A stretch of DNA of 64,000 nucleotides from the NCBI RefSeq assembly GCF_900473935.1, contig NZ_UCNN01000019.1, forward strand, positions 248,001-312,000. The letters run 5' to 3'. Below, one piece after another: positions 1-64,000 of this stretch; within the stretch, counting starts at the first letter, position 1; each line of letters opens with the position of its first letter. The notes beneath the pieces are model-generated. The model had not been told where the DNA came from and did not search any database. It saw only the letters and a program-made list of their open reading frames with translations. The stretch is from Synechococcus sp. UW105 (lineage in GTDB: Bacteria; Cyanobacteriota; Cyanobacteriia; PCC-6307; Cyanobiaceae). A program made the translations under genes and the position numbers.

Positions 1-1255
1 CGGCTTCGGCCATCACTTTGTCTTTCTCAACCAGAAGTTCACCAGGCTGACCTTCGAGCATGGCGGTGTTCAGGGCGATGCGTCCTCTCCCCGGGTCAAG
101 CTCGGTGATGAGGGCTTTGACGGCATCGCCATGATCGAACACCTCTCGGAGGGAGCGCATGCTTCCGCCAGTGACCACTGACTGGTGCAGCAGACCGCTG
201 ATTCCACCGAGGTCCACAAAGAAGCCGTAGGGCTTGACTGCCACCACGTGACCTTCCACCAGTTGGCCCACTTCCAGTTCGGAGAAGAGGGCGGCTGTGG
301 CTGCTTTTTTCTCCGAGAGCACCAGTTTTCGGGTTTCTGAATTCACTTCTAGGAAGGCTGCACCCAGGGTTTTGCCAACGAGTGCTTCGTGATTTTCGCC
401 GTCCTGCAGCTGGGAGCGCGGGATAAAGCCACGCAGCCCTTCCAGCTCGCAGGTCACACCGCCGCGGTTGAATCCGCTCACTTTCACCTGGACGACCTTG
501 CCTTCTGATTCCAGCAGCTTCACTTTGTCCCAGCTCTGACGCAGTGCCAAGGCGCGGCAGCTGATGGTCACCATGCCGTCGGCGTTCTGTTCACGGGTGA
601 CCAGCACCTCCACCTGGAGCCCTTTGGGAAAGCGTTCCTTCAGGTTGGTGATCACGCCCAGGCCGCATTCACTTTTGGGCATGAAACCCGGAGCTTTGCC
701 GCCGATGTCGACATAGACACCATCGCTCTCAAGGCCAATCACGGTGCCGGCGACCACATCACCTGTTGTGCCGATGGGCTCGTTCTGATCGAGGGCAGCC
801 AGGAATGCTTCTTCGTCGAAGTCGAAGTCGTCCACGCTGTGGCTGCGGGCCTGCGCACGGCTGTCTTCCGCGGAAGCGTTCGAGGCAGCAGATTTGCGCT
901 GGTTCCCGGCGCGGGAGCTGCTGTCAGAGGGGCCGAGCAGGTCGGCCATCGAGAGACCCTCCAATTCGGAGGTGTCAAACAAAGCGTCATCCCCAACGGT
1001 GGGAGCGTTTGGACGCGAGGGAGGCTGCGCTTTGGTTCCGCCTGCTGCACCAGCGTCCTGCGCTGCTTGCTCCAGCGCACGAGCCTTTTGTATGGCTGCT
1101 TCTGCCGCTGCTCTGGCTTCATCGGCCTCGCGGCGCAGCCGGTCTTGCTCATCACGTCGGGTGATTTGCATCACCTGAGGGGGCTTGCGCGGCCCCTCAG
1201 GGGAAGGCTTTGGGGCCTTGGGTTGTTTGGGCTGCGGGCTGCCTGATCCGGCCAT
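1..1255 (-). CDS. rps1b: 30S ribosomal protein S1 homologue (Nbp1-like), C-terminus outside window
   Basis: The gene starts at the ATG ending at 1255 and runs off the left edge without a stop (418 codons visible). The first ~160 residues are a low-complexity, Pro/Lys/Ala/Arg-rich extension with an Arg/Glu/Ala helix-like stretch, unlike the compact start of canonical S1. From about residue 165 come S1 RNA-binding repeats: 'GTVIGLESDGVYVDIGGKAPG', then 'VQVKVSGFNRGGVTCELEG' and 'VEGHVVAVKPYGFFVDLGG', each an OB-fold start. Cyanobacteria carry two S1 proteins, and the second form (annotated S1 protein B/Nbp1) fits this architecture. The role is inferred to be mRNA binding at the ribosome or as a free nucleic-acid-binding protein. 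The paralogue assignment is moderately sure; the S1 repeats are certain. Confidence 0.85.
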   Translation of the reverse strand, partial: MAGSGSPQPKQPKAPKPSPEGPRKPPQVMQITRRDEQDRLRREADEARAAAEAAIQKARALEQAAQDAGAAGGTKAQPPSRPNAPTVGDDALFDTSELEGLSMADLLGPSDSSSRAGNQRKSAASNASAEDSRAQARSHSVDDFDFDEEAFLAALDQNEPIGTTGDVVAGTVIGLESDGVYVDIGGKAPGFMPKSECGLGVITNLKERFPKGLQVEVLVTREQNADGMVTISCRALALRQSWDKVKLLESEGKVVQVKVSGFNRGGVTCELEGLRGFIPRSQLQDGENHEALVGKTLGAAFLEVNSETRKLVLSEKKAATAALFSELEVGQLVEGHVVAVKPYGFFVDLGGISGLLHQSVVTGGSMRSLREVFDHGDAVKALITELDPGRGRIALNTAMLEGQPGELLVEKDKVMAEA

Positions 1256-1325
1256 GGGCCCCTGGTACTCGTCGATCGAGCAGTCTGACAGGCAGGGTGG
1301 GAGTCTGCTGCCAACCTGATGTCCG

Positions 1326-2147
1326 ATGTCTAATCCGCAGCGCTGGCTTGAGCGTCTCACCTGGCCGGAGGTCGCTGAGCGGCTTCAGCAAGAGGGGGCC
1401 ACCGTTGTTTGGCCCTTTGGTGCTCTTGAACAGCATGGTCCCCATCTGCCTCTGTCAACAGATGCTCTCTTTGCGGATCGGATGCTGGATCAGATCCTGG
1501 CAGGGTTAGCCCCTGACGCCCCAATCTGGCGGCTGCCTGTGCAGGCCATCGGCTTCTCCCCAGAGCATGTCGGCTTCCCCGGAACGCTCTCTCTCCCGTC
1601 TGACCTGCTGATCCGTTTGGTCGAGACAGTGGGGCTTCAGCTTGCTGATTTGGGAGTCCGCCGTCTTGTTCTTTTCAATGCCCATGGCGGCCAGATCGGA
1701 TTGCTTCAGGCCGCGGCGAGGGAGCTAAGGGCGCAGACCCCCACCATGGCAGTCCTTCCTTGTTTCCTCTGGAGTGGGGTGCCTGGATTGAAGGAGCTGC
1801 TGCCGCTTTCGGAGGGGGATAGCGGTCTCCATGCCGGCCTGGCTGAAACGAGTTTGATGCTCGCATTGGAGCCGTCTCTGGTGCGTGATCAGCGCCCAGT
1901 GGATGGTGAGCATCGCCACCCTTCAGCTGCTGCGACTCCTCCGGATGGGTGGAGCCTGGAGGGGGCGGCTCCCTTCGCCTGGTTGACCGCCGATCTCAGT
2001 CGAACGGGAGTTGTTGGCGATAGCCGCGGTGCATCCGTTGAACTCGGACGTCAGCTGGAAAAAACCGTTGTTGATCACTGGCAGCACTTGTTTCTCAGCC
2101 TTCTTGCCAGTGCCTGGCCGCCTGTGAATTCTGTTCTCAGCTCGTGA
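1326..2147 (+). CDS. Creatininase family protein (metal-dependent amidohydrolase)
   Basis: This 273-residue protein belongs to the creatininase/creatinine amidohydrolase superfamily, which also contains the ArfB and MftE amidohydrolases. The metal-site signature GALEQHGPHLP is at residues 32-42, giving E35 and H37, with D46 following; a second His lies in 'FNAHGGQ' near residue 120 and a Glu in 'AGLAETS' near 174. The family hydrolyses cyclic or linear amides with two metal ions. In cyanobacteria the substrate is unknown, and creatinine is improbable. The gene starts 70 nt after the divergent S1 gene, so a shared promoter region is likely, and is followed by ado on the same strand. Confidence 0.85.
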   Translation: MSNPQRWLERLTWPEVAERLQQEGATVVWPFGALEQHGPHLPLSTDALFADRMLDQILAGLAPDAPIWRLPVQAIGFSPEHVGFPGTLSLPSDLLIRLVETVGLQLADLGVRRLVLFNAHGGQIGLLQAAARELRAQTPTMAVLPCFLWSGVPGLKELLPLSEGDSGLHAGLAETSLMLALEPSLVRDQRPVDGEHRHPSAAATPPDGWSLEGAAPFAWLTADLSRTGVVGDSRGASVELGRQLEKTVVDHWQHLFLSLLASAWPPVNSVLSS

Positions 2148-2224
2148 TCTCCTGGACTTAATTCGAGCCAATCGTGGTTGTGCTGGTTACAGTCGCACGC
2201 ATTGCCTACGTAGCGGAACGATCC

Positions 2225-2956
2225 ATGCCGACCCTCAATTCGCCTGAGGTCGCTGCCATCAGTGATCAGGAAGTAACTGCTTCTCAGCTGCCTGATTTCA
2301 GCAGTGCGGCTTACAAAGATGCCTATAGCCGCATCAACGCGATCGTGATTGAGGGCGAGCAGGAAGCGCATGACAACTACATCTCCCTCGGCACATTGAT
2401 TCCCGAGCAGGCTGATGAGCTCAAGGGCCTGGCCAGAATGGAGATGAAGCACATGAAGGGCTTCACCGCTTGTGGTAACAACCTTGGTGTGGCAGCGGAC
2501 ATGGATTTCGCACGCACCTTCTTTGCTCCCTTGCACGGGAATTTCCAGCAGGCTTTGAAGGACGGCAAGGTCGTGACCTGCCTCTTGATCCAGGCCCTCC
2601 TGATCGAGGCCTTTGCGATCTCGGCGTATCACATCTATATCCCTGTCGCCGATCCTTTCGCACGCAAGATCACTGAAGGGGTCGTCAAGGACGAGTACAC
2701 CCATCTGAATTACGGGCAGGAGTGGCTCAAAGCCAATTTCGAAACCAGCAAAGACGAGCTGATGGAGGCCAATCGGGTCAACCTGCCATTGATTCGCTCC
2801 ATGCTGGAAGAAGTGGCGAAGGATGCCGCTGTTCTCCACATGGAGAAGGAGGACCTGATCGAGGATTTCCTGATCGCTTATCAGGAGGCCCTGAATGAGA
2901 TCGGCTTCACCTCCCGTGACATCGCCCGCATGGCTGCAGCCGCGCTCGCCGTCTGA
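2225..2956 (+). CDS. ado: Aldehyde deformylating oxygenase (alkane synthesis)
   Basis: A ferritin-like di-iron enzyme that converts C16/C18 fatty aldehydes to alkanes (mainly pentadecane and heptadecane) plus formate, using O2 and reduced ferredoxin. I chose the ATG at 2225 because it gives 243 residues, the usual family length; an upstream GTG at 2174 would only add an unconserved tail. With this start the iron ligands fall at E45 (EGEQEAH), E73 and H76 (MEMKHMK), E in 'QALLIEAFA', and E/H in 'DEYTHLNYG', the spacing known for the enzyme. It is followed by aar, which makes its substrate, after a strong stem-loop. Confidence 0.97.
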
Positions 2957-2965
2957 CTCCGCTTA

Positions 2966-2991
2966 GGCGGTCCTGTTGCATTTGGACCGCC
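2966..2991 (+). terminator. Perfect 8-bp stem-loop between ado and aar
   Basis: GGCGGTCC at 2966-2973 pairs exactly with GGACCGCC at 2984-2991 around a 10-nt loop, 10 nt after the ado stop. No long T-run follows, so it may be a weak terminator, an attenuator or an mRNA 3' end stabiliser rather than a full stop. It would separate ado from aar transcription and allow unequal amounts of the two. Confidence 0.55.
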
Positions 2992-3100
2992 AGTACTCAG
3001 CTCACGTAGCCTCCGCTACAGGCTTTCGTGAGAGCATGGCCGCATCAACCCTCAAGCCATTTCGGAAAGGGAAGCTCAATCTGTTGATCGACAGCGGTAC

Positions 3101-4141
3101 ATGTTTGGTCTGATCGGACATTCCACCAGCTTTGAGGCCGCAAGGCGCAAAGCTTCCGAGCTTGGGTTCGATCACATCGCTGAAGGTGATCTCGATGTGT
3201 GGTGCAGTGCGCCACCACAACTGGTTGAGCATGTCGAGGTCACCAGTGCCACCGGCAAGACCATCCAAGGCGCCTACATCGACTCCTGCTTCGTTCCTGA
3301 GATGCTCAGCCGCTTCAAGACGGCGCGTCGCAAGGTGCTCAATGCCATGGAGCTCGCTCAGAAGAAGGGCATCAACATCACTGCCCTGGGTGGATTCACC
3401 TCGATCATTTTCGAGAATTTCAACTTGCTGCAGCATCAGCACGTACGCAGCACCACCCTCGAATGGGAGCGATTCACAACAGGCAACACCCATACCGCCT
3501 GGGTGATTAGTCGGCAGGTTGAGAACAATGCTCCGCTGCTGGGGATCTCCCTGAACACGGCCAAGGTGGCTGTGGTGGGAGCCACGGGGGATATCGGCAG
3601 TGCGGTGTGTCGCTGGCTGGTGAATCGAACAGGAGTCGGTGAGCTGCTGCTTGTGGCCCGTCAACAACAGCCCCTACAGGATCTTCAGGAGGAACTCGGC
3701 GGCGGACGGATCCTGTCTCTTGAGGAGGCTCTTCCGGAAGCGGATGTGGTGGTCTGGGTCGCCAGCATGCCCCGCACGCTGGAGATTGATTCAGCCTCTC
3801 TCCGTAAACCCTGCCTCATGATTGATGGTGGTTATCCCAAGAACTTGGATGCCAAGATCGCAGGCTCAGGAGTGCATGTCCTGAAAGGGGGCATCGTCGA
3901 ATTCGGTAGTGATATTGGCTGGTCGATGATGGAGATTGCCGAGATGGAGAAGCCACAACGACAGATGTTTGCCTGCTTCGCAGAAGCAATGCTGCTTGAG
4001 TTCGAGGCCTGCCACACCAACTTCAGCTGGGGACGCAACAACATCACGCTTGAGAAAATGGATTTCATCGGAGAGGCGTCCGTGCGGCACGGTTTCTCCA
4101 CCCTCAATCTCAACCCCCAGCTTCAGGCTGCTGCCGCCTGA
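3101..4141 (+). CDS. aar: Long-chain acyl-[acyl carrier protein] reductase
   Basis: A 346-residue NADPH-dependent enzyme that reduces acyl-ACP (or acyl-CoA) to fatty aldehyde, the substrate of the deformylating oxygenase encoded just upstream. The start '[14 protein letters not shown]' is characteristic of the family. The nucleotide-binding motif GATGDIGSA is at residues 160-168. C292, in '[10 protein letters not shown]', is in the right place to be the catalytic thiol that forms the acyl-enzyme (inference from the family position). It lies 23 nt before accA, so alkane output and fatty-acid supply are probably co-transcribed. Confidence 0.97.
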
Positions 4142-4164
4142 CCCTCACTCCTCCCTCTCCTGCC

Positions 4165-5154
4165 ATGGCCAGACGTCACCTGCTTGAGTTCGAAAAGCCA
4201 TTGGTAGAGCTCGAGCAGCAGATCGAGCAGATCCGTGAGTTGGCGCGCAGTTCGGAAGTGGATGTGAGCCAGCAGCTCCTGCAGCTTGAAACCCTGGCGG
4301 CCCGACGGCGTGAGGAAATCTTCTCGAGCCTGACTCCGGCACAGAAGATCCAGGTGGCTCGTCACCCTCACCGTCCCAGCACGCTGGATTACATCCAGAT
4401 GTTCTGCGATGAATGGGTGGAACTGCATGGCGACCGTCGCGGTAGTGATGATCAGGCACTTGTCGGGGGGGTTGGTCGCATCGGTCAGCGATCTGTGCTG
4501 TTAATCGGCCATCAGAAAGGGCGGGATACCAAAGAGAACGTGGCACGCAATTTTGGGATGGCTACTCCAGGTGGCTATCGCAAGGCAATGCGTCTGATGG
4601 ATCACGCCGATCGCTTTGGGCTGCCGATTCTTTCTTTCATCGATACCCCAGGGGCCTATGCCGGTCTGCTCGCCGAGGAGCAGGGTCAGGGGGAAGCGAT
4701 TGCTGTCAACCTCAGGGAAATGTTTCGCCTGCGGGTTCCAGTCATCGCCACGGTGATCGGTGAGGGCGGCTCCGGTGGAGCTCTTGGGATCGGTGTTGCC
4801 GATCGTCTGCTGATGTTCCAGCACAGTGTCTATACCGTGGCCAGCCCAGAAGCCTGCGCTTCGATCCTCTGGCGTGATGCGGCCAAAGCTCCTGAGGCAG
4901 CTGCTGCCCTGCGCATCACCGGCCCGGATCTGCGCAGTCTCGGTGTGGTCGATGAGGTTCTTCCCGAGCCGGCAGGCGGTAATAACTGGGCTCCGCTCCA
5001 GGCGGGTGAGGTGCTGAAGGAGGCGATTGAGCGCCATCTTGGTGAATTGGAGTCCCTGAGTTCCAAGGAGTTGCGTGATCAGCGCTATCGCAAGTTCCGA
5101 GCGATGGGTCGGGTCCTCACCGCTGGAACAACAGAAAACGATCTGGCTGTTTAG
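4165..5154 (+). CDS. accA: Acetyl-CoA carboxylase carboxyltransferase subunit alpha
   Basis: 329 residues, normal length. With AccD it transfers the carboxyl group from carboxybiotin to acetyl-CoA, making malonyl-CoA for fatty-acid synthesis. The N-terminus (about 1-90) is the usual coiled helical region ('[18 protein letters not shown]'); the crotonase-like core carries '[10 protein letters not shown]' and '[12 protein letters not shown]', the acyl-CoA and oxyanion-hole segments. It sits 23 nt after aar and 24 nt before a short-chain dehydrogenase gene. Placing the committed step of lipid synthesis next to the alkane genes makes metabolic sense. Confidence 0.97.
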
Positions 5155-5178
5155 GGTTTACAGGCTTGCTGAGGCTCG

Positions 5179-5886
5179 TTGCCGTCTGTATTGATCACAG
5201 GAGCGTCTCGGGGGATCGGCCATGCGGCCGCCCAAGCGTTCGCTCAAGCAGGTTGGGATCTCCTCCTGCTCTCCCGTAGTGAGGCTGCTCTGCAGTCACT
5301 TGCTGCGGAACTCACCCCCACCGGTCGCAGGGTTGTCTATCGCGCTTGTGATCTTTGTGATCCGGAAGCGATTGCGCCAGCGGTTGAGCAATTGCTCGCG
5401 CAAGGTTTGCGTCCATCCGTGTTGATCAACAACGCTGGTGCCGCTTACACCGGCGACTTGCTTGCGATGACGTTGGAGCGCTGGCAGTGGTTGTTACAGC
5501 TCAATCTCACCAGCACGTTTCAGATGTGTGCTGCGGTTGTGCCTGCCATGCGCGGTGCCGGTGGCCTGGTCATTAATGTCAGTAGCCATGCAGCTCGGAA
5601 TGCATTTCCCGGATGGGGTGCGTATTGCACTACAAAAGCGGCGCTGGCGAGTTTTACCCGTTGTCTCGCCGAAGAAGAGCGTACGAACGGCATTCGTGCC
5701 TGCACACTCACACTCGGTGCCGTTGATTCGCCACTCTGGGACAGCTCCACGGTTGAAAGCTCTTTCGACCGGCGTGCCATGCTGCCCCTCGAGCAAGCAG
5801 CCGCAGCACTTCTTCACCTTGCTCAGCAACCGGCAACACAGGTGATCGAAGACCTCACCCTCATGCCATCCACCGGCGCTTTCTGA
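5179..5886 (+). CDS. Short-chain dehydrogenase/reductase (SDR)
   Basis: 235-residue classical SDR with a Rossmann fold. The cofactor motif TGASRGIG is at residues 7-14, 'INNAGA' at 83-88, and the catalytic Ser (about 135), Tyr149 and Lys153 lie in 'NVSSHAARNAFPGWGAYCTTK'. An in-frame TGA at 5170 leaves the TTG at 5179 as the only sensible start, giving 'MPSVLITGASRG'. It lies between accA and folE, 11 nt before the latter. The substrate cannot be read from the sequence; the position suggests either a 3-oxoacyl reductase-like or a pteridine/sepiapterin-reductase-like role, both untested. Confidence 0.85.
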   Translation: MPSVLITGASRGIGHAAAQAFAQAGWDLLLLSRSEAALQSLAAELTPTGRRVVYRACDLCDPEAIAPAVEQLLAQGLRPSVLINNAGAAYTGDLLAMTLERWQWLLQLNLTSTFQMCAAVVPAMRGAGGLVINVSSHAARNAFPGWGAYCTTKAALASFTRCLAEEERTNGIRACTLTLGAVDSPLWDSSTVESSFDRRAMLPLEQAAAALLHLAQQPATQVIEDLTLMPSTGAF

Positions 5887-5897
5887 TTTCGCCTTTC

Positions 5898-6662
5898 ATG
5901 ACTTCAACGCTTCCAGCCAACGGCAACGGACTCAGTAGTGACAAGGCACTGGTCCAGCAGGACCTTGCTGAACTCGTGCCGACCGTTTCGGCACAGATCA
6001 GTGCGCGTCTCAAGTCCGCCGGTGTCTCCTTCCTGGCGAATGACAACATCGCCGATTACATCCTCCCTGGGGAACTGCAGGCTCTCGAGAGCGAGGTGTC
6101 TGATCGAGTGCGTGATTTGCTCCGCACCCTCGTGATCGATATCGAGAACGACCACAACACTGAAGAGACCGCTGAGCGAGTCGCTCGGATGTATCTGCAT
6201 GAGGTCTTCAAGGGGCGCTACCACCAGCAGCCCAAGGTGGCCAGCTTCCCCAACGTCAAGGAGCTTGACGAGATCTATACGGTTGGCCCGATCACGGTGC
6301 GCTCCGCTTGTTCTCATCATCTGGTGCCAATCATGGGCAACTGCTGGATTGGGATCAAACCAGGCAGTCGCGTCATTGGTCTCTCCAAGTTCACCCGTGT
6401 CGCCGACTGGGTGTTCTCCCGTCCCCATATCCAGGAAGAGGCGGTGATGATCCTGGCTGACGAGATCGAGCGCCTGTGTCAGCCTCAGGGGCTTGGGATC
6501 ATCGTCAAGGCACAGCACTACTGCATGAAGTGGCGTGGAGTGCGCGAACCCCAGACGAGCATGGTGAATTCGGTTGTGCGTGGTGATTTCCGCCACGATC
6601 CCAGTCTCAAGCTGGAATTCTTTGAACTGGTTCGTCAACAAGAAGCGCTGCTGAGCACCTGA
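5898..6662 (+). CDS. folE: GTP cyclohydrolase I
   Basis: 254 residues including a roughly 60-residue N-terminal extension before the conserved core. The enzyme converts GTP to 7,8-dihydroneopterin triphosphate, the first step towards folate and pterin cofactors. Zinc-site motifs are visible: 'SACSHHLVPIMG' and 'QHYCMKWRGV'; the substrate segment 'IGLSKFTRVADWVFSRPHIQE' is also present. It follows the SDR gene closely and ends convergently against a minus-strand secreted protein. A pterin-synthase homologue at the far right end of the window uses the same product. Confidence 0.96.
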   Translation: MTSTLPANGNGLSSDKALVQQDLAELVPTVSAQISARLKSAGVSFLANDNIADYILPGELQALESEVSDRVRDLLRTLVIDIENDHNTEETAERVARMYLHEVFKGRYHQQPKVASFPNVKELDEIYTVGPITVRSACSHHLVPIMGNCWIGIKPGSRVIGLSKFTRVADWVFSRPHIQEEAVMILADEIERLCQPQGLGIIVKAQHYCMKWRGVREPQTSMVNSVVRGDFRHDPSLKLEFFELVRQQEALLST

Positions 6663-6670
6663 TCGGCACT

Positions 6671-7204
6671 TCAGGGCCCAACAACGGGCCCAATGGTGTT
6701 GCTCTTGACGCGGCTCACGCTTCCCTGCTCGTTGGTCACCGTCAGCACTGCCATGACGGCTTGCCCAGCATCCTCAGACTTAAGCCTGTAGCTGCTTTCA
6801 GAGTCGTTCGTCACCAGTTGCCAGGGGCCATCACCAGCGCGTCGATACCAATGGATGTGCACCGATTCGATGCTGCTGCCATCCAGCTTCAGTCGGGCTC
6901 TGATCAGAGTGCCCTCACGGGCGTCTCCCTCAAGCACGAAGTGATGCAGCCCTGCAATGGTTTGCTCGATTCGACCTTCCTGTTCATGGTCGGCCGTGAT
7001 CTGTCCTTCCAGCACCTGAATCTGTTGCTGGGGCGAGGCGGTGAGCCCAGGCACACACTGCAGACTGCCATTCTCGAGTCGGCAGCCCGTCAACATTCCT
7101 TGGCCATAGCTGGCAGCTGAGCAGAGCATCACCGGGGCACCGATGCAGACGATCAGACCGCTCCGCAAGCCCAGGCGTGTCAAACGATGCTGGGTAGAAC
7201 CCAT
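6671..7204 (-). CDS. Secreted protein of unknown function
   Basis: 177 residues from the ATG ending at 7204. A signal peptide is clear: 'RSGLIVCIGAPVMLCSAASYGQ' with a probable cleavage after residue ~36. The mature part has two Cys near its start ('GCRLENGSLQCVPG'), suggesting a disulphide, and a C-terminal ~80-residue beta-rich region ('VHIHWYRRAGDGPWQLVTNDSESSYRL') that reads like an Ig/fibronectin-type fold. It probably follows trpF (23 nt upstream on the same strand). The long open frame upstream of the chosen start is only the opposite reading of trpF. I do not recognise a function. Confidence 0.7.
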   Translation of the reverse strand: MGSTQHRLTRLGLRSGLIVCIGAPVMLCSAASYGQGMLTGCRLENGSLQCVPGLTASPQQQIQVLEGQITADHEQEGRIEQTIAGLHHFVLEGDAREGTLIRARLKLDGSSIESVHIHWYRRAGDGPWQLVTNDSESSYRLKSEDAGQAVMAVLTVTNEQGSVSRVKSNTIGPVVGP

Positions 7205-7227
7205 GTTTGGTGTGCAGTCAACCCACG

Positions 7228-7902
7228 CTAGGAGTGGTTTTGACTTGCGGCTTCGATCAGGGCCTGCACTTTCGTCAGGTTCTTGATGCCGGGTGCGGTC
7301 TCCAGGCGACTGGAGGCATCGAGGCCATCCGGGCGTACCTTCCCGAGCAGTTTTGGGATCCATTCGGCACTGATGCCACCAGCCAGCCACCAGGGCAGTG
7401 AAGCGGGCCGATGACGGTCCAACGTCTCCAGCCAGTCCAGATTGAGTCGATGGCCTGTGCCGCCCAGTTGGTCGGGACTCCAGGCATCCAGCAGCAGCGC
7501 ATCGACGCAGGCCCCGTATCCCTGCAGACGTCTTAGATCCTGAGCTTGGCGCAGCCGCAGGGCTTTCCACCATTGGGTGCAGGGGTGTCTGCTGCGCAGC
7601 TGCGCGCAACGTTGGGGTGATTCATCGCCATGGAGCTGAACCACGGAGGGGACCCCATCGCCGCCGAGAGCGGCATCAAGGGTTTGCTCATCGAGATCCG
7701 CCACAACCCACACCCTCTCCACATCGGGATGGTGGTGCTGGAGGTGCATGAACAACTCTCGCCGTTTGGCCTCAGCAACGAAGCGAGGTGAGCCTTCCAC
7801 TCCGATGACGCCAATCGCTTGCGCCCCCATTGCTGCGACCGCATCGGCCTGGTTGATGTCGGTGAGACCGCAGATTTTGACGGCAACGGCGGAGTGGGGC
7901 AT
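7228..7902 (-). CDS. trpF: Phosphoribosylanthranilate isomerase
   Basis: 224-residue (beta/alpha)8 enzyme that isomerises N-(5'-phosphoribosyl)anthranilate in tryptophan synthesis. The start 'VKICGLTDINQADAVAAMGA' carries the catalytic Cys of the family; the general acid Asp lies in 'ALLLDAW' and the phosphate-binding loop in 'LAGGIS' and 'GLDASSRLE'. It stands apart from trpA, which is at 55.5 kb, as is usual in cyanobacteria where trp genes are scattered. The start region is divergent from the M50 protease gene, 82 nt apart. Confidence 0.95.
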   Translation of the reverse strand: MPHSAVAVKICGLTDINQADAVAAMGAQAIGVIGVEGSPRFVAEAKRRELFMHLQHHHPDVERVWVVADLDEQTLDAALGGDGVPSVVQLHGDESPQRCAQLRSRHPCTQWWKALRLRQAQDLRRLQGYGACVDALLLDAWSPDQLGGTGHRLNLDWLETLDRHRPASLPWWLAGGISAEWIPKLLGKVRPDGLDASSRLETAPGIKNLTKVQALIEAASQNHS

Positions 7903-7984
7903 GGAAGGAGGGGCGAGGCCGCTGGAAAGCAGTTTCTAGGATTGGAAGCAAGAGGGCCCTAATGCGGCCCGAAGGAGGACTCCC

Positions 7985-9274
7985 GTGGGTGAAGGTTGGC
8001 AGCTGATGCGCATCCGGGGGATTCCTCTGCGGGTGCATCCCAGCTGGTTTCTGATCCTGGCGCTCGCCACCCTTGCCTTTAGGGATCAGTTGAGTGAGCT
8101 GCCCGCCTCTCAACTGCTTTCCCCGGGCCTGACCTGGTTGATCGGCCTGGTCACGGCGCTGCTGCTCTTTTTGTCTGTCTTGCTGCACGAGCTTGGTCAC
8201 TCCCTAGTGGCATTGCGTGAAGGTGTGAAGGTGCGCAGTATCACCCTGTTTCTGCTGGGAGGTGTGGCCAGCGTTGAACGCGAGTGCTCCACTGCGATGG
8301 GAGCCTTTCGGGTGGCTGCGGCTGGGCCTCTGGTGAGTCTTGTGCTGTCTCTGATGTTGTTCGCATCAGGACATTCCGCTTCCCACCTCAACGCCTTGCT
8401 CGGCAATCTCGTCTTCCAGTTGGCAGGGGTGAACCTGGTGCTGGCTCTGTTTAATTTGCTGCCGGGTCTTCCCCTCGATGGGGGGCTGATCCTGAAAGCG
8501 CTGGTGTGGCAGTTCACCGGTAGTCAACGCAGGGGCATTCAGGTGGCTACCGCCACTGGTCGTTTTCTGTCGCTGTTCGCGATCTTTCTCGGTGTGTGGT
8601 TGTTCCTTGCCAGAGGCGGTGGGATCAGTGCCCTTTGGCTGGTGATGCTCGGCTGGTTTGGCCTGGGTGCCTCGCGCAGCCAGACCCAGGTCTTAATGCT
8701 CCAGAAGGTGCTGCGACAGCTCACGGTGGGATCGGCGATGGCCCGTCGCTTCCGAGTGCTGGAAGCCGATCAGCCTCTGCGTCGGATGAGCGAACTTCGG
8801 CTGGGAGGCGAGGCTGCCGGCCAGGGGACGGATGAGGCTGATGTTCGGCTTGCGGATTGGGTGCTCGTCACCCGGGGTGGCCGCTGGCTCGGAACCATTG
8901 ACGATTCACCGTTGCGGGATCTGCCTGTTCAGCAGTGGGATCGGCAAACGGTGGCGGATCATGTGCAGCCACTCGACAGCCTGCCCTCCATTCGAGAGGC
9001 CGAACCGTTGTGGAAAGCTGTGCTGGCCTTGGATTCCAGTGCCCAGGGACGCTTGCTGGTGATCAACCGTGCAGGGTTGCCTGGGGGGACCCTGGAACGG
9101 GGGGATGTGGGCGAGGCTGTGCTCAAGGCCCTCAACCTGCGATTGCCTCCTCAGATGTTGGAGGCGGCTCGTCGACAGAATGGGTATCCCTTCGGGCTGC
9201 CACTGCTTCAGGCAGTGGAATCTCTTCAGGCTTCTGGGTTGTTGGAAGACGAGCCTGTTGGAGACAAGCGATAG
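7985..9274 (+). CDS. Site-2 protease (M50 family) with C-terminal CBS-like region
   Basis: 429 residues, GTG start preceded by a good ribosome binding site (GAAGGAGGAC at 7970-7979). Zinc motif HELGH is at residues 68-72 inside a membrane segment, and the third ligand motif 'NLLPGLPLDGG' is at 157-167. About five membrane segments fill residues 20-220. The ~200-residue hydrophilic tail resembles paired CBS modules, as in the SpoIVFB-type metalloproteases of cyanobacteria. Its role is intramembrane cleavage of an unknown substrate, often an anti-sigma factor. The last 49 nt overlap the convergent ligase gene. Confidence 0.88.
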   Translation: MGEGWQLMRIRGIPLRVHPSWFLILALATLAFRDQLSELPASQLLSPGLTWLIGLVTALLLFLSVLLHELGHSLVALREGVKVRSITLFLLGGVASVERECSTAMGAFRVAAAGPLVSLVLSLMLFASGHSASHLNALLGNLVFQLAGVNLVLALFNLLPGLPLDGGLILKALVWQFTGSQRRGIQVATATGRFLSLFAIFLGVWLFLARGGGISALWLVMLGWFGLGASRSQTQVLMLQKVLRQLTVGSAMARRFRVLEADQPLRRMSELRLGGEAAGQGTDEADVRLADWVLVTRGGRWLGTIDDSPLRDLPVQQWDRQTVADHVQPLDSLPSIREAEPLWKAVLALDSSAQGRLLVINRAGLPGGTLERGDVGEAVLKALNLRLPPQMLEAARRQNGYPFGLPLLQAVESLQASGLLEDEPVGDKR

Positions 9275-10017
9275 GCGGCGCTTTGGCTCTGCACCTGCTG
9301 CCATTGCTCCTGGTTCAGATTGAAGTCTTGCCAGGAGCAGTCCGGCCACAGGCTCTGCAGTGATGCAGTCAGTGCCCCAATGATGGCGTCTGCCTGGAGC
9401 CGCTCGATCGGCGGCGGCGGACTGCTCTCAAACAGGCTTCTCCACAGAGAGACTGGTGGGGAGAGCATGATTTCGCCATGCTGAAGCAGGTGGCCGCGCC
9501 GCCAGAACTGAGCGCTGCCGATGCGTTTGTGGCCTTGATCATCCACCAGATCTGCTGCTGTGGAACTGGCGAAGCAGTTGGCGACTTCTGCTGAAGCACC
9601 AGATTGGCCCGGCTGCAGATGTACACCGAGACGGGTGAAGCCGTTGATCAGCCAGCGGCTCGTGCGCTGATAGGCCTCACGCCGTGCCCTTGGGGCTTGG
9701 GGCCAGATCAGGGCATAGGTGAGACCAGCGGCATGGAGGACGGCCCCGCCGCCGCTCGGGCGGCGGACCCGTTGCAATGCTCCCGCCAGGGCTTGCTGTT
9801 CCCACTGGCTCGGCTGAGCTTTCTGGTGGTGACCAAGCGACAACCAGGCACCGGGCCAGGTGTAGAAGCGCAGAACCGGTGAGCCAAGGCTGCCCTGCAC
9901 ACATTGGTCCAGCAGCCAGGCATCCAGCGCCATCTGTTCGCTGCCATCCAGCTCCAGCAACGGCAGCCTCAGGCCGATACCGCGAGGGTCCGGCCGGCAG
10001 GATGCGGTGGTTGGCAT
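9226..10017 (-). CDS. Biotin/lipoate A/B ligase family protein
   Basis: 263 residues from the ATG ending at 10017. The hallmark 'RVRRPSGGGAVLHAAGLTYAL' is the lipoate/octanoate-transfer signature, and 'RIGSAQFWRRGHLLQHGEIML' is the second family block with the catalytic Lys position replaced in sequence context by 'KRIGSAQ'. Members attach lipoate or octanoate to carrier domains such as GcvH or E2 subunits. A longer start at 10098 is possible but lacks conservation signals and would lie inside the transporter gene. Its ATG overlaps the ATG of the divergent transporter gene. Confidence 0.8.
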   Translation of the reverse strand: MPTTASCRPDPRGIGLRLPLLELDGSEQMALDAWLLDQCVQGSLGSPVLRFYTWPGAWLSLGHHQKAQPSQWEQQALAGALQRVRRPSGGGAVLHAAGLTYALIWPQAPRARREAYQRTSRWLINGFTRLGVHLQPGQSGASAEVANCFASSTAADLVDDQGHKRIGSAQFWRRGHLLQHGEIMLSPPVSLWRSLFESSPPPPIERLQADAIIGALTASLQSLWPDCSWQDFNLNQEQWQQVQSQSAAYRLSPTGSSSNNPEA

Positions 10018-10795
10018 GGCACGAATGGAGCTTGGTGATCTGCTGGTGGCGGTACCGCTTGGATTGCTGGCGGGTTCCCTGGCGGGTCTGCTGGGCATCG
10101 GCGGTGGTCTGATCTTCGCGCCTTTGCTGCTTTGGATGGGGCTCTCACCCCATCAGGCCCTAGCGACAAGCACCTTCGCCATCGTGCCCACAGCGCTGGG
10201 GGGGACGGTCATCCATCTGCGCCATCGAGCTATTCCCTGGAAGGAAGGATTTGTGATCGCTCTGATGGCGTTTGCAAGCGCATTGGTCTTCAGCCGGCTT
10301 GGCAGGTTTGCTGCTGGCTGGCAGCTGTTGTTGATGCAGAGCCTGATGTACTGGGTACTGACCGTCTCGATTCGCGCCGAACAGGGCGACGGCAGGGTGG
10401 ATGACTCCCTCCGTGTTCCTCTCACAGGCCTGGGGGCGGTTGGTGCTGTGGCTGGATTGGCAGGAGGTCTGCTCGGCCTGGGAGGAGGGCTGGTGATGGT
10501 GCCGCTGATGGTGCGCTGGCTGGATGTACCGATTCGCCTGGCCATCAGGTTCAGCACGCTGGCGGTGGCGTGTTCGGCTTCGGCCGCGTCGCTTCAGTTT
10601 TTTTTTGAAGGCCGGGGTCAGCTCTCCATCGGACTGTTGCTCGGTTTGACGGCTGCGCTGGCTGCTCAGTGGAGTGCTTCACGGCTTGATTCGATCAAGC
10701 CCCAGACCTTGGCGTGGTTGCTAAGGGGGCTGGCCTTGCTGCTCGCTCTCGACAGCGGTCGCCGTGCCATGCAGCTAGCGCTCCAGATGCACTGA
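10016..10795 (+). CDS. TauE/SafE family sulfite or anion exporter
   Basis: 259-residue integral membrane protein with about eight segments. The duplicated family motif is visible: 'GSLAGLLGIGGGLIFAPLLLW' near the start and 'AGLAGGLLGLGGGLVMVPLM' in the middle. TauE/SafE proteins export sulfite, sulfoacetate or related organic anions; the exact substrate is unknown here. Starts are possible at ATG 10016 or ATG 10025. The upstream divergent gene begins at the complementary bases, so the promoter must lie inside the neighbour's coding sequence. The stop codon lies in a 13-bp tandem repeat. Confidence 0.85.
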   Translation: MARMELGDLLVAVPLGLLAGSLAGLLGIGGGLIFAPLLLWMGLSPHQALATSTFAIVPTALGGTVIHLRHRAIPWKEGFVIALMAFASALVFSRLGRFAAGWQLLLMQSLMYWVLTVSIRAEQGDGRVDDSLRVPLTGLGAVGAVAGLAGGLLGLGGGLVMVPLMVRWLDVPIRLAIRFSTLAVACSASAASLQFFFEGRGQLSIGLLLGLTAALAAQWSASRLDSIKPQTLAWLLRGLALLLALDSGRRAMQLALQMH

Positions 10796-10838
10796 TCGGC
10801 AGCACGGATCGGCAGCACTGATCGAAAGCACGGATCGG
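10792..10838. repeat. 13-bp tandem repeat, 3.6 copies
   Basis: Units are CTGATCGGCAGCA (10792-10804), CGGATCGGCAGCA (10805-10817), CTGATCGAAAGCA (10818-10830) and a partial CGGATCGG (10831-10838). The first unit contains the transporter stop codon. The array sits between two convergent genes, where copy-number change by slippage would be tolerated. Confidence 0.8.
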
Positions 10839-10856
10839 ATTGGTCGTCGCTTGGTC

Positions 10857-11846
10857 TCAGGCTGCACTCCAGGTGATCAATGGCTGGATGCCCAGTGCGA
10901 TCGCCAGGCTGATCACCACACCGATGAAGGCCTTGAACACATCGCTGCCAAGACTCCTGCCGAGACTGCTGTCAGAGCTGTTGGTGAAGACATCTGCGAT
11001 CTGCTGTTCCTTGATGCGAAGCGCGATCTCACGACCGCCAAGCAGACCCAGGAAGACCCAGGTCGTGCTGAGCGGAAAAGTGCTGAAGAGAGACTTCAAG
11101 CCAAGGCAGAGTCCAAAGATGATGTCGATCAACGTGGCTGAGCGGAGATCGGCGGTGTTGGTCTTGGTGCGCAGCACTGTCTGAAGCGGCCCACCTCCGA
11201 TCGCCACCAGCACGCAGAGACCGACGCAGAGACTCAAACTGCACATCACCATCGGGATGAACTCGAGGGTGCGAGGCAGGAACACGAAGATGTTGGCGAG
11301 ATCCTGCACCATCCACATGCTCCAGAGGAAGCCGGTGGAGAACCACTGCAGTCCGTACCAGACCTTGTTCACGTCGGTGCCCGCCTGCATTTGGCGGAAG
11401 ACCCAGCGCTCCAGAAGCCACAGGCCCAACCCCCAAGTGGCAAGGCCGAGGCAGAACGCGAGGGCGTAACCGAACAGAGAGCTTCCCAGCAGTTTGGGAA
11501 TGGTCTCGGGCACAAAAGCGGAGAGAAGCAGGAAGGAGGTGCTGACTGGTGCACCCCAGGCGCTGAGGGCCAGAACAGCGAGTGGCGGGATGATGTAAAC
11601 CCAGGTGACCTGCTCAGGGAGGGGGAACTGATCGAGACGTCCCCAGGCTGGTTCGCCGTTGTTGAGGAACCAGCCCAGCATCAACACGAACACCGTGACG
11701 GCACAGATGAACAGCATCTGCCAAGCCTTGGGTGTGCGTGTTTTGTTCGAGGAGATGTAGGTGCCGAGGGTCTGCAGCGAATCGTTGGCTACCACTGAAG
11801 AGGCGGCTACCAGGAAGCCGATGATCATCCAAACGTTGATGCCCAT
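10857..11846 (-). CDS. PiT-like (PHO4-family) transporter
   Basis: 329-residue polytopic membrane protein with about ten segments. Two internally related elements, 'VVANDSLQTLGTYISSNK' near residue 17 and 'PLSTTWVFLGLLGGREIAL' near 265, resemble the duplicated GANDVANA-type signature of inorganic phosphate/sulfate permeases, but both are degenerate, so the transported ion is uncertain. The start 'MGINVWMIIGFLVAAS' places the first signature in the first membrane helix. It is convergent with the TauE-type gene and 60 nt from the next minus-strand gene. It could also be a sodium-coupled permease of another substrate. Confidence 0.6.
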   Translation of the reverse strand: MGINVWMIIGFLVAASSVVANDSLQTLGTYISSNKTRTPKAWQMLFICAVTVFVLMLGWFLNNGEPAWGRLDQFPLPEQVTWVYIIPPLAVLALSAWGAPVSTSFLLLSAFVPETIPKLLGSSLFGYALAFCLGLATWGLGLWLLERWVFRQMQAGTDVNKVWYGLQWFSTGFLWSMWMVQDLANIFVFLPRTLEFIPMVMCSLSLCVGLCVLVAIGGGPLQTVLRTKTNTADLRSATLIDIIFGLCLGLKSLFSTFPLSTTWVFLGLLGGREIALRIKEQQIADVFTNSSDSSLGRSLGSDVFKAFIGVVISLAIALGIQPLITWSAA

Positions 11847-11906
11847 CTCTCACCTCTGCGACGGCTTGGCTGCTAGCGGACGCTTCACGTGGAAGGCATG
11901 CGGCTG

Positions 11907-12401
11907 TTAGGCATGGCGATCCAGTAGTGCCCAGAACCCTGGGTCGAGTTCGTAACCCAGGGTGGCGGCCATCTGGGCGAGGTTGCCTCGCTGCGACTGG
12001 GGCTGCTCACGGCCGAGATGGTCCAGCAGCATCAGCCGCTGGGTCACCCAAAGCTCAAGGGCCTGTGGGTCGAATCGGATGCCTTCCGTGGGGCTGAAGT
12101 CATGGGGCACGAGCATGGCCACATGCTGCGCTAGGGAGCCTCCCGATCGATCCAGGAGCAAGGGCAGCCAAGGCAGCTGGGCATCAGCACGCAAGGCCCA
12201 GAGGCGCGGTTCCGGGCATTCACTGAGCTCTCTTGGATCATCCGTAGACCGAGGCCACTGATAACGCAGTTCGAGCACTGCACCCTCGCTCAGCTGTTCG
12301 TTCAGAGAACGCGTCATTTGACTGCGTAAAGGGCTGAGGTCGAGCTCCCGGATCGCTTGTGCATCGATGTTGATGACGGGATCGGGGCGACTGGCATTCA
12401 T
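11907..12401 (-). CDS. CRR6-like NDH-1 maturation factor
   Basis: 164 residues from the ATG ending at 12401, giving 'MNASRPDPVINIDAQAIRELDLSPL'. The sequence matches my recollection of the chlororespiratory reduction 6 (CRR6, DUF1817) family, soluble proteins found in cyanobacteria and plastids. In plants CRR6 is needed for assembly of NdhI into the NDH-1 subcomplex. No catalytic motif is visible; the region 'ELWVTQRLMLLDHLGREQ' and a Trp/Leu-rich C-terminus are the best landmarks. It is divergent from psaM, 80 nt apart. The longer upstream reading to 12458 lacks support. Confidence 0.65.
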   Translation of the reverse strand: MNASRPDPVINIDAQAIRELDLSPLRSQMTRSLNEQLSEGAVLELRYQWPRSTDDPRELSECPEPRLWALRADAQLPWLPLLLDRSGGSLAQHVAMLVPHDFSPTEGIRFDPQALELWVTQRLMLLDHLGREQPQSQRGNLAQMAATLGYELDPGFWALLDRHA

Positions 12402-12481
12402 TGGTGGTGTGACAGGCCTTTGCGAATGATGGCGTCTTGCTGCTCCGGGAAGGAACAATGGAAGCGTTTCAAAGGGATTCC

Positions 12482-12586
12482 ATGGCCACCTCTATTACCC
12501 AGTCAGAAGTGCTCATCGCTCTCGTGGTGGCTGCCCACGCTGGTGTGCTGGCGATGCGTCTCTGCGTCAGTCTCTATCGCGCCTGA
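12482..12586 (+). CDS. psaM: Photosystem I reaction centre subunit XII (PsaM)
   Basis: A 34-residue protein consisting of one membrane helix: 'MATSITQSEVLIALVVAA' followed by 'HAGVLAMRLCVSLYRA', almost the family consensus. PsaM sits at the trimer-facing side of photosystem I and helps trimer stability. It is short enough to be missed by automatic ORF finding. An ATG directly after 'gggattcc' and a TGA at 12584-12586 define it. Confidence 0.96.
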   Translation: MATSITQSEVLIALVVAAHAGVLAMRLCVSLYRA

Positions 12587-12660
12587 TCGTTTCAGGGGGG
12601 GCTGCTCCCCCTTGGCAAGGCCTTCTCACCGCGTTACAAGCGGGAATCCGATCCATCCCT

Positions 12661-13095
12661 TTGCCAACGTCAACGGCTGGTGCTGTTTCACGTCGTCGTC
12701 GTCGTTTAAGGCGAGGAGCTTCGGCCCCTGCTCCAGCTCACATCAGTGCTGAGGATCCACGGATTGTGGCCGCCTCCCCTGATGCGGCCACCGTTGCAGC
12801 TGTGCTGCAACTCCAGACTGAACGACGGGAAAAGCTGTGCAGCCTCCTGGCGCTAGGCGTGAAATTTGGCCTCGTCACTGTGGGGGCGATCAGCTTGGTC
12901 ACCCTGTCCTTCGCTTATCAGGAGCGCCTTGAGCGTCATGGTGAGCTTGCTGCCGTTGTGGACGTTGAGACCGGGAAGTTGCGCAACCTTCAGCAACGCT
13001 TCGATCGACTGTTCACGCTTGGTGGCGATCGGCGCTTGATGGATGAGCAGGATCAGTGGATCGCACCGAACCGGCTGCGGGTGATCTGGCGCTGA
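12661..13095 (+). CDS. slr1601-like putative cell-division-associated membrane protein
   Basis: 144 residues, probably from the TTG at 12661. The N-terminus is very basic ('VSRRRRRLRRGA'), followed by a linker, one membrane helix at about residues 78-97 ('LGVKFGLVTVGAISLVTLSFAY') and a C-terminal coiled-coil-like stretch ('QERLERHGELAAVVDVETGKLRNLQQRFDRLF') ending in 'QWIAPNRLRVIWR'. The layout, a single-pass protein with a short coiled coil, resembles FtsB/FtsL-like proteins and the slr1601 family named as a putative cell-division protein. The assignment is from memory of the family and is only moderately sure. It precedes por by 67 nt. Confidence 0.6.
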   Translation: MPTSTAGAVSRRRRRLRRGASAPAPAHISAEDPRIVAASPDAATVAAVLQLQTERREKLCSLLALGVKFGLVTVGAISLVTLSFAYQERLERHGELAAVVDVETGKLRNLQQRFDRLFTLGGDRRLMDEQDQWIAPNRLRVIWR

Positions 13096-13153
13096 GTTTC
13101 GTGACCACCACCCTTCAGACGCTTCACTGCGGAGCGATACTGTCGCCTTCTGA

Positions 13154-14113
<960 letters not shown>

Positions 14114-14128
14114 AGGCTCACCTTTTGA

Positions 14129-15031
<903 letters not shown>

Positions 15032-15171
15032 TCAAGAGGAGTCAATTTCATTCAACAGCAGCGGATGTGTCCTTGCCGGTTTTCACCAAGAAATTGAAAG
15101 ATCTACCTGTTCTGTTGCCATCTCTGCACATTTTTTCTTCGGATGGATTGAAAATAATTGAGTGGAATTGC

Positions 15172-16752
15172 TCATGCTTTGTAGTGGGCTTTTGCGTCAT
15201 ACAGCGTCTCGCTGTTGATTTCCCTGCAGCCCACCTGGAGGGCATAGGCCTCGGCATTGCGCCGAACCTTGCCACGCACGAAGAAGGGGATTTTCTTTAA
15301 TTCGGCCTCACCGTCGTCAGTCCAAATCAACGCATGTTCATCAACCTCGACGGTCGCGTGTTCTGCTGTTTTTGTGTCGACGCCGGCGCCGGATCCGCCG
15401 GAATGGCCCAGATGGCTTTGGTGGCCGTCCACGAACTCAAAGTCGTGACGGAACATGCCAATGAGGTGCTCTTCAAGGCCCATCATCAGGGGATGAACCC
15501 AATCATCGAAGATCACATTGGCTCCCTCCCAGCCCATCTGTGGGCTGGTGCGCGCCGGGACGTCTTGCACATGCATTGGTGTACTGATGACCGCGCAAGG
15601 AATGCCGAGCCGCTTGGCGCTGTGGCGTTCCATCTGGGTTCCAAGCACAAGCTCTGGGGCGGCCTCCGCCATGGCGGTTTCCACTGCTAAGTAGTCGTCG
15701 CAGATCAATGCTTCTAAGCCCAGTTCCTTCGCCGCTGTCCGAACAGGCCGTGCCATCTCACGGCTGTAGGTGCCCAATCCCACCACGGTGAAACCAAGCT
15801 CTTCCTTGCAGATTCTTGCTGCGGCAAGGGCATGGGTCCCATCCCCGAAGATGAAGACGCGTTTACCGGTGAGGTACGTGGAGTCCACGGACTCGGAATA
15901 CCAGGGCAGGCGTGAGCGCCGATAGCCCTCCTCAGCGGAAGGAGGCTCCATCCCCAGCAACCTGTGAACTTCAACAAGGAAGTCGTGAGTCGCCCCAACT
16001 CCGATCGGCACTGTGCGGCTGAAGGGAATGCCGAAGTTGCGTTCCAACCAGCTGCAGGTTGATTCGGCTACCTCGGGATAGAGGCACACGTTCAGATCTG
16101 CTTTCGGCAGACGCAGGACGTCTTCGACACCAGCTCCGAGCGGTGCGACCACGCCGACGTCGATGCCATGCATGGTGAGCAGTCTCTGCACTTCCAGAAC
16201 GTCATCGCGGCAGCGGAAGCCCAGCAGCGAAGGGCCCAGCAGGTTGACGCGAGGCCGACGACCTTCCGCCTTCCAGGCGTTGGGGTCATGGCTGGGCTGC
16301 GATGGAACCTGATCTTTCAGCAGGTTGCGCACCAATTGATAGAGGGTTTCAGCGGCCCCCCAGTTTTCCTTTTTGCTGTAAGCCGGTAGCTCCAAGTTCA
16401 CCACGGGCATCGTCAAGCCCATGCCCTGAGCCAGTGCTCCCGGCTGATCCTGGATCAGTTCAGCGGTACAGCTTTCTCCCACCAGCAGCGCATTGGGCTG
16501 GAATCGGTCCACGGCTTCACGCACATGGCGTTTGACCAGTTCTGCGGTGTCGCCTCCCAGATCACGTGCCTGAAAAGTCGTATAGGTAACGGGTGGCCGT
16601 TTGCCACGTCGCTCGATCATCGTGAAGAGAAGATCGGCATACGTATCTCCTTGAGGAGCATGCAGCACGTAATGCACCCCTTCCATGGAGGCCGCAATGC
16701 GCATGGCGCCGACGTGAGGGGGGCCTTCGTAGGTCCAGAGCGTGAGTTGCAT
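15172..16752 (-). CDS. chlB: Dark-operative protochlorophyllide reductase subunit B
   Basis: 526 residues. NifK-like subunit of the catalytic ChlN-ChlB heterotetramer; it helps bind the [4Fe-4S] NB-cluster (including the unusual Asp ligand near the N-terminus) and protochlorophyllide. The start '[20 protein letters not shown]' and the C-terminal DPOR-specific helical domain '[15 protein letters not shown]' are both characteristic. It begins 4 nt after chlN, indicating translational coupling. Confidence 0.98.
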
Positions 16753-16756
16753 CGGT

Positions 16757-18154
<1,398 letters not shown>

Positions 18155-18164
18155 TCATGCGCGC

Positions 18165-18602
18165 ATGGCGTCTCGGCTTCTGCTACCCGCAGCCCTGGCC
18201 CTTGCGGTCTGGAGGTCATGTGACCAGACCGCGCAACAAGCAGCCACAAACGACCAAAATCAAGCTGTCGCAAGCTGTCGCAAGCTGTCGAGGTGGTCTG
18301 TGTAGCCGCATGGATGTGGACATTGCCTCGAACGAGGTGGGGCTCTCAGGCCTGAGTCCACCATTGGCGATGGGGAACAAGCGGGGGAGAAACTGCGTCA
18401 GGCCCTAGCCAAGCTGGAGGCGGCCGAAGGGGAGCTCGTGCGCAAAGACAAGTCGCTCACCCTGAAGCAGGCATCGAATCAGTTGCAGCAGAAGGTGGCA
18501 CCCGTTGTGGCTGCACGACCTGCTGAGCATGCCAATCCCAATCAGCTCTCCGATGATCAGATCGATGCTGCTGCAGAGGGTGAGGCAAAGGGCGACTCAT
18601 GA
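18165..18602 (+). pseudogene. Degraded small secreted or lipoprotein-like gene
   Basis: Reading from the ATG at 18165 gives a signal-like start ('MASRLLLPAALALAVWRSC') and then an in-frame TAG at 18303-18305. The same frame reopens after about 18360 into a convincing soluble tail ('GEKLRQALAKLEAAEGELV' to 'DAAAEGEAKGDS') ending at TGA 18600-18602. The middle part reads best in the next frame ('SRMDVDIASNEVGLSGLSP'). Removing one copy of the 10-bp triplet at 18261-18290 would join the signal to that middle frame, and one further single-base shift near 18360 would join it to the tail. The protein family is not recognised; the tail looks like an alpha-helical region. It could instead be two unrelated short ORFs. 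Confidence 0.55.
18261..18290. repeat. Exact 10-bp tandem triplication
   Basis: CAAGCTGTCG is present three times in a row (18261-18270, 18271-18280, 18281-18290) inside the gene remnant. Because the unit is not a multiple of three, each gain or loss shifts the reading frame. Confidence 0.9.
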
Positions 18603-18623
18603 CGCCCCAAGCCATGAAGGCAT

Positions 18624-19022
18624 TCAGAGGCGGCGACGGAAACGGTCGTCTCTGAAGTTGCCGCCAGATGGGTCATCAATGCGGCTGAGACGCCAGACGT
18701 TGCGACTGACCTTTCTGGCCTTGAGACCCCCGCGCTCCACAGTCTCTGCACCAGGTCTCGCCCCTAGAAGCATGCTCACTTCGGCGGTGGTGAGCGGAGC
18801 CCCGGTGTCGATCGCCAGAGCTGTGAGTTCAAGGCGCTGACGCAGTTGACGAAGACAATCGTCATGGCTTCGATTGGGGGCCTCTAACCAGGGCAGATCG
18901 ATCTGCCCATCGTTGGTCAGCCGTTGCATCAGGCCATAACTCACCAGGCCCAGAGCCTGTTCTGCATTGAGCTCGTTGGTGAGATCGCTTGGCTGAACTG
19001 GGATTTGCTTGGCGGAAGCCAT
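18624..19022 (-). CDS. Conserved hypothetical protein
   Basis: 132 residues from 'MASAKQIPVQPSDLTNELNAEQALGLV'. It is soluble, with a helical first two thirds and a basic C-terminus ('NVWRLSRIDDPSGGNFRDDRFRRRL'). The segment 'LTTAEVSMLLGARPGAETVERGGLKARKVSRNVWRLSR' reads like a small winged or helix-turn-helix DNA-binding module (helix, turn at 'GARPG', recognition helix with basics). This is inference from pattern only. It lies divergent from csoS1D, 95 nt away, so a shared regulatory region is possible. Confidence 0.6.
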   Translation of the reverse strand: MASAKQIPVQPSDLTNELNAEQALGLVSYGLMQRLTNDGQIDLPWLEAPNRSHDDCLRQLRQRLELTALAIDTGAPLTTAEVSMLLGARPGAETVERGGLKARKVSRNVWRLSRIDDPSGGNFRDDRFRRRL

Positions 19023-19117
19023 AGACGTAAAGCTGATGCGTGGACGGTATCGGCTCCATCACACAACGCAAGTTTTGAACTCTCCTTTGTTGATCTCCTT
19101 CCGGTAAGATCCGCGCC

Positions 19118-19903
19118 ATGAATCGTTTCGCCGGCTTCGATGCCAGGGAGCGGCGACGTGGCGGAAGCGCTCTCGTCACCGGAACGGAGGTCCATCCCTC
19201 TGCCGGCGGAGCTAGCTGTGTGGTCACCACCGACAGCGAATCACCCAGGCTGTCCCGTCAAAACAGCCATGTGCAGTCGATTGAACTGCGCACTTATGTC
19301 TTCATCGACTCGCTTCAGCCTCAGTTGGCGGCCTATATGGGCTCCGTAAGCCAAGGCTTTCTGCCCATTCCGGGTGATGCCTGCTTGTGGATGGAGGTCT
19401 CTCCCGGCATGGCTGTTCACCGTGTCACCGACATTGCGCTCAAGGCCAGCAATGTCCGTCTCGGTCAAATGGTGGTGGAGAGAGCCTTCGGTTCGATGGC
19501 TCTGTATCACCGTGATCAGAGCACGGTTTTGCATTCCGGTGATGTTGTTCTCGAGGCGATCGGTAGCTCTGTCGAACAGCGCAATCCTGTTGATGTGAGC
19601 TGGACTGAAGTGATCCGAGCGATCACTCCGGACCATGCGGTGCTGATTAACCGTCAGAACCGCCGCGGCTCGATGATTGAGGCGGGAATGAGCATGTTCA
19701 TCTTGGAAACGGAGCCAGCGGGTTACGTGCTGATCGCTGCCAATGAAGCCGAAAAGTCCTCGAATATCACCCTGGTCGATGTGAAGGCGGTCGGTGCCTT
19801 CGGTCGCCTCACCCTTGCAGGGCGAGAGGGTGACGTTGAAGAGGCTGCTGCTGCTGCAATGCGCGCAATTGAGATGGTCAACCTTCGCTCTTCGCTGCGC
19901 TGA
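19118..19903 (+). CDS. csoS1D: Carboxysome shell pseudohexamer CsoS1D (tandem BMC domain)
   Basis: 261 residues: a ~50-residue variable N-terminus followed by two bacterial-microcompartment folds (about 55-150 and 155-258). Trimers of such tandem BMC proteins form pseudohexameric tiles with a large pore that can be open or closed; in the alpha-carboxysome CsoS1D is thought to control passage of larger metabolites such as RuBP and 3-phosphoglycerate. The repeated element is visible as '[21 protein letters not shown]' against '[21 protein letters not shown]'. It lies upstream of the main cso operon, separated by the minus-strand rdgB, as in other marine picocyanobacteria. Confidence 0.93.
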
Positions 19904-19957
19904 AGAGGCGCTTCTGGTTGCTCTGAACCCTTTCGGGGCCTGACTCAGTCCAATCAC

Positions 19958-20542
19958 TTAGTCCAAGCCAAGCCGTCGGCGCAATCTTGGGGCCAGATCC
20001 CTAGCGGCTTTGCCTCGGCTGCCCAGACGGGCCAGTTGGACATCATTGAGTTCGCCATAGCTGCAGCGGGCTTCTCGCACCCAGAACAGCGATTCGATCC
20101 CGGCATTGGGATAGGCCGGTGTGTTCAGCAGCTCCCCCCAGCAGACCCCTTCTGAGTCTTCGACGCAGGTGCCGTCCGGAGCGCACAGCACCATGGCACT
20201 GCGGAAACAGGCTGTGCGGTAGGGGTCGTTGTGCAGGGCTGCAATCAGCTTGTCCAGCTTCTCGGCGTCACTGGACGCAAATCGGGCTGTATAGAGGCCT
20301 GGAGCTCCATTAAGGGCGTCCACCTCCAGGCCTGAATCATCGGCAAGAGACCAGGTCCCTGTCCGCAATGCAGCAGCCTCAGCCTTCAGTCGGGCATTCT
20401 CTAGATAGCTCTGACCGGTTTCCTCAACGTCCAGATCGGAGGGTTGGCGTTGAACAACAACCTCCAGGGGACCGAGCATCTGCTCAATTTCCCTCACTTT
20501 GCAGGGATTGCCACTGGCAATGGTGAGAACGGGAACTCCCAA
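19958..20542 (-). CDS. rdgB: RdgB/HAM1 family non-canonical purine NTP pyrophosphatase
   Basis: 194 residues; it hydrolyses ITP, dITP and XTP to monophosphates and so keeps deaminated purines out of nucleic acids. The start 'LTIASGNPCKVREIEQML' is the family SxNxxK phosphate-binding motif; 'ADDSGLEVDALNGAPGLYTARFA' and 'GRGKAARDLAP'-like C-terminus ('SRGKAARDLAPRLRRRL') complete it. A stop lies in frame just upstream, so translation most likely begins at the TTG at 20542. It interrupts the csoS1D-csoS1 interval on the opposite strand. Confidence 0.93.
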   Translation of the reverse strand: MGVPVLTIASGNPCKVREIEQMLGPLEVVVQRQPSDLDVEETGQSYLENARLKAEAAALRTGTWSLADDSGLEVDALNGAPGLYTARFASSDAEKLDKLIAALHNDPYRTACFRSAMVLCAPDGTCVEDSEGVCWGELLNTPAYPNAGIESLFWVREARCSYGELNDVQLARLGSRGKAARDLAPRLRRRLGLD

Positions 20543-20889
20543 GCGAGACCGGAATCAGGCATCCATTGTGAGGGTTAGCGGTAGGGGTCGGGTCTGAATT
20601 TCGGTCGCGCGGGAGTCAGAAAGGGTTGAACATTCCACCCCTGCATTGGCTGCAGGGCACTGGCTCCAAGTGTGAACTTATGCATGACGGAGACTTTTGC
20701 AAGCGAATGTTTGCAGTCGGACACCCAGAGACCAACAGCCCTTTCGAACAGTCAGTGACAGGGGTATTAGTCGCGCTTATGGCGTTCAGCATGGACGGTG
20801 ATGCCGGAGATGGGGCAAATCCCTTGACGTTTCGCCTCTCGACACAGCAGTCTCAGCGGCGAACATTCCACCCCCTTCCTCGGTAGGCA
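20543..20889 (+). promoter_or_regulatory. Leader and promoter region of the carboxysome operon
   Basis: 347 bp between the divergent starts of rdgB and csoS1. No convincing gene is present; a plus-strand open frame at 20680-20886 has no recognisable protein features. The region holds a duplicated 14-mer (see the repeat entry), one copy ending 15 nt before the csoS1 ATG. This must contain the main promoter for csoS1-cbbL-cbbS. I cannot assign -10/-35 boxes or a LysR-type (CbbR/RbcR) operator with confidence. Confidence 0.6.
20628..20874 (+). repeat. Direct repeat of a 14-mer in the csoS1 leader
   Basis: GAACATTCCACCCC occurs exactly at 20628-20641 and at 20861-20874, 233 bp apart, in the same orientation. 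Flanking bases differ, so it is not part of a long duplication. Confidence 0.85.
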
Positions 20890-21201
20890 ATGGCTAACGA
20901 AACCATGGGCATCGCTCTCGGCATGATCGAGACCCGCGGCCTGGTCCCCGCGATCGAAGCTGCTGACGCCATGACCAAGGCTGCCGAAGTGCGCCTGATT
21001 GGTCGTGAATTCGTCGGTGGTGGCTACGTCACCGTTTTGGTGCGTGGCGAAACCGGTGCTGTGAACGCCGCAGTGCGTGCCGGTGCAGATGCTTGCGAGC
21101 GTGTCGGCGACGGCCTCGTGGCTGCTCACATCATTGCCCGCCCTCACCGTGAAGTTGAGCCTGCTCTGGGCAACGGCAACTTCCTCGGCCAGAAGGACTG
21201 A
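20890..21201 (+). CDS. csoS1: Carboxysome shell hexamer CsoS1
   Basis: 103 residues, a single BMC domain that makes hexagonal tiles, the main shell facet protein. The sequence from 'IALGMIETRGLVPAIEAADAM' to 'AAHIIARPHREVEPAL' is nearly invariant in the family; the pore loop is 'REFVGGGYVTV'. It is the first gene of the cso operon, 68 nt before cbbL. The BMC domain is almost identical to that of CsoS1E encoded 7 kb downstream. Confidence 0.98.
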   Translation: MANETMGIALGMIETRGLVPAIEAADAMTKAAEVRLIGREFVGGGYVTVLVRGETGAVNAAVRAGADACERVGDGLVAAHIIARPHREVEPALGNGNFLGQKD

Positions 21202-21269
21202 GATCAGTCGCTGAACCTCTGACGAGGTCGCGCATCTCAACTTCCTTTACCGACTAACGGAGTTATTCC

Positions 21270-22685
21270 ATGAGCAAGAAGTACGACGCTGGGGTTAAGG
21301 AGTACAGGGACACTTACTGGACTCCTGATTACGTTCCCCTCGACACCGACCTGCTGGCCTGCTTCAAGTGCACCGGCCAGGAAGGCGTCCCCAAGGAAGA
21401 AGTCGCAGCTGCTGTGGCTGCTGAATCTTCCACCGGCACCTGGTCCACCGTGTGGTCCGAGCTCCTTACCGACCTCGACTTCTACAAGGGCCGTTGCTAT
21501 CGCATCGAGGACGTCCCTGGTGACAAGGAGTCCTTCTACGCCTTCATCGCTTACCCCCTCGATCTGTTCGAAGAGGGTTCCATCACCAACGTTCTGACCT
21601 CACTGGTCGGCAACGTGTTCGGATTCAAGGCTCTGCGCCACCTGCGCCTCGAGGACATTCGTTTCCCGATGGCGTTCATCAAGAGCTGCTACGGCCCTCC
21701 GAACGGTATCCAGGTCGAGCGTGACCGGATGAACAAGTACGGCCGTCCCCTGCTGGGTTGCACCATCAAGCCGAAGCTCGGCCTGAGCGGTAAGAACTAT
21801 GGCCGTGTTGTCTATGAGTGCCTCCGCGGCGGTCTGGACTTCACCAAGGACGACGAGAACATCAACTCCCAGCCCTTCCAGCGCTGGCAGAACCGCTTCG
21901 AGTTCGTTGCGGAAGCCATCAAGCTGTCCGAGCAGGAGACCGGCGAGCGTAAGGGTCACTACCTCAACGTGACCGCGAACACTCCCGAAGAGATGTATGA
22001 GCGCGCTGAGTTCGCAAAGGAACTTGGCATGCCGATCGTCATGCACGACTTCATCACCGGTGGCTTCACGGCCAACACCGGTCTGTCGAAGTGGTGCCGT
22101 AAGAACGGCATGTTGCTCCACATCCACCGCGCCATGCACGCGGTGATCGACCGTCACCCCAAGCACGGCATCCACTTCCGTGTTCTGGCTAAGTGTCTGC
22201 GTCTCTCCGGTGGTGACCAGCTTCACACCGGTACCGTCGTCGGCAAGCTGGAAGGTGATCGTCAGACCACCCTCGGCTACATCGATCAACTGCGCGAGTC
22301 CTTCGTTCCTGAAGATCGCAGCCGCGGCAACTTCTTCGATCAGGACTGGGGTTCCATGCCTGGCGTCTTCGCCGTTGCCTCCGGCGGTATCCACGTGTGG
22401 CACATGCCCGCTCTGGTTGCCATCTTCGGTGACGACTCCGTTCTCCAGTTCGGTGGTGGTACCCACGGTCACCCCTGGGGCTCTGCTGCTGGTGCGGCTG
22501 CCAACCGAGTCGCCCTCGAAGCCTGCGTCAAGGCACGTAACGCCGGTCGCGAGATCGAGAAGGAAAGCCGCGACATCCTCATGGAAGCCGCGAAGCACAG
22601 CCCCGAGCTGGCCATCGCTCTCGAGACCTGGAAGGAGATCAAGTTCGAGTTCGACACTGTCGACAAGCTCGACGTTCAGAACTGA
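21270..22685 (+). CDS. cbbL: Ribulose bisphosphate carboxylase large chain (form IA)
   Basis: 471 residues. Catalyses carboxylation (and oxygenation) of RuBP inside the carboxysome. The catalytic Lys in '[14 protein letters not shown]' and the carbamylated Lys in '[11 protein letters not shown]' are intact, as is loop 6 '[17 protein letters not shown]'. The short N-terminus ('[17 protein letters not shown]') and the operon context mark form IA, acquired by this lineage together with the alpha-carboxysome. A ribosome-binding sequence (GGAG) lies 10 nt before the ATG. A perfect hairpin follows the stop. Confidence 0.99.
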
Positions 22686-22695
22686 TCGTTTCTTC

Positions 22696-22716
22696 GGCCG
22701 GTTGATGTAACCGGCC
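22696..22716 (+). terminator. Stem-loop between cbbL and cbbS
   Basis: GGCCGGTT (22696-22703), a 5-nt loop and AACCGGCC (22709-22716) form a perfect 8-bp GC-rich stem 10 nt after the cbbL stop, followed by a short pyrimidine run (CCCTTTTTC). As cbbS must still be transcribed, this is best read as a partial terminator, an RNA-processing site or a 3' stabiliser. Confidence 0.65.
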
Positions 22717-22744
22717 ATCCCTTTTTCTTACACCCAGGATCCCC

Positions 22745-23086
22745 ATGCCTTTCCAGAGCACCGTGGGTGACTACCAAACAGTCGCCACCCTGGAGACCTT
22801 CGGCTTTCTTCCGCCGATGACCCAGGACGAGATCTACGACCAGATCGCTTACATCATTGCCCAGGGTTGGAGCCCGCTCGTCGAGCACGTCCATCCCAGC
22901 AATTCCATGGCCATCTATTGGTCCTATTGGAAACTGCCCTTCTTCGGTGAGAAGGACCTCAACGTTGTGGTCAGTGAGCTCGAGGCTTGCCATCGCGCTT
23001 ACCCCGACCATCACGTACGCATCGTCGGTTACGACGCATACACCCAAAGCCAGGGTTCTTGCTTCGTGGTCTTCGAGGGTCGCTGA
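22745..23086 (+). CDS. cbbS: Ribulose bisphosphate carboxylase small chain
   Basis: 113 residues. Small subunits cap the L8 core and support catalysis; in alpha-carboxysomes they also contribute to the site where CsoS2 binds. 'ETFGFLPPMTQDEIYDQIAYI' near the start and 'YWKLPFFGEKDLNVVVSELEACHRAYPDHHVRIVGYDAYTQ' are typical. It is followed by a strong intrinsic-terminator-like hairpin, then csoS2. Confidence 0.99.
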   Translation: MPFQSTVGDYQTVATLETFGFLPPMTQDEIYDQIAYIIAQGWSPLVEHVHPSNSMAIYWSYWKLPFFGEKDLNVVVSELEACHRAYPDHHVRIVGYDAYTQSQGSCFVVFEGR

Positions 23087-23105
23087 TCCCTCGACCAATG
23101 GTTCC

Positions 23106-23137
23106 GAGCCCTGACCTTCATCAGGGCTCAACTTTTT
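23106..23137 (+). terminator. Intrinsic terminator between cbbS and csoS2
   Basis: GAGCCCTGA (23106-23114) pairs perfectly with TCAGGGCTC (23121-23129) around a 6-nt loop, followed by AAC and six T residues. This is the best rho-independent terminator in the window. Partial read-through would give much more Rubisco mRNA than csoS2 mRNA. Confidence 0.8.
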
Positions 23138-23185
23138 TCGAAGGGAATTCATCCCTTCACTTCACGACGACACCCTCTGGCGGAC

Positions 23186-25579
23186 ATGGCAAGACTTTCT
23201 AGTCGCGAACTCGCACTTGAGCGCCGTAAAGCGCTGACCACCGCCGGTAAAAAGGCGTCGGTTGCAGCAACAGGCAGCGCCAATCGTGTGCGTAACGCCT
23301 CAGATGCGCGTCAGACCCGCACCAATGCCAATGCTTCCGAAGCACCGGCCCCCGTCAGCAGTCCTGAACCCGTTGCAGTTGCTCCGCGCCGTCCTCAGGG
23401 CCTGACAAGTGCCGCTTCCGCTTCCTCTTCTTCTCGTTCGACGGTGAAGGTCAAGCGCGACCCCAGCCGTGATCTTGTGCTGGCTCGTCGTGAAGCCCTC
23501 TCCCGTAGAGGCAAGACAGCCGACAAGAGCAGTGACCGCAATCGCGCCGATGTTGCTCGTCAGACCAAGGCTGCTCCAGTGGCGGTTGATGCGTCGAAGA
23601 AAGACTGTGGCTGTGGCGGTAGTCGTTCTGCAGCAAAAGGCTCCCCAGCCCGTCCAGCAGTCACTGTTGAGCTGAGTAATCGCTCCGGTGATCGCCGCGC
23701 TTCAGCCGAGCGTCGAACCGCTAGTCCCAAGCGGCGTGCAATTGAAAATCCCAGTCGAGCCCTTGTTTTGGCACGGCGTGAAGCTATGGCCAAGCACGGC
23801 AAGACCGCCGGCAAGCAGCCCACCAGTGCTGCTGCGGTGGCCCGTCAGGCCAATCCCGACCTGACCAGCCGTGAACTGGCCCAGCAGGTGCGTGAATTGC
23901 GCACCAAAGCAGGAGCACGTAACAAGCAAAGTGCTGGCGTGACCCGCCCCACAGGCCCCAATCGCCATGGCGCCAAGCAGGCAGCCTCGGCGGATGCCCA
24001 TTGGAAGGTGGGCGAAAGCACCACAACCTCCGGTCAGACGGTCACCGGCACCCAGGCCAACCGTTCGGTGAAGACCACCGGAAACGAAGCCAGCACCTGT
24101 CGCTCGATCACAGGAACGGAGTATCTAGGAGCCGAGGTTTTCCAGACCTTCTGCCAATCCGCCCCCGAGCCCACCACCCCCGCCAAGGTGCGCGTCACTG
24201 CCACCAGCCACGGCAATCGGGTCACCGGTAATGAGGTGGGTCGTTCTGAGAAGGTCACCGGTGATGAGCCCGGCACCTGTAAGAGCGTGACCGGCACTGA
24301 ATACATCTCTGCCAACCAGTCTGCTTCCTACTGCGGCGGTGGCAGCACGTCCCCCCGCAAGGTGGGCCACAGCCTCACCGAGCAGGGTCGTCCTGTTAGC
24401 GGTGTGATGGTTGGGCGTTCCGCCAGTGTCACCGGCGATGAAGCCGGTGCCAACCGCAATCTCACAGGCGATCAGTATCTCGGCTCCGATCCCCTGCCCG
24501 AAGGTCGCCCCGCCGCCAAGGTGGGCCTGTCCGACACCCTCTCCGGCACCGGCGTCACAGGCACCATGGTCGGTCGTTCCTCCCAAGTGACCGGTGATGA
24601 ATTCGGTTCCTGCCATCGCGTCACCGGTGATCAGTACATCAGTGCTGAACAGGTGAATGCTTTCTGTGGTGCAAAGGCTGAACCTGAGGCCGCCAAGGTT
24701 GGTTTCAGCATCACCAATCGCAATCAGGTTGTGAGTGGCACTCGTACCGGCCGATCCGAGAAGGTCACCGGTGATGAGCCCGGCAGCTGCAAAGCCGTCA
24801 CGGGTACTCCTTATGCAGGTCTCGAACAAGCCGGTCAGTATTGCGGCACTCCAGCCGTCCAGGCCATTCGTGAACGGACGCCTGTGCGTCTTGGCACCCC
24901 TGCCGCTGCGATGACAGGTCTCCAGCCGGGCATCGGCGGAGTAATGACTGGTGATGAACGTGGCGCCTGTGAGGCCGTCACCGGCACGCCATATATCGGA
25001 GCCGACCAACTGGCATCAGCCTGTGGTGCCGATGCTCCCGCAGGCACTGACAGCCACGGACAGACCGTGGATGGTGCGGCTTGGACACGCTTCAGTGTGA
25101 CCTCTCCCGCCCGTGCTGCTCAGCAGGGCCGTGAAGCTCAATCGGGAGTGACCGGTACCAGCTACGAGCAGGGGAATCGGATTACTGGCCCTTTTGATAT
25201 GGCTGGCGGCAAGGTGACGGGAACGGAGCAGTTTCGCTTCGATAACCGCGAATTTCAGGACCGTCAGCAGCGTCAGTTTCAGCCCACCGTCGCTGTGGTG
25301 AGTGAGCCTGCAGCCAAGCCGACCTCCAGGGTGACTGGTGAGGGATCCTCCACCAAGGTCACAGGAGATGACTGGGATCGTGGTGAGCACGTCACGGGCA
25401 CTGAAGGCGCTTCTGCCCGCCGTCGCAACCCCAGCCGTCCAGGCCCCATGAGTGCCATGTCCTCTTTTGAGCGCAAGCGCAATGAAGAGACTGAATGGCC
25501 TGTGAGTCGCGTCACTGGTTCCAGCGGTAACACCGAAAAAGGATCCCTGATCACCGTCTCCGGCGGCGCACGGGGCTGA
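23186..25579 (+). CDS. csoS2: Carboxysome assembly scaffold CsoS2
   Basis: 797-residue intrinsically disordered scaffold that links Rubisco to the shell. Four N-repeats carrying basic ALERRKALTTAGK-like helices are at about residues 6-23, 92-112, 189-208 and 230-250; these bind Rubisco. The middle region has six M-repeats of about 50 residues built from 'VTGDE-x-G-x-C' and 'VTGTxY' motifs (starting near residues 272, 333, 392, 446, 504 and 566), and the C-terminal region 'VTSPARAAQQGRE' onward contacts the shell. Five M-repeats have the usual Cys pair; the third has none. A CGCG motif ('KKDCGCGGS') lies in the N-region. No obvious programmed frameshift site was seen, so full-length protein is expected. 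Confidence 0.97.
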   Translation: MARLSSRELALERRKALTTAGKKASVAATGSANRVRNASDARQTRTNANASEAPAPVSSPEPVAVAPRRPQGLTSAASASSSSRSTVKVKRDPSRDLVLARREALSRRGKTADKSSDRNRADVARQTKAAPVAVDASKKDCGCGGSRSAAKGSPARPAVTVELSNRSGDRRASAERRTASPKRRAIENPSRALVLARREAMAKHGKTAGKQPTSAAAVARQANPDLTSRELAQQVRELRTKAGARNKQSAGVTRPTGPNRHGAKQAASADAHWKVGESTTTSGQTVTGTQANRSVKTTGNEASTCRSITGTEYLGAEVFQTFCQSAPEPTTPAKVRVTATSHGNRVTGNEVGRSEKVTGDEPGTCKSVTGTEYISANQSASYCGGGSTSPRKVGHSLTEQGRPVSGVMVGRSASVTGDEAGANRNLTGDQYLGSDPLPEGRPAAKVGLSDTLSGTGVTGTMVGRSSQVTGDEFGSCHRVTGDQYISAEQVNAFCGAKAEPEAAKVGFSITNRNQVVSGTRTGRSEKVTGDEPGSCKAVTGTPYAGLEQAGQYCGTPAVQAIRERTPVRLGTPAAAMTGLQPGIGGVMTGDERGACEAVTGTPYIGADQLASACGADAPAGTDSHGQTVDGAAWTRFSVTSPARAAQQGREAQSGVTGTSYEQGNRITGPFDMAGGKVTGTEQFRFDNREFQDRQQRQFQPTVAVVSEPAAKPTSRVTGEGSSTKVTGDDWDRGEHVTGTEGASARRRNPSRPGPMSAMSSFERKRNEETEWPVSRVTGSSGNTEKGSLITVSGGARG

Positions 25580-25586
25580 TCGACGC

Positions 25587-27377
25587 ATGGTGCGCTCCAA
25601 ATCAAAGCGGAGCGGGCGTCTGCAGGCCCCCACGGCTCCTACCCGTCTGCAGATGCAGCACGGCCACTCCCCGTCCACGGTGACTGGATCCGATCAATCC
25701 CTTGAACCCTCAGGGAGTGAATCGGTTCAGTCCTCTACTCGGAGTGCGGCTCTTGAGCGACGTAAGGCGCTCACCACTTCAGGGAAAGCGGCATTGCTCA
25801 CCAGCAGTTCCGTCAGTGGCGGCCGCATTCGCTCCGGTCAGGAGAGGCGACGTTCGAACGCTCAGCAGCCTGTTTGGGTGCGTCGCAAGGACCGTTCCGT
25901 CACGTCAGTCACCTCCTGTTCTCCAGAGACGGGGTTCTCTACAACCCTGGTGAGCCGTCGAGCTCCCGGTGCACTCCACCCCCTCACCGACCGAGTCGAA
26001 AACGAACGGCTCCAGGCCTATGAGCTCGAGGTCAAGGGCAGGTTCGAGCGCATTGTGCCTCTACTCCAGCAAGTGTCGGCGCTTCAGCATCAGCCCGATT
26101 TCCTGCCCCAGGCTCAGCGTCTAACCCGTGCCGAGCTCGGCTTCGATCTTCCCGACCACATTCTTGAAAAGTCCTGGGTCTGCCCCTTGGACATGCGTGC
26201 TCTGTTCGCTTGGTGTGTCTTCCAGTCTCATCAAGCTTTCAGCGAGCGATTTTTCCTTGATGATCCGCTGCAAGGAGCTTCAGGCAGCTCGCGTTCCGAT
26301 GCGTTTAATACCTTTCTGCTCGACTGTGGCTTTCATCTTCTTGATGTAACCCCCTGCGCGGATGGGCGTCTCGCCCACTCAATCGCCTATGCCCTGCGCA
26401 TTCCCTTCAGTGCGGTACGTCGCAGATCGCATGCTGGAGCGATGTTCGATGTGGAGAACACGGTCAATCGTTGGGTGAAGACAGAGCATCGTCGTTATCG
26501 CGAAAGCATTCCTAACGAGGCCCATGCTCCGACCCGTTATCTGAAGACGGTCACCTACCACTTCAGTTCACTCGATCCCACCCATCAGGGATGTGCAGCC
26601 CACGGCAGCAATGATTCGCTGGCAGCCAGTGCTGGCCTGCAGCGACTCCACGATTTCAGGGAAGCTGTTGAAAACACCTTCTGCTGTGGAGCCTCCGTTG
26701 ATCTGTTGCTGATTGGCCTCGATACCGACACAGATGCGATTCGCGTCCATGTGCCCGATCGTGATGGCGGGATCCAGCTCGACCGCTGGCTTTGTGCACA
26801 GGCTCTTTACGAAAGCACCGCGTCCCTCACCGCCGCCCAGGCCTCAGAAGCTGTGACCGCGTCTGTTCAGACCCATTGCCCTCAGGCACCCGATCCCGGC
26901 ATGGTGCGTTTCATCAGTCAGCTGCTGATCAACAACTTCTCCCAGCAGGATTACGTCAGAAGCTTGCACAATGGTCCGTATCCAGATGCTGGTCACTCTG
27001 AGCGTTTTATTGGCGTCGGTATTGGCTTTAAGGAAGTGCATCTGCGCAACCTCACCTATTTCGCTCACCTCGACACCGTTGAGGAAGGAGCTCCTGACTT
27101 GGATGTGGGAGTGAAGATCTTTAAAGGGCTGAATGTCACTCGCGATCTCCCTATCCCGGTGGTGATTCGTTTCGACTATTCCGGAAAGGTGCCGGGTGCC
27201 AGGCAGCGTGCCATCGCTGATTGTCATCGTGTTCAGGATGCGATCACCACGCGTTATTCCGATCTCGTGCGTGATGGTTTGCTTCATACCCTGCTCACGG
27301 TTCGAGACCGTGATCAATCCACACCTGCCGAAGCGGTAGGTTCCACCCTCGATCCTGTTCAACAGGAGGCGCACTGA
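25587..27377 (+). CDS. csoSCA: Carboxysomal carbonic anhydrase CsoSCA (CsoS3)
   Basis: 596 residues. Converts bicarbonate to CO2 inside the carboxysome. The catalytic domain is the diverged beta-class type; zinc-ligand regions are seen as 'FLLDCGFHLLDVTPC' and 'DPTHQGCAAHGSND'. Residues 1-150 are disordered and basic. They contain 'ALERRKALTTSGK' (about residues 55-67), almost identical to the first Rubisco-binding repeat of CsoS2, suggesting the anhydrase is tethered to Rubisco by the same kind of peptide. It starts 7 nt after csoS2 and ends 2 nt before csoS4A. Confidence 0.97.
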   Translation: MVRSKSKRSGRLQAPTAPTRLQMQHGHSPSTVTGSDQSLEPSGSESVQSSTRSAALERRKALTTSGKAALLTSSSVSGGRIRSGQERRRSNAQQPVWVRRKDRSVTSVTSCSPETGFSTTLVSRRAPGALHPLTDRVENERLQAYELEVKGRFERIVPLLQQVSALQHQPDFLPQAQRLTRAELGFDLPDHILEKSWVCPLDMRALFAWCVFQSHQAFSERFFLDDPLQGASGSSRSDAFNTFLLDCGFHLLDVTPCADGRLAHSIAYALRIPFSAVRRRSHAGAMFDVENTVNRWVKTEHRRYRESIPNEAHAPTRYLKTVTYHFSSLDPTHQGCAAHGSNDSLAASAGLQRLHDFREAVENTFCCGASVDLLLIGLDTDTDAIRVHVPDRDGGIQLDRWLCAQALYESTASLTAAQASEAVTASVQTHCPQAPDPGMVRFISQLLINNFSQQDYVRSLHNGPYPDAGHSERFIGVGIGFKEVHLRNLTYFAHLDTVEEGAPDLDVGVKIFKGLNVTRDLPIPVVIRFDYSGKVPGARQRAIADCHRVQDAITTRYSDLVRDGLLHTLLTVRDRDQSTPAEAVGSTLDPVQQEAH

Positions 27378-27379
27378 TC

Positions 27380-27688
27380 ATGCTTATCGTCAAGGTCATC
27401 AAGCCGCTCGTTTCCACTAATCGGATTCCTGATTTCGAGCACAAGCACCTTCAAGTTGTTCTTGATGGAAGTACCAAGAAAGTGGCAGTCGATGCCGTTG
27501 GAGCCAAGCCTGGTGACTGGGTGATTTGTGTGAGTAGTTCTGCGGCCCGTGAAGCCGCCGGCAGCAAGTCTTATCCCAGCGATCTGACAATCGTGGGCAT
27601 CATTGATCACTGGGATCCTGATCCGCCGAAGCCCACCACACCCCCGGCTGCATCGACTCCTTCCACTCCCAAAGGAGCGGCTGGTTGA
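27380..27688 (+). CDS. csoS4A: Carboxysome shell vertex protein CsoS4A
   Basis: 102 residues: an ~80-residue BMV (CcmL/EutN) fold that forms pentamers capping the icosahedral vertices, plus a Pro/Thr/Ser-rich tail ('PPKPTTPPAASTPSTPKGAAG') longer than usual. 'PGDWVICVSSSAAREA' and 'DLTIVGIIDHW' are typical. Its stop overlaps the csoS4B start. Confidence 0.96.
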   Translation: MLIVKVIKPLVSTNRIPDFEHKHLQVVLDGSTKKVAVDAVGAKPGDWVICVSSSAAREAAGSKSYPSDLTIVGIIDHWDPDPPKPTTPPAASTPSTPKGAAG

Positions 27689-27939
27689 TGGAGATCATGC
27701 AGGTAATGGGAACCATGGTCTGCTCCTACCGCGTGGCGGGTTTGGATCACATGCACCTGCGCATTCTCAAGAACAACAAAGGCAAGAAGATGGTGGCAGT
27801 GGATCCCGTCGGTGCCCGTGAAGGCAACTGGGTTTTCACGGCCAGCGGATCGGCGGCCAGGCACGCCTGTCCCGATAACACGGTCCTCACCGATCTCACA
27901 ATCGGCGGAATCATTGATCACTGGAGTCCGGATGGATAG
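27688..27939 (+). CDS. csoS4B: Carboxysome shell vertex protein CsoS4B
   Basis: 83 residues from the ATG at 27688, which shares bases with the csoS4A stop (TGATG), indicating translational coupling. Second pentameric vertex protein: 'MVCSYRVAGLDHMHLRILKNNKGKKMVAVDPVGA' and 'DLTIGGIIDHWSPDG' align with CsoS4A. A further in-frame ATG at 27700 is an alternative start. Confidence 0.95.
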   Translation: MEIMQVMGTMVCSYRVAGLDHMHLRILKNNKGKKMVAVDPVGAREGNWVFTASGSAARHACPDNTVLTDLTIGGIIDHWSPDG

Positions 27940-27982
27940 CTGAAGTCCTTTCCCTCTTTCATCCCATTCCCCTCTTCTTGTC

Positions 27983-28624
27983 ATGGCCACCCCCACCCCT
28001 CGTCGTCGCTCTAGTGCTGCGGCATCCGCATCCACTAGCAAGACAACGCCGACCTCAGCAGCAGCGTCTGCTCGCGCTGCCACTTCGGCTTCCAGTTCTG
28101 CCGCCAAGACAACTGTTGATGTGACCCCCGTGCCCGCTTCCCCCACCAGCTCCAGCAGCAGTGCCACGACGACCCGTCGTGCCAGTAGTGCTGCAACCAC
28201 TCGCCGCAGCGCCAGCCGCTCCACGCCTGCTCGTGGTTCCTCAAGTCCTAGCCGCAGTTCTGGTGGCTCGAATAAAGGTGGCGGCACCCCTGCGCTTCGC
28301 CCATCCAGCTCCACACCGAGCCCTTCGGTCCAGGGCATTGCACTGGGCATGATCGAAACCCGTGGTGTGGTGCCTGCGATCGAGGCCGCCGATGCCATGA
28401 CGAAGGCGGCGGAAGTGCAATTGATCTGCCGCGAATTTGTCGGCGGTGGTTATGTCACCGTGATGGTGCGTGGCGAAACCGGCGCCGTGAACGCCGCTGT
28501 CCGTGCTGGTGCAGATGCCTGTGAGCGGGTTGGAGATGGTCTTGTGGCCGCGCATATCATTGCCCGTCCCCATGAGGAAGTTGAGCCTGCCTTGATCGCC
28601 TCCGGAGCCCGTCGTCGTCTCTGA
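27983..28624 (+). CDS. csoS1E: Carboxysome shell protein CsoS1E (BMC domain with long N-terminal extension)
   Basis: 213 residues. The first ~115 residues are a Ser/Thr/Ala/Arg-rich disordered extension; the rest is a BMC domain differing from CsoS1 at only about five positions in the aligned core (for example 'VQLICREFVGGGY' against 'VRLIGREFVGGGY'). In marine Synechococcus this extra shell paralogue is found at this position. The basic tail probably faces the lumen and could bind cargo, which is inference. The extension has no clear CsoS2-type repeat. It ends 112 nt before ndhF4. Confidence 0.9.
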   Translation: MATPTPRRRSSAAASASTSKTTPTSAAASARAATSASSSAAKTTVDVTPVPASPTSSSSSATTTRRASSAATTRRSASRSTPARGSSSPSRSSGGSNKGGGTPALRPSSSTPSPSVQGIALGMIETRGVVPAIEAADAMTKAAEVQLICREFVGGGYVTVMVRGETGAVNAAVRAGADACERVGDGLVAAHIIARPHEEVEPALIASGARRRL

Positions 28625-28645
28625 CTCCGTTAGCTCCCTTTGGGG

Positions 28646-28667
28646 TGACGTGGATTCATCCGCGTCA
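28646..28667 (+). terminator. Stem-loop between csoS1E and ndhF4
   Basis: TGACGTGGAT (28646-28655) and ATCCGCGTCA (28658-28667) are inverted repeats with a single G-T pair, followed by TTTCTC. The very tight loop means the top pairs would open. It is a plausible partial terminator dividing shell genes from the CO2-uptake genes. Confidence 0.4.
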
Positions 28668-28736
28668 TTTCTCACCTTTGCAGTTTAGATTCCCCTGCCA
28701 ATTCGGCTCACCGCTGCAATTGCAGTTTTCACTCCC

Positions 28737-30581
28737 TTGACTCCGGATCCGACCCTGCCAATTCAGACGTCCTGGCTGATCCCGCTCTATGGGTTCACAG
28801 GAATGCTGCTTGCTCTGCCATGGGCTGCCGGCTGGTTTCGCCGCGATGCCCATCGCCCCGCGGCCTATCTGAACCTGGTGCTGACGCTGCTCGCGTTCGT
28901 GCATGGCAGCCTTGTGCTTAGGGACGTGATGGCCTTTGGGCCTGCAACCCTTCACTTCCCATGGCTGACTGTTGCCGATCTGCAGCTTGATCTCAGTTTC
29001 AGCCTCTCGCTGACAAACGTTGTTGCTCTGGAGCTGATCACGGGGCTCAGCCTTGTCTCTCAGTTCTATTCCCTCGGCTATCTCGACAAAGAATGGGCTT
29101 TGGCCCGATTCTTCGCCTTGCTCGGGTTCTTTGAAGGGGCCATGTCCGGTGTTGTGCTGAGCGACACGCTTTTCCAGAGCTATTTCCTGTTGGAGATGCT
29201 CACCCTCTCTACCTATTTGCTGGTGGGCTTCTGGTATGCCCAGCCGTTGGTCATCACGGCCGCGCGTGATGCCTTCCTCACCAAGCGCGTTGGTGACGTG
29301 TTGCTGTTGATGGGAGTTGTTGCCCTCGCAGCTTTCGCTGGCGTTATGGGCTTCGACGATCTTTATGCCTGGGCAGCGACCGACAGCCTTTCCCCTTTGG
29401 CCACCACCCTGATCGGCCTTGGACTGATTGCCGGACCGATGGGCAAGTGTGCTCAGTTCCCCATGCACCTCTGGTTAGATGAGGCGATGGAGGGGCCCAA
29501 TCCAGCCTCGATTCTGCGTAACTCAGTGGTCGTGACCTGCGGCGCGATTGTGCTTCTCAAGGTGATGCCTCTGCTTCAGCATGCTCCGGTCACCCTTGTC
29601 GTCCTTCAGGTTGTCGGTGCAATCAGTGCCATCGGCGGCTCACTGGTGTCGATCGCCCAGGTGGATATCAAGCGGACACTCTCGTATTCCACCACCGCCT
29701 ATTTGGGCCTGGTGTTCATTGCGATTGCCCTGCAGGTGCCTGTGCTTGCCCTGCTCTTGCTGTTCTCCCATGCCGTCTCCAAGGCGTTGTTGTCGATGAG
29801 TGTGGGCGGTGTGATCGCCGCCACCAATTGCCAGGACATCACTGAATTGGGTGGGCTTGGAGGACGCATGCCCGCGACAACGAGTGCTTTCCTTGTCGGT
29901 TCTGCCGGCCTTGTCGGACTGCTCCCGCTTGGAGGCTTCCTCTGCTTGGCTCAGTCCGTAGAGCTCATCGGTGGCCGTTCGGCCGGTTTGGTGGTTGTTT
30001 TTCTGCTCACCAATGCACTCACCGCCCTTAATCTCACCCGGGTGTTTCGCCATCTCTTCCTCGGTCAACCGCTGTTGAAGACGCGAAGGGCAGTGGAGGT
30101 CAATTGGCAGATGGCCTTCCCGATGGTTGCCCTCTCGGTCATCGTGATCCTCACCCCTGTCCTTCTGATTCGCCTGGAATCGTTGGACGGCTTACTCGCT
30201 TTCCCGCTTTGGGCAGCAGCTCTTGTGGTGGGAAGCGGCGTGGTTGGGCTGGTCGCAGGCACGCTTGTGCCTCTCAGCAAAGCGTGGTCACGCTCGATCA
30301 ATCCTTGGTTGCGCTGGTTCCAGGATTTGCTCGCCTACGACTTTTATACAGAGCGCTTCTATCGGATCACCATTGTCAATGTGGTGGCCGGCTTCTCACA
30401 GCTAGCTTCCGCATTTGATCGGGTCGTGGTGGATGGTCTTCTCCATGGCATGGCCCGTTTCTCCTTGCAGAGTGCTGAGGGCCTCAAGTTGAGCATCAGC
30501 GGCCGCAGCCAAACCTATGTACTAACGGTTGTCGCCGCGATTCTTCTCTTCCTCACTTCGTTGAGCTGGCTCTTGCGCTGA
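28737..30581 (+). CDS. ndhF4: NDH-1 subunit NdhF4 (CO2-uptake complex)
   Basis: 614-residue antiporter-like membrane subunit with about 15 segments. With NdhD4 and CupB it forms the NDH-1MS' complex, which uses reduced ferredoxin to drive hydration of CO2 to bicarbonate. Family landmarks are 'QFYSLGYLDKEWALARFFALLGFFEGAM', 'GKCAQFPMHLWLDEAMEGPNPASILRNS' and 'IKRTLSYSTTAYLGLVF'. A TAG at 28686 and no ATG before the core leave the TTG at 28737 as the most likely start. It is directly upstream of ndhD4 (7-nt gap). Confidence 0.93.
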   Translation: MTPDPTLPIQTSWLIPLYGFTGMLLALPWAAGWFRRDAHRPAAYLNLVLTLLAFVHGSLVLRDVMAFGPATLHFPWLTVADLQLDLSFSLSLTNVVALELITGLSLVSQFYSLGYLDKEWALARFFALLGFFEGAMSGVVLSDTLFQSYFLLEMLTLSTYLLVGFWYAQPLVITAARDAFLTKRVGDVLLLMGVVALAAFAGVMGFDDLYAWAATDSLSPLATTLIGLGLIAGPMGKCAQFPMHLWLDEAMEGPNPASILRNSVVVTCGAIVLLKVMPLLQHAPVTLVVLQVVGAISAIGGSLVSIAQVDIKRTLSYSTTAYLGLVFIAIALQVPVLALLLLFSHAVSKALLSMSVGGVIAATNCQDITELGGLGGRMPATTSAFLVGSAGLVGLLPLGGFLCLAQSVELIGGRSAGLVVVFLLTNALTALNLTRVFRHLFLGQPLLKTRRAVEVNWQMAFPMVALSVIVILTPVLLIRLESLDGLLAFPLWAAALVVGSGVVGLVAGTLVPLSKAWSRSINPWLRWFQDLLAYDFYTERFYRITIVNVVAGFSQLASAFDRVVVDGLLHGMARFSLQSAEGLKLSISGRSQTYVLTVVAAILLFLTSLSWLLR

Positions 30582-30588
30582 TCGGCTG

Positions 30589-32097
30589 ATGATGTTGTTA
30601 ACCCTCCTCCTTCTGATTCCCTTTCTTGGGGCCCTGCTCATCACCCTTTTGCCGGGTGATCGAAGCTCTGATTTCTACCGTCGCGTCTGCGTCGTTGTTC
30701 TGTCTGTTCAGTGCCTCGCCAGTGTTGGTCTCTTGGTGCCCTTTGACGCTTCCGAGGCTGGTCTGCAGCTCGTAGAAACCTTTGCCTGGCTCCCCAGCAT
30801 CGGGCTGGATTACGCCCTTGCGGTCGATGGCCTTTCCATGCCGTTGGTGCTGATGAATGGCGTGCTCTGCCTGGTGTCGGCCCTTGCCTCTCGTCAGGTT
30901 GAGAATCGACCCCGTATTTACTTTGCTTTGCTGCTGGTGATCAGCGGTGCTGTGAATGGCGCTTTCCTAGCCCAGAACCTGCTGCTGTTTTTCATCTTCT
31001 ATGAACTGGAATTGATCCCTCTCTGGATGCTGATCGCGGTCTGGGGGGGTGCCAACCGTGCCTATGCATCTACAAAGTTTCTCATTGTCACTGCTGTCTC
31101 AGGGATGCTCATCCTTGGAGCATTCCTGGGAATGGCTCTGCTCACCGGCAGTGTTGATTTCGGTCTGAATCCGATCGTTCCTGGTGCCCTGCCGATGGTC
31201 ACTCAGTTGGTGCTGATGGGAGCCCTTCTGATCGGATTCGGCATCAAGATTCCGCTCTTCCCATTTCACACATGGCTTCCGGATGCCCACACCGAAGCGT
31301 CCACGCCTGTGTCTGTGCTCCTGGCAGGTGTGCTCCTCAAACTCGGAACCTATGGGTTGTTGCGCTTTTGCCTCGGTCTGTTCCCTGAGGCCTGGCATCT
31401 TGCGGCTCCCTGGCTTGCTGGCTGGGCGGCGGTTTCAGTGCTGTATGGATCCCTTGCCGCGATTGCCCAGACCGACATGAAGCGCATGGTGGCCTACAGC
31501 TCGGTTGGCCACATGGGCTATGTGCTGCTTGCAGCAGCAGCGGCGACGCCTCTGGGCCTGATTGGAGCCCTGTTTCAGATGGTCAGCCATGGGCTGATCT
31601 CGGCCATCCTTTTCCTTGTGGTTGGTGTGGTTTACGAACGCACTGGCACGCGCGATCTAACGGTGCTTCGCGGCTTGCTGAATCCGCAGAGAGGCCTGCC
31701 CTTGAGCGGCACCCTGATGATCATTGGGGTGATGGCCAGTGCCGGTATCCCCGGCATGGCGGGTTTCATCTCCGAATTTTTGATCTTCCGAGGCAGCCTT
31801 CAGCCGTTTCCCCTGGCCACCCTGCTGAGCATGGTGGGGTCAGGCCTCACAGCGGTGTATTTCCTGTTGCTGGTCAACCGTGCATTCTTTGGCCGGCTGG
31901 CGATCGCTTCAGGCGGCGATCCCAATCCGAAGGTGCTGCTTCCTGTCCCTCTGGGACAGCAAATGCCAGCCATTCTCTTGTCCTTGTCCGTGCTGGTGCT
32001 TGGTCTTGCTCCCCATTTGTTAGTCGGGTTGAGTGAAGCTGCCACGACAGGCCTGAGCCAGATCGCCGTTACTCAGTTTTCCGGAGGATTGTCCTGA
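30589..32097 (+). CDS. ndhD4: NDH-1 subunit NdhD4 (CO2-uptake complex)
   Basis: 502 residues, about 14 membrane segments; NuoM-like partner of NdhF4. Key segments are 'LLFFIFYELELIPLWMLIAVWGG' (with the conserved Glu), 'FGIKIPLFPFHTWLPDAHTEA' and 'AQTDMKRMVAYSSVGHMGYVLL'. Adjacent ATG codons at 30589 and 30592 are equivalent starts. Its stop overlaps the start of cupB (TGATGA), so the two are translationally coupled. Confidence 0.95.
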   Translation: MMLLTLLLLIPFLGALLITLLPGDRSSDFYRRVCVVVLSVQCLASVGLLVPFDASEAGLQLVETFAWLPSIGLDYALAVDGLSMPLVLMNGVLCLVSALASRQVENRPRIYFALLLVISGAVNGAFLAQNLLLFFIFYELELIPLWMLIAVWGGANRAYASTKFLIVTAVSGMLILGAFLGMALLTGSVDFGLNPIVPGALPMVTQLVLMGALLIGFGIKIPLFPFHTWLPDAHTEASTPVSVLLAGVLLKLGTYGLLRFCLGLFPEAWHLAAPWLAGWAAVSVLYGSLAAIAQTDMKRMVAYSSVGHMGYVLLAAAAATPLGLIGALFQMVSHGLISAILFLVVGVVYERTGTRDLTVLRGLLNPQRGLPLSGTLMIIGVMASAGIPGMAGFISEFLIFRGSLQPFPLATLLSMVGSGLTAVYFLLLVNRAFFGRLAIASGGDPNPKVLLPVPLGQQMPAILLSLSVLVLGLAPHLLVGLSEAATTGLSQIAVTQFSGGLS

Positions 32098-33227
32098 TGA
32101 CTGCCACCCAGACACAGACAGCCTTGATCCCTGATCTCGATGTGCTGATCTCCCGTTTGTTGGCGGATCAGCCTCTACTGGCGGATACGCCAGACCACCT
32201 ACTTCAGGTGGTGAATGTGCTTGAGAGTTACGGCATCGTGCTTGATGCTTACAGCAAGAACCTTGTGTATCAGGGGGAAACACAGTTGCTGAATCCTTTC
32301 CCCGTTATGCGCTTCTTCCATGAGGGTTTTTCTCTGGAACGCTTGTGGAAGCATTTGGTCGGTGATCGCATCAATTTTGAATATGCTGAGTACTGCCAAA
32401 AGGCGATGTTTTGGCATGCCACCGGTGGTATGGATGCCTACTTCGATAGCGCCCCATTTCTTGAGGCCTGTGATCGCATCATTCGATTGCGCTGCCGTCG
32501 TGATCCATTGATGGCTGTCGTCAACAGGTTGTTTCCTGCTTTCGCGCCCGAGTCGATCCGATCGCTCACCACGATTTACGCCCTTGGATTGTTTTGGCGT
32601 GTGATGAGTGATCTGTTCATTGATTTGGCCCATCGCTACCGCATTGGTGACGTGGCCTGTGTCAATGACGTGGTGCATCACATCCGCGATGGTTTGGTGG
32701 CAGCTGCGGCCAATCCGATCACCTATCAGGTCAGCGAGGGAGGAGAACAAATCTGGCTGCTTCCGCCGGAGGCCGGTCTGACCTTCCTCGGTGATGTTGC
32801 TGTTCCTTATGTGGAAGCGGTGTTCTTTCGGGGGATGCCGTTCCTAGGCACCGTGTCTTACAACGCTCAGGCTCAGCAGATTTCTCCTGATCTGGGCAGT
32901 TTCCGCTATGGAGCGCTTTACGCCGATCCGATTCCCAGCATGGGTGCAGGGATCCCACCAAGCCTCTGCATGCAGGATATGTTCCGCAATCTGCCCGAGG
33001 AACTGGATCATTGGTACGACAGCCATGGCCGTGGCCAGGTTGATGCCCATGTTCAGATCTGCGTGAGCTTTCAGAAGTCGATGTTCTGTGTCACCAACGG
33101 TGCTATCGCGGGAACCATGCCCCATCCGCTCGATAGCCATGATCAGGAGGCCCAACAGGCCAATCGTGATCACGCCAGAGCTTGGGCGGAGCGACTGATG
33201 GGCTGCCGTCGTGAAGCGTTGATCTAG
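32097..33227 (+). CDS. cupB: CO2 hydration protein CupB/ChpX
   Basis: 376 residues. CupA/CupB proteins are carbonic-anhydrase-like subunits on the NDH-1MS complexes that make CO2 hydration effectively one-way. The sequence has the family pattern: 'LLNPFPVMRFFHEGFSLERLWKHLVGDRINFEYAEYCQKAMFWHATGGMDAYFDS' at the start and 'SFQKSMFCVTNGAIAGTMPHPLD' at the end, with several conserved His and Cys that may bind zinc. The constitutive CupB form is inferred from its pairing with NdhD4/F4. Confidence 0.93.
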   Translation: MTATQTQTALIPDLDVLISRLLADQPLLADTPDHLLQVVNVLESYGIVLDAYSKNLVYQGETQLLNPFPVMRFFHEGFSLERLWKHLVGDRINFEYAEYCQKAMFWHATGGMDAYFDSAPFLEACDRIIRLRCRRDPLMAVVNRLFPAFAPESIRSLTTIYALGLFWRVMSDLFIDLAHRYRIGDVACVNDVVHHIRDGLVAAAANPITYQVSEGGEQIWLLPPEAGLTFLGDVAVPYVEAVFFRGMPFLGTVSYNAQAQQISPDLGSFRYGALYADPIPSMGAGIPPSLCMQDMFRNLPEELDHWYDSHGRGQVDAHVQICVSFQKSMFCVTNGAIAGTMPHPLDSHDQEAQQANRDHARAWAERLMGCRREALI

Positions 33228-33255
33228 GTTCACCACAGTTCGCGTTGGGGTCTCG

Positions 33256-33510
33256 GTGAAGCACGCATGGGAGGAACGCAATCGTCCAATTCGGCTTGAG
33301 CGTCGGCTCGAGTTCGAGACCTATAGCGCCACTCGCGATTTCCTTGACCGGTTGGGCAGCCTCAGTGAAGACAAACAGCGCTTCCCTGATATCAGCTTTG
33401 GTAGGACTTACGTGAATATCACCCTGCGTCCCCTCGATGAGAGTGAAGGCGCTTGCCTTCAGGCTGACGACCACGCCTTCGCGGCGGGTGTGGATGAACT
33501 CCTCGATTGA
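33256..33510 (+). CDS. acRAF-like Rubisco assembly factor (pterin carbinolamine dehydratase fold)
   Basis: 84 residues from a GTG. The pattern '[45 protein letters not shown]' is that of pterin-4a-carbinolamine dehydratase, but the usual catalytic His-His-Pro is replaced by 'RFPDISFG', so enzymatic activity is doubtful. PCD-like proteins next to alpha-carboxysome genes are known Rubisco assembly factors (acRAF), which fits this place between cupB and cbbX. Its last 17 nt overlap cbbX in another frame. Confidence 0.85.
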
Positions 33511-34408
33511 TCTGGCCGCTCGCTACGCCGAGTCGGGCGTGGCTGAAGTGCTTGAGCAGCTTGATCAGGATTTGGTGGGTCTGCTTCCAGTCAAAACTCG
33601 GATTCGTGAGATCGCGGCATTGCTTCTGGTGGAACAAGCGCGTCAGGCTCTGGATCTGCCTTGTGGTGCGCCGGGATTGCACATGTCGTTCACAGGTAGG
33701 CCTGGAACTGGGAAGACCACTGTTGCGGTCAGAATTTCTCAGATCCTCCATCGTCTCGGTTACCTACGCAAAGGCCATGTAGTGACGGTGACTCGTGATG
33801 ATCTGGTTGGGCAATATGTGGGGCATACTGCGCCTAAAACCCGGGAAATGATCAAGCGTGCACAAGGTGGTGTGCTGTTCATTGATGAGGCTTACTACCT
33901 GTATAAGTCAGGAAACGAAAGGGATTATGGCGCGGAGGCGATTGAAATTCTTCTCCAGGATATGGAACGTCAGAGGAGTGATTTTGTGGTCATCTTTGCG
34001 GGCTATAAGGATGAGATGGATGCTTTCTATCAGTCCAATCCTGGCCTAAAGTCTCGCGTTGCTCATCATGTGGACTTCCCTGATTACAGTGATCAAGAGC
34101 TGATGGAGATTGCTCAGATGTTGTTAGAGAAGCAGGCTTATCGTTTTGACTCTCAGGCAAAAGTGGTTTTTGCTGACTACATTTTTAGGCGACGTCAGTT
34201 GCCATTTTTTGCCAATGCTCGTTCTATTCGTAATGCGATTGATCGCATGCGCCTTCGTCAGGCCAATCGCTTGTTCTCACGGATGGGTGAATGCCTCAGC
34301 CGCGATGATCTGATCACAATCACGGCAGCTGACATCCTCAGCAGTCGTGTGTTTCAAGGTGAAGTGGAGGGGCAAGACCCGGCTCGCCCTCTCACCCCAC
34401 TGCCATGA
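33494..34408 (+). CDS. cbbX: Rubisco activase CbbX (AAA+)
   Basis: 304 residues from the ATG at 33494, inside the end of the acRAF gene. An AAA+ ATPase that remodels inhibited Rubisco. Walker A 'GRPGTGKTT', Walker B '[12 protein letters not shown]', and '[22 protein letters not shown]' are all present. CbbX was defined with red-type Rubisco; here it accompanies form IA, as in other alpha-carboxysome organisms. Its base composition is lower in GC (roughly 45-50% by eye) than the flanking genes (about 57-60%). An upstream reading to 33437 would lie almost entirely in the acRAF gene and is not favoured. Confidence 0.93.
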
Positions 34409-34412
34409 GGGA

Positions 34413-34637
34413 TCAATCCTTTGGCGATTCAAGGTCGCGACGGATTAGGGCCAGGAGATACGAGGGGGCTTTGTAGCGACCGGGCAAGCAGCGGTTGAGG
34501 GTTTCCAGGTGACCCCAGCAGACCGTTTTCTTGATGTCTTCGATGCTTCGCCCCTCTTTCAGCAGGCGTCTGAGGGCCTTGCAGTAGAGGGGATATCCCG
34601 CTTCGAGTTCACCAATGGTGAGTTTGGCCTGGGCCAT
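34413..34637 (-). CDS. Small conserved protein (DUF3136-like)
   Basis: 74 residues from 'MAQAKLTIGELEAGYPLYCKAL'; an 11-residue longer start at 34670 is possible. Compact and helical, with two Cys ('CWGHLETLNRCLPGRYKAP'). The pattern 'GYPLYCKALRRLLKEGRSIEDIKKTVCWGHL' fits a small cyanobacteria-restricted family that I recall as DUF3136. No function is known. It converges on cbbX with a 4-nt gap. Confidence 0.6.
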   Translation of the reverse strand: MAQAKLTIGELEAGYPLYCKALRRLLKEGRSIEDIKKTVCWGHLETLNRCLPGRYKAPSYLLALIRRDLESPKD

Positions 34638-34700
34638 GGAGTCTCGCAGCGCATTACTCAACCTATGCAATCGCTGGTCGACCCCGATGTTTTTCTGGGT

Positions 34701-35099
34701 TTAGCCCAGATAAGCGACACAGTCGATTTCCACTTTCGCCCCCTTGGGAAGGGCCGCAACCTGCACGCAGGCTCGCGCTGGACTCACGCCCGTGCCAAAC
34801 ACCTCGGCATAGAGAGCATTGACGCGTTGGAAATCGTTCAGATCGGCCAAGAACACCGTGGTGCGGACGACCCGTGAGGCATCGGTCCCAGCTGCTTCGA
34901 GAACGGCGGTGAGATTTTTGAGCACCTGGCGTGTCTCAGCCTCCACATCGCCATCACCCACCATGGAGCCGTTGGCGGGATCGAGGGGGATCTGACCCGA
35001 GCAGTACAGCCAGTCGCCCGCCTTCACGGCTTGGTTGTAGGGGCCGACGGGGGCGGGAGCTGCAGCGGTGGTGATCGCCTGAGTCGGGGAGGGCGACAT
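34701..35099 (-). CDS. ridA: RidA family enamine/imine deaminase
   Basis: 132 residues from the ATG ending at 35099. RidA proteins hydrolyse reactive 2-aminoacrylate-type enamines released by PLP enzymes. Landmarks are 'APVGPYNQAVKAGDWLYCSGQIPLDP', the conserved Arg in 'SPARACVQVAALPKGAKVEIDCVAYL', and the terminal Glu. A longer reading to 35129 would overlap the divergent ABC gene. Confidence 0.94.
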   Translation of the reverse strand: MSPSPTQAITTAAAPAPVGPYNQAVKAGDWLYCSGQIPLDPANGSMVGDGDVEAETRQVLKNLTAVLEAAGTDASRVVRTTVFLADLNDFQRVNALYAEVFGTGVSPARACVQVAALPKGAKVEIDCVAYLG

Positions 35100-35169
35100 G
35101 GTTGGGACGCACAATGGGGATTGCATCATCGCCCTCGGTGTTCATGCTGGGGGCCCATTCGCTTTGACG

Positions 35170-36342
35170 GTGTCCAGAGACAGTTCGAAGGGAGGACGTT
35201 CCCTGGTGGAGCCCAAGGCTGAGGCCGCACCGGTGGAGGTGCGAGGGCTTTGGCATCGCTATCGATCTGCCCATAACGACTGGACGCTGCAGGGTATCGA
35301 TCTGGAACTGGAGCCTGGTGAGCTCGTGGGATTGCTGGGACCTTCCGGTTGCGGCAAAACCACCTTGCTGCGGCTGATTGCCGGTTTTGAGGTGCCCTCG
35401 CTTGGAGAGGTGCGCATGCATGGCCAGCCCGTGGCTACGGCTCAGCGCTGGATTCCGCCGGAGCGTCGTGGTGTGGGAATGGTGTTTCAGGATTACGCCC
35501 TCTTCCCCCACCTCACTGCCTGGGACAACACCTGCTTTGGGCTGCGGCGCGGACAGGACACCAGCCGCGCGGCCTGGTTGCTTGAGTTGCTGGGCTTAGA
35601 GCGGCTCACCCGTCGCTACCCCCATGAACTTTCGGGTGGTCAACGCCAGCGACTGGCTCTGGCCAGGGCTCTGGCCCCAGCCCCCGCGGTGGTGTTGTTG
35701 GATGAACCTTTCTCCAACCTCGATGTGGAGGTTCGGCTCCGTTTGCGCAGCGAATTGCCTGCTGTCCTCAGTCGCTGTGGCACCTCTGGAGTGCTGGTCA
35801 CCCATGATCCCGGCGAAGCCCTAGCGATCTGTGATCGGGTGGCCGTGATGCAGGACGGGATCCTGCATCAATGCGCGACGCCGCGCACCCTGGTGGAATC
35901 GCCAGCCTCTTCCTTTGTGGGTCGCTTCGTCCTCCAGGGAAATCTTCTCCCTGTGGAGCGGCAGGCCTCAGGCCGCTGGCACTGTCTGCTGGGACCGTTG
36001 CAGGCTGTTCAGTCCGGGGCGCCTGAGCAGGTTCGCTGCGCAGAGCCTGACTCGACATTGGAGGGGCATTCGACGGGACCTGGACGTGAAGATCCTGTGT
36101 TGCTAGTTGATCCAGCCGCGATTGATCTCCGCCTCGATCCAGATGGTGATGCCTGCGTGATGGGTCGGGAGTTCCTCGGCCGGGAATGGCTGTATCGCGT
36201 TGAAGCCGGCGGTCAGCAGCTCAGGCTCCTGCTTCCTCTTCAGCATGACTATCGCCGAGGCACACGCTGCCGACTTTCGCTGCGGCCGGATGAAACCGTT
36301 CTGCTTTATCCCGAGCGAACAGCTCTGGTGGGAGCCCCTTAA
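35170..36342 (+). CDS. ABC transporter ATP-binding protein, iron/polyamine type
   Basis: About 390 residues if translation begins at the GTG at 35170; an ATG at 35098 would overlap the first bases of ridA, and a GTG at 35203 is also possible. Walker A 'GPSGCGKTT', signature '[10 protein letters not shown]', Walker B '[12 protein letters not shown]' and H-loop 'VTHDPGE' are complete, followed by a C-terminal TOBE-like domain. The length and the C-terminal region match FutC/FbpC ferric-iron importers and related polyamine ATPases. No permease or binding protein is encoded next to it, so the substrate is inferred only from family resemblance. Confidence 0.82.
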
Positions 36343-37124
36343 CCGCGCCAGTGATCCTTGTGGCTGCGCAGCGTTGCGAGTTCGTCGGGGTCTGACGCCT
36401 GCAGAAACAGATTGGTGTCCCACTCGATCGCCAGGGTGCTCGGCAAGCTGCTATCGCCTCGGCGGCGCAAGGTCTGAACCTGTTCCAGGCGGGATCGGAT
36501 TCGCAAATCTTGCGGACGTTGCTGCGCTGCCCAGCGCAGATTCGCCTCGGTGTATTCATGGGCGCAATGCACGCTTGTGGTGTCAGCCAGGAGACCGAGC
36601 CGTTGCAGAGCCTGGTGCATGTCTCTGGCGCTTCCTTCAAACAACCGTCCGCAGCCTGCGCTGAACAACGTGTCGCCACAGAACAGGGCCGGATCATCTC
36701 CCGGCTTCCCGCCCGCTGGTAGCAGAAAGGCGATGTGCGCACAGGTGTGCGCCGGCACGTCGATGACCTCAATCTGCTGATTCAGCAGGCTGAGCCGGTC
36801 CCCACCCTGCACAGAGATTGTTTGGAAAGGAATTCTTTCCCGGTCCGCGGCTGAAGCGATGACCTCGGCGTCCGGCCAGTGCCTGAGCAGTTGTGGTGTG
36901 CCCCCAATGTGATCAGCGTGGTGGTGGGTTTGTAACACCGCAGCCAGCTGCAGTCCACGGGCTTCAATCCAGCTGATGACAGGCTCTGCTACGGCAGGAT
37001 CCACCACGACGGCGCACTGGCCCCACACCCAAATCCAGATGATGTTGTCGTTAAGAACCGGCAGTTGATGAATGCCGTCATTCAACGGAATCGGGTTGGT
37101 AGGCACCGTTGAGGAAGGGGGCAT
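36339..37124 (-). CDS. gloB: Hydroxyacylglutathione hydrolase (glyoxalase II)
   Basis: 261 residues. A metallo-beta-lactamase-fold enzyme that hydrolyses S-D-lactoylglutathione in methylglyoxal detoxification. The metal motif '[10 protein letters not shown]' is at about 66-75, and '[13 protein letters not shown]' and '[11 protein letters not shown]' supply further ligands. Its 3' end overlaps the ABC gene by 4 nt; the start is divergent from hisG, 29 nt apart. Confidence 0.94.
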
Positions 37125-37153
37125 CGTTAAAGTCCAAGTCGACGCATCAGTCC

Positions 37154-37807
37154 ATGATCACCGTCGCTCTGGCCAAGGGGGCGCTCTTGAAGGAATCGGT
37201 GGCGAGGTTCTCTGCAGCCGGCCTCGACTTCTCAGCCGTACTGGACCCCGACAACCGTCAGCTGATGGTTCCTTCCCAATGCGGGCGAGCCAGGGCCTTG
37301 CTCGTCCGCAACGGCGACGTTCCTGTCTACGTGGCTTATGGACAGGCCCAGCTGGGAGTGGTCGGCTACGACGTGTTGCGCGAGCACCAGATGCCTGTTG
37401 CTCAATTGGTGGACCTCAATTTCGGCGGCTGTCGCATGGCCGTAGCTGTCAAGGAGAGCAGTGGTTACGAGCGCGCTGCTGATCTCCCTCCCCATTGCCG
37501 GGTGGCCAGCAAATTCACCCGCTGTGCCCGTGCTTATTTCGACGCTCTGGAGCTCCCAGTTGAGCTTGTCCATCTCACAGGCTCAGTCGAGCTGGGGCCG
37601 ATCACCGGGATCGCTGAGGCGATTGTTGACCTCGTGGCTACTGGGCGAACACTCAAAGACAACGGCTTGGTTGCGATCGAAGACCTGTTTCAAACCACGG
37701 CCCGATTGGTGGGCCACCCCCTTTCGCTGCGGCTGGATCGGGGTGAGCTTCGGGAGATTATCGATGCGATGCGGGATGCCACCCCGACTCCGGTTGTGAC
37801 GGCTTAA
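37154..37807 (+). CDS. hisG: ATP phosphoribosyltransferase, short form
   Basis: 217 residues from '[16 protein letters not shown]'. First enzyme of histidine synthesis. The short form lacks the C-terminal regulatory domain and needs HisZ as partner; no hisZ is visible in the window. '[13 protein letters not shown]' and '[30 protein letters not shown]' are the PRPP-binding and dimer motifs. The stop overlaps the start of the following ABC exporter (TTAATGG), suggesting coupling. Confidence 0.95.
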
Positions 37808-39627
37808 TGGCAGGTTCTGACCTGCAACGGGTTTTGCGGCTGGGGCGCTATCTCGGTCGAGACCGCCGTCGCCTCACCCTCACTCTGGTGTTGTTGATCC
37901 CGGTGGCCCTTGCTGGGGCGATCCAGCCCTTGCTGGTGGGGCAGGCGATTGCTGTGCTGCGCCGCTTCGGAGGGGATACGAAGGAATCAGTTCTGCCTTT
38001 GCTTCAGGGGCTCGATACCCCTGTGGCCGTCAGGCTGATCGTGGTGGTTTTGCTGTGTTCGGTGTTGCTGCGTCTGGCCCTTCAAGGGCTGCAGACCTTC
38101 AATATCCAAGCTGTGGGACAACGGCTGACGGCCCGGATCCGTCAAGACCTGTTTGCCCATGCCATGAACCTGTCGGTTCGCTTCCACGACCGCATGCCCG
38201 TGGGCAAGCTCCTGACGCGTCTCACCAGTGATGTGGATGCCCTCGCCGAAGTGTTTGGCAGTGGTGCTGTCGGCGTGCTCGGTGACCTGGTCACTCTGGT
38301 GGTGATTGCCGCAACCATGTTGCTCGTGGAATGGCGGCTGGGACTGCTGCTGCTCGCAGCTCAGATTCCGGTCACGCTGGTGATTCTCTGGCTGCAGCGT
38401 CGCTACCGAAAAGCCAATTACCGCGTCAGGGAGGAGCTTTCCCAGCTGAATGCAGATTTCCAGGAGAACCTCCAAGGGCTGGAGGTGGTGCAGATGTTCC
38501 GGAGGGAGTCCGTGAACGGCAAGCGCTTTCACGCCACCGGTCAGGCCTACCGACAGGCGGTGAACGGCACCATCTTTTTCGACAGCAGCATCTCCGCTTT
38601 CATCGAATGGGTGGCCCTCGGTGCCGTGGCCATCGTGTTGGCTCTCGGTGGATGGATGGTCACTGCCGGCGCCATGGGTTTGGGCACGCTCACGACATTC
38701 ATCCTCTATTCCCAGCGGCTGTTTGATCCCCTGCGCCAGTTGGCTGAGCGCTTCACCCAGATTCAGGGGGGTCTCACGGCCGTCGAGCGGATCGGCGAGC
38801 TGCTGGAGGAACCTTTGGAGATTGTCGATCGCGGCGCTGAGGTTTCCGCTCCTGCCCCCGTAAGCCAGCTTGGCTCCCCTCGTGGTCTGGGCGGAGAGGT
38901 GGTGTTCGACAACGTCAGCTTTGCCTATCGACCTGACGAGCCGATTCTTCGCAACCTCAGCTTCCGTATCGCTGCCGGTGAGCACGTGGCCCTTGTGGGG
39001 CCAACCGGATCGGGAAAAAGCACAGTGATCCGTTTGCTGTGCCGCCTTTATGAACCACAGCAAGGGCGGATCTTGCTTGACGGCCAAGACATTCGCAATT
39101 TGCCCATGCAGGAGTTGCGCCAACAACTTGGCGTGGTGCTGCAAGACACGTTCTTGTTCAGTGGCACGGTGGGAGAGAACCTTCGTCTCGATGTCCCGAT
39201 CGATGACGCCCGCCTGGGCGACATCTGCCGGGACCTGGGTCTTGAACCCCTCTTGGACCGTCTGCCCGAAGGTCTCGATACCACCTTGCGGGAGCGTGGT
39301 GGCAACCTCTCATCCGGAGAGCGGCAGCTGTTAGCAGTCGTCCGTGTGGCGATTCGCAATCCCACGGTGTTGGTGATGGATGAAGCCACTGCTTTCATGG
39401 ATCCTTCCACTGAGGCAACCCTGCAAAGGGATCTCGATCGTTTGCTGGAGAAACGCACCGCCGTGGTCATTGCCCATCGTCTGGCCACGGTGGAGGCAGC
39501 CGATCGCATTTTCGTGTTGCGCCGCGGACAGGTGATCGAGCAAGGCACCCATCTGGAGCTTCGGGCACTGGGAGGGCTCTATGCCGAACTGGCGGAGTTA
39601 CAAGAGCGAGGCTTGGCGACGCTGTGA
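37807..39627 (+). CDS. ABC exporter, fused permease and ATPase
   Basis: 606 residues: a six-helix type I exporter domain (about 15-330) followed by an ATPase with Walker A 'GPTGSGKST', signature 'LSSGERQ', Walker B 'VLVMDEATAFMDP' and 'IAHRLATVE'. It resembles MsbA/MdlB-type half-transporters, which act as dimers exporting lipids, peptides or drugs. The substrate cannot be told from sequence. It begins at the last base of hisG's stop and is followed convergently by an alpha/beta hydrolase. Confidence 0.93.
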   Translation: MAGSDLQRVLRLGRYLGRDRRRLTLTLVLLIPVALAGAIQPLLVGQAIAVLRRFGGDTKESVLPLLQGLDTPVAVRLIVVVLLCSVLLRLALQGLQTFNIQAVGQRLTARIRQDLFAHAMNLSVRFHDRMPVGKLLTRLTSDVDALAEVFGSGAVGVLGDLVTLVVIAATMLLVEWRLGLLLLAAQIPVTLVILWLQRRYRKANYRVREELSQLNADFQENLQGLEVVQMFRRESVNGKRFHATGQAYRQAVNGTIFFDSSISAFIEWVALGAVAIVLALGGWMVTAGAMGLGTLTTFILYSQRLFDPLRQLAERFTQIQGGLTAVERIGELLEEPLEIVDRGAEVSAPAPVSQLGSPRGLGGEVVFDNVSFAYRPDEPILRNLSFRIAAGEHVALVGPTGSGKSTVIRLLCRLYEPQQGRILLDGQDIRNLPMQELRQQLGVVLQDTFLFSGTVGENLRLDVPIDDARLGDICRDLGLEPLLDRLPEGLDTTLRERGGNLSSGERQLLAVVRVAIRNPTVLVMDEATAFMDPSTEATLQRDLDRLLEKRTAVVIAHRLATVEAADRIFVLRRGQVIEQGTHLELRALGGLYAELAELQERGLATL

Positions 39628-39651
39628 TGGCTGTGTTCAAGACTCCTGATC

Positions 39652-40386
39652 TCAGAGTCGTTCGTTCAGCCAGGGCTCTAGGGCTTGCTTGAGAGCTGAT
39701 GCGTGCGTCTGCATCGGCAGGTGACCGCAGTTTTCAAGCATCACCAGGCTGGGTTGTCGGCTGTAACCGGCGAGGTGTCGGACGTAGCCTGGTTCCATCA
39801 CTTGATCCCGGCTGCCGCTGATCCAGAGGCTGGCCACGGTGAGGTCGGCCACAAGACCTGGAATCTGACGGATTGCCCCACGGCAAGTGCTATTGATCAG
39901 GAGGCCTAGGGCCGCGCGCTGCTCTGCCTGGAAGGGTCCAAGCTCAAGCGGCAGTGGTGGTCTTAAGCGGACGACCCATCGTCCTCCCTGGCGCAGCTTC
40001 TGAAAGGGGCGCGGCTGATAAATGCCCCCACCGGCCGCAATGCAGATCACTCCTTTGCATTGCTCTGGGGCGCGTTCGCGCAGATATCGGGCTGCATGCA
40101 GTGCAACGCTGGCCCCAAGCGAGTGACCCATTAAAACCACCGGTTGTCCGGCTGCCTGGCTCAGGGCCTGATCCCCCAGCCAACGTCCGTAGGCAGCAAG
40201 CGTGGGTCGCAGGCTGTGGGGGCGAGGGCGGTGCCCAAATCCAGGCAGGTCTGGGCACCAAAGGCTCCATCCTCCTTGGCGCTGATTGGCCGTCTGCGCC
40301 TTCGTCCATAGCCGCTCTAGGGGGGTCCACACCTTCTTGCTCAGTAGCCAGCCATGGGCACCGACGACGAGAGGCGTTGAAGACAT
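39652..40386 (-). CDS. Alpha/beta-fold hydrolase
   Basis: 244 residues from 'MSSTPLVVGAHGWLLSKKVW'; an ATG at 40398 would add four residues. The nucleophile elbow 'LMGHSLGAS', an oxyanion 'GAHGW' strand, an Asp in 'ISGSRDQVMEPGY' and the catalytic His in 'ENCGHLPMQTHA' make a complete triad. Substrate unknown; family members are esterases, lipases or haloperoxidase-like enzymes. It lies divergent from the GNAT gene. Confidence 0.85.
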   Translation of the reverse strand: MSSTPLVVGAHGWLLSKKVWTPLERLWTKAQTANQRQGGWSLWCPDLPGFGHRPRPHSLRPTLAAYGRWLGDQALSQAAGQPVVLMGHSLGASVALHAARYLRERAPEQCKGVICIAAGGGIYQPRPFQKLRQGGRWVVRLRPPLPLELGPFQAEQRAALGLLINSTCRGAIRQIPGLVADLTVASLWISGSRDQVMEPGYVRHLAGYSRQPSLVMLENCGHLPMQTHASALKQALEPWLNERL

Positions 40387-40415
40387 CACAGCTGACATGG
40401 CATCTCCACATTGCC

Positions 40416-40970
40416 GTGGCATCCCGTGCTGATACGCCAAGATCAGTATCTGTTCGCAACGGCTGGGTGATCGAAACGCCTGCACTCACACAGGAGACGC
40501 TGGTGCAGGCCTATGGCGACAAGGCCCGCTTCTGCCGTACGGCCAACCCTCAGGTCAGTCTGGTGTTCAGTCAGGCCCGCCCGATGGATCTAGTGGAGCT
40601 GGAGCGCCTATTGGAGTCTGTGGGCTGGAGTCGCAGACCTGTGCGCCGGGTGCGCCGTGCACTCGAATGCAGCTTGATTTGTGTGGGCCTCTGGCGTCAT
40701 GATCCTCGTATGCCCCGCCTGGTGGGTTTTGCACGGTGCACCGGAGATGGGGTGCTCGATGCCACGATCTGGGATGTTGCCATCCATCCCCTCTATCAGG
40801 GTTCTGGTCTTGGCAAACAGTTGATGGATTACGTGCTGGACGCTCTGCGGGAGATGGGCACTGAGAAGGTCACGCTGTTTGCGGACCCTGGTGTTCTGCC
40901 CTTTTATCAGCGCTTGGGCTGGGAGCTGGAGCCGTACGGGCATCGTTGCGGTTTTTGGTACGCCACTTAA
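40416..40970 (+). CDS. GNAT family N-acetyltransferase (Ycf52-like)
   Basis: About 184 residues, probably from the GTG at 40416; the open frame continues further upstream but only as the reverse of the hydrolase gene. The acetyl-CoA loop is 'IHPLYQGSGLGKQLMDYVLDAL', followed by 'VTLFADPGVLPFYQRLGWELEPYGHRC'. It resembles the cyanobacterial and plastid Ycf52/GNAT2 group that acetylates thylakoid or soluble proteins; that identity is tentative. Its stop overlaps the end of the convergent glycosyltransferase gene by 4 nt. Confidence 0.82.
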   Translation: MASRADTPRSVSVRNGWVIETPALTQETLVQAYGDKARFCRTANPQVSLVFSQARPMDLVELERLLESVGWSRRPVRRVRRALECSLICVGLWRHDPRMPRLVGFARCTGDGVLDATIWDVAIHPLYQGSGLGKQLMDYVLDALREMGTEKVTLFADPGVLPFYQRLGWELEPYGHRCGFWYAT

Positions 40971-41689
40971 TCGTTGTGGCGACGGCCGTAATAGGTGGCT
41001 GCTAATCGCTCCGCTGACTCGCCGTTGCGCCAGCGCTGACGCAGACGGGCATTGCTCCAGCTGCGTTGAAGCACGCTGCTTCCGCTCCAGCGTCGACCAT
41101 CACTAACAAGTGGTTGTCTCAGGGGCCTCAGCCGTGCCCTAGGGGCTAAGCGCTCCACCAGATCGAGATCTTCCATCAATGGAAGAGAGGCATAACCGCC
41201 GCAGCGCTGGTAGAGCTCTCGATGCAACAGCAGCCCCTGGTCACCATATGGCCGCTGCAGCCATCGGCTGCGTAGTCCCACGACGGCCTCCAGCAGGCGT
41301 AGAGCCGGCCGGCCAGGTTCGATGCGGAGGTCGAAGTACCAGGCGGCGTCGATGGCAGCGGGATCCTGCAGTACGGCCAGTACACGTTCAGCCCAACCGG
41401 GCCTGAGACGGCTGTCGGCATGGAGGAACAGAAGCCAGGGGGCAAGGGCCTGAGCGGCGCCGTATTGCAGCTGAGCCCCCCGCCCGGGTCTCGGTGAAGG
41501 CACACAGTCGGCCCCGGCCATGCGTGCGATCCAGCGGCTGCGGTCGCGGCTGCCACCATCGACGACCACGATCTGAATCCTCCCCTGCCAGCACTGCAGA
41601 TCGGCAAGCAGCAGGGGCAGGCGCTCAGCTTCGTTCAGGCACGGGATGACGATGCTCAACGAGGGCAGCCCAGCGTTCATGCCAGCCAT
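40967..41689 (-). CDS. TIGR04283-type family 2 glycosyltransferase
   Basis: 240 residues. GT-A fold: 'SIVIPCLNEAERLP' and 'IQIVVVDGGSRDRS' at the start, then a DxD-like 'FLHADSRL', and 'MEDLDLVERL' as the acceptor-side acid motif. TIGR04283 proteins are commonly encoded next to TIGR04282 transferases and have been linked to arsenosugar synthesis together with ArsM. Here the partner lies 2.4 kb away across an insertion-like island. Two nearby ATGs (41689, 41680) are possible starts. Confidence 0.85.
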   Translation of the reverse strand: MAGMNAGLPSLSIVIPCLNEAERLPLLLADLQCWQGRIQIVVVDGGSRDRSRWIARMAGADCVPSPRPGRGAQLQYGAAQALAPWLLFLHADSRLRPGWAERVLAVLQDPAAIDAAWYFDLRIEPGRPALRLLEAVVGLRSRWLQRPYGDQGLLLHRELYQRCGGYASLPLMEDLDLVERLAPRARLRPLRQPLVSDGRRWSGSSVLQRSWSNARLRQRWRNGESAERLAATYYGRRHND

Positions 41690-42038
41690 GGGGGGGTCTC
41701 AAACATCCATCAGGCTGATTGAAGGCGGCATCCTGCAAGGGCCTCGGGGAGGAACCACTGCGATCTTGTTTGTGTTGTGGTTGGTGTTGGTGTCGTGGTT
41801 GCTGTTCTCGTTTCCGGTCCGGGGCCTCCATACAGGGTTCATCCTGAGCTGTCAGCTTGATCAGTCCGTCTCGCTCCAGTGCTTCAGATTGAACGACAGA
41901 GTCCTCAGCCTGAGCGTTGATCTGAAGCTGTCGATCACTCGCCAGACCTTCCGGAGGTGTGAGGCAGACCTCGCTAAGCCCCGTGAGTGCATCGATTCGA
42001 ATCACAGCGGTGAGACCCGTCAGCTTGTCGATTCGCAT
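41625..42038 (-). CDS. Hypothetical protein with N-terminal RID-x-LTGL duplication
   Basis: 137 residues if the frame is used throughout. The start 'MRIDKLTGLTAVIRIDALTGLSEV' contains two copies of RID-x-LTGL 13 residues apart, followed by an acidic soluble stretch and then a Gln/His-rich tail that overlaps the start of the glycosyltransferase gene by 65 nt. Codon choice in the first ~70 codons looks coding (many G/C third positions); the tail does not convince. The plus-strand frame 41646-42056 over the same bases is an alternative. No family is recognised. Confidence 0.4.
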   Translation of the reverse strand: MRIDKLTGLTAVIRIDALTGLSEVCLTPPEGLASDRQLQINAQAEDSVVQSEALERDGLIKLTAQDEPCMEAPDRKREQQPRHQHQPQHKQDRSGSSPRPLQDAAFNQPDGCLRPPHGWHERWAALVEHRHPVPERS

Positions 42039-42225
42039 GCCTCGATCGCTCGTTAGCCCTGTATGGACCTACGAAAGCTGTCTTTCCCTCTCGGCAATGA
42101 AGGATTGGCTGAGAGGTGGCTGATCGTTTCCCCTTGTCAGCATTGGTCTCTTGAGGAACGATCTGGCACGGCCTTGACGCAGCTCACACCCTGAGCTAGT
42201 ACATAAGAACTATTTTGGGGCTTGC

Positions 42226-42456
42226 GTGGAGGACTGGGCTTTCGTTGATGAGCAGGAGCTCAGCGGCTGGAAGGGCGCCTGTATTTGCATGACTTGTGAG
42301 CACTTCGTCTATGGAGTGGATGCTCAGAGTCGCACTTTGGTGGCGTGCAACCTGAAGAGAAAGCAGTTGCAGCAGGGTGCTCACCTCACCAAGCGATGCC
42401 ACCAATGGGCGCCGACTTGGCGCAAGCAGGTCGGATGGGCTCCTGAGTACGGCTAA
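42226..42456 (+). CDS. Small Cys-rich protein, possible zinc-binding
   Basis: 76 residues from a GTG. A compact core 'GWKGACICMTCEHFVYG' followed by 'VACNLKRKQLQQGAHLTKRCHQWAP' contains Cys in a C-x-C-x2-C pattern plus two later Cys and several His, which suggests a metal site. Aromatic Trp residues frame the core. It resembles small orphan proteins frequent in marine Synechococcus islands, but I cannot name a family. The opposite-strand frame 42196-42837 lacks domain features and is less likely. Confidence 0.5.
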   Translation: MEDWAFVDEQELSGWKGACICMTCEHFVYGVDAQSRTLVACNLKRKQLQQGAHLTKRCHQWAPTWRKQVGWAPEYG

Positions 42457-42906
42457 GCAGAACGGTGATCGGGCGCGCCGATGTTCTGGCTGTGTCCGCC
42501 CTCTTGATGCTCTGTTGCTTGGTTCAGGAGAGCCCAAGCTGTGACGTTTGAGCTTGTGGCAAGACAGCTTGATGTCAATCCACTTTGCGAGCTTTTTTGC
42601 ACTGCCCGTCGTGAATCGTCGGATCAGGATGGGTGAGGGTTGGTCGACTGACTTGGTTGCGCAGCTGGATTCGTGATCCCAGGTGCCGGCAAGGTCATGC
42701 AGCCTTGATTCTTTCCTGTGCTGCTGATCGAGTGCATGCTTTGTCGGTCTGTGCAGCGAATTGCGATCTGCCCGGAATTGAGCATCAAGACAATTGTTTG
42801 GCTCCTGAAGATTCGGTGCTGGCCCCATCGTGTGCACTAGGGCTCGTGGCTGGATGAGCCCCCGCTTTTGCTTGGCTGGTTCTGCCTTGGACTCCCCTCA
42901 GGCGAG
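42457..42906. other. 450-bp interval with no convincing gene
   Basis: Only very short frames are present, for example 42541-42636 (31 codons, GTG start) and a 28-codon hydrophobic frame at about 42466. The minus-strand frame over this interval is Ser/Arg-rich and featureless. It may hold decayed genes. Confidence 0.5.
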
Positions 42907-43062
42907 ATGGATTTGATCAAGTGGACGCCTGTTCTTTGGGCGTATCTCAATATCGGTGCGTATCTGGCCACTGGTGACCTGCTTCCCATGCAGAAGCAAG
43001 GTTCATTCTTTGCTGTGGCTCTGATCTCTTCTCTATTGATTTGGTACGCCCATCACAGCTAA
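42907..43062 (+). CDS. Small membrane protein
   Basis: 51 residues from the ATG at 42907: 'MDLIKWTPVLWAYLNIGAYLATGDLLP' then 'MQKQGSFFAVALISSLLIWYAHHS'. Two hydrophobic segments joined by a short charged turn make a helical hairpin. A longer reading from 42868 is possible. No family or function is recognised. Confidence 0.45.
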   Translation: MDLIKWTPVLWAYLNIGAYLATGDLLPMQKQGSFFAVALISSLLIWYAHHS

Positions 43063-43380
43063 AAGAGGCTCTTGTGGGGATGCCCAACGTTGTTAGGCCA
43101 ACCCTTTCATCCCAAGCCTGTTACTGCCAAGGGGCCCATGCGGGGAAGCACGGGACCTCTAGGTCAATCGCCTCCCCCCTTTCGTTGTCAAAGTTTTTCC
43201 CCTCATGGTGCTGTTCTGATGGCTCTCAATAGCAGAGCCGAGCTTGTTTTGGCTTAGGGATGTGGAGTGTTGCTAATCCTGGGCTCTGTCATTTATCTCT
43301 TCGATGATCCCAAGTAGATCATTGAATTTTGGTGCCAAGGTTCGTGTTGGCTGCATTCTTTAAGAAGACTAGTTGAAGCC
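43063..43380. other. 318-bp interval with no convincing gene
   Basis: Low GC towards its right end (about 42-45% by eye). Short overlapping plus-strand frames at 43041-43257 are Pro/Ser-rich and do not look coding. The last part presumably holds the promoter of the mini-gene at 43381. Confidence 0.5.
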
Positions 43381-43578
43381 ATGTTCACAATCGAACGCAA
43401 ATCAGAAGAACACTGGGTTCCTGAAATTGCATACAGGACGGAAATTAAGGCCTTTGTTCAGGCGCGTTCGAGGTGCATGGCAACTGGTCAGACCTATCGG
43501 GTCGTTGATCGGGAGCAGGATGTTGCTGCTGTTGTTACCCCTGAGATCTGCAAACTGATTTACGGACGCTCTATCTAA
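43381..43578 (+). CDS. Paralogous mini-protein A
   Basis: 65 residues: 'MFTIERKSEEHWVPEIAYR' then 'TEIKAFVQARSRCMATGQTYRVVDR' and 'VVTPEICKLIYG'. It is clearly homologous to the convergent protein at 43621-43839 (shared pattern PEI-x-Y-x-TE-x-KAFV-x-AR-x-x-CMATG-x-x-YRV). Predicted small alpha/beta fold with one conserved Cys in CMATG and a second in the C-terminal 'EICK'. No known function. Confidence 0.6.
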   Translation: MFTIERKSEEHWVPEIAYRTEIKAFVQARSRCMATGQTYRVVDREQDVAAVVTPEICKLIYGRSI

Positions 43579-43620
43579 CTACTTGGCCGCGGCCGCTCTG
43601 CTGCGCAATGGCAGTTCAGT

Positions 43621-43839
43621 TCAACCAAGCCCGAAATGCTTTTTGCAGTCTTCCAGTGTGATGATGCATTGGACTTCATGGCTGGGGTTGATCACTCGGT
43701 AGCTGCGTCCCGTTGCCATGCATTTCGTGCGAGCGCACACGAAGGCTTTGAATTCAGTTTCATACTGGATCTCTGGTATCCATGCCTCGCCTGACACCCA
43801 TGACTCGTTCAATCTTTCGATTGTGAACACCAGTCGCAA
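43621..43839 (-). CDS. Paralogous mini-protein B
   Basis: 72 residues. Comparison with protein A suggests that translation may start at the GTG ending at 43830, where 'VFTIER' aligns with 'MFTIER' and 14 nt are identical. The body 'IPEIQYETEFKAFVCARTK' and 'CMATGRSYRVINPSHEVQC' match A closely, with extra Cys residues, and it ends 'CKKHFGLG'. Its stop faces that of gene A, 42 nt away. No known function. Confidence 0.6.
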   Translation of the reverse strand: MRLVFTIERLNESWVSGEAWIPEIQYETEFKAFVCARTKCMATGRSYRVINPSHEVQCIITLEDCKKHFGLG

Positions 43840-44073
43840 TCGCAGTACGACTCACGATCCCCCGTTGGCAGGTCTGATGCTCGGAAATATCAGGTTGTTG
43901 TTGGGATCAGTCGTTCACCGTGCTGATGGTCTTCAGGTCCTGATGTGAATCAGGGCCTGCATCCTGCCGCTCGATGGAAAGGCAACCAGCACCAAGCCTT
44001 GAGCATCCATCCAAGAAGCGGGGCGATCGCCAGGGGCAATGCCTGAGGCGTCATCCCCTTGGTCGTCCCAATG

Positions 44074-44712
44074 TCAGGCCAGCCATGGAGCAAGGTCTTC
44101 CAGCCGGTCGATGTCGTTGTGCTCATCAAGGAGCCGCACGGACCATCCTCTGGACTGAGCTCGCTGCAGGGTGGCGCCGAGCACATGCTCGCTCCCCCAG
44201 GGCAGGCCGGAGAAGAGCCATGCAGGGCAGGTCTGTGCCTGGCGCTGTCCGAGCCCGAGTAGCCAGTACCCACCATCTCGGGCTGGACCGAGCACAAGCG
44301 GGTGATGGTGCACGGCTTCGATCGCGCAACAAAGATCCCGGCGAGACAGATCAGGTAAATCTGTGCCGATGATCAGCACAGGATGCGGAGAGCTTCCCTT
44401 GCTGGCTTCAAGCATCTGCCTGCGCATCCGCAAGCCAAGGCCGCCCTTCCCCTGATCAATCACCTTGGCGTTCAGTCGTTGCTGCTCCAGCCGGCGTGGC
44501 CCTCCGCTGAGGGCGAGCCTCAAGCTGAGCAGCCCTTCGTTGTGTAGCTCTTGAGCCACGGTCAGTGTGTGGGTTCTTAGGCGGGCCTGCACCGTTGCTG
44601 CAGCCGTGCTGCCGATCGTGGCTCCAAGCCGGCGTTTGCATCGGCCGAAGGCTGGCCAGCGACTCATCATCACCAGCACGGGCCGACCCGCCACATCGGC
44701 AGCGTTCATCAA
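44074..44712 (-). CDS. TIGR04282-type glycosyltransferase
   Basis: 212 residues. Nucleotidyltransferase-like GT fold: 'VLVMMSRWPAFGRCKRRLGATIG' at the start (normally PxPGxxKTRL), 'VLIIGTDLPDLSRRDLCCAI' and 'LGPARDGGYWLLGL'. TIGR04282 transferases are linked to arsenosugar synthesis and normally sit beside a TIGR04283 transferase, here 2.4 kb away. Its start overlaps the stop of the htrA gene (ATG at 44712, htrA stop at 44709), so it is probably translated from that transcript. Confidence 0.85.
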   Translation of the reverse strand: MMNAADVAGRPVLVMMSRWPAFGRCKRRLGATIGSTAAATVQARLRTHTLTVAQELHNEGLLSLRLALSGGPRRLEQQRLNAKVIDQGKGGLGLRMRRQMLEASKGSSPHPVLIIGTDLPDLSRRDLCCAIEAVHHHPLVLGPARDGGYWLLGLGQRQAQTCPAWLFSGLPWGSEHVLGATLQRAQSRGWSVRLLDEHNDIDRLEDLAPWLA

Positions 44713-45860
44713 CGTCTAGGCAGTTCCGCTGGGCGGACGGAGAGTTCAACCTCTTCACCGTTCCGCTCCACTGTGAGCGGCATCGGTTCTCCCACGGTCC
44801 CACGGTCAACCGCCAGTTGGACTTCAGAGGGATCCTTCACCCGCTTGCCATTCACGGACTGGATCAAGTCGCACGTCTTGATTCCAGCTCGAGCGGCAGG
44901 GGTGTTCTCAACCACTTCGATCACGAGTACGCCGTTGGTCTCCGGTACACGGCAGGTTGTGCTGGTGGCGTTGATCTCTTTCGCGAGCTGAGGTGTGAGG
45001 CTCTGAAGCCGGACTCCGATATAGGGGTGGGAGGCTTGGCCAGTGCTGATGATCTGCTGGGCGATTCGTTTAGCCAGATTGATCGGAATGGCAAAGCTGA
45101 GACCTGCCCCTGGGGCCTTGCGGATCGCTGTATTGATGCCGATGACCTGCCCGGCGGCATTGATCAGCGGCCCCCCGCTGTTGCCAGGGTTGACGGCAGC
45201 GTCGGTCTGGATATAGGGCACTCGCTGACCGGACCCAAGGGCATTGGTGCGGTCAACGGCGCTAATGATTCCGGCGGTGACGGTGTTGTTGAGGCCGAGG
45301 GGATTGCCAATGGCGATCGCCCACTCCCCAGGCTTGAGGTCGTTGGAGTCACCCAACGGGGCGACCGGCAGCTTGTCGGCGACGACCTTGACCACGGCCA
45401 CATCCGTGAGAGGGTCGCCTCCGAGCACTTTGCCGTTGTAGCTGCGGCCGTCCGGCAGGGTCACAGACACCTGATCAGCTCCTTCCACCACATGCTCATT
45501 GGTGAAAATCAGCCCGTCGGATCGGGTGATGAAGCCTGACCCCTGCCCCTGCTGCTGCTGGATTGCAGGCGCACCTCCAAACAGTTTTCCTAGCGGATTG
45601 TTGACGCGTTTGACGGTGTCGATACGCACCACCGCAGCACCGACGCGATCCACTGCGGACACAATCACGTTGCGGCCAGGCTTGAGTGGAGCGGCACTTG
45701 GTGCGTCGCTGACTTCTGGGAGCTTGTCGGGTGTGGTCTCAGGCCTAATGCCCAGCTGTTGTTTCCAGTTGGGATCACAGCCACTGAGGCCAGCTCCAAT
45801 CAGCACGATCCCGAGCCAGTGGAAAGGGCGTCGTTTCAGAGTGTGAGCGGCGCGGCCCAT
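44709..45860 (-). CDS. HtrA/Deg family serine protease
   Basis: 383 residues. Trypsin-like triad H123 ('NEHVV'), D153 ('LTDVAV') and S228 ('NPGNSGGPL'), followed by one PDZ domain (about 285-375). The start has a membrane or lipoprotein signal: '[13 protein letters not shown]' with Cys28 as a possible lipidation site. Likely a periplasmic or thylakoid-lumen quality-control protease of the HhoA/HhoB/HtrA group. It is divergent from dnaA. Confidence 0.94.
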
Positions 45861-45948
45861 AACATCTCACCGATTTCTGACAGGGTCTCACGAAAGAGCA
45901 GACAAACTCACCAAGGTGCGTAGATTCCCAATTCGAATGGGGCTGCTT

Positions 45949-47370
45949 GTGCTGACGGGGAGTGAGCTGTGGAACAAGGTGCAGCACGCTCTTCAGGGCA
46001 GTCTGAGCAAGCCAACCTTTGAAACCTGGTTGCGGCCGGTGCGCTGCAGTGGTTTCTCCGATGGTGAGCTCTGTCTTCAGGCCCCAAACAGCTTTGCCAG
46101 CAACTGGCTGAGAAAGAACTACCTCACAACGATCACTGAACTGGCCAGCGACATCGTTGGCAATCCCGTGATTGTGACCGTTTTGGCCCGTCAGGATGAT
46201 CAGGAGGTCGCCTCCGGATCAGTCGGCCCTGCAGGTGCTGCTCCAGCTGCTGCACCGCAGCCTCCGGCCACACCGACCACAGGAGGATTGCCCTCACCCA
46301 CGCCGACCAGCGGTGTCCCCGGGCGTCAGCCTCGTCGACTGCCTGGGTTGAACCGTCGTTATGTGTTCAATCGGTTTGTGGTGGGCCCGAACAGCCGGAT
46401 GGCTCATGCTGCTGCCCTTGCTGTGGCTGAATCCCCAGGGCGGGAATTCAATCCCTTGTTCATCTGTGGTGGTGTTGGTCTCGGCAAGACCCACTTGATG
46501 CAGGCCATCGGCCACTACCGCCTTGAGATCGATCCCGGTGCCAGGGTGTATTACGTCTCGACGGAGACGTTCACCAATGACCTGATCTTGGCGATCCGTA
46601 AGGACGGTATGCAGGCATTCCGTGATCGGTACCGGGCGACAGATTTGATTCTTGTGGACGACATTCAGTTCATTGAGGGCAAGGAATACACGCAGGAGGA
46701 GTTCTTCCATACCTTCAACGCCTTGCATGAAGCAGGCCGTCAGATCGTGATTGCGAGTGATCGTCCACCCAGCCAGATTCCTCGGTTGCAGGAGCGTCTG
46801 ATTTCACGCTTTTCGATGGGTTTAATCGCCGATATCCAGGCCCCTGATCTGGAAACCCGGATGGCGATCCTTCAGAAAAAGGCTGAGCAGGAGAAAGTTT
46901 CCCTGCCGCGAGAACTGATTCAGTACATCTCTGGTCGTTTTACGTCCAACATTCGTGAGTTGGAGGGTGCTCTCACCAGGGCGGTGGCCTTTGCCTCCAT
47001 TACTGGTTTGCCGATGACCGTCGAATCGGTAGCTCCGATGCTCGATCCGAGTGGGCGTGGTGTGGAAGTGACACCGCAACAGGTGATTGACAAGGTCTCT
47101 GAGGTGTTTGATGTCAGTGCCGATGACATGCGCAGCAGCAGCCGCCGCAGGGCCGTCAGCCAGGCGCGTCAAGTGGGTATGTTTCTGATGCGCAAGGGCA
47201 CGGATCTCAGCTTGCCGCGGATCGGAGAAACCTTTGGCGGCAAGGATCACACCACGGTGATGTATGCGATTGAGCAGGTGGAAAAGAAACTTTCGTCTGA
47301 TCCTCAGCTCGCCAGCCAGGTGCAGAAGGTCAAGGATTTACTCCAGATCGATTCCCGTCGCCGTCGTTAG
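45949..47370 (+). CDS. dnaA: Chromosomal replication initiator DnaA
   Basis: About 473 residues from the GTG at 45949 ('[30 protein letters not shown]'); an ATG at 45937 is the alternative. Domain I is followed by a Pro/Ala/Gly-rich linker (about 85-130), then the AAA+ core with '[18 protein letters not shown]' and '[29 protein letters not shown]', and the C-terminal DNA-binding signature '[20 protein letters not shown]'. No dnaN or obvious DnaA-box cluster is adjacent, as is common in Synechococcus, so this is not evidence for an origin. Confidence 0.97.
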
Positions 47371-48046
47371 ACCCTTGCAAGGAGCTGTTTCCTGTCCAGC
47401 CCGCAAGATGTGAGGCTCCGGCGGATCTCACCAGCCTCCGTGCTGCCGGAAGGGCCGGATCAAGTTGCAGCGAGGAGAAGGGAGGAAGCGGACGGCGTCG
47501 CAGCCAGGCTCCCCACCGGAATTCGTGATAAGGAATCAGGGGCTGGGGTTTGATGGCGCGCTCCTTTTTCAGTTTCCAGACAAGGCTCCGGTAGGGATCG
47601 TCAAGCAGCGACAACAGATTGGATGGCAAGGCCTCGGGTGACTGCGGGCCATTGCCACGGCCATCAAACAGGTAAAGCCAACCTCTGTTCTGTAGGTGTT
47701 GGAGAACGTCGACCCTGTTGGTCTGAGCCAACTCCTCAATCACATAACCGAAGGTGGTGACTGTCGGGTCCAGCTCCAATAAAGCTCTGAGTCGGTGATG
47801 GCGATCAACCATCCATAAGTCTCCGCGGCCATTGCGCACCAAGGGCACCGGTTTTGTTCGCAAATAACGCTGGCGCTCCTGTTCGCTGTCCTGGAGGAAA
47901 TCCCGCTGCCGACTGCGCACTTCAGCCAGCCCGATGCACATCTGTGTGGGTTGTAGACGGCCCACTTCCACCTCGAACAACGTGAAGCCGTCGTCGGGAT
48001 CAGGGATGCGGTCGTAATGGGCGAGATGCAGGGATCTAGTGTTCAT
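47330..48046 (-). CDS. ParB-like nuclease-fold protein
   Basis: 238 residues from '[28 protein letters not shown]'. The middle '[39 protein letters not shown]' has the ParB/sulfiredoxin-like core with the 'DRHHRL' turn seen in the ParBc_2 group (putative ParB-like nucleases). It is not a chromosome-partition ParB, as no helix-turn-helix region follows. Its 3' end overlaps dnaA by 41 nt. Function unknown. Confidence 0.75.
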
Positions 48047-48087
48047 TTGATGAGCGCACGATGCCGCGATTACGGGCAATGGAGCGT

Positions 48088-48618
48088 TTAAAAATCAGTG
48101 TTCTCATAAATACTCATCTGCACAACACCCACCGTCTGAGCAATCGGTTGTTGTCCCCATGGTGTTGCTGACACTGAGAAGGTGTAGATGTCGGCTGGGG
48201 GATTGACCCCAATGCGAAAAGCGACGGTGACTGTTTCTCCTGGAACAACGGGTTCCTGAAAACGGATGGCTACTGAACGGTTGTCGTTGGAGAATTCTGC
48301 CGAGACAGGCAGGTTTTTCCCTTCATGTCGTGGGCGGCCAAGAAAGGCGGTCGGCTGCACAGGGCCGTAATAAAAAGCCGGTTGGGCTCCTCGGATCTGG
48401 CTGAAATTGATTTCGGCAAGGTCGGCATCCGCACCCTTGGGCATTTCCAAAACCAAATAAAACACTGCACCACCGCTGAAGGAAATGCTCTCGTAATTAA
48501 TCAGCTCTGTTTGGGTTGGCACTGCAACAAAACTGCTGCGGCCATTCACCTCGACCCCAAAGGCTGCGGGGATGGCGAACAGCAGGCTGGCCATCAGCCC
48601 AGTGGAGATTGCACGCAT
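48088..48618 (-). CDS. DUF2808 family secreted protein
   Basis: 176 residues from 'MRAISTGLMASLLFAIPAAFGVEV', a good signal peptide. The mature part 'GGAVFYLVLEMPKGADADLAEINFSQIRG' and 'VPGETVTVAFRIGVNPPADIYTFSVSATPWG' is typical of DUF2808, a beta-sandwich protein widespread in cyanobacteria and of unknown role. A longer reading to 48696 only adds a charged tail before the signal. Confidence 0.8.
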   Translation of the reverse strand: MRAISTGLMASLLFAIPAAFGVEVNGRSSFVAVPTQTELINYESISFSGGAVFYLVLEMPKGADADLAEINFSQIRGAQPAFYYGPVQPTAFLGRPRHEGKNLPVSAEFSNDNRSVAIRFQEPVVPGETVTVAFRIGVNPPADIYTFSVSATPWGQQPIAQTVGVVQMSIYENTDF

Positions 48619-48735
48619 CGCTGCTCGTGGTGACTTGGGAAAGTCTGACGATGCTTGGAACGTTTGGCCAGACTGCTTCGCTCGACGCCTTGACATGCTT
48701 TTGCCACCGTTCGGGCTGCTCGATTTGATGCTCCC

Positions 48736-48939
48736 TTAGCTCAAGTTGTGGGTCAGATCGGGGATATATAGGACCTCGGCGATCAGATCTGGATCACAGC
48801 TCTGCCAGTCTCCAAGCTCCTGCATCAGGGCCAGGCAGTCATCTCGGCGCCCCTCCTTGGCCAGGCGGTTCAGTCTGGTGCTCATGTCGCCTGACGTGAT
48901 TGTTTCTGCGATCTCTCGAAGCGAGAGGGCTGTCGTCAT
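48736..48939 (-). CDS. Small conserved hypothetical protein
   Basis: 67 residues from 'MTTALSLREIAETITSGDMSTRL'. Helical and charged, with two Cys. The pattern 'NRLAKEGRRDDCLALMQELGDWQSCDPDLIAEVLY' looks like a small alpha-helical adaptor; no family is recognised. It is divergent from the glutathione reductase gene. Confidence 0.6.
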   Translation of the reverse strand: MTTALSLREIAETITSGDMSTRLNRLAKEGRRDDCLALMQELGDWQSCDPDLIAEVLYIPDLTHNLS

Positions 48940-49047
48940 GACTGAAGTGTTGTTCTTGCGACGTCGTCGTTGCACAGAGGTTTTGCTTTCTTGGTCTGAA
49001 CTTAATCAGTTCATCACCTTCTGACAGTGTTCCAGCGCACGTGCACA

Positions 49048-50445
49048 ATGCCGGCAGTTGGCGGCGTTGTGCCCTGCGGAGATTTGGAAGACTCCTTTGA
49101 TCTGGTCGTTCTCGGCGCCGGTTCTGGTGGACTTGCGGCCGCCAAACGAGCTGCCTCTCATGGTGCACGGGTGGCGTTGGTGGAAGGCGATCGGGTCGGT
49201 GGTACCTGCGTGATCCGAGGCTGTGTCCCGAAGAAGTTGCTGGTGTACGGCTCCCAGGTGCAGGAACAGCTGGACTCAGCTCCGAGTTACGGCGTCGTGC
49301 CAGGAGTGGTGCAACGGGATACGGCGGTGCTGTTGCGCCATGTACGCCAGGAGGTGGATCGTCTGAATGCTCTGCACATCGATTTTCTCGCCAAGGCAGG
49401 TGTGACGTTGGTTCCAGGCTGGGGCCGATTCCTTGATAGCCATCGGATTGCCGTGAGCCACGCCGACGGCATGGGTCAAGACAGGGTGCTGGAGGCAAAA
49501 CGCATTCTGATCGCGGTCGGTGGTCGCCCTCATCGACCCGAGATCCCCGGTGCTGCACTGGCTTGGGTGAGTGATGACATGTTCCTTCAGGACCGTTTTC
49601 CGGCGCGGGTTGTTGTGGTTGGAGGCGGCTTCATCGCCTGCGAATTCGCCTGCATCCTCAAGGGGCTTGGGGTGGAGGTGGTTCAGCTCGTGCGTGGCGA
49701 CCACCTGCTGCGTGGTTTTGACCGGGAGCTGTCCTCTGTTGTCCAAGAGGGGATGGAGGAGAAGGGTGTCGAGATCCGCTTCCAGGTCAGTCCGGAGGCA
49801 ATTGAAGGTCAGCCCGGTGAGCTCACTGTTGTCACCAGTGAGGGTGAGTCTGTTGGTTGTGGTGGTGTGCTTCTTGCCACCGGGCGACGCCCTTTCCTTG
49901 AAGGGCTCAATCTGAGCGCGGCGGCTGTGGTGGTGGATGGCCACCGCATTCCTGTTGATGCCGATCAAGCCACGAACAGGCCCCACATCCACGCCGTTGG
50001 TGATGTGACAGATCGCGTCTGCCTCACTCCGGTGGCGGTGGATGAAGGGCGTGCTTACGCCGATTTCGCCTTTGCCGGTCGTCATCGACAGGTGAATCAC
50101 GACCTCGTTGCCAGTGCTGTGTTCAGTCAGCCTGAGCTCGCAACGGTTGGGCTCAGTGAGGAAATAGCAATCGAGCGTTTTGGCAAAGAGGCGGTCACCG
50201 TGCATCGCGCCCGCTTCCGCTCCATGGCTCAAGCTCTGCCTAAGCGTGGGCCCCGGTGTTTGCTCAAGCTTGTGCTTGAAGCTTCGAGCGGCAAGGTTCT
50301 CGGATGCCACATGGTTGGTGAGCATGCGGCTGAAATTATCCAGATGGCTGCCATCGCCGTTGGGATGGGGGCGACCAAGGAGGATTTCGACCGCACGATG
50401 GCTCTGCATCCCACGGTCTCCGAAGAATTTGTGACGATGGCTTGA
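49048..50445 (+). CDS. gor: Glutathione-disulfide reductase
   Basis: 465 residues from the ATG at 49048 (a GTG at 49027 would add seven). FAD and NAD(P)H enzyme that keeps glutathione reduced. FAD motif 'LVVLGAGSGGLAAAKRAA', redox disulfide 'GGTCVIRGCVPKK', nucleotide motif 'VVVVGGGFIACEFACIL' and the C-terminal dimer-partner base 'ALHPTVSEEFVTM' (His-Pro-Thr) are all present. It faces the remnant of a GMC oxidoreductase. Confidence 0.95.
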   Translation: MPAVGGVVPCGDLEDSFDLVVLGAGSGGLAAAKRAASHGARVALVEGDRVGGTCVIRGCVPKKLLVYGSQVQEQLDSAPSYGVVPGVVQRDTAVLLRHVRQEVDRLNALHIDFLAKAGVTLVPGWGRFLDSHRIAVSHADGMGQDRVLEAKRILIAVGGRPHRPEIPGAALAWVSDDMFLQDRFPARVVVVGGGFIACEFACILKGLGVEVVQLVRGDHLLRGFDRELSSVVQEGMEEKGVEIRFQVSPEAIEGQPGELTVVTSEGESVGCGGVLLATGRRPFLEGLNLSAAAVVVDGHRIPVDADQATNRPHIHAVGDVTDRVCLTPVAVDEGRAYADFAFAGRHRQVNHDLVASAVFSQPELATVGLSEEIAIERFGKEAVTVHRARFRSMAQALPKRGPRCLLKLVLEASSGKVLGCHMVGEHAAEIIQMAAIAVGMGATKEDFDRTMALHPTVSEEFVTMA

Positions 50446-50509
50446 AGGCTGTCGCTCCGTTGACTCCTGCTGGTTCCTGAACCGTTTTCGTCATCCCTTC
50501 TGGCTGGCC

Positions 50510-50674
50510 CTAGCCATGCAGTCGGGCATCGAGGTGGTTGCTCAGTCTCAGGGCGATGGCAAGGGTGGTGAGGCCTGGACCCACGCTCGGGCAGCTGGGG
50601 AACACGCTGGTGTCAGCGATGTACAGGTTGTCGAGCTCATGGCAGAGGCCATCGTTGGTCACGTTGTCGACAAC
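50510..50674 (-). pseudogene. C-terminal remnant of a GMC-family FAD oxidoreductase
   Basis: Reading the minus strand gives 54 in-frame codons ending at TAG 50510-50512, with no start codon and an in-frame TGA immediately upstream (50675-50677). The peptide 'ELDNLYIADTSVFPSCPSV' followed by 'GPGLTTLAIALRLSNHL' is the unmistakable C-terminal block of glucose-methanol-choline oxidoreductases. Everything upstream is missing; the antiporter gene begins its stop region 12 nt away. A deletion or replacement has removed at least 450 codons. Confidence 0.8.
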
Positions 50675-50686
50675 TCAAGTTCGCCT

Positions 50687-51787
50687 CTAGGACCTCTGCT
50701 GTCGCAACTGTCGCCAATACACCAAGGCCTGCGTCGTGATGATCACCATCACGGCCGGCAAAACCAAGCAGAGAACAATTAAACGGTATTCATCAGCCCA
50801 AGACGCCAGGTTGGTCCGGGGAAGCACGTTGTCCGTGATGTAAACGATGTAGAGGCCCAATAGCAGGCCTCCCTCTAGGCGTGAGATCACGCCTTTGGTC
50901 CAGAAGATTGGGAAGCAGGCCAGGCAGGTGAGCAGCATTACCGGCAGATCTTCATTGATCAGCTCCGGGCTCACATTGAGGCCGCGGCCTCCGGCAGCCA
51001 GAGCTCCCCCGCCGAGCACCAGCAGCAGATTGAGCAGGCAGCTGCCCACCACATTGCCGATCGCAAGATCCGTGCGGCCTCGTAGGGCGGCCACCAAGGA
51101 TGTGATCAGCTCTGGCATTGAGGTGCCGGCGGAAACGATCGTGAGACCGATCACGGCTTCGCTGACCCCCAGTTGCAGCGCGGCGGCACTGGCTCCTTTG
51201 ACCAGGATGCTGGCGCCGAAGCCCAGCACCACAATGCCTGCGGCCAGACGGATGGTGGCTTTGATCCAGCCGCCCTCGGCGGTTTCGGCATTGATCTCAG
51301 GCTCGGCATTCTCCATCTCCTCCGGTTCTTCCCGAGCGGTGCGGATTTCCCAGATGGTGTTGATGACAAGGGCTAGCAAGAGGGCAATGCCTGACTGCCA
51401 TGTGACCTCGCCCGTTGATGCCATCCCCCAAACGGCGGCGGAAACGGCGAGCAGGAGGGGCACATCTCGCCGTACTAGCCGGCTTTCCACTTTGAGAGGA
51501 AGCACCAAGGCACTGCTTCCCAAAACCACCATCACGTTGAAGATATTGCTGCCGACCGCATTGCTGACAGCAAGAGCATCGGACTGATTGAGCACCGAGC
51601 TGATGCTGACGAAGAACTCCGGTGCGCTTGTCCCCAGCGAGACCACCGTGAGACCGATCACCAGCTGGGGGATGCCGAAGATCAGGGCAAGGGTCACAGC
51701 TCCCTGAACAAACAGTTCACCTCCGCCGAAGAGGAGGCCGATCCCCACCAGCACTTCCAGGGCGGCGAGTAGGAACGGCGGCATCAC
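50687..51787 (-). CDS. Calcium/sodium antiporter (CaCA family)
   Basis: 366-residue membrane protein with about 10-11 segments in two inverted halves separated by an acidic loop ('EEPEEMENAEPEINAETAEGG'). The duplicated ion-binding alpha motifs are 'GLTVVSLGTSAPEFFVSI' and 'GLTIVSAGTSMPELITSL', with the conserved Glu in each. It probably exports Ca2+ in exchange for Na+ or H+ (YrbG-like). Confidence 0.92.
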   Translation of the reverse strand: MMPPFLLAALEVLVGIGLLFGGGELFVQGAVTLALIFGIPQLVIGLTVVSLGTSAPEFFVSISSVLNQSDALAVSNAVGSNIFNVMVVLGSSALVLPLKVESRLVRRDVPLLLAVSAAVWGMASTGEVTWQSGIALLLALVINTIWEIRTAREEPEEMENAEPEINAETAEGGWIKATIRLAAGIVVLGFGASILVKGASAAALQLGVSEAVIGLTIVSAGTSMPELITSLVAALRGRTDLAIGNVVGSCLLNLLLVLGGGALAAGGRGLNVSPELINEDLPVMLLTCLACFPIFWTKGVISRLEGGLLLGLYIVYITDNVLPRTNLASWADEYRLIVLCLVLPAVMVIITTQALVYWRQLRQQRS

Positions 51788-51903
51788 AGCAGATGAAGGT
51801 GGTCTGATTCTGCTGCCTCGGGTGGATTTGCATTACTGATCAGACCGGATGCTCGCAATTTGCAGCGAGGCCTAGCATTCCGCGACCTACGCAACGCCTG
51901 CCG

Positions 51904-53565
51904 GTGTTTTTGAACCACATCAGCACCCAAAACATCAAAGGAGATGCGTTTGGTGGGCTGACGGCAGCGGTTGTGGCCCTGCCGATGGCACTTGCCTTCG
52001 GTGTTGCAGCCACGGGTGGTGATCCTGGCCCAGGTCTTTGGGGAGCCGTGATCATCGGCCTCGTGGCGGCTTTCTTTGGGGGCACGCCCACCCTGATTTC
52101 GGAACCCACGGGTCCGATGACTGTGGTGTTTGCAACCGTGTTCCTCAGTTTCACCTCCCAGGCCAGCAGTGCTGAGGAGCTGAAGACCGGGATGGCCATG
52201 GCCTTCACCGTGGTGATTCTTGCGGGCCTGTTTCAGATCCTGTTTGGAGTGTTCCGCCTGGGGCGTTATGTCACCCAGATGCCTTACACGGTGATCTCAG
52301 GCTTTATGTCTGGGATTGGCGCCATTCTGGTGATCCTTCAGCTACCGGCCTTCCTTGGGCAGCAGGTGGAAGGAGGGGTGAAGGGAACGCTGATGCGCAT
52401 TCCCTACCTGATCACTCATGTGGATCAGCCTGAGCTAATTCTGGGGCTGATTACTGTCGCCATCCTTTGGTTCACGCCTGCAGCGATCAAGCGGTTTTGC
52501 CCTCCGCAGCTGTTGGCCCTTGTGATCGGGACACTTCTGTCTCTTTATCTGCCTGCTCTTGCAGCTGCTGATCTGGCCAGGATTCCTGAGTTCAAGGCAA
52601 GCCTGCCTGGGTTCAATGTTCCCAACTTCAGCAGTGATCAGCTCGGTTTGATGTTCGTGGACGGTGCCGTCCTGGGCATGCTGGGCTGCATCGATGCCCT
52701 GCTCACCTCCGTGGTGGCCGACAGCCTGACCCGCACCGAGCACAACTCCAATAAGGAGCTTGTTGGCCAGGGGCTGGCCAACATCACCTCCGGACTGTTT
52801 GGTGGCTTGCCAGGAGCCGGCGCCACCATGGGCACCGTGGTGAATATTCAGGCCGGTGGACGATCGGCCCTGTCCGGGATCATTCGTGCGGTGATCCTGA
52901 TGGTGGTGATCCTCGCCGCGGCGCCGCTGGCTTCAACGATTCCTCTGGCAGTGCTTGCCGGAATCGCTCTCAAGGTTGGTATCGACATCATCGACTGGGA
53001 TTTCCTCCAGAGAGCCCACCACCTCTCTCTCAAGGCAGCGCTGATTACCTATGGCGTGATCGCACTCACGGTGCTGGTGGATCTGATCGCCGCCGTGGGC
53101 ATCGGGGTGTTCGTGGCCAATGTGCTCACCATTGATCGGATGAGTGCCCTGCAGTCCAAGCGGGTGAAAACGATTAGCACCGCGGATGATGATGTGGAAC
53201 TCTCTGATGAGGAGCAGGAGCTCATTGACAAGGCCGCTGGCAGGGTGTTGTTGTTCCAGTTGGCAGGCCCGATGATTTTTGGGGTGGCGAAGGCCATCTC
53301 CAGGGAGCACAACGCCATTGGCGATTGTGAGTCCGTAGTCTTTGATCTGCATGAGGTCTCTCACCTCGGGGTCACCGCTTCGCTAGCGCTTGAAAATGCC
53401 ATTAAGGAGGCGATTGAGGTGGGCCGCACAGTGCATCTTGTGCTCTTGCCTGGTGCGACTCGCAAACGGCTTGAGAAGTTGAAGTTGTTGCAACAGCTCC
53501 CTGAAGAGTGCATCACCTCCGATCGCTGCGAAGCCCTGCGGCGCGCAGTCTCTGCCCTGAACTAG
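51904..53565 (+). CDS. bicA: BicA-type SulP bicarbonate transporter
   Basis: 553 residues from a GTG. Na+-dependent, low-affinity high-flux bicarbonate importer, part of the CO2-concentrating mechanism. 'NIKGDAFGGLTAAVVALPMALAFGVA' and 'GGTPTLISEPTGPMTVV' near the start and 'CIDALLTSVVADSLTRTEHNSNKELVGQGLAN' in the centre match the PCC 7002 BicA pattern closely. About 14 membrane segments are followed by a cytoplasmic STAS domain from about residue 435. The gene is 18 nt upstream of pyrC. It could be a sulfate-type SulP, but the similarity to BicA is strong. Confidence 0.88.
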   Translation: MFLNHISTQNIKGDAFGGLTAAVVALPMALAFGVAATGGDPGPGLWGAVIIGLVAAFFGGTPTLISEPTGPMTVVFATVFLSFTSQASSAEELKTGMAMAFTVVILAGLFQILFGVFRLGRYVTQMPYTVISGFMSGIGAILVILQLPAFLGQQVEGGVKGTLMRIPYLITHVDQPELILGLITVAILWFTPAAIKRFCPPQLLALVIGTLLSLYLPALAAADLARIPEFKASLPGFNVPNFSSDQLGLMFVDGAVLGMLGCIDALLTSVVADSLTRTEHNSNKELVGQGLANITSGLFGGLPGAGATMGTVVNIQAGGRSALSGIIRAVILMVVILAAAPLASTIPLAVLAGIALKVGIDIIDWDFLQRAHHLSLKAALITYGVIALTVLVDLIAAVGIGVFVANVLTIDRMSALQSKRVKTISTADDDVELSDEEQELIDKAAGRVLLFQLAGPMIFGVAKAISREHNAIGDCESVVFDLHEVSHLGVTASLALENAIKEAIEVGRTVHLVLLPGATRKRLEKLKLLQQLPEECITSDRCEALRRAVSALN

Positions 53566-53583
53566 CTCCCCTTTGCGTCTCCT

Positions 53584-54684
53584 GTGGCATCCCCCAACCG
53601 TCTGACACTGCGCCGTCCTGACGACTGGCACGTGCATCTTCGGGACGGGGCGATGCTGCATGCCGTGGTGCCTGCCACAGCACGGGTGTTTGCTCGGGCG
53701 ATCGTGATGCCCAACCTCCGCCCTCCGATTACGACCGTTGAGGCGGCTGTTGCTTACCGCGATCGAATCCTCGCGGCTGTGCCTGAGGGGTTGGACTTCA
53801 CTCCTTTGATGACGGCCTATCTCACCGATGATTTGGCGCCAGAGGTGCTGGAGAGGGGGCACCGCCAAGGGGTGATCACTGCGGCCAAGCTTTACCCCGC
53901 CAATGCCACCACCAATTCAGCAGCAGGCGTGACTGACCTGGAACGGATCGATCCGGTGCTGGAGGCGATGGAACGTCTGGGCATGCCCCTGTTGATCCAT
54001 GGTGAGGTCACGGATCCGGAGGTCGACATCTTTGATCGGGAAGCGGTGTTTATTGAGCGTCATCTCATCCCACTGCGCCGCCGGCACCCTGGGCTCAACG
54101 TTGTGCTGGAACACATCACCACGGAACAGGCCGTGGATTATGTGTCCGGATCAGATCGGCGACTGGCGGCCACGATCACGCCTCATCATCTCCATCTCAA
54201 CCGCAACGCAATGTTTGCCGGTGGCTTGCGCAGCGATTTCTACTGCCTTCCTGTGGTGAAGCGTGAAACCCATCGCCGTGCCTTGGTGCGCGCTGCGACC
54301 AGTGGTGAGCCCTGCTTTTTCCTCGGAACTGATTCCGCGCCCCATCCCAGAGCGGGAAAGGAAAGCGCCTGCGGATGTGCTGGCATTTTTAATGCCGTGC
54401 ACGCACTCGAGAGCTACGCCGCCATCTTCGAGCAGGAGGAATGCCTGGATCGGCTTGAACCTTTTGCTAGTGAATTCGGGCCTCGTTTCTATGGGCTTCC
54501 CCTCAATGAGCAGACCGTCACCCTTGAGCGCAGTGAACAGACCGTGCCCCAACGGCTGGATCCACCCTTCTCCGCTCCTGACGATGAACCCTCTCTGGCG
54601 GTTGACCAGGCTCCCCTGTTGTTCCATGCCGGGGAAACCCTGCTCTGGCGGGTGGTGAGCTCTGAGCGGAGGCCATCGAGCTGA
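53584..54684 (+). CDS. pyrC: Dihydroorotase
   Basis: 366 residues from a GTG. Class II enzyme closing the ring of N-carbamoyl-aspartate in pyrimidine synthesis. Metal site: 'DWHVHLRDG' (two His), the carboxylated Lys in '[13 protein letters not shown]', His in 'HGEV', 'LEHITT' and Asp in 'GTDSAPHP'. It lies 18 nt after bicA. A short direct repeat (TCGAGCTGAG, twice) overlaps the stop. Confidence 0.95.
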
Positions 54685-54764
54685 GCCAGTCGAGCTGAGG
54701 ATGAAGACCTGCCGGCCCTCGACTTTCAAGACTCCCTGCACGATCTCGCCATGCCCAGGATTGA

Positions 54765-54850
54765 TGGGGGCAGGGGGACTTGAACCCCCACAGGATTTTC
54801 ATCCCAAGCGATTTTAAGTCGCGTGCGTCTACCGATTCCGCCATGCCCCC
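54765..54850 (-). tRNA. trnL-UAA: tRNA-Leu (anticodon UAA)
   Basis: 86 nt. The acceptor stem GGGGGCA/TGCCCCC is perfect, with discriminator A and no encoded CCA. The long variable arm of class II tRNAs and the T-loop GGTTCAAGTCC are present. The anticodon loop CTTAAAA gives anticodon UAA. No intron is present, unlike many cyanobacterial trnL-UAA genes, as the anticodon loop is uninterrupted. Confidence 0.96.
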
Positions 54851-54915
54851 GGCGGTAAGGCTCCTGTCAGTGCCCTGCACGGCATCTTAGATTTCGATCA
54901 CTCAGCGGAACTGTC

Positions 54916-55167
54916 GTGTTGCCGGATGCCCTCACCAGTGTGGTCAGCTTTGAGACCTTGCTTGTGCTTGCTGCCTACACGGTGTTGGGTGGCCTTTACC
55001 TGGTGGTGATTCCGCTTGTTCTCTATTTGTGGATGAACAAACGCTGGTACTGCATGGGCAAGGTGGAGCGACTGGGCGTCTACGGGATGGTGTTTCTCTT
55101 TTTCCCGGGCATGATTTTGTTTGCTCCCTTTCTCAATTTCAGGCTTCAAGGCCAGGGTGAGGTCTGA
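54916..55167 (+). CDS. ndhL: NDH-1 subunit NdhL
   Basis: 83 residues from a GTG. Oxygenic-photosynthesis-specific membrane subunit of NDH-1 with two hydrophobic segments: '[29 protein letters not shown]' and '[23 protein letters not shown]'. It is needed for CO2 uptake and cyclic electron flow. The downstream membrane protein gene starts at or just after its stop. Confidence 0.93.
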
Positions 55168-55171
55168 TCCA

Positions 55172-55504
55172 TTGACCCGTCTCAATGTTCTGTTGATTGG
55201 CCTCCTCGTGCTGGTGATGGGGGGCATCGGTTACGGCGTTTTTTCCGCAGCAGGTTTCGAGGATGCTTCTGCGGGGATCGCGGCGGAAGCTGTTCTGATC
55301 GTGATCGTGGTGGTGTGGACTGGTTCCTATCTGTTCCGCGTTGTGACTGGAAAGATGACCTACATGGAGCAGCGGCGTCGCTACCGCGAGGGTTACGACC
55401 AGATCACCGATGAGCAGCTTCAGAACCGTTTTGACTCTCTGAGCCCTGAGGAACAACAAGCTCTTCTGCAGCAGATCTCGTCTGAAACCTCCGCCGACTC
55501 GTAG
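55172..55504 (+). CDS. DUF3007 family small membrane protein
   Basis: About 110 residues, from the TTG at 55172 ('[24 protein letters not shown]') or the GTG at 55157 that overlaps ndhL. Two membrane segments (about 5-22 and 38-58) precede a charged helical tail '[39 protein letters not shown]'. It matches DUF3007, which commonly follows ndhL in cyanobacteria; a role in NDH-1 assembly is inferred only from this linkage. Confidence 0.8.
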
Positions 55505-55550
55505 GCTCCCGCAGTGCTTGTGTTGCGCTGAATCAGCGTTCTTGGCTTCC

Positions 55551-56378
55551 ATGACCCCATCTGCCGTGTCCGCAGCCGACTCCCCGTCACCGATTGCGGC
55601 ACGCTTCGCCGGTCTGCAGGAGCAGGGACGGATGGCCCTGATGCCGTTTCTGATGGCTGGAGACCCCGATCTGTCCACCACCTCTGACGTGCTGCTCAGC
55701 CTTCAAGAGAACGGAGCTGACATGGTGGAGCTGGGGATCCCCTATAGCGATCCACTGGCGGATGGACCGGTGATCCAGGCCTCTGCCTATCGAGCTCTGT
55801 CTGCGGGGACAACCCCCGGCCGCGTTCTGGAGATGCTCTCCGGTTTGAAGGGCAAGCTGACAATCCCTGTGATCCTCTTCACTTACAGCAATCCACTGCT
55901 GAACCGTGGCGCCGAGGAGTTTTTCGCTGATGCGGCCGCCGCTGGAGTGTGTGGCCTTGTTGTTCCAGATCTCCCCCTCGAGGAGGCCGAGCGCCTGTCT
56001 CCTTTGGCACAAGCCCATGGGATTGATCTCGTGCTGCTGGTGGCGCCAACCACGCCAGCTGATCGGATGCAAAGAATCGCCTCTGCCAGTCGTGGATTCA
56101 CCTATTTAGTGAGCGTCACGGGTGTGACTGGAGAACGAGTCAGCCTCGAGAGTCGTGTGTCATCTCTCGTGGCAGATCTCAAAGGGTGCTGCCCCATTCC
56201 AGTGGCTGTGGGATTTGGGATTTCGGGACCCGATCAGGTCAAGCAAGTGAAATCCTGGGGGGCGGATGGAGCGATTGTAGGCAGTGCTTTAGTGAAAAGA
56301 ATCGCGGCAACAGAGCCAATCTCAGCTGCCGCACAGGCTGGTGAATTTTGCCGGCAGCTGAGATTGGCTGCCGATTGA
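55551..56378 (+). CDS. trpA: Tryptophan synthase alpha chain
   Basis: 275 residues from '[21 protein letters not shown]'; a GTG-type start at 55518 is unlikely. TIM-barrel enzyme cleaving indole-3-glycerol phosphate to indole for TrpB. '[11 protein letters not shown]' and the catalytic Glu/Asp motifs '[20 protein letters not shown]' and '[15 protein letters not shown]' are intact, with phosphate loops 'VGFGIS' and 'GAIVGSALV'. It converges on the cyAbrB gene with a 1-nt gap. Confidence 0.96.
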
Positions 56379-56379
56379 A

Positions 56380-56751
56380 TCACTCTTCGTCTTCTTCACT
56401 CCCGCCGACGGGAACGAGGCGGATTTGTTTGCGACCGAGCTTGATCTCGAATTCGTCGCCGGTCTTGAGATCGAGCATGGCGGTGTAAGCCTTGCCGATT
56501 AGCAGGTTGCCGTTGCCTTGAACGGTTGCGACGTAGGAAAGCTTGCGGCCGCCCTTGCCGACACCACCACCACCACCGAGGCCAAGGTTCACACCCTTGG
56601 CTTCAAGAAGGGCCTCATAGAACGCAGTGAAGTTGAGGCGCTCACCACCATCCTTCTTGCCCGATACGTAGCCGCAGGCCCTGACAAGATCGGATTTGCT
56701 GACATCGCCTAGCTCTTTGACCTTGTTGAGCAGGTCACTCCCTGTGAGCAT
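56380..56751 (-). CDS. cyAbrB family transcription regulator
   Basis: 123 residues. The C-terminal ~55 residues ('LSYVATVQGNGNLLIGKAYTAMLDLKTGDEFEIKLGRKQIRLVPVG') form the AbrB-like swapped-hairpin DNA-binding domain typical of cyanobacteria; the N-terminal 'TGSDLLNKVKELGDVSKSDLVRACGYVSGKKDGGERLNFTAFYEALLEAKG' is the family-specific helical region. cyAbrB proteins act as global repressors linked to carbon/nitrogen balance, including inorganic-carbon uptake genes. A Gly-rich linker ('GLGGGGGVGKGG') is visible. It is divergent from the YciI gene. Confidence 0.92.
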   Translation of the reverse strand: MLTGSDLLNKVKELGDVSKSDLVRACGYVSGKKDGGERLNFTAFYEALLEAKGVNLGLGGGGGVGKGGRKLSYVATVQGNGNLLIGKAYTAMLDLKTGDEFEIKLGRKQIRLVPVGGSEEDEE

Positions 56752-56852
56752 GATTGTTTGAGAGAAGATCTACATCATGAACATAGCCTTTGATGATTCC
56801 ACTGTGCCATTCTCAGAGGGTTATTTTGCCTGGTTTGGAGCAGAAAGCGTCG

Positions 56853-57122
56853 ATGGCTCGTTTCGTTCTTTGGGGGACTTACTGCGAAAATGCTCTTGAA
56901 AAGCGCACCCCTTTTCGTGATGAGCATCTGAGCCGTTTGAAGACTCTTCAGGAAAAGGGCACACTGATCACCCTGGGACCAACCCAAGCCAGTACTCATG
57001 TTTTTGGGATTTTTGAAGCTGCAAATGAGCAGCAGCTTCGTGATCTGCTTGAGCAGGATGTGTATTGGCGGCAAGGGATCTGGACGGCCCTTGAGGTTTA
57101 TCCCTGGATCCAGGCATTTTGA
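56853..57122 (+). CDS. YciI-like protein
   Basis: 89 residues from 'MARFVLWGTYCENALEKRTPFRDEHL'. Dimeric ferredoxin-like fold; 'RDEHLSRLKTLQEKGTLITLGPT' contains the His-Leu pattern of YciI proteins, whose enzymatic role is mostly unknown. An upstream start at 56790 would add an unlikely tail. Its end overlaps the cytochrome gene by 25 nt, convergent. Confidence 0.8.
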   Translation: MARFVLWGTYCENALEKRTPFRDEHLSRLKTLQEKGTLITLGPTQASTHVFGIFEAANEQQLRDLLEQDVYWRQGIWTALEVYPWIQAF

Positions 57123-57475
57123 GCCTGGTCCCAGATCCATTCGCTAACAAGTCGGTCTCCACCTTCACCTAGAACATCCCCATAACCGGACATCTGGCCG
57201 ATTCCCTCCCGGGCGATTCTGGCGATCGCTTCAGGATCATCGACCCCATTGCGCTTTAAGGCCGCGAGTTTAAGGGTGCGGCCGCGGCGGATGATGTTGC
57301 CTCCATTGACATGGCAGCCGATGCAGTGGTTGTTGAACAACTCCTCTCCGCTAGTTGTGAGCGCTTGGGCAGGAAAAGCAACCCCACTAAGGCCGATCAC
57401 GACCGCCACAATCAGCATCAGCCTCATCAATCGGTGGCGAACGATCGATAAGGCGTTGGTCAGATCGGCTGCCAT
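57098..57475 (-). CDS. Cytochrome c6-like protein
   Basis: 125 residues; signal peptide 'LMRLMLIVAVVIGLSGVAFPAQA', then a mature ~85-residue haem protein. Haem attachment CIGCH is in 'GEELFNNHCIGCHVNGGN', and the distal Met ligand in 'REGIGQMSGYGDVL'. The order 'FNNHCIGCHVNGGNIIRRGRTLKLAALKRNG' resembles cytochrome c6 and especially the c6B/c6C group of unknown electron partners rather than the main PetJ donor to photosystem I. That subgroup call is tentative. Lumenal localisation is predicted. Confidence 0.82.
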   Translation of the reverse strand: MAADLTNALSIVRHRLMRLMLIVAVVIGLSGVAFPAQALTTSGEELFNNHCIGCHVNGGNIIRRGRTLKLAALKRNGVDDPEAIARIAREGIGQMSGYGDVLGEGGDRLVSEWIWDQAQNAWIQG

Positions 57476-57520
57476 GCAATCCAGGCTCCTGCAGGGTCAT
57501 TCTGCTCCTACAGGTTGCAA

Positions 57521-57735
57521 TCAGTCTTGATAGTGGGTCATCAGGTCTGCAGGGGATCGAGACTTTCTGGCGCGCGTGGTGTCCAGTCGGTGGAGATCAT
57601 CCCAGCGATGCATTTGTTGAAGGCTTTGGAGCTCGTTTTCCTGTTTGATCAGCCTGCGCAGTGCCAGCCAGTCAGTAGGGCGTTAACCAATCCTCTCGAG
57701 CTCCCATCGACACGGCGGCTTTTGCAGTCGCCATG
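57521..57735 (-). pseudogene. Frameshifted small gene (candidate)
   Basis: The minus strand from the ATG ending at 57735 reads 'MATAKAAVSMGAREDWLTPY' then stops. In another frame just after, 'TDWLALRRLIKQENELQSL' continues to 'RKSRSPADLMTHYQD' and TGA at 57521-57523, with 53 codons of strongly coding-like composition but no start codon. The dipeptide DWL occurs on both sides of the break, as if about 19 nt carrying GATTGGTTA had been inserted beside GACTGGCTG. The rest of the 57,476-57,820 gap holds nothing recognisable. A sequencing or assembly error is an alternative. Confidence 0.35.
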
Positions 57736-57820
57736 ATGATCTTGTGACTGCTCGGCAAGACCGGGGGCATGGCTTCCTCTGGTGCTTGTCAGGATCAGAG
57801 TGTTGGATCTGGAGGATTGA

Positions 57821-58426
57821 TTGGCGGAAGCAGATCTGCAGCGATTTTTGCGTAAAGTGGAGCAGCTCAACGCCTTGGTTGCCTCCCTGGAGGAGGATCC
57901 TTTGCTCCGGCAAACCTTCGCGGCCTGTGTCGACCACAACCAGGTGGTTCAGCTCGCCCGTTCCTGGGGCTTTGAGATCGGTCGGCGCTGGGGTGAGGCT
58001 TCAGCGGATCTGGAGGGCAGCATGGCTGAGGCTCCATGCAGATCTCCATTCGGGCTCGATCCAGAGCCACTGCTGCGCAGTCCCCTGCCCCCAGCCGGAA
58101 CGGAGCGGGTGCGCGAATTACAGCGTGGTTCTGACTGGCGGCTCGATCTGATTCATTCTTGTGAGGCCTGCAGTCCTCCTCAGTTCTGGTACGACCAGAG
58201 CGAACATGAGTGGCTCACCCTGTTGCGTGGCAGTGCGCGGCTTTGCCTGGCAGAGCCTGATCAGATGCTCGATCTTTCGGTTGGAGACAGTCTTTATCTG
58301 CCCCCCCATCGTCGTCATCGGCTGGAACGCACCGATCCTGACCCTGGAACCTTGTGGTTGGCGCTCTACTGGGAGGAGTCCGTTGGCGAGGGGCGCCCAG
58401 ATCCTGCACGCATCACCAACCAATAG
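57821..58426 (+). CDS. Nif11-domain/cupin fusion protein
   Basis: 201 residues from a TTG preceded by GGAGG. Residues 1-65 ('ADLQRFLRKVEQLNALVASL', 'CVDHNQVVQLARSWGFEIGRRW') form a Nif11 domain, best known as the leader of cyanobacterial lanthipeptide precursors. Residues ~115-195 are a cupin: 'HEWLTLLRGSARLCLAEPDQMLDLSVGDSLYLPPHRRHRLERTDPDPGTLWLALYW', with a reduced metal site. This fusion exists in other cyanobacteria. No lanthipeptide synthetase is nearby, so a RiPP role is not supported here. Confidence 0.85.
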   Translation: MAEADLQRFLRKVEQLNALVASLEEDPLLRQTFAACVDHNQVVQLARSWGFEIGRRWGEASADLEGSMAEAPCRSPFGLDPEPLLRSPLPPAGTERVRELQRGSDWRLDLIHSCEACSPPQFWYDQSEHEWLTLLRGSARLCLAEPDQMLDLSVGDSLYLPPHRRHRLERTDPDPGTLWLALYWEESVGEGRPDPARITNQ

Positions 58427-58830
58427 GCGCAAGCCAGGGACACGGAGGCCAAGCCCAATCCGATCAGTAGCTCTGGCTTGTTTTCGGAACTGGCTGGGAG
58501 AACGATCACTTTCCGTGCCACCGCAGTGAGAGCGGTGACCAGCACCAGTTCCAGTTGCACCACATGGCGGCGCAGATAGCTGGTGACGTTTTGCAGCACT
58601 TCGAGCGCAATCAGCACGGTGAGCAGATCACCAAGCACTTTGATCAGTCCATCCCCCAACCAGTTGGCGGGCTGTGGACTGATCAAGTCAGTTCCCACCC
58701 TGATGGTCAATTGCACCAGAGCGGCCACGATCACCACCCCGGTGATCACGGTGAGCAACTTGGCTACTTTGCGCTCGGCCGAATCAACAACCTTCAGAAA
58801 GGTTGGCCAGGACGGTCGTGATCGCGTCAC
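58366..58830 (-). CDS. PsiE family membrane protein
   Basis: 154 residues with four hydrophobic segments: 'LLTVITGVVIVAALVQLTIRV', 'GLIKVLGDLLTVLIALEVLQNVTSYL', 'VQLELVLVTALTAVARKVIVL' and 'LLIGLGLASVSLACAYWLVM'. This is the pattern of phosphate-starvation-inducible PsiE proteins, whose function is unknown. The 3' end overlaps the Nif11-cupin gene by 61 nt, convergent. Confidence 0.82.
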   Translation of the reverse strand: MTRSRPSWPTFLKVVDSAERKVAKLLTVITGVVIVAALVQLTIRVGTDLISPQPANWLGDGLIKVLGDLLTVLIALEVLQNVTSYLRRHVVQLELVLVTALTAVARKVIVLPASSENKPELLIGLGLASVSLACAYWLVMRAGSGRPSPTDSSQ

Positions 58831-58838
58831 GGATGCTC

Positions 58839-59120
58839 TCAGTTGGTGAAGGGCTGATAGGAGGGGCGTGCTGGTGTATCCCCTGGAGGATTCTCGATCT
58901 TGGTGTTGCAGGTGATGGATCCGTCGCTGTTTTGGACGCAGTCAGTGGGCACCACCTTGCTTTCCTGTCCCGTACGGCTGTCAGGGCCTAGGAGCCAGGT
59001 TTCTCTCTGAGCCATCACGGGTGGGATGGCGGCCATCTGCAGGCTGATCAGCGCGGCTGCTGTGGCTATCAGGCCAGATCCAACGGACACGTCTTGCGGT
59101 CGACTTCCCACACTTTGCAT
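58839..59120 (-). CDS. Small secreted protein
   Basis: 93 residues from 'MQSVGSRPQDVSVGSGLIATAAALISLQMAAIPPVMAQRE', which has a signal peptide with cleavage near 'VMAQ'. The mature part contains two Cys ('TDCVQNSDGSITCNTKIENPPGD'), reminiscent of the small disulphide loop in the secreted protein at 6671-7204. The longer frame to 59435 is not coding. Function unknown. Confidence 0.65.
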   Translation of the reverse strand: MQSVGSRPQDVSVGSGLIATAAALISLQMAAIPPVMAQRETWLLGPDSRTGQESKVVPTDCVQNSDGSITCNTKIENPPGDTPARPSYQPFTN

Positions 59121-59130
59121 GGGATCGGCG

Positions 59131-59463
59131 TCAGCTGACGGAATCGTCGCGGATTTCCTGGAGAAGCAGATCCAACTGACCGAAAGGATCCACCTCTGCA
59201 GCTTCCCCTGAAGCACTCTCACTGCCGATGGATGTGGAGGGTGAACGACTCCAATCGGCTTCGATCGCACAAAGCCGGGCCGCCAGTTTTGGCAGTCCTC
59301 CCTGGCGATGTTCCCGCTCGAGGACTTCAAGCAGTGCTGGCATCCGCGTGGAGCTTGCCCGCAGGCAGCGGCGCAAGTCCGCCTGTGTTCGCCCCTGGTG
59401 CTTGAGCCAGTCCTTAAGCAGCAAGACCAGCTCATCCTCCATGGCCCTATTCCACTGACTCAT
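59131..59463 (-). CDS. Conserved hypothetical protein
   Basis: 110 residues from 'MSQWNRAMEDELVLLLKDWLKHQGRTQADLRRCLRASS'; an ATG at 59442 is an alternative. The N-terminal half reads like a helix-turn-helix (helices at 'LLKDWLKHQG' and 'TQADLRRCLRASSTRMPALLEVLERE'), so a DNA-binding role is possible but unproven. The C-terminus is acidic. Confidence 0.6.
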   Translation of the reverse strand: MSQWNRAMEDELVLLLKDWLKHQGRTQADLRRCLRASSTRMPALLEVLEREHRQGGLPKLAARLCAIEADWSRSPSTSIGSESASGEAAEVDPFGQLDLLLQEIRDDSVS

Positions 59464-59474
59464 GGGCGATCCGG

Positions 59475-59849
59475 TCAAGGGCGACCGGGCGGAAACCACC
59501 GATCCAGTTTGCGCTGTGCCCTGAGGCGGATGTCATCAGTGATGTGATGTCGGCACAGTCCGATCACGGCTGTGAGTGCCACGAGATCATCGCTGAAGCC
59601 CACGACAGGTAGAAAATCCGGCAGCAGATCGGCAGGCATCAACAGGTAGGTCAGAGCCGCGAGCAGGGTCAGGCGGGCCTGATGTGGAGTGTCTTGGTCG
59701 AGCAGGAGTTCAAGTACTTCCAGGGCTGGTCGGGCGACGCTGCGACCGGCTCGGCGCAGCAGACGCCGCAGGTTGCCTTCATCGATGACAGAGCTGTCGA
59801 TGACTTCGGCATCGACAGCTGGCTCGTGGAACGCGGAAGCCTCAGCCAT
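59475..59849 (-). CDS. DUF1232 (YkvA-like) membrane protein
   Basis: 124 residues. The family signature 'RLTLLAALTYLLMPADLLPDFLPVVGFSDDLVALTAVIGL' (YLxxPxDLxPDxxPxxGxxDD) is complete. Function unknown. It precedes a sigma factor gene on the other side (41 nt downstream of that gene's stop, same strand). Confidence 0.88.
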   Translation of the reverse strand: MAEASAFHEPAVDAEVIDSSVIDEGNLRRLLRRAGRSVARPALEVLELLLDQDTPHQARLTLLAALTYLLMPADLLPDFLPVVGFSDDLVALTAVIGLCRHHITDDIRLRAQRKLDRWFPPGRP

Positions 59850-59890
59850 GGCCTGTCTCTCCTGGTGTCACGTCTACCCCACTCTCGCCC

Positions 59891-60823
59891 TCAGGCCTCT
59901 GCCCGGGCCTCGATCAGGCCGTTCTGAATCCCAGTCTTTCTCAGTTTGCGCAGGGCGCGTTGCACCACTTGACGGCAGTACTCCCTGCTGCAGCCCATAT
60001 GGCGGGCGACCTCGGCCAGGGTGCGCCATTCGTTGGAACCATCAAGTCCGAAGCGCAGCATCACCACCGTGCGTTCCTTGGGGGTGAGATTGGATTTGTC
60101 GAGCAGCTTCCAGGCTGAGGCGGATCGTTCAGCGATTTCGGCCCGTTCCATCGGAGGTAATTCATCGCTTGGCAGCACATCAACCAATTCCGAAGGGTCG
60201 GATTTTGATTTCACAATGCCTTGCAGGCTCACGGTCACGCTGCGCAATTCACAACCGAGCAGGTCATCCACTTCGGTTCTGGAAAGATTCATCGCTTCCG
60301 ACAGCTGATCTGGAGTGGCGGCCTGTCCATTCCGTTGCATCAATCGTGCTTTGGCGGCACGTAGTTTTGTGAGCTTTTCGTTCACATTGACGGGAATTCG
60401 AATCGTGCGGCTCTGGGTGGATAGGGCTCGATTGAGACCTTGGCGAATCCACCAGTAGGCATAGGTTGAGAATCGATGTCCGCGGGTTGGGTCGTATTTC
60501 TCCACCGCCCGAGTGAGGCCAAGAGTTCCCTCTTGGATCAGGTCGAGAAGATCAAGTCCCTTGCCCTGATAGCGCTTGGCAAGGTTGACCACGAGACGAA
60601 GATTGGCCGTGATCATCTGATTCTTAGCTTTTTCTCCTCTCTTGATTGTCCTCTTCTCGTCATCGCTGTAATCGCATGCCGGGCCAGCGCCCCCTGCAAG
60701 CATGCAACGTTCTGTGATCGAAACCATGGCTTGAACCTTGCGGCCCATGGTTAACTCCTGCTCAGGAGTCAGCAGCTGGTGTCTGCCGATTTCGCCAAGG
60801 AATGCGCTCAGGGAGCTCACCAT
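59891..60823 (-). CDS. RNA polymerase sigma factor, group 2 (RpoD/SigA family)
   Basis: 310 residues from 'MVSSLSAFLGEIGRHQLLTPEQE', with a ribosome binding site (AGGAG) 8 nt before the ATG; the longer frame to 61162 is not coding. Region 1.2 'LTPEQELTMGRKVQAM', region 2 'NLRLVVNLAKRYQGKGLDLLDLIQEGTLGLTRAVEKYDPTRGHRFSTYAYWWIRQGLNRAL' and region 4 'EWRTLAEVARHMGCSREYCRQVVQRALRKLR' are clear. Absence of a long region 1.1 places it in the non-essential group 2, used in stress and light/dark responses. The insert 'GGAGPACDYSDDEKRTIKRGEKAKN' is a family feature. Confidence 0.94.
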   Translation of the reverse strand: MVSSLSAFLGEIGRHQLLTPEQELTMGRKVQAMVSITERCMLAGGAGPACDYSDDEKRTIKRGEKAKNQMITANLRLVVNLAKRYQGKGLDLLDLIQEGTLGLTRAVEKYDPTRGHRFSTYAYWWIRQGLNRALSTQSRTIRIPVNVNEKLTKLRAAKARLMQRNGQAATPDQLSEAMNLSRTEVDDLLGCELRSVTVSLQGIVKSKSDPSELVDVLPSDELPPMERAEIAERSASAWKLLDKSNLTPKERTVVMLRFGLDGSNEWRTLAEVARHMGCSREYCRQVVQRALRKLRKTGIQNGLIEARAEA

Positions 60824-61090
60824 CTTCAACTCCTGTCTTTTTTTGAACCTAGGGCGGAAATGATTGCGACCCAGGGGTGTAATAAAGACTGCGGAATTAA
60901 TGATTGATGCGTTATTCCGCTTTCTTTTTTTATTTATGTTTTGCGATGTCGTCAACGCATCTGTTTCTCCTCCATTGCGCTGCGACTCGAGGCTCTTGGT
61001 GGAGAGTTCTGCATCCGTTGGGCAGGTGATCTCTGCCCCATTCCGGCTTGACCAGATGGTGGCGACGGTCGCTACTCTCACGGCTCCGCG

Positions 61091-61591
61091 GTGAATGCCA
61101 TGACCTTGGCCACGATCTTGACCCCCGAAATCGCCAAAAGCGCCGGGGTTGCATACGTCCATTACCTGAGCTTCATGCTCTGTTTTGCCGCGCTTGTGGT
61201 TGAACGTCGTCTGATTCGTCCCGATCCCGACCGTCGGACTGCAACGGTGATGGTGATTACTGACATCGTCTACGGGATGGCAGCGTTGGCGGTGCTGCTG
61301 AGCGGCATTTTGCGCGTGCTTTACTTCGGGCAGGGCACGGAGTTCTATACCGTCAACCCCTTGTTTTGGTGGAAGGTCGGCCTTTACCTGTCCGTTGGTG
61401 GCCTGTCGCTGTATCCCACGATCACCTACGTGCTCTGGGCCATTCCTCTACGGAAAGGAGAACTCCCCAAAGTCTCTGAAGCGTTGGCTTCGCGTTTGGC
61501 CTGGATTATCAATATTGAACTGGTTGGCTTTGCCCTCATTCCCTTCTTGGCCACTTTGATGGCCCGTGGAGTTGGTCTTCCTCCCGCCTGA
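61091..61591 (+). CDS. DUF2214 family membrane protein
   Basis: 166 residues from a GTG (ATG at 61100 is an alternative). Four membrane segments: 'HYLSFMLCFAALVVERRLIRP', 'VITDIVYGMAALAVLLSGILRVLYFG', 'FWWKVGLYLSVGGLSLYPTITYVLW' and 'IINIELVGFALIPFLATLMARG'. This is the DUF2214 pattern; a relative in other bacteria is grouped with haem- or oxidase-related membrane proteins, but no role is established. Confidence 0.78.
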   Translation: MNAMTLATILTPEIAKSAGVAYVHYLSFMLCFAALVVERRLIRPDPDRRTATVMVITDIVYGMAALAVLLSGILRVLYFGQGTEFYTVNPLFWWKVGLYLSVGGLSLYPTITYVLWAIPLRKGELPKVSEALASRLAWIINIELVGFALIPFLATLMARGVGLPPA

Positions 61592-61612
61592 GCCTGTTGG
61601 GAGCACGGTTGA

Positions 61613-62266
61613 ATGATCCCTGATCCTTGCCCGCCGCAACAGGACGTGCGCCCCATCGACATGGCGCTTCAGGCTGCTCAGCCAGGAGATCCTCCTGGCT
61701 ATGGGCATCGACTTGCCACCTCTCCCCAGGGGCCACCGACCCTGCCTCGCTGGTGCGTTTGGCTGGAACCAGCGCAGGCGGCGACGGCCAATCGGTGGGA
61801 GCAGCGCTGGCTTTCAGCTGTGGATGCAGCGCTCACCACCTGGCAGCAAGTGCTGCCGATCATCCGCGTGCAGGAGCCGGAGCGAGCCCAGATTCTGATC
61901 GAGCGTCGGCGCCCGCCCTTGCGTCAATTGGCCAACGGTTGGCGTGCGAGCAATGGACGCAGTTTGTTGGAGGTTCTCGCCGTGCGTCGTGACGGGAGCT
62001 GGTCATTGGAACCGCGTGTCACCGTGCTGGTGTCGCCAGAGTTGAGGGCATCGGTGCTTCGATCCACAGCCCTGCACGAGCTGGGGCATGCTTTTGGGCT
62101 CTGGGGGCACAGTGATGATCCAGGTGATGTGATGGCGGTCCATCAGGGGCACTTGCCTGTGCTGAGGCTCACGGCTCGAGATCGGGAGACCCTTCGTTGG
62201 CTGCAGGCGCAGCCCACTCGTTTCGGGCAGCGCCCCTCGGATGCGCTGTTGCCAGAGGTGCGTTGA
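61613..62266 (+). CDS. Metzincin-type metalloprotease (matrixin-like)
   Basis: 217 residues from the ATG at 61613 or 61661. The extended zinc motif HELGHAFGLWGH (H155, E156, H159, H166) is followed eight residues later by Met174 in 'DVMAVHQG', the Met-turn, so the active site is complete. No signal peptide is visible, unusual for this class. The N-terminal ~40 residues are Pro/Gln-rich. The domain is small and single. It is 22 nt after the DUF2214 gene and upstream of a secreted L,D-transpeptidase. Confidence 0.78.
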   Translation: MIPDPCPPQQDVRPIDMALQAAQPGDPPGYGHRLATSPQGPPTLPRWCVWLEPAQAATANRWEQRWLSAVDAALTTWQQVLPIIRVQEPERAQILIERRRPPLRQLANGWRASNGRSLLEVLAVRRDGSWSLEPRVTVLVSPELRASVLRSTALHELGHAFGLWGHSDDPGDVMAVHQGHLPVLRLTARDRETLRWLQAQPTRFGQRPSDALLPEVR

Positions 62267-62405
62267 AGCAATCGATCGCCCCTGGTTGGACCACGCACGG
62301 TGTGTCGGCTCGCAAGACAGCACCGGTTTTTCTTGACCGAGGCCCTTGGCTGGTCGTGCCGTTGGGCTGAGAACCGGTCATGATGCGCGCCGCTGCATCG
62401 TTGAT

Positions 62406-63059
62406 ATGCGTTCCAGTTCAGCCTTTTTGCCCCTTGGTCTTGCCCTGCTCGCGGGCTGTGGCTGGATTGATGGAGTCAGTGGTGGCAAGCCTGAGCTGAA
62501 GCAAGACCTGCGCATCAGCTTGGATGGCAAGCAGCCGTCTAGCAGTAAGGGAACGCTGCAGCGAGAAGACGGCCCCTTCGTCTTTCCGGTTGGATATGGG
62601 CGAAATGGCATCGCTTGCGCGGGGTCGACATTTGAGGAGGGATGGACTCCCCTCGGAACCTTCCGTGTCAACGCAATTCTCAGTGATGACCGCTTCGAGA
62701 TGGACCCTGCGCTGATCAAAGAGTCTGGCAAGACCGAGGCCTATCTCCGCGAGAGCCTGTTTCGCAACATGAGTTCTATCGATTTCAAGGGAGATGGCGA
62801 AACCGGTGAGTACGGCAAGGGTTACATCAGCCTTGCGCCTGTGTCTGCCACTCCACAGCCATTCCGTTTTAACAACTACGACGGCACATTCCGCTGGTAC
62901 AGCTTTGCCATTCACGGCACCAACGATCCCAGCCGGGTTGGTCAGTCTGTCACCGGTGGCTGCATCAATGTGAATGGCCAGACAATGGAGGCCCTGCTGA
63001 ACAGCGTGCAGCTCGGTGATGAAGTGGTGATCGCATCCGACTCGCCCTGCACACCCTGA
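62406..63059 (+). CDS. L,D-transpeptidase (YkuD) lipoprotein
   Basis: 217 residues from 'MRSSSAFLPLGLALLAGCGW', a lipoprotein signal with Cys18. The catalytic domain ends with H170 and C186 in 'FAIHGTNDPSRVGQSVTGGCINV', the YkuD signature. Such enzymes cross-link peptidoglycan 3-3 or attach proteins to it. 'DGPFVFPVGYGRNG' and 'TPLGTFRVNAI' are earlier family blocks. The longer frame from 62346 lacks a signal. It ends exactly at the convergent hisIE gene. Confidence 0.88.
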   Translation: MRSSSAFLPLGLALLAGCGWIDGVSGGKPELKQDLRISLDGKQPSSSKGTLQREDGPFVFPVGYGRNGIACAGSTFEEGWTPLGTFRVNAILSDDRFEMDPALIKESGKTEAYLRESLFRNMSSIDFKGDGETGEYGKGYISLAPVSATPQPFRFNNYDGTFRWYSFAIHGTNDPSRVGQSVTGGCINVNGQTMEALLNSVQLGDEVVIASDSPCTP

Positions 63060-63728
63060 TCACTCCCTGCGAGGTGCTCCCCGGCGTTTGGCCAGCACTT
63101 CTTGCACGCGCCGCCAGCTCACGCCGTGATGGGCCAGTGCTACCTGCATGTGGAACAGGATGTCGGCGGCCTCGCCGGCGATCTCTTCTGGGCTGTTGTC
63201 CTTGCAGGCCATCACGAATTCTGCGCTTTCCTCGCCAATCTTCTTGAGGATGCTGTTGTCTCCACCGTCGAGCAGCTTGTTGGTGTAGCTGCCCTGCTCC
63301 GGTTGATCACGGCGTGCCTCGATCACTCGCATCAGCTCTGTGCAGGCGTCAGCAGGTGGTGGCAGCGCATCGGCTCCACCAGGGGCACGTTGGTCACTGT
63401 CTTCGTAGAAGCAGCTGCGCGCTCCGGTGTGGCAAGCGACGTCGCCACTCTGTTCGATCGTGACCAGGATCACGTCGGCATCACAGTCGTAACGGATGTT
63501 CCGCACTGCCTGGGTATGGCCGCTGGTGGCTCCTTTGTGCCACAGCTCTTGGCGTGAGCGACTCCAGTAATGCACCTCTCCCGTGCTCAAGGTGAGTTCA
63601 ATCGACTGCCTGTTCATCCAGGCCACCATCAGCACGGCACCGTCCAGCCAGTCCTGGGCGATTGCTGGGATCAGGCCCGCTTCATTGAAACGGAGCTGAT
63701 CAATGAAGGCTGAGGTGAGCGGCTGCAT
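63060..63728 (-). CDS. hisIE: Bifunctional phosphoribosyl-AMP cyclohydrolase/phosphoribosyl-ATP pyrophosphatase
   Basis: 222 residues. HisI domain (1-~105): '[40 protein letters not shown]' and '[22 protein letters not shown]' carry the zinc Cys and metal Asp residues. HisE domain (~130-215): '[50 protein letters not shown]'. Together they do steps two and three of histidine synthesis; hisG is 26 kb away. It is divergent from the pterin synthase gene. Confidence 0.96.
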
Positions 63729-63796
63729 CGGGCGGGGCGTGTTGCAGATGTAGACAGGAAGAATCCTGCCGCAGTGCCGTCCCGTCCCTCTGCCCG

Positions 63797-64000
63797 ATGC
63801 CTCTGCCCCCCACCGCTTACACCTGCAGCAAGCAGTTCGAGGGCTATCCCTGTTGTCACAGGCAGTGGCGACATCCTGGCCATTGCCACTTCGTGCATGG
63901 CTATAGCCGCAGTTTCACGGTCTGGTTTGCGGCAAAAGAGCTGGATGCCTGTGGCTTTGTCGTCGATTTCTCCAGTCTCAGACCCCTGGAAGCCCAGCTG
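63797..64000 (+). CDS. 6-pyruvoyl/6-carboxytetrahydropterin synthase homologue, 3' end outside window
   Basis: 68 codons are visible from the ATG at 63797. The metal-binding stretch '[29 protein letters not shown]' and '[19 protein letters not shown]' correspond to the His-x-His metal site and the 'GMVxDF' block of the QueD/PTPS fold. QueD makes preQ0 precursors and PTPS makes tetrahydropterins, both from the product of FolE (5.9 kb). Which one applies cannot be told from this fragment. Confidence 0.75.

Follow-up and report, generated by a model that had tools for sequence, protein, structure and literature searches.

A CsoS2-type N-repeat in the disordered tail of the carboxysomal carbonic anhydrase of marine Synechococcus

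The disordered N-terminal tail of the carboxysomal carbonic anhydrase CsoSCA carries a CsoS2-type N-repeat in marine Synechococcus. From sequence comparisons, we consider it likely that this tail contains a copied CsoS2 N-terminal unit, made up of the helix of the first N-repeat (N1) and a downstream RVRxxxD element, and that the unit acts as a Rubisco sticker in addition to the PTAPx[R/K]R element that the tail also has. What the sequences show directly is the motif, that it is homologous to CsoS2 N1, and that it is conserved and clade-restricted. Anhydrase loading into alpha-carboxysomes has been worked out only recently and for one bacterium only, and the cyanobacterial anchor is unassigned. 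The N-repeat is a specific candidate for that anchor in an abundant marine lineage, in which natural deletion mutants can serve as controls. Moreover, duplication of a sticker from a neighboring gene would offer a cargo enzyme a route into an existing condensate, one that could be put straight to use in directing enzymes into engineered carboxysomes.

The CsoS2-type motif in the CsoSCA tail

The window, a stretch of 64,000 nucleotides from Synechococcus sp. UW105, contains an alpha-carboxysome operon on its plus strand in which Pfam and NCBIfam models identify cbbL, cbbS, csoS2 and csoSCA. The features on which the analysis draws are as follows.

21270..22685, plus strand: cbbL, form IA Rubisco large subunit (Pfam/NCBIfam)
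22745..23086, plus strand: cbbS, Rubisco small subunit (match to solved Rubisco small subunits)
23186..25579, plus strand: csoS2, scaffold protein (Pfam CsoS2_M, E 1.6e-218; NCBIfam CsoS2 cyanobacterial model, 1273 bits)
23204..23251, plus strand: CsoS2 N-repeat 1 (N1), RELALERRKALTTAGK, strict consensus
23285..23311, plus strand: post-N1 element RVRNASDAR in CsoS2
23468..23515, plus strand: CsoS2 N-repeat 2 (N2), strict repeat
23756..23803, plus strand: CsoS2 N-repeat 3 (N3), strict repeat
25587..27377, plus strand: csoSCA, carboxysomal beta-carbonic anhydrase (Pfam CsoSCA_N/cat/C)
25629..25646, plus strand: PTAPTR, CsoSCA residues 15-20, the element general to CsoSCA tails of cyanobacteria
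25728..25916, plus strand: CsoS2-like segment, CsoSCA residues 48-110 against CsoS2 profile positions 3-64 (NCBIfam NF050159, E 1.2e-6)
25740..25787, plus strand: N-repeat in CsoSCA, residues 52-67, RSAALERRKALTTSGK, matching the consensus and forming the main predicted helix of the tail (51-64)
25824..25850, plus strand: post-repeat element RIRSGQERR, CsoSCA residues 80-88, corresponding to the element after N1 in CsoS2

The anhydrase is identified by Pfam PF20687, PF20686 and PF08936, by TIGR02701 at 680 bits and by the adjacent csoS2 and cbbLS genes. AF2 pLDDT values divide it into a disordered tail of about residues 1-127 and folded domains at residues 131-587. Two further genes of the window belong to the surroundings of the operon. 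A CsoS1-like BMC shell protein (27983-28624) has a Ser/Ala/Arg-rich N-terminal extension of about 115 residues, resembling CsoS1E, and a gene for a CbbX-type AAA+ Rubisco activase (33437-34408) lies downstream of the carboxysome operon, adjoining ChpXY (32097-33227).

A preliminary description of this DNA had pointed out a CsoS2-type motif in CsoSCA as a 13-residue match to N1. We confirmed the match, with 12 of 13 residues identical over ALERRKALTT[S/A]GK, and found that residues 52-67 satisfy the full 16-residue N-repeat consensus, RxxxxxRRxxxxxxGK. A chance match was rejected on shuffles of the tail: identity to the CsoS2 N-region never exceeded 8/13 in 150 shuffles, and the strict pattern arose in 166 of 200,000. 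A search of the 2.66 Mb genome with an N-repeat profile gave E values below 0.03 only at the three CsoS2 repeats and the CsoSCA site, and no N-repeat outside CsoS2 and CsoSCA beyond weak matches (E >0.03). This profile was built with the window's own motif included, so the independent test is a profile from CsoS2 alone. With an HMM built only from CsoS2 N1 units, 54 distinct marine tails scored at least 24.2 bits (median 35.5), whereas none of 1,704 shuffles scored above 7.6. AF2 places a helix at residues 51-64 inside the tail, a low-confidence prediction with tail pLDDT below 50.

Two details of the preliminary description fared less well. The codons of the two genes had been called different, which is half true: the same codon is used at 7 of the 15 identical residues, and the DNA is identical at 41 of 60 positions. 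The remainder of the disordered regions had been called unalike, a statement that is wrong, since similarity runs on to about residue 88-110. CsoSCA is not a whole CsoS2 with N-region repeats, M-region and C-region: its match to the CsoS2 model is confined to positions 3-64, and the CsoS2_M domain is lacking. No motif resembling the PRLDLIEQA peptide of H. neapolitanus CsoSCA was found in residues 1-127.

Distribution, constraint and natural losses

The strict motif is present in the CsoSCA tails of 53 of 56 marine Synechococcus genomes. These comprise 25 of 27 complete tails in the genus of the window (g1) and 28 of 29 genomes in a second genus (g5), a count in which four genomes (G061, G291, G303 and G346) were entered from DNA pattern matches. 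We take both genera to be marine Synechococcus from the names of records with tails of this kind (Synechococcus sp. UW140, MU1642 and numerous single-cell genomes labeled Synechococcus). The wider sample held 174 distinct CsoSCA tails, drawn from named contigs and family genomes. The motif is absent from the remaining ~117 of these, which belong to Prochlorococcus, Cyanobium, Vulcanococcus, relatives of WH 5701 and others, and none of them scored above shuffles with the CsoS2-only N-repeat profile. In a DNA pattern search of 400 family genomes, two linked sites in one genome likewise occurred in g1 and g5 alone; the remaining genera had no site, or only sites matching CsoS2 N1. Absence of the motif from other picocyanobacteria had been named as grounds for refutation, and here the outcome is mixed: it is nearly universal in marine Synechococcus and missing from all sampled Prochlorococcus and freshwater relatives.

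We also considered the tails of Vulcanococcus and Cyanobium (e.g. SKVLRQRELANAARTGNSR) as diverged N-repeats, and rejected them on scores that were not above shuffles. The CsoSCA tails of Vulcanococcus and relatives (e.g. L054, L059, L061 and L188) have a different conserved segment, LSKVLRQRELAxxARTGNSR, and in tails of this type RRVRPVATQV precedes the folded domain. The former segment is possibly another sticker; by profile it is not an N-repeat.

Where the N-repeat is present, it is under purifying selection. Pooled pairwise dN/dS was 0.08 for residues 50-69 and 0.08 for the folded core, 0.15 for the PTAP element and 0.62 for the linker between the two elements; these ratios are rough because synonymous sites are near saturation, but the contrast is still large. 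Residues R52, R58, R59, A61, L62, G66, K67 and A69 are invariant in a thinned set of 35 marine CsoSCA sequences. The repeat has nonetheless been lost in frame on two independent occasions, once in the lineage of G169 (L210) and G181 (L208) and once in G162 (L231). In G169 and G181, everything between PTAPTRRQLQ and QPAWVRR is missing. In G162 the helix is gone and GGRVRSAGD is kept. The PTAP elements of all three genomes are intact, as is CsoS2 N1 in G169 and G181; in G162, N1 was found as a pattern match. With two lineages lacking the motif, the N-repeat is dispensable in some genomes: constrained where it occurs, yet not essential throughout. Since most cyanobacterial CsoSCA proteins have no N-repeat, they must be recruited otherwise.

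Origin of the repeat

Several features of the tail link it to the start of CsoS2 in particular. Of the 11 free (non-consensus) positions, the CsoSCA motif shares on average 6.95 with the N1 of its own genome, compared with 2.95 for N2 and 2.05 for N3. The likeness extends past the repeat. In cyanobacterial CsoS2, RVRxxxDxR is a conserved element that follows the first N-repeat only (70 distinct N1 units); it begins 9-11 residues after the GK of N1, and in CsoSCA 12 residues lie between the motif and the same element. A match to R[VITL]RxxxD/E follows the motif in 70/70 distinct N1 units and 47/48 CsoSCA tails, compared with 4/81 N2 units, 0/30 N3 units and 0.6% of shuffled CsoSCA segments. Aligned on their own with hhalign, the post-motif segments gave E 1.3e-5 and a score of 21.0, with a maximum of 14.0 over 100 column shuffles. 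We found no role for the RVRxxxDxR element in the literature searched. Moreover, the NCBIfam cyanobacterial CsoS2 model NF050159 matches 26 of 33 aligned CsoSCA sequences, 27 of these 33 being motif carriers.

Because of the N1-specific agreement at free sites, the shared post-N1 element and the CsoS2 model match over residues 48-110, descent of the CsoSCA tag from the N-terminus of CsoS2 is the most likely reading, rather than convergent mimicry. The preliminary description had seen the anhydrase as mimicking the scaffold; a genuine, conserved CsoS2-type N-repeat is there, and a copied piece of CsoS2 is a better account of it than convergence. That a short linear motif arose convergently has something to recommend it, as the consensus is short and degenerate and H. 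neapolitanus CsoSCA came to the same Rubisco site with an unrelated motif (PMC10614612). It is nevertheless very improbable given that the free-position match is specific to N1, that the post-N1 element is shared as well, at a similar distance, and that an independently built CsoS2 family model reaches residues 48-110.

The simplest account of these sequences is that the tail of the next gene received a copied CsoS2 N-terminus. This would have happened once, by duplication of the csoS2 start into its neighbor csoSCA, at the base of marine Synechococcus or close to it. We rejected a recent conversion of CsoSCA by N1 or the reverse: the motif agrees with its own N1 at 11.95 of 16 positions and with the N1 of other genomes at 12.05. 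In a tree of the CsoSCA core, carriers fall into two groups with no single clade (four changes on the tree). The AU test did not reject a constraint to one clade (p 0.206), which makes a single gain followed by losses of the motif a possible, though unproven, history.

Rubisco binding and comparison with known systems

Blikstad et al. 2023 (PMC10614612) showed for H. neapolitanus that the disordered N-terminus of CsoSCA occupies the CsoS2 site on Rubisco, in competition with CsoS2. According to Pulsford et al. 2024 (PMC11086599), the CsoSCA tail likely holds a single binding motif. The proposal that the anhydrase of the window carries its own Rubisco sticker finds partial support here, by analogy, in a conserved N-repeat located in the tail region that recruits H. 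neapolitanus CsoSCA via Rubisco (PMC10614612). From its sequence, we infer that the motif binds Rubisco in the manner of CsoS2. On Rubisco, D26, D99, S345 and F346 of H. neapolitanus CbbL correspond to D25, D98, S344 and F345, all four conserved, and Y96 and D94 of its CbbS to Y99 and D97. Y72 of H. neapolitanus CbbL, described as conserved in alpha-carboxysome Rubisco, corresponds to F71 (21480-21482), and this position is Phe in every cyanobacterial CbbL where the site was found. The Phe at CbbL 71 could still stack on an arginine, but offers no hydroxyl for the bond that the CsoSCA peptide of H. neapolitanus makes, and the two sites are not identical.

In the proposed mechanism, the CsoSCA peptide would form a short helix and span the CbbL-CbbL/CbbS groove on form IA Rubisco, the site of CsoS2 N-repeat binding, with its arginines stacked on CbbL F71 and CbbS Y99. 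Hexameric CsoSCA is known from other systems (PMC11086599, PMC12646314); the six tails of a hexamer would provide avidity and draw the enzyme into the Rubisco-CsoS2 condensate. The N-repeat would supplement PTAPx[R/K]R, an older element of the tail, rather than act as the only anchor. A bolder version, which we offer tentatively and think somewhat doubtful, is that by capturing the start of the neighboring scaffold gene the anhydrase became a two-sticker (PTAP plus N-repeat) hexamer and a minor Rubisco cross-linker. The rule that the CsoSCA sticker differs from that of CsoS2 would then fail in a lineage that ranks among the main phototrophs of the ocean, and RVRxxxD would be a second, unrecognized part of the CsoS2 N1 interface.

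The weight given to the two tail elements could be reversed, with PTAPx[R/K]R as the main Rubisco or shell anchor of all cyanobacterial CsoSCA and the N-repeat adding only avidity in marine Synechococcus. We regard this as a serious, though not the favored, possibility. PTAP occurs in nearly every family tail sampled and in 87% of cyanobacterial CsoSCA sequences (PMC10614612), persists in both lineages without the N-repeat and is itself constrained in marine Synechococcus (dN/dS 0.15). On the other hand, PTAP-Rubisco binding was not found in the literature searched, the N-repeat is under the stronger constraint (0.08 vs 0.15) in the clade that has both, and the window copy, PTAPTRL, departs from the strict consensus. 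A different partner for the copied unit, such as the shell proteins CsoS1 or CsoS1D, instead of or besides Rubisco, is unlikely. Peptide arrays of MIT9313 CsoS2 did give CsoS1 and CsoS1D signals at N-repeats besides Rubisco (PMC4499774), HnCsoSCA touches shell hexamers (PMC12646314), and the RVRxxxD element has no assigned partner; but in BLI, H. neapolitanus CsoSCA bound Rubisco and no shell protein among those tried, and structural work on N-repeats has been done with Rubisco.

The preliminary description went on to suggest that CsoSCA and CsoS2 compete for one Rubisco site and that their ratio sets the amount of enzyme encapsulated. Same-site competition was measured by BLI for the H. neapolitanus proteins, with a different CsoSCA motif (PMC10614612), and the same motif class is present here. 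Control by the ratio is a separate claim, and we find it unsupported and improbable, because an H. neapolitanus carboxysome is estimated to have ~3,600 Rubisco sites for ~1,800 CsoS2 and 120 CsoSCA motifs, an excess of about 2:1, and because Blikstad et al. argue for expression control (PMC10614612). Recruitment into mixed condensates also works with both CsoS2 and CsoSCA present (PMC10614612).

The copied CsoS2 unit that we favor can be set beside systems already described. The direct prior art is Prochlorococcus CsoSCA, reported to carry RxxxxxRRxxxxxxGK (PMC10614612, SI Fig. S13A), the same motif in the same protein. The core of the present finding is thus already in print as one sentence, which places the motif in "a handful" of Prochlorococcus CsoSCA, "suggesting an evolutionary relationship". 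Against that wording, no sampled Prochlorococcus tail carries the motif and nearly all marine Synechococcus tails do, a discrepancy that may be a matter of naming. New here are the clade-wide distribution, the probable origin by duplication of a unit that extends beyond the published motif, the co-occurrence with PTAP and the natural loss variants; the spread, origin and natural losses of the motif are not described in the full-text literature searched. PTAPx[R/K]R (PMC10614612) is likewise a conserved short element of this tail and co-occurs with the N-repeat in the window, but is unrelated in sequence and family-wide. The H. neapolitanus CsoSCA peptide PRLDLIEQA (PDB 7SMK, 7SNV; PMC10614612) sits in the same disordered tail of the same protein and, by analogy, would share the Rubisco patch and the role in encapsulation; it differs from the CsoS2 repeat in sequence and binding mode and has no homology to CsoS2. 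The closest relative is the CsoS2 N-repeat itself, above all N1 (Cai 2015, PMC4499774; Rubisco with the CsoS2 N* peptide, PDB 6UEW), with which the CsoSCA motif shares its consensus, helix prediction, disordered setting and downstream RVRxxxD. Unlike N1, the CsoSCA motif is a single copy in an enzyme tail with partly diverged free positions: positions 2-3, E and L in N1, are mostly S/Q/A and A/S, and GK is followed by A in place of K.
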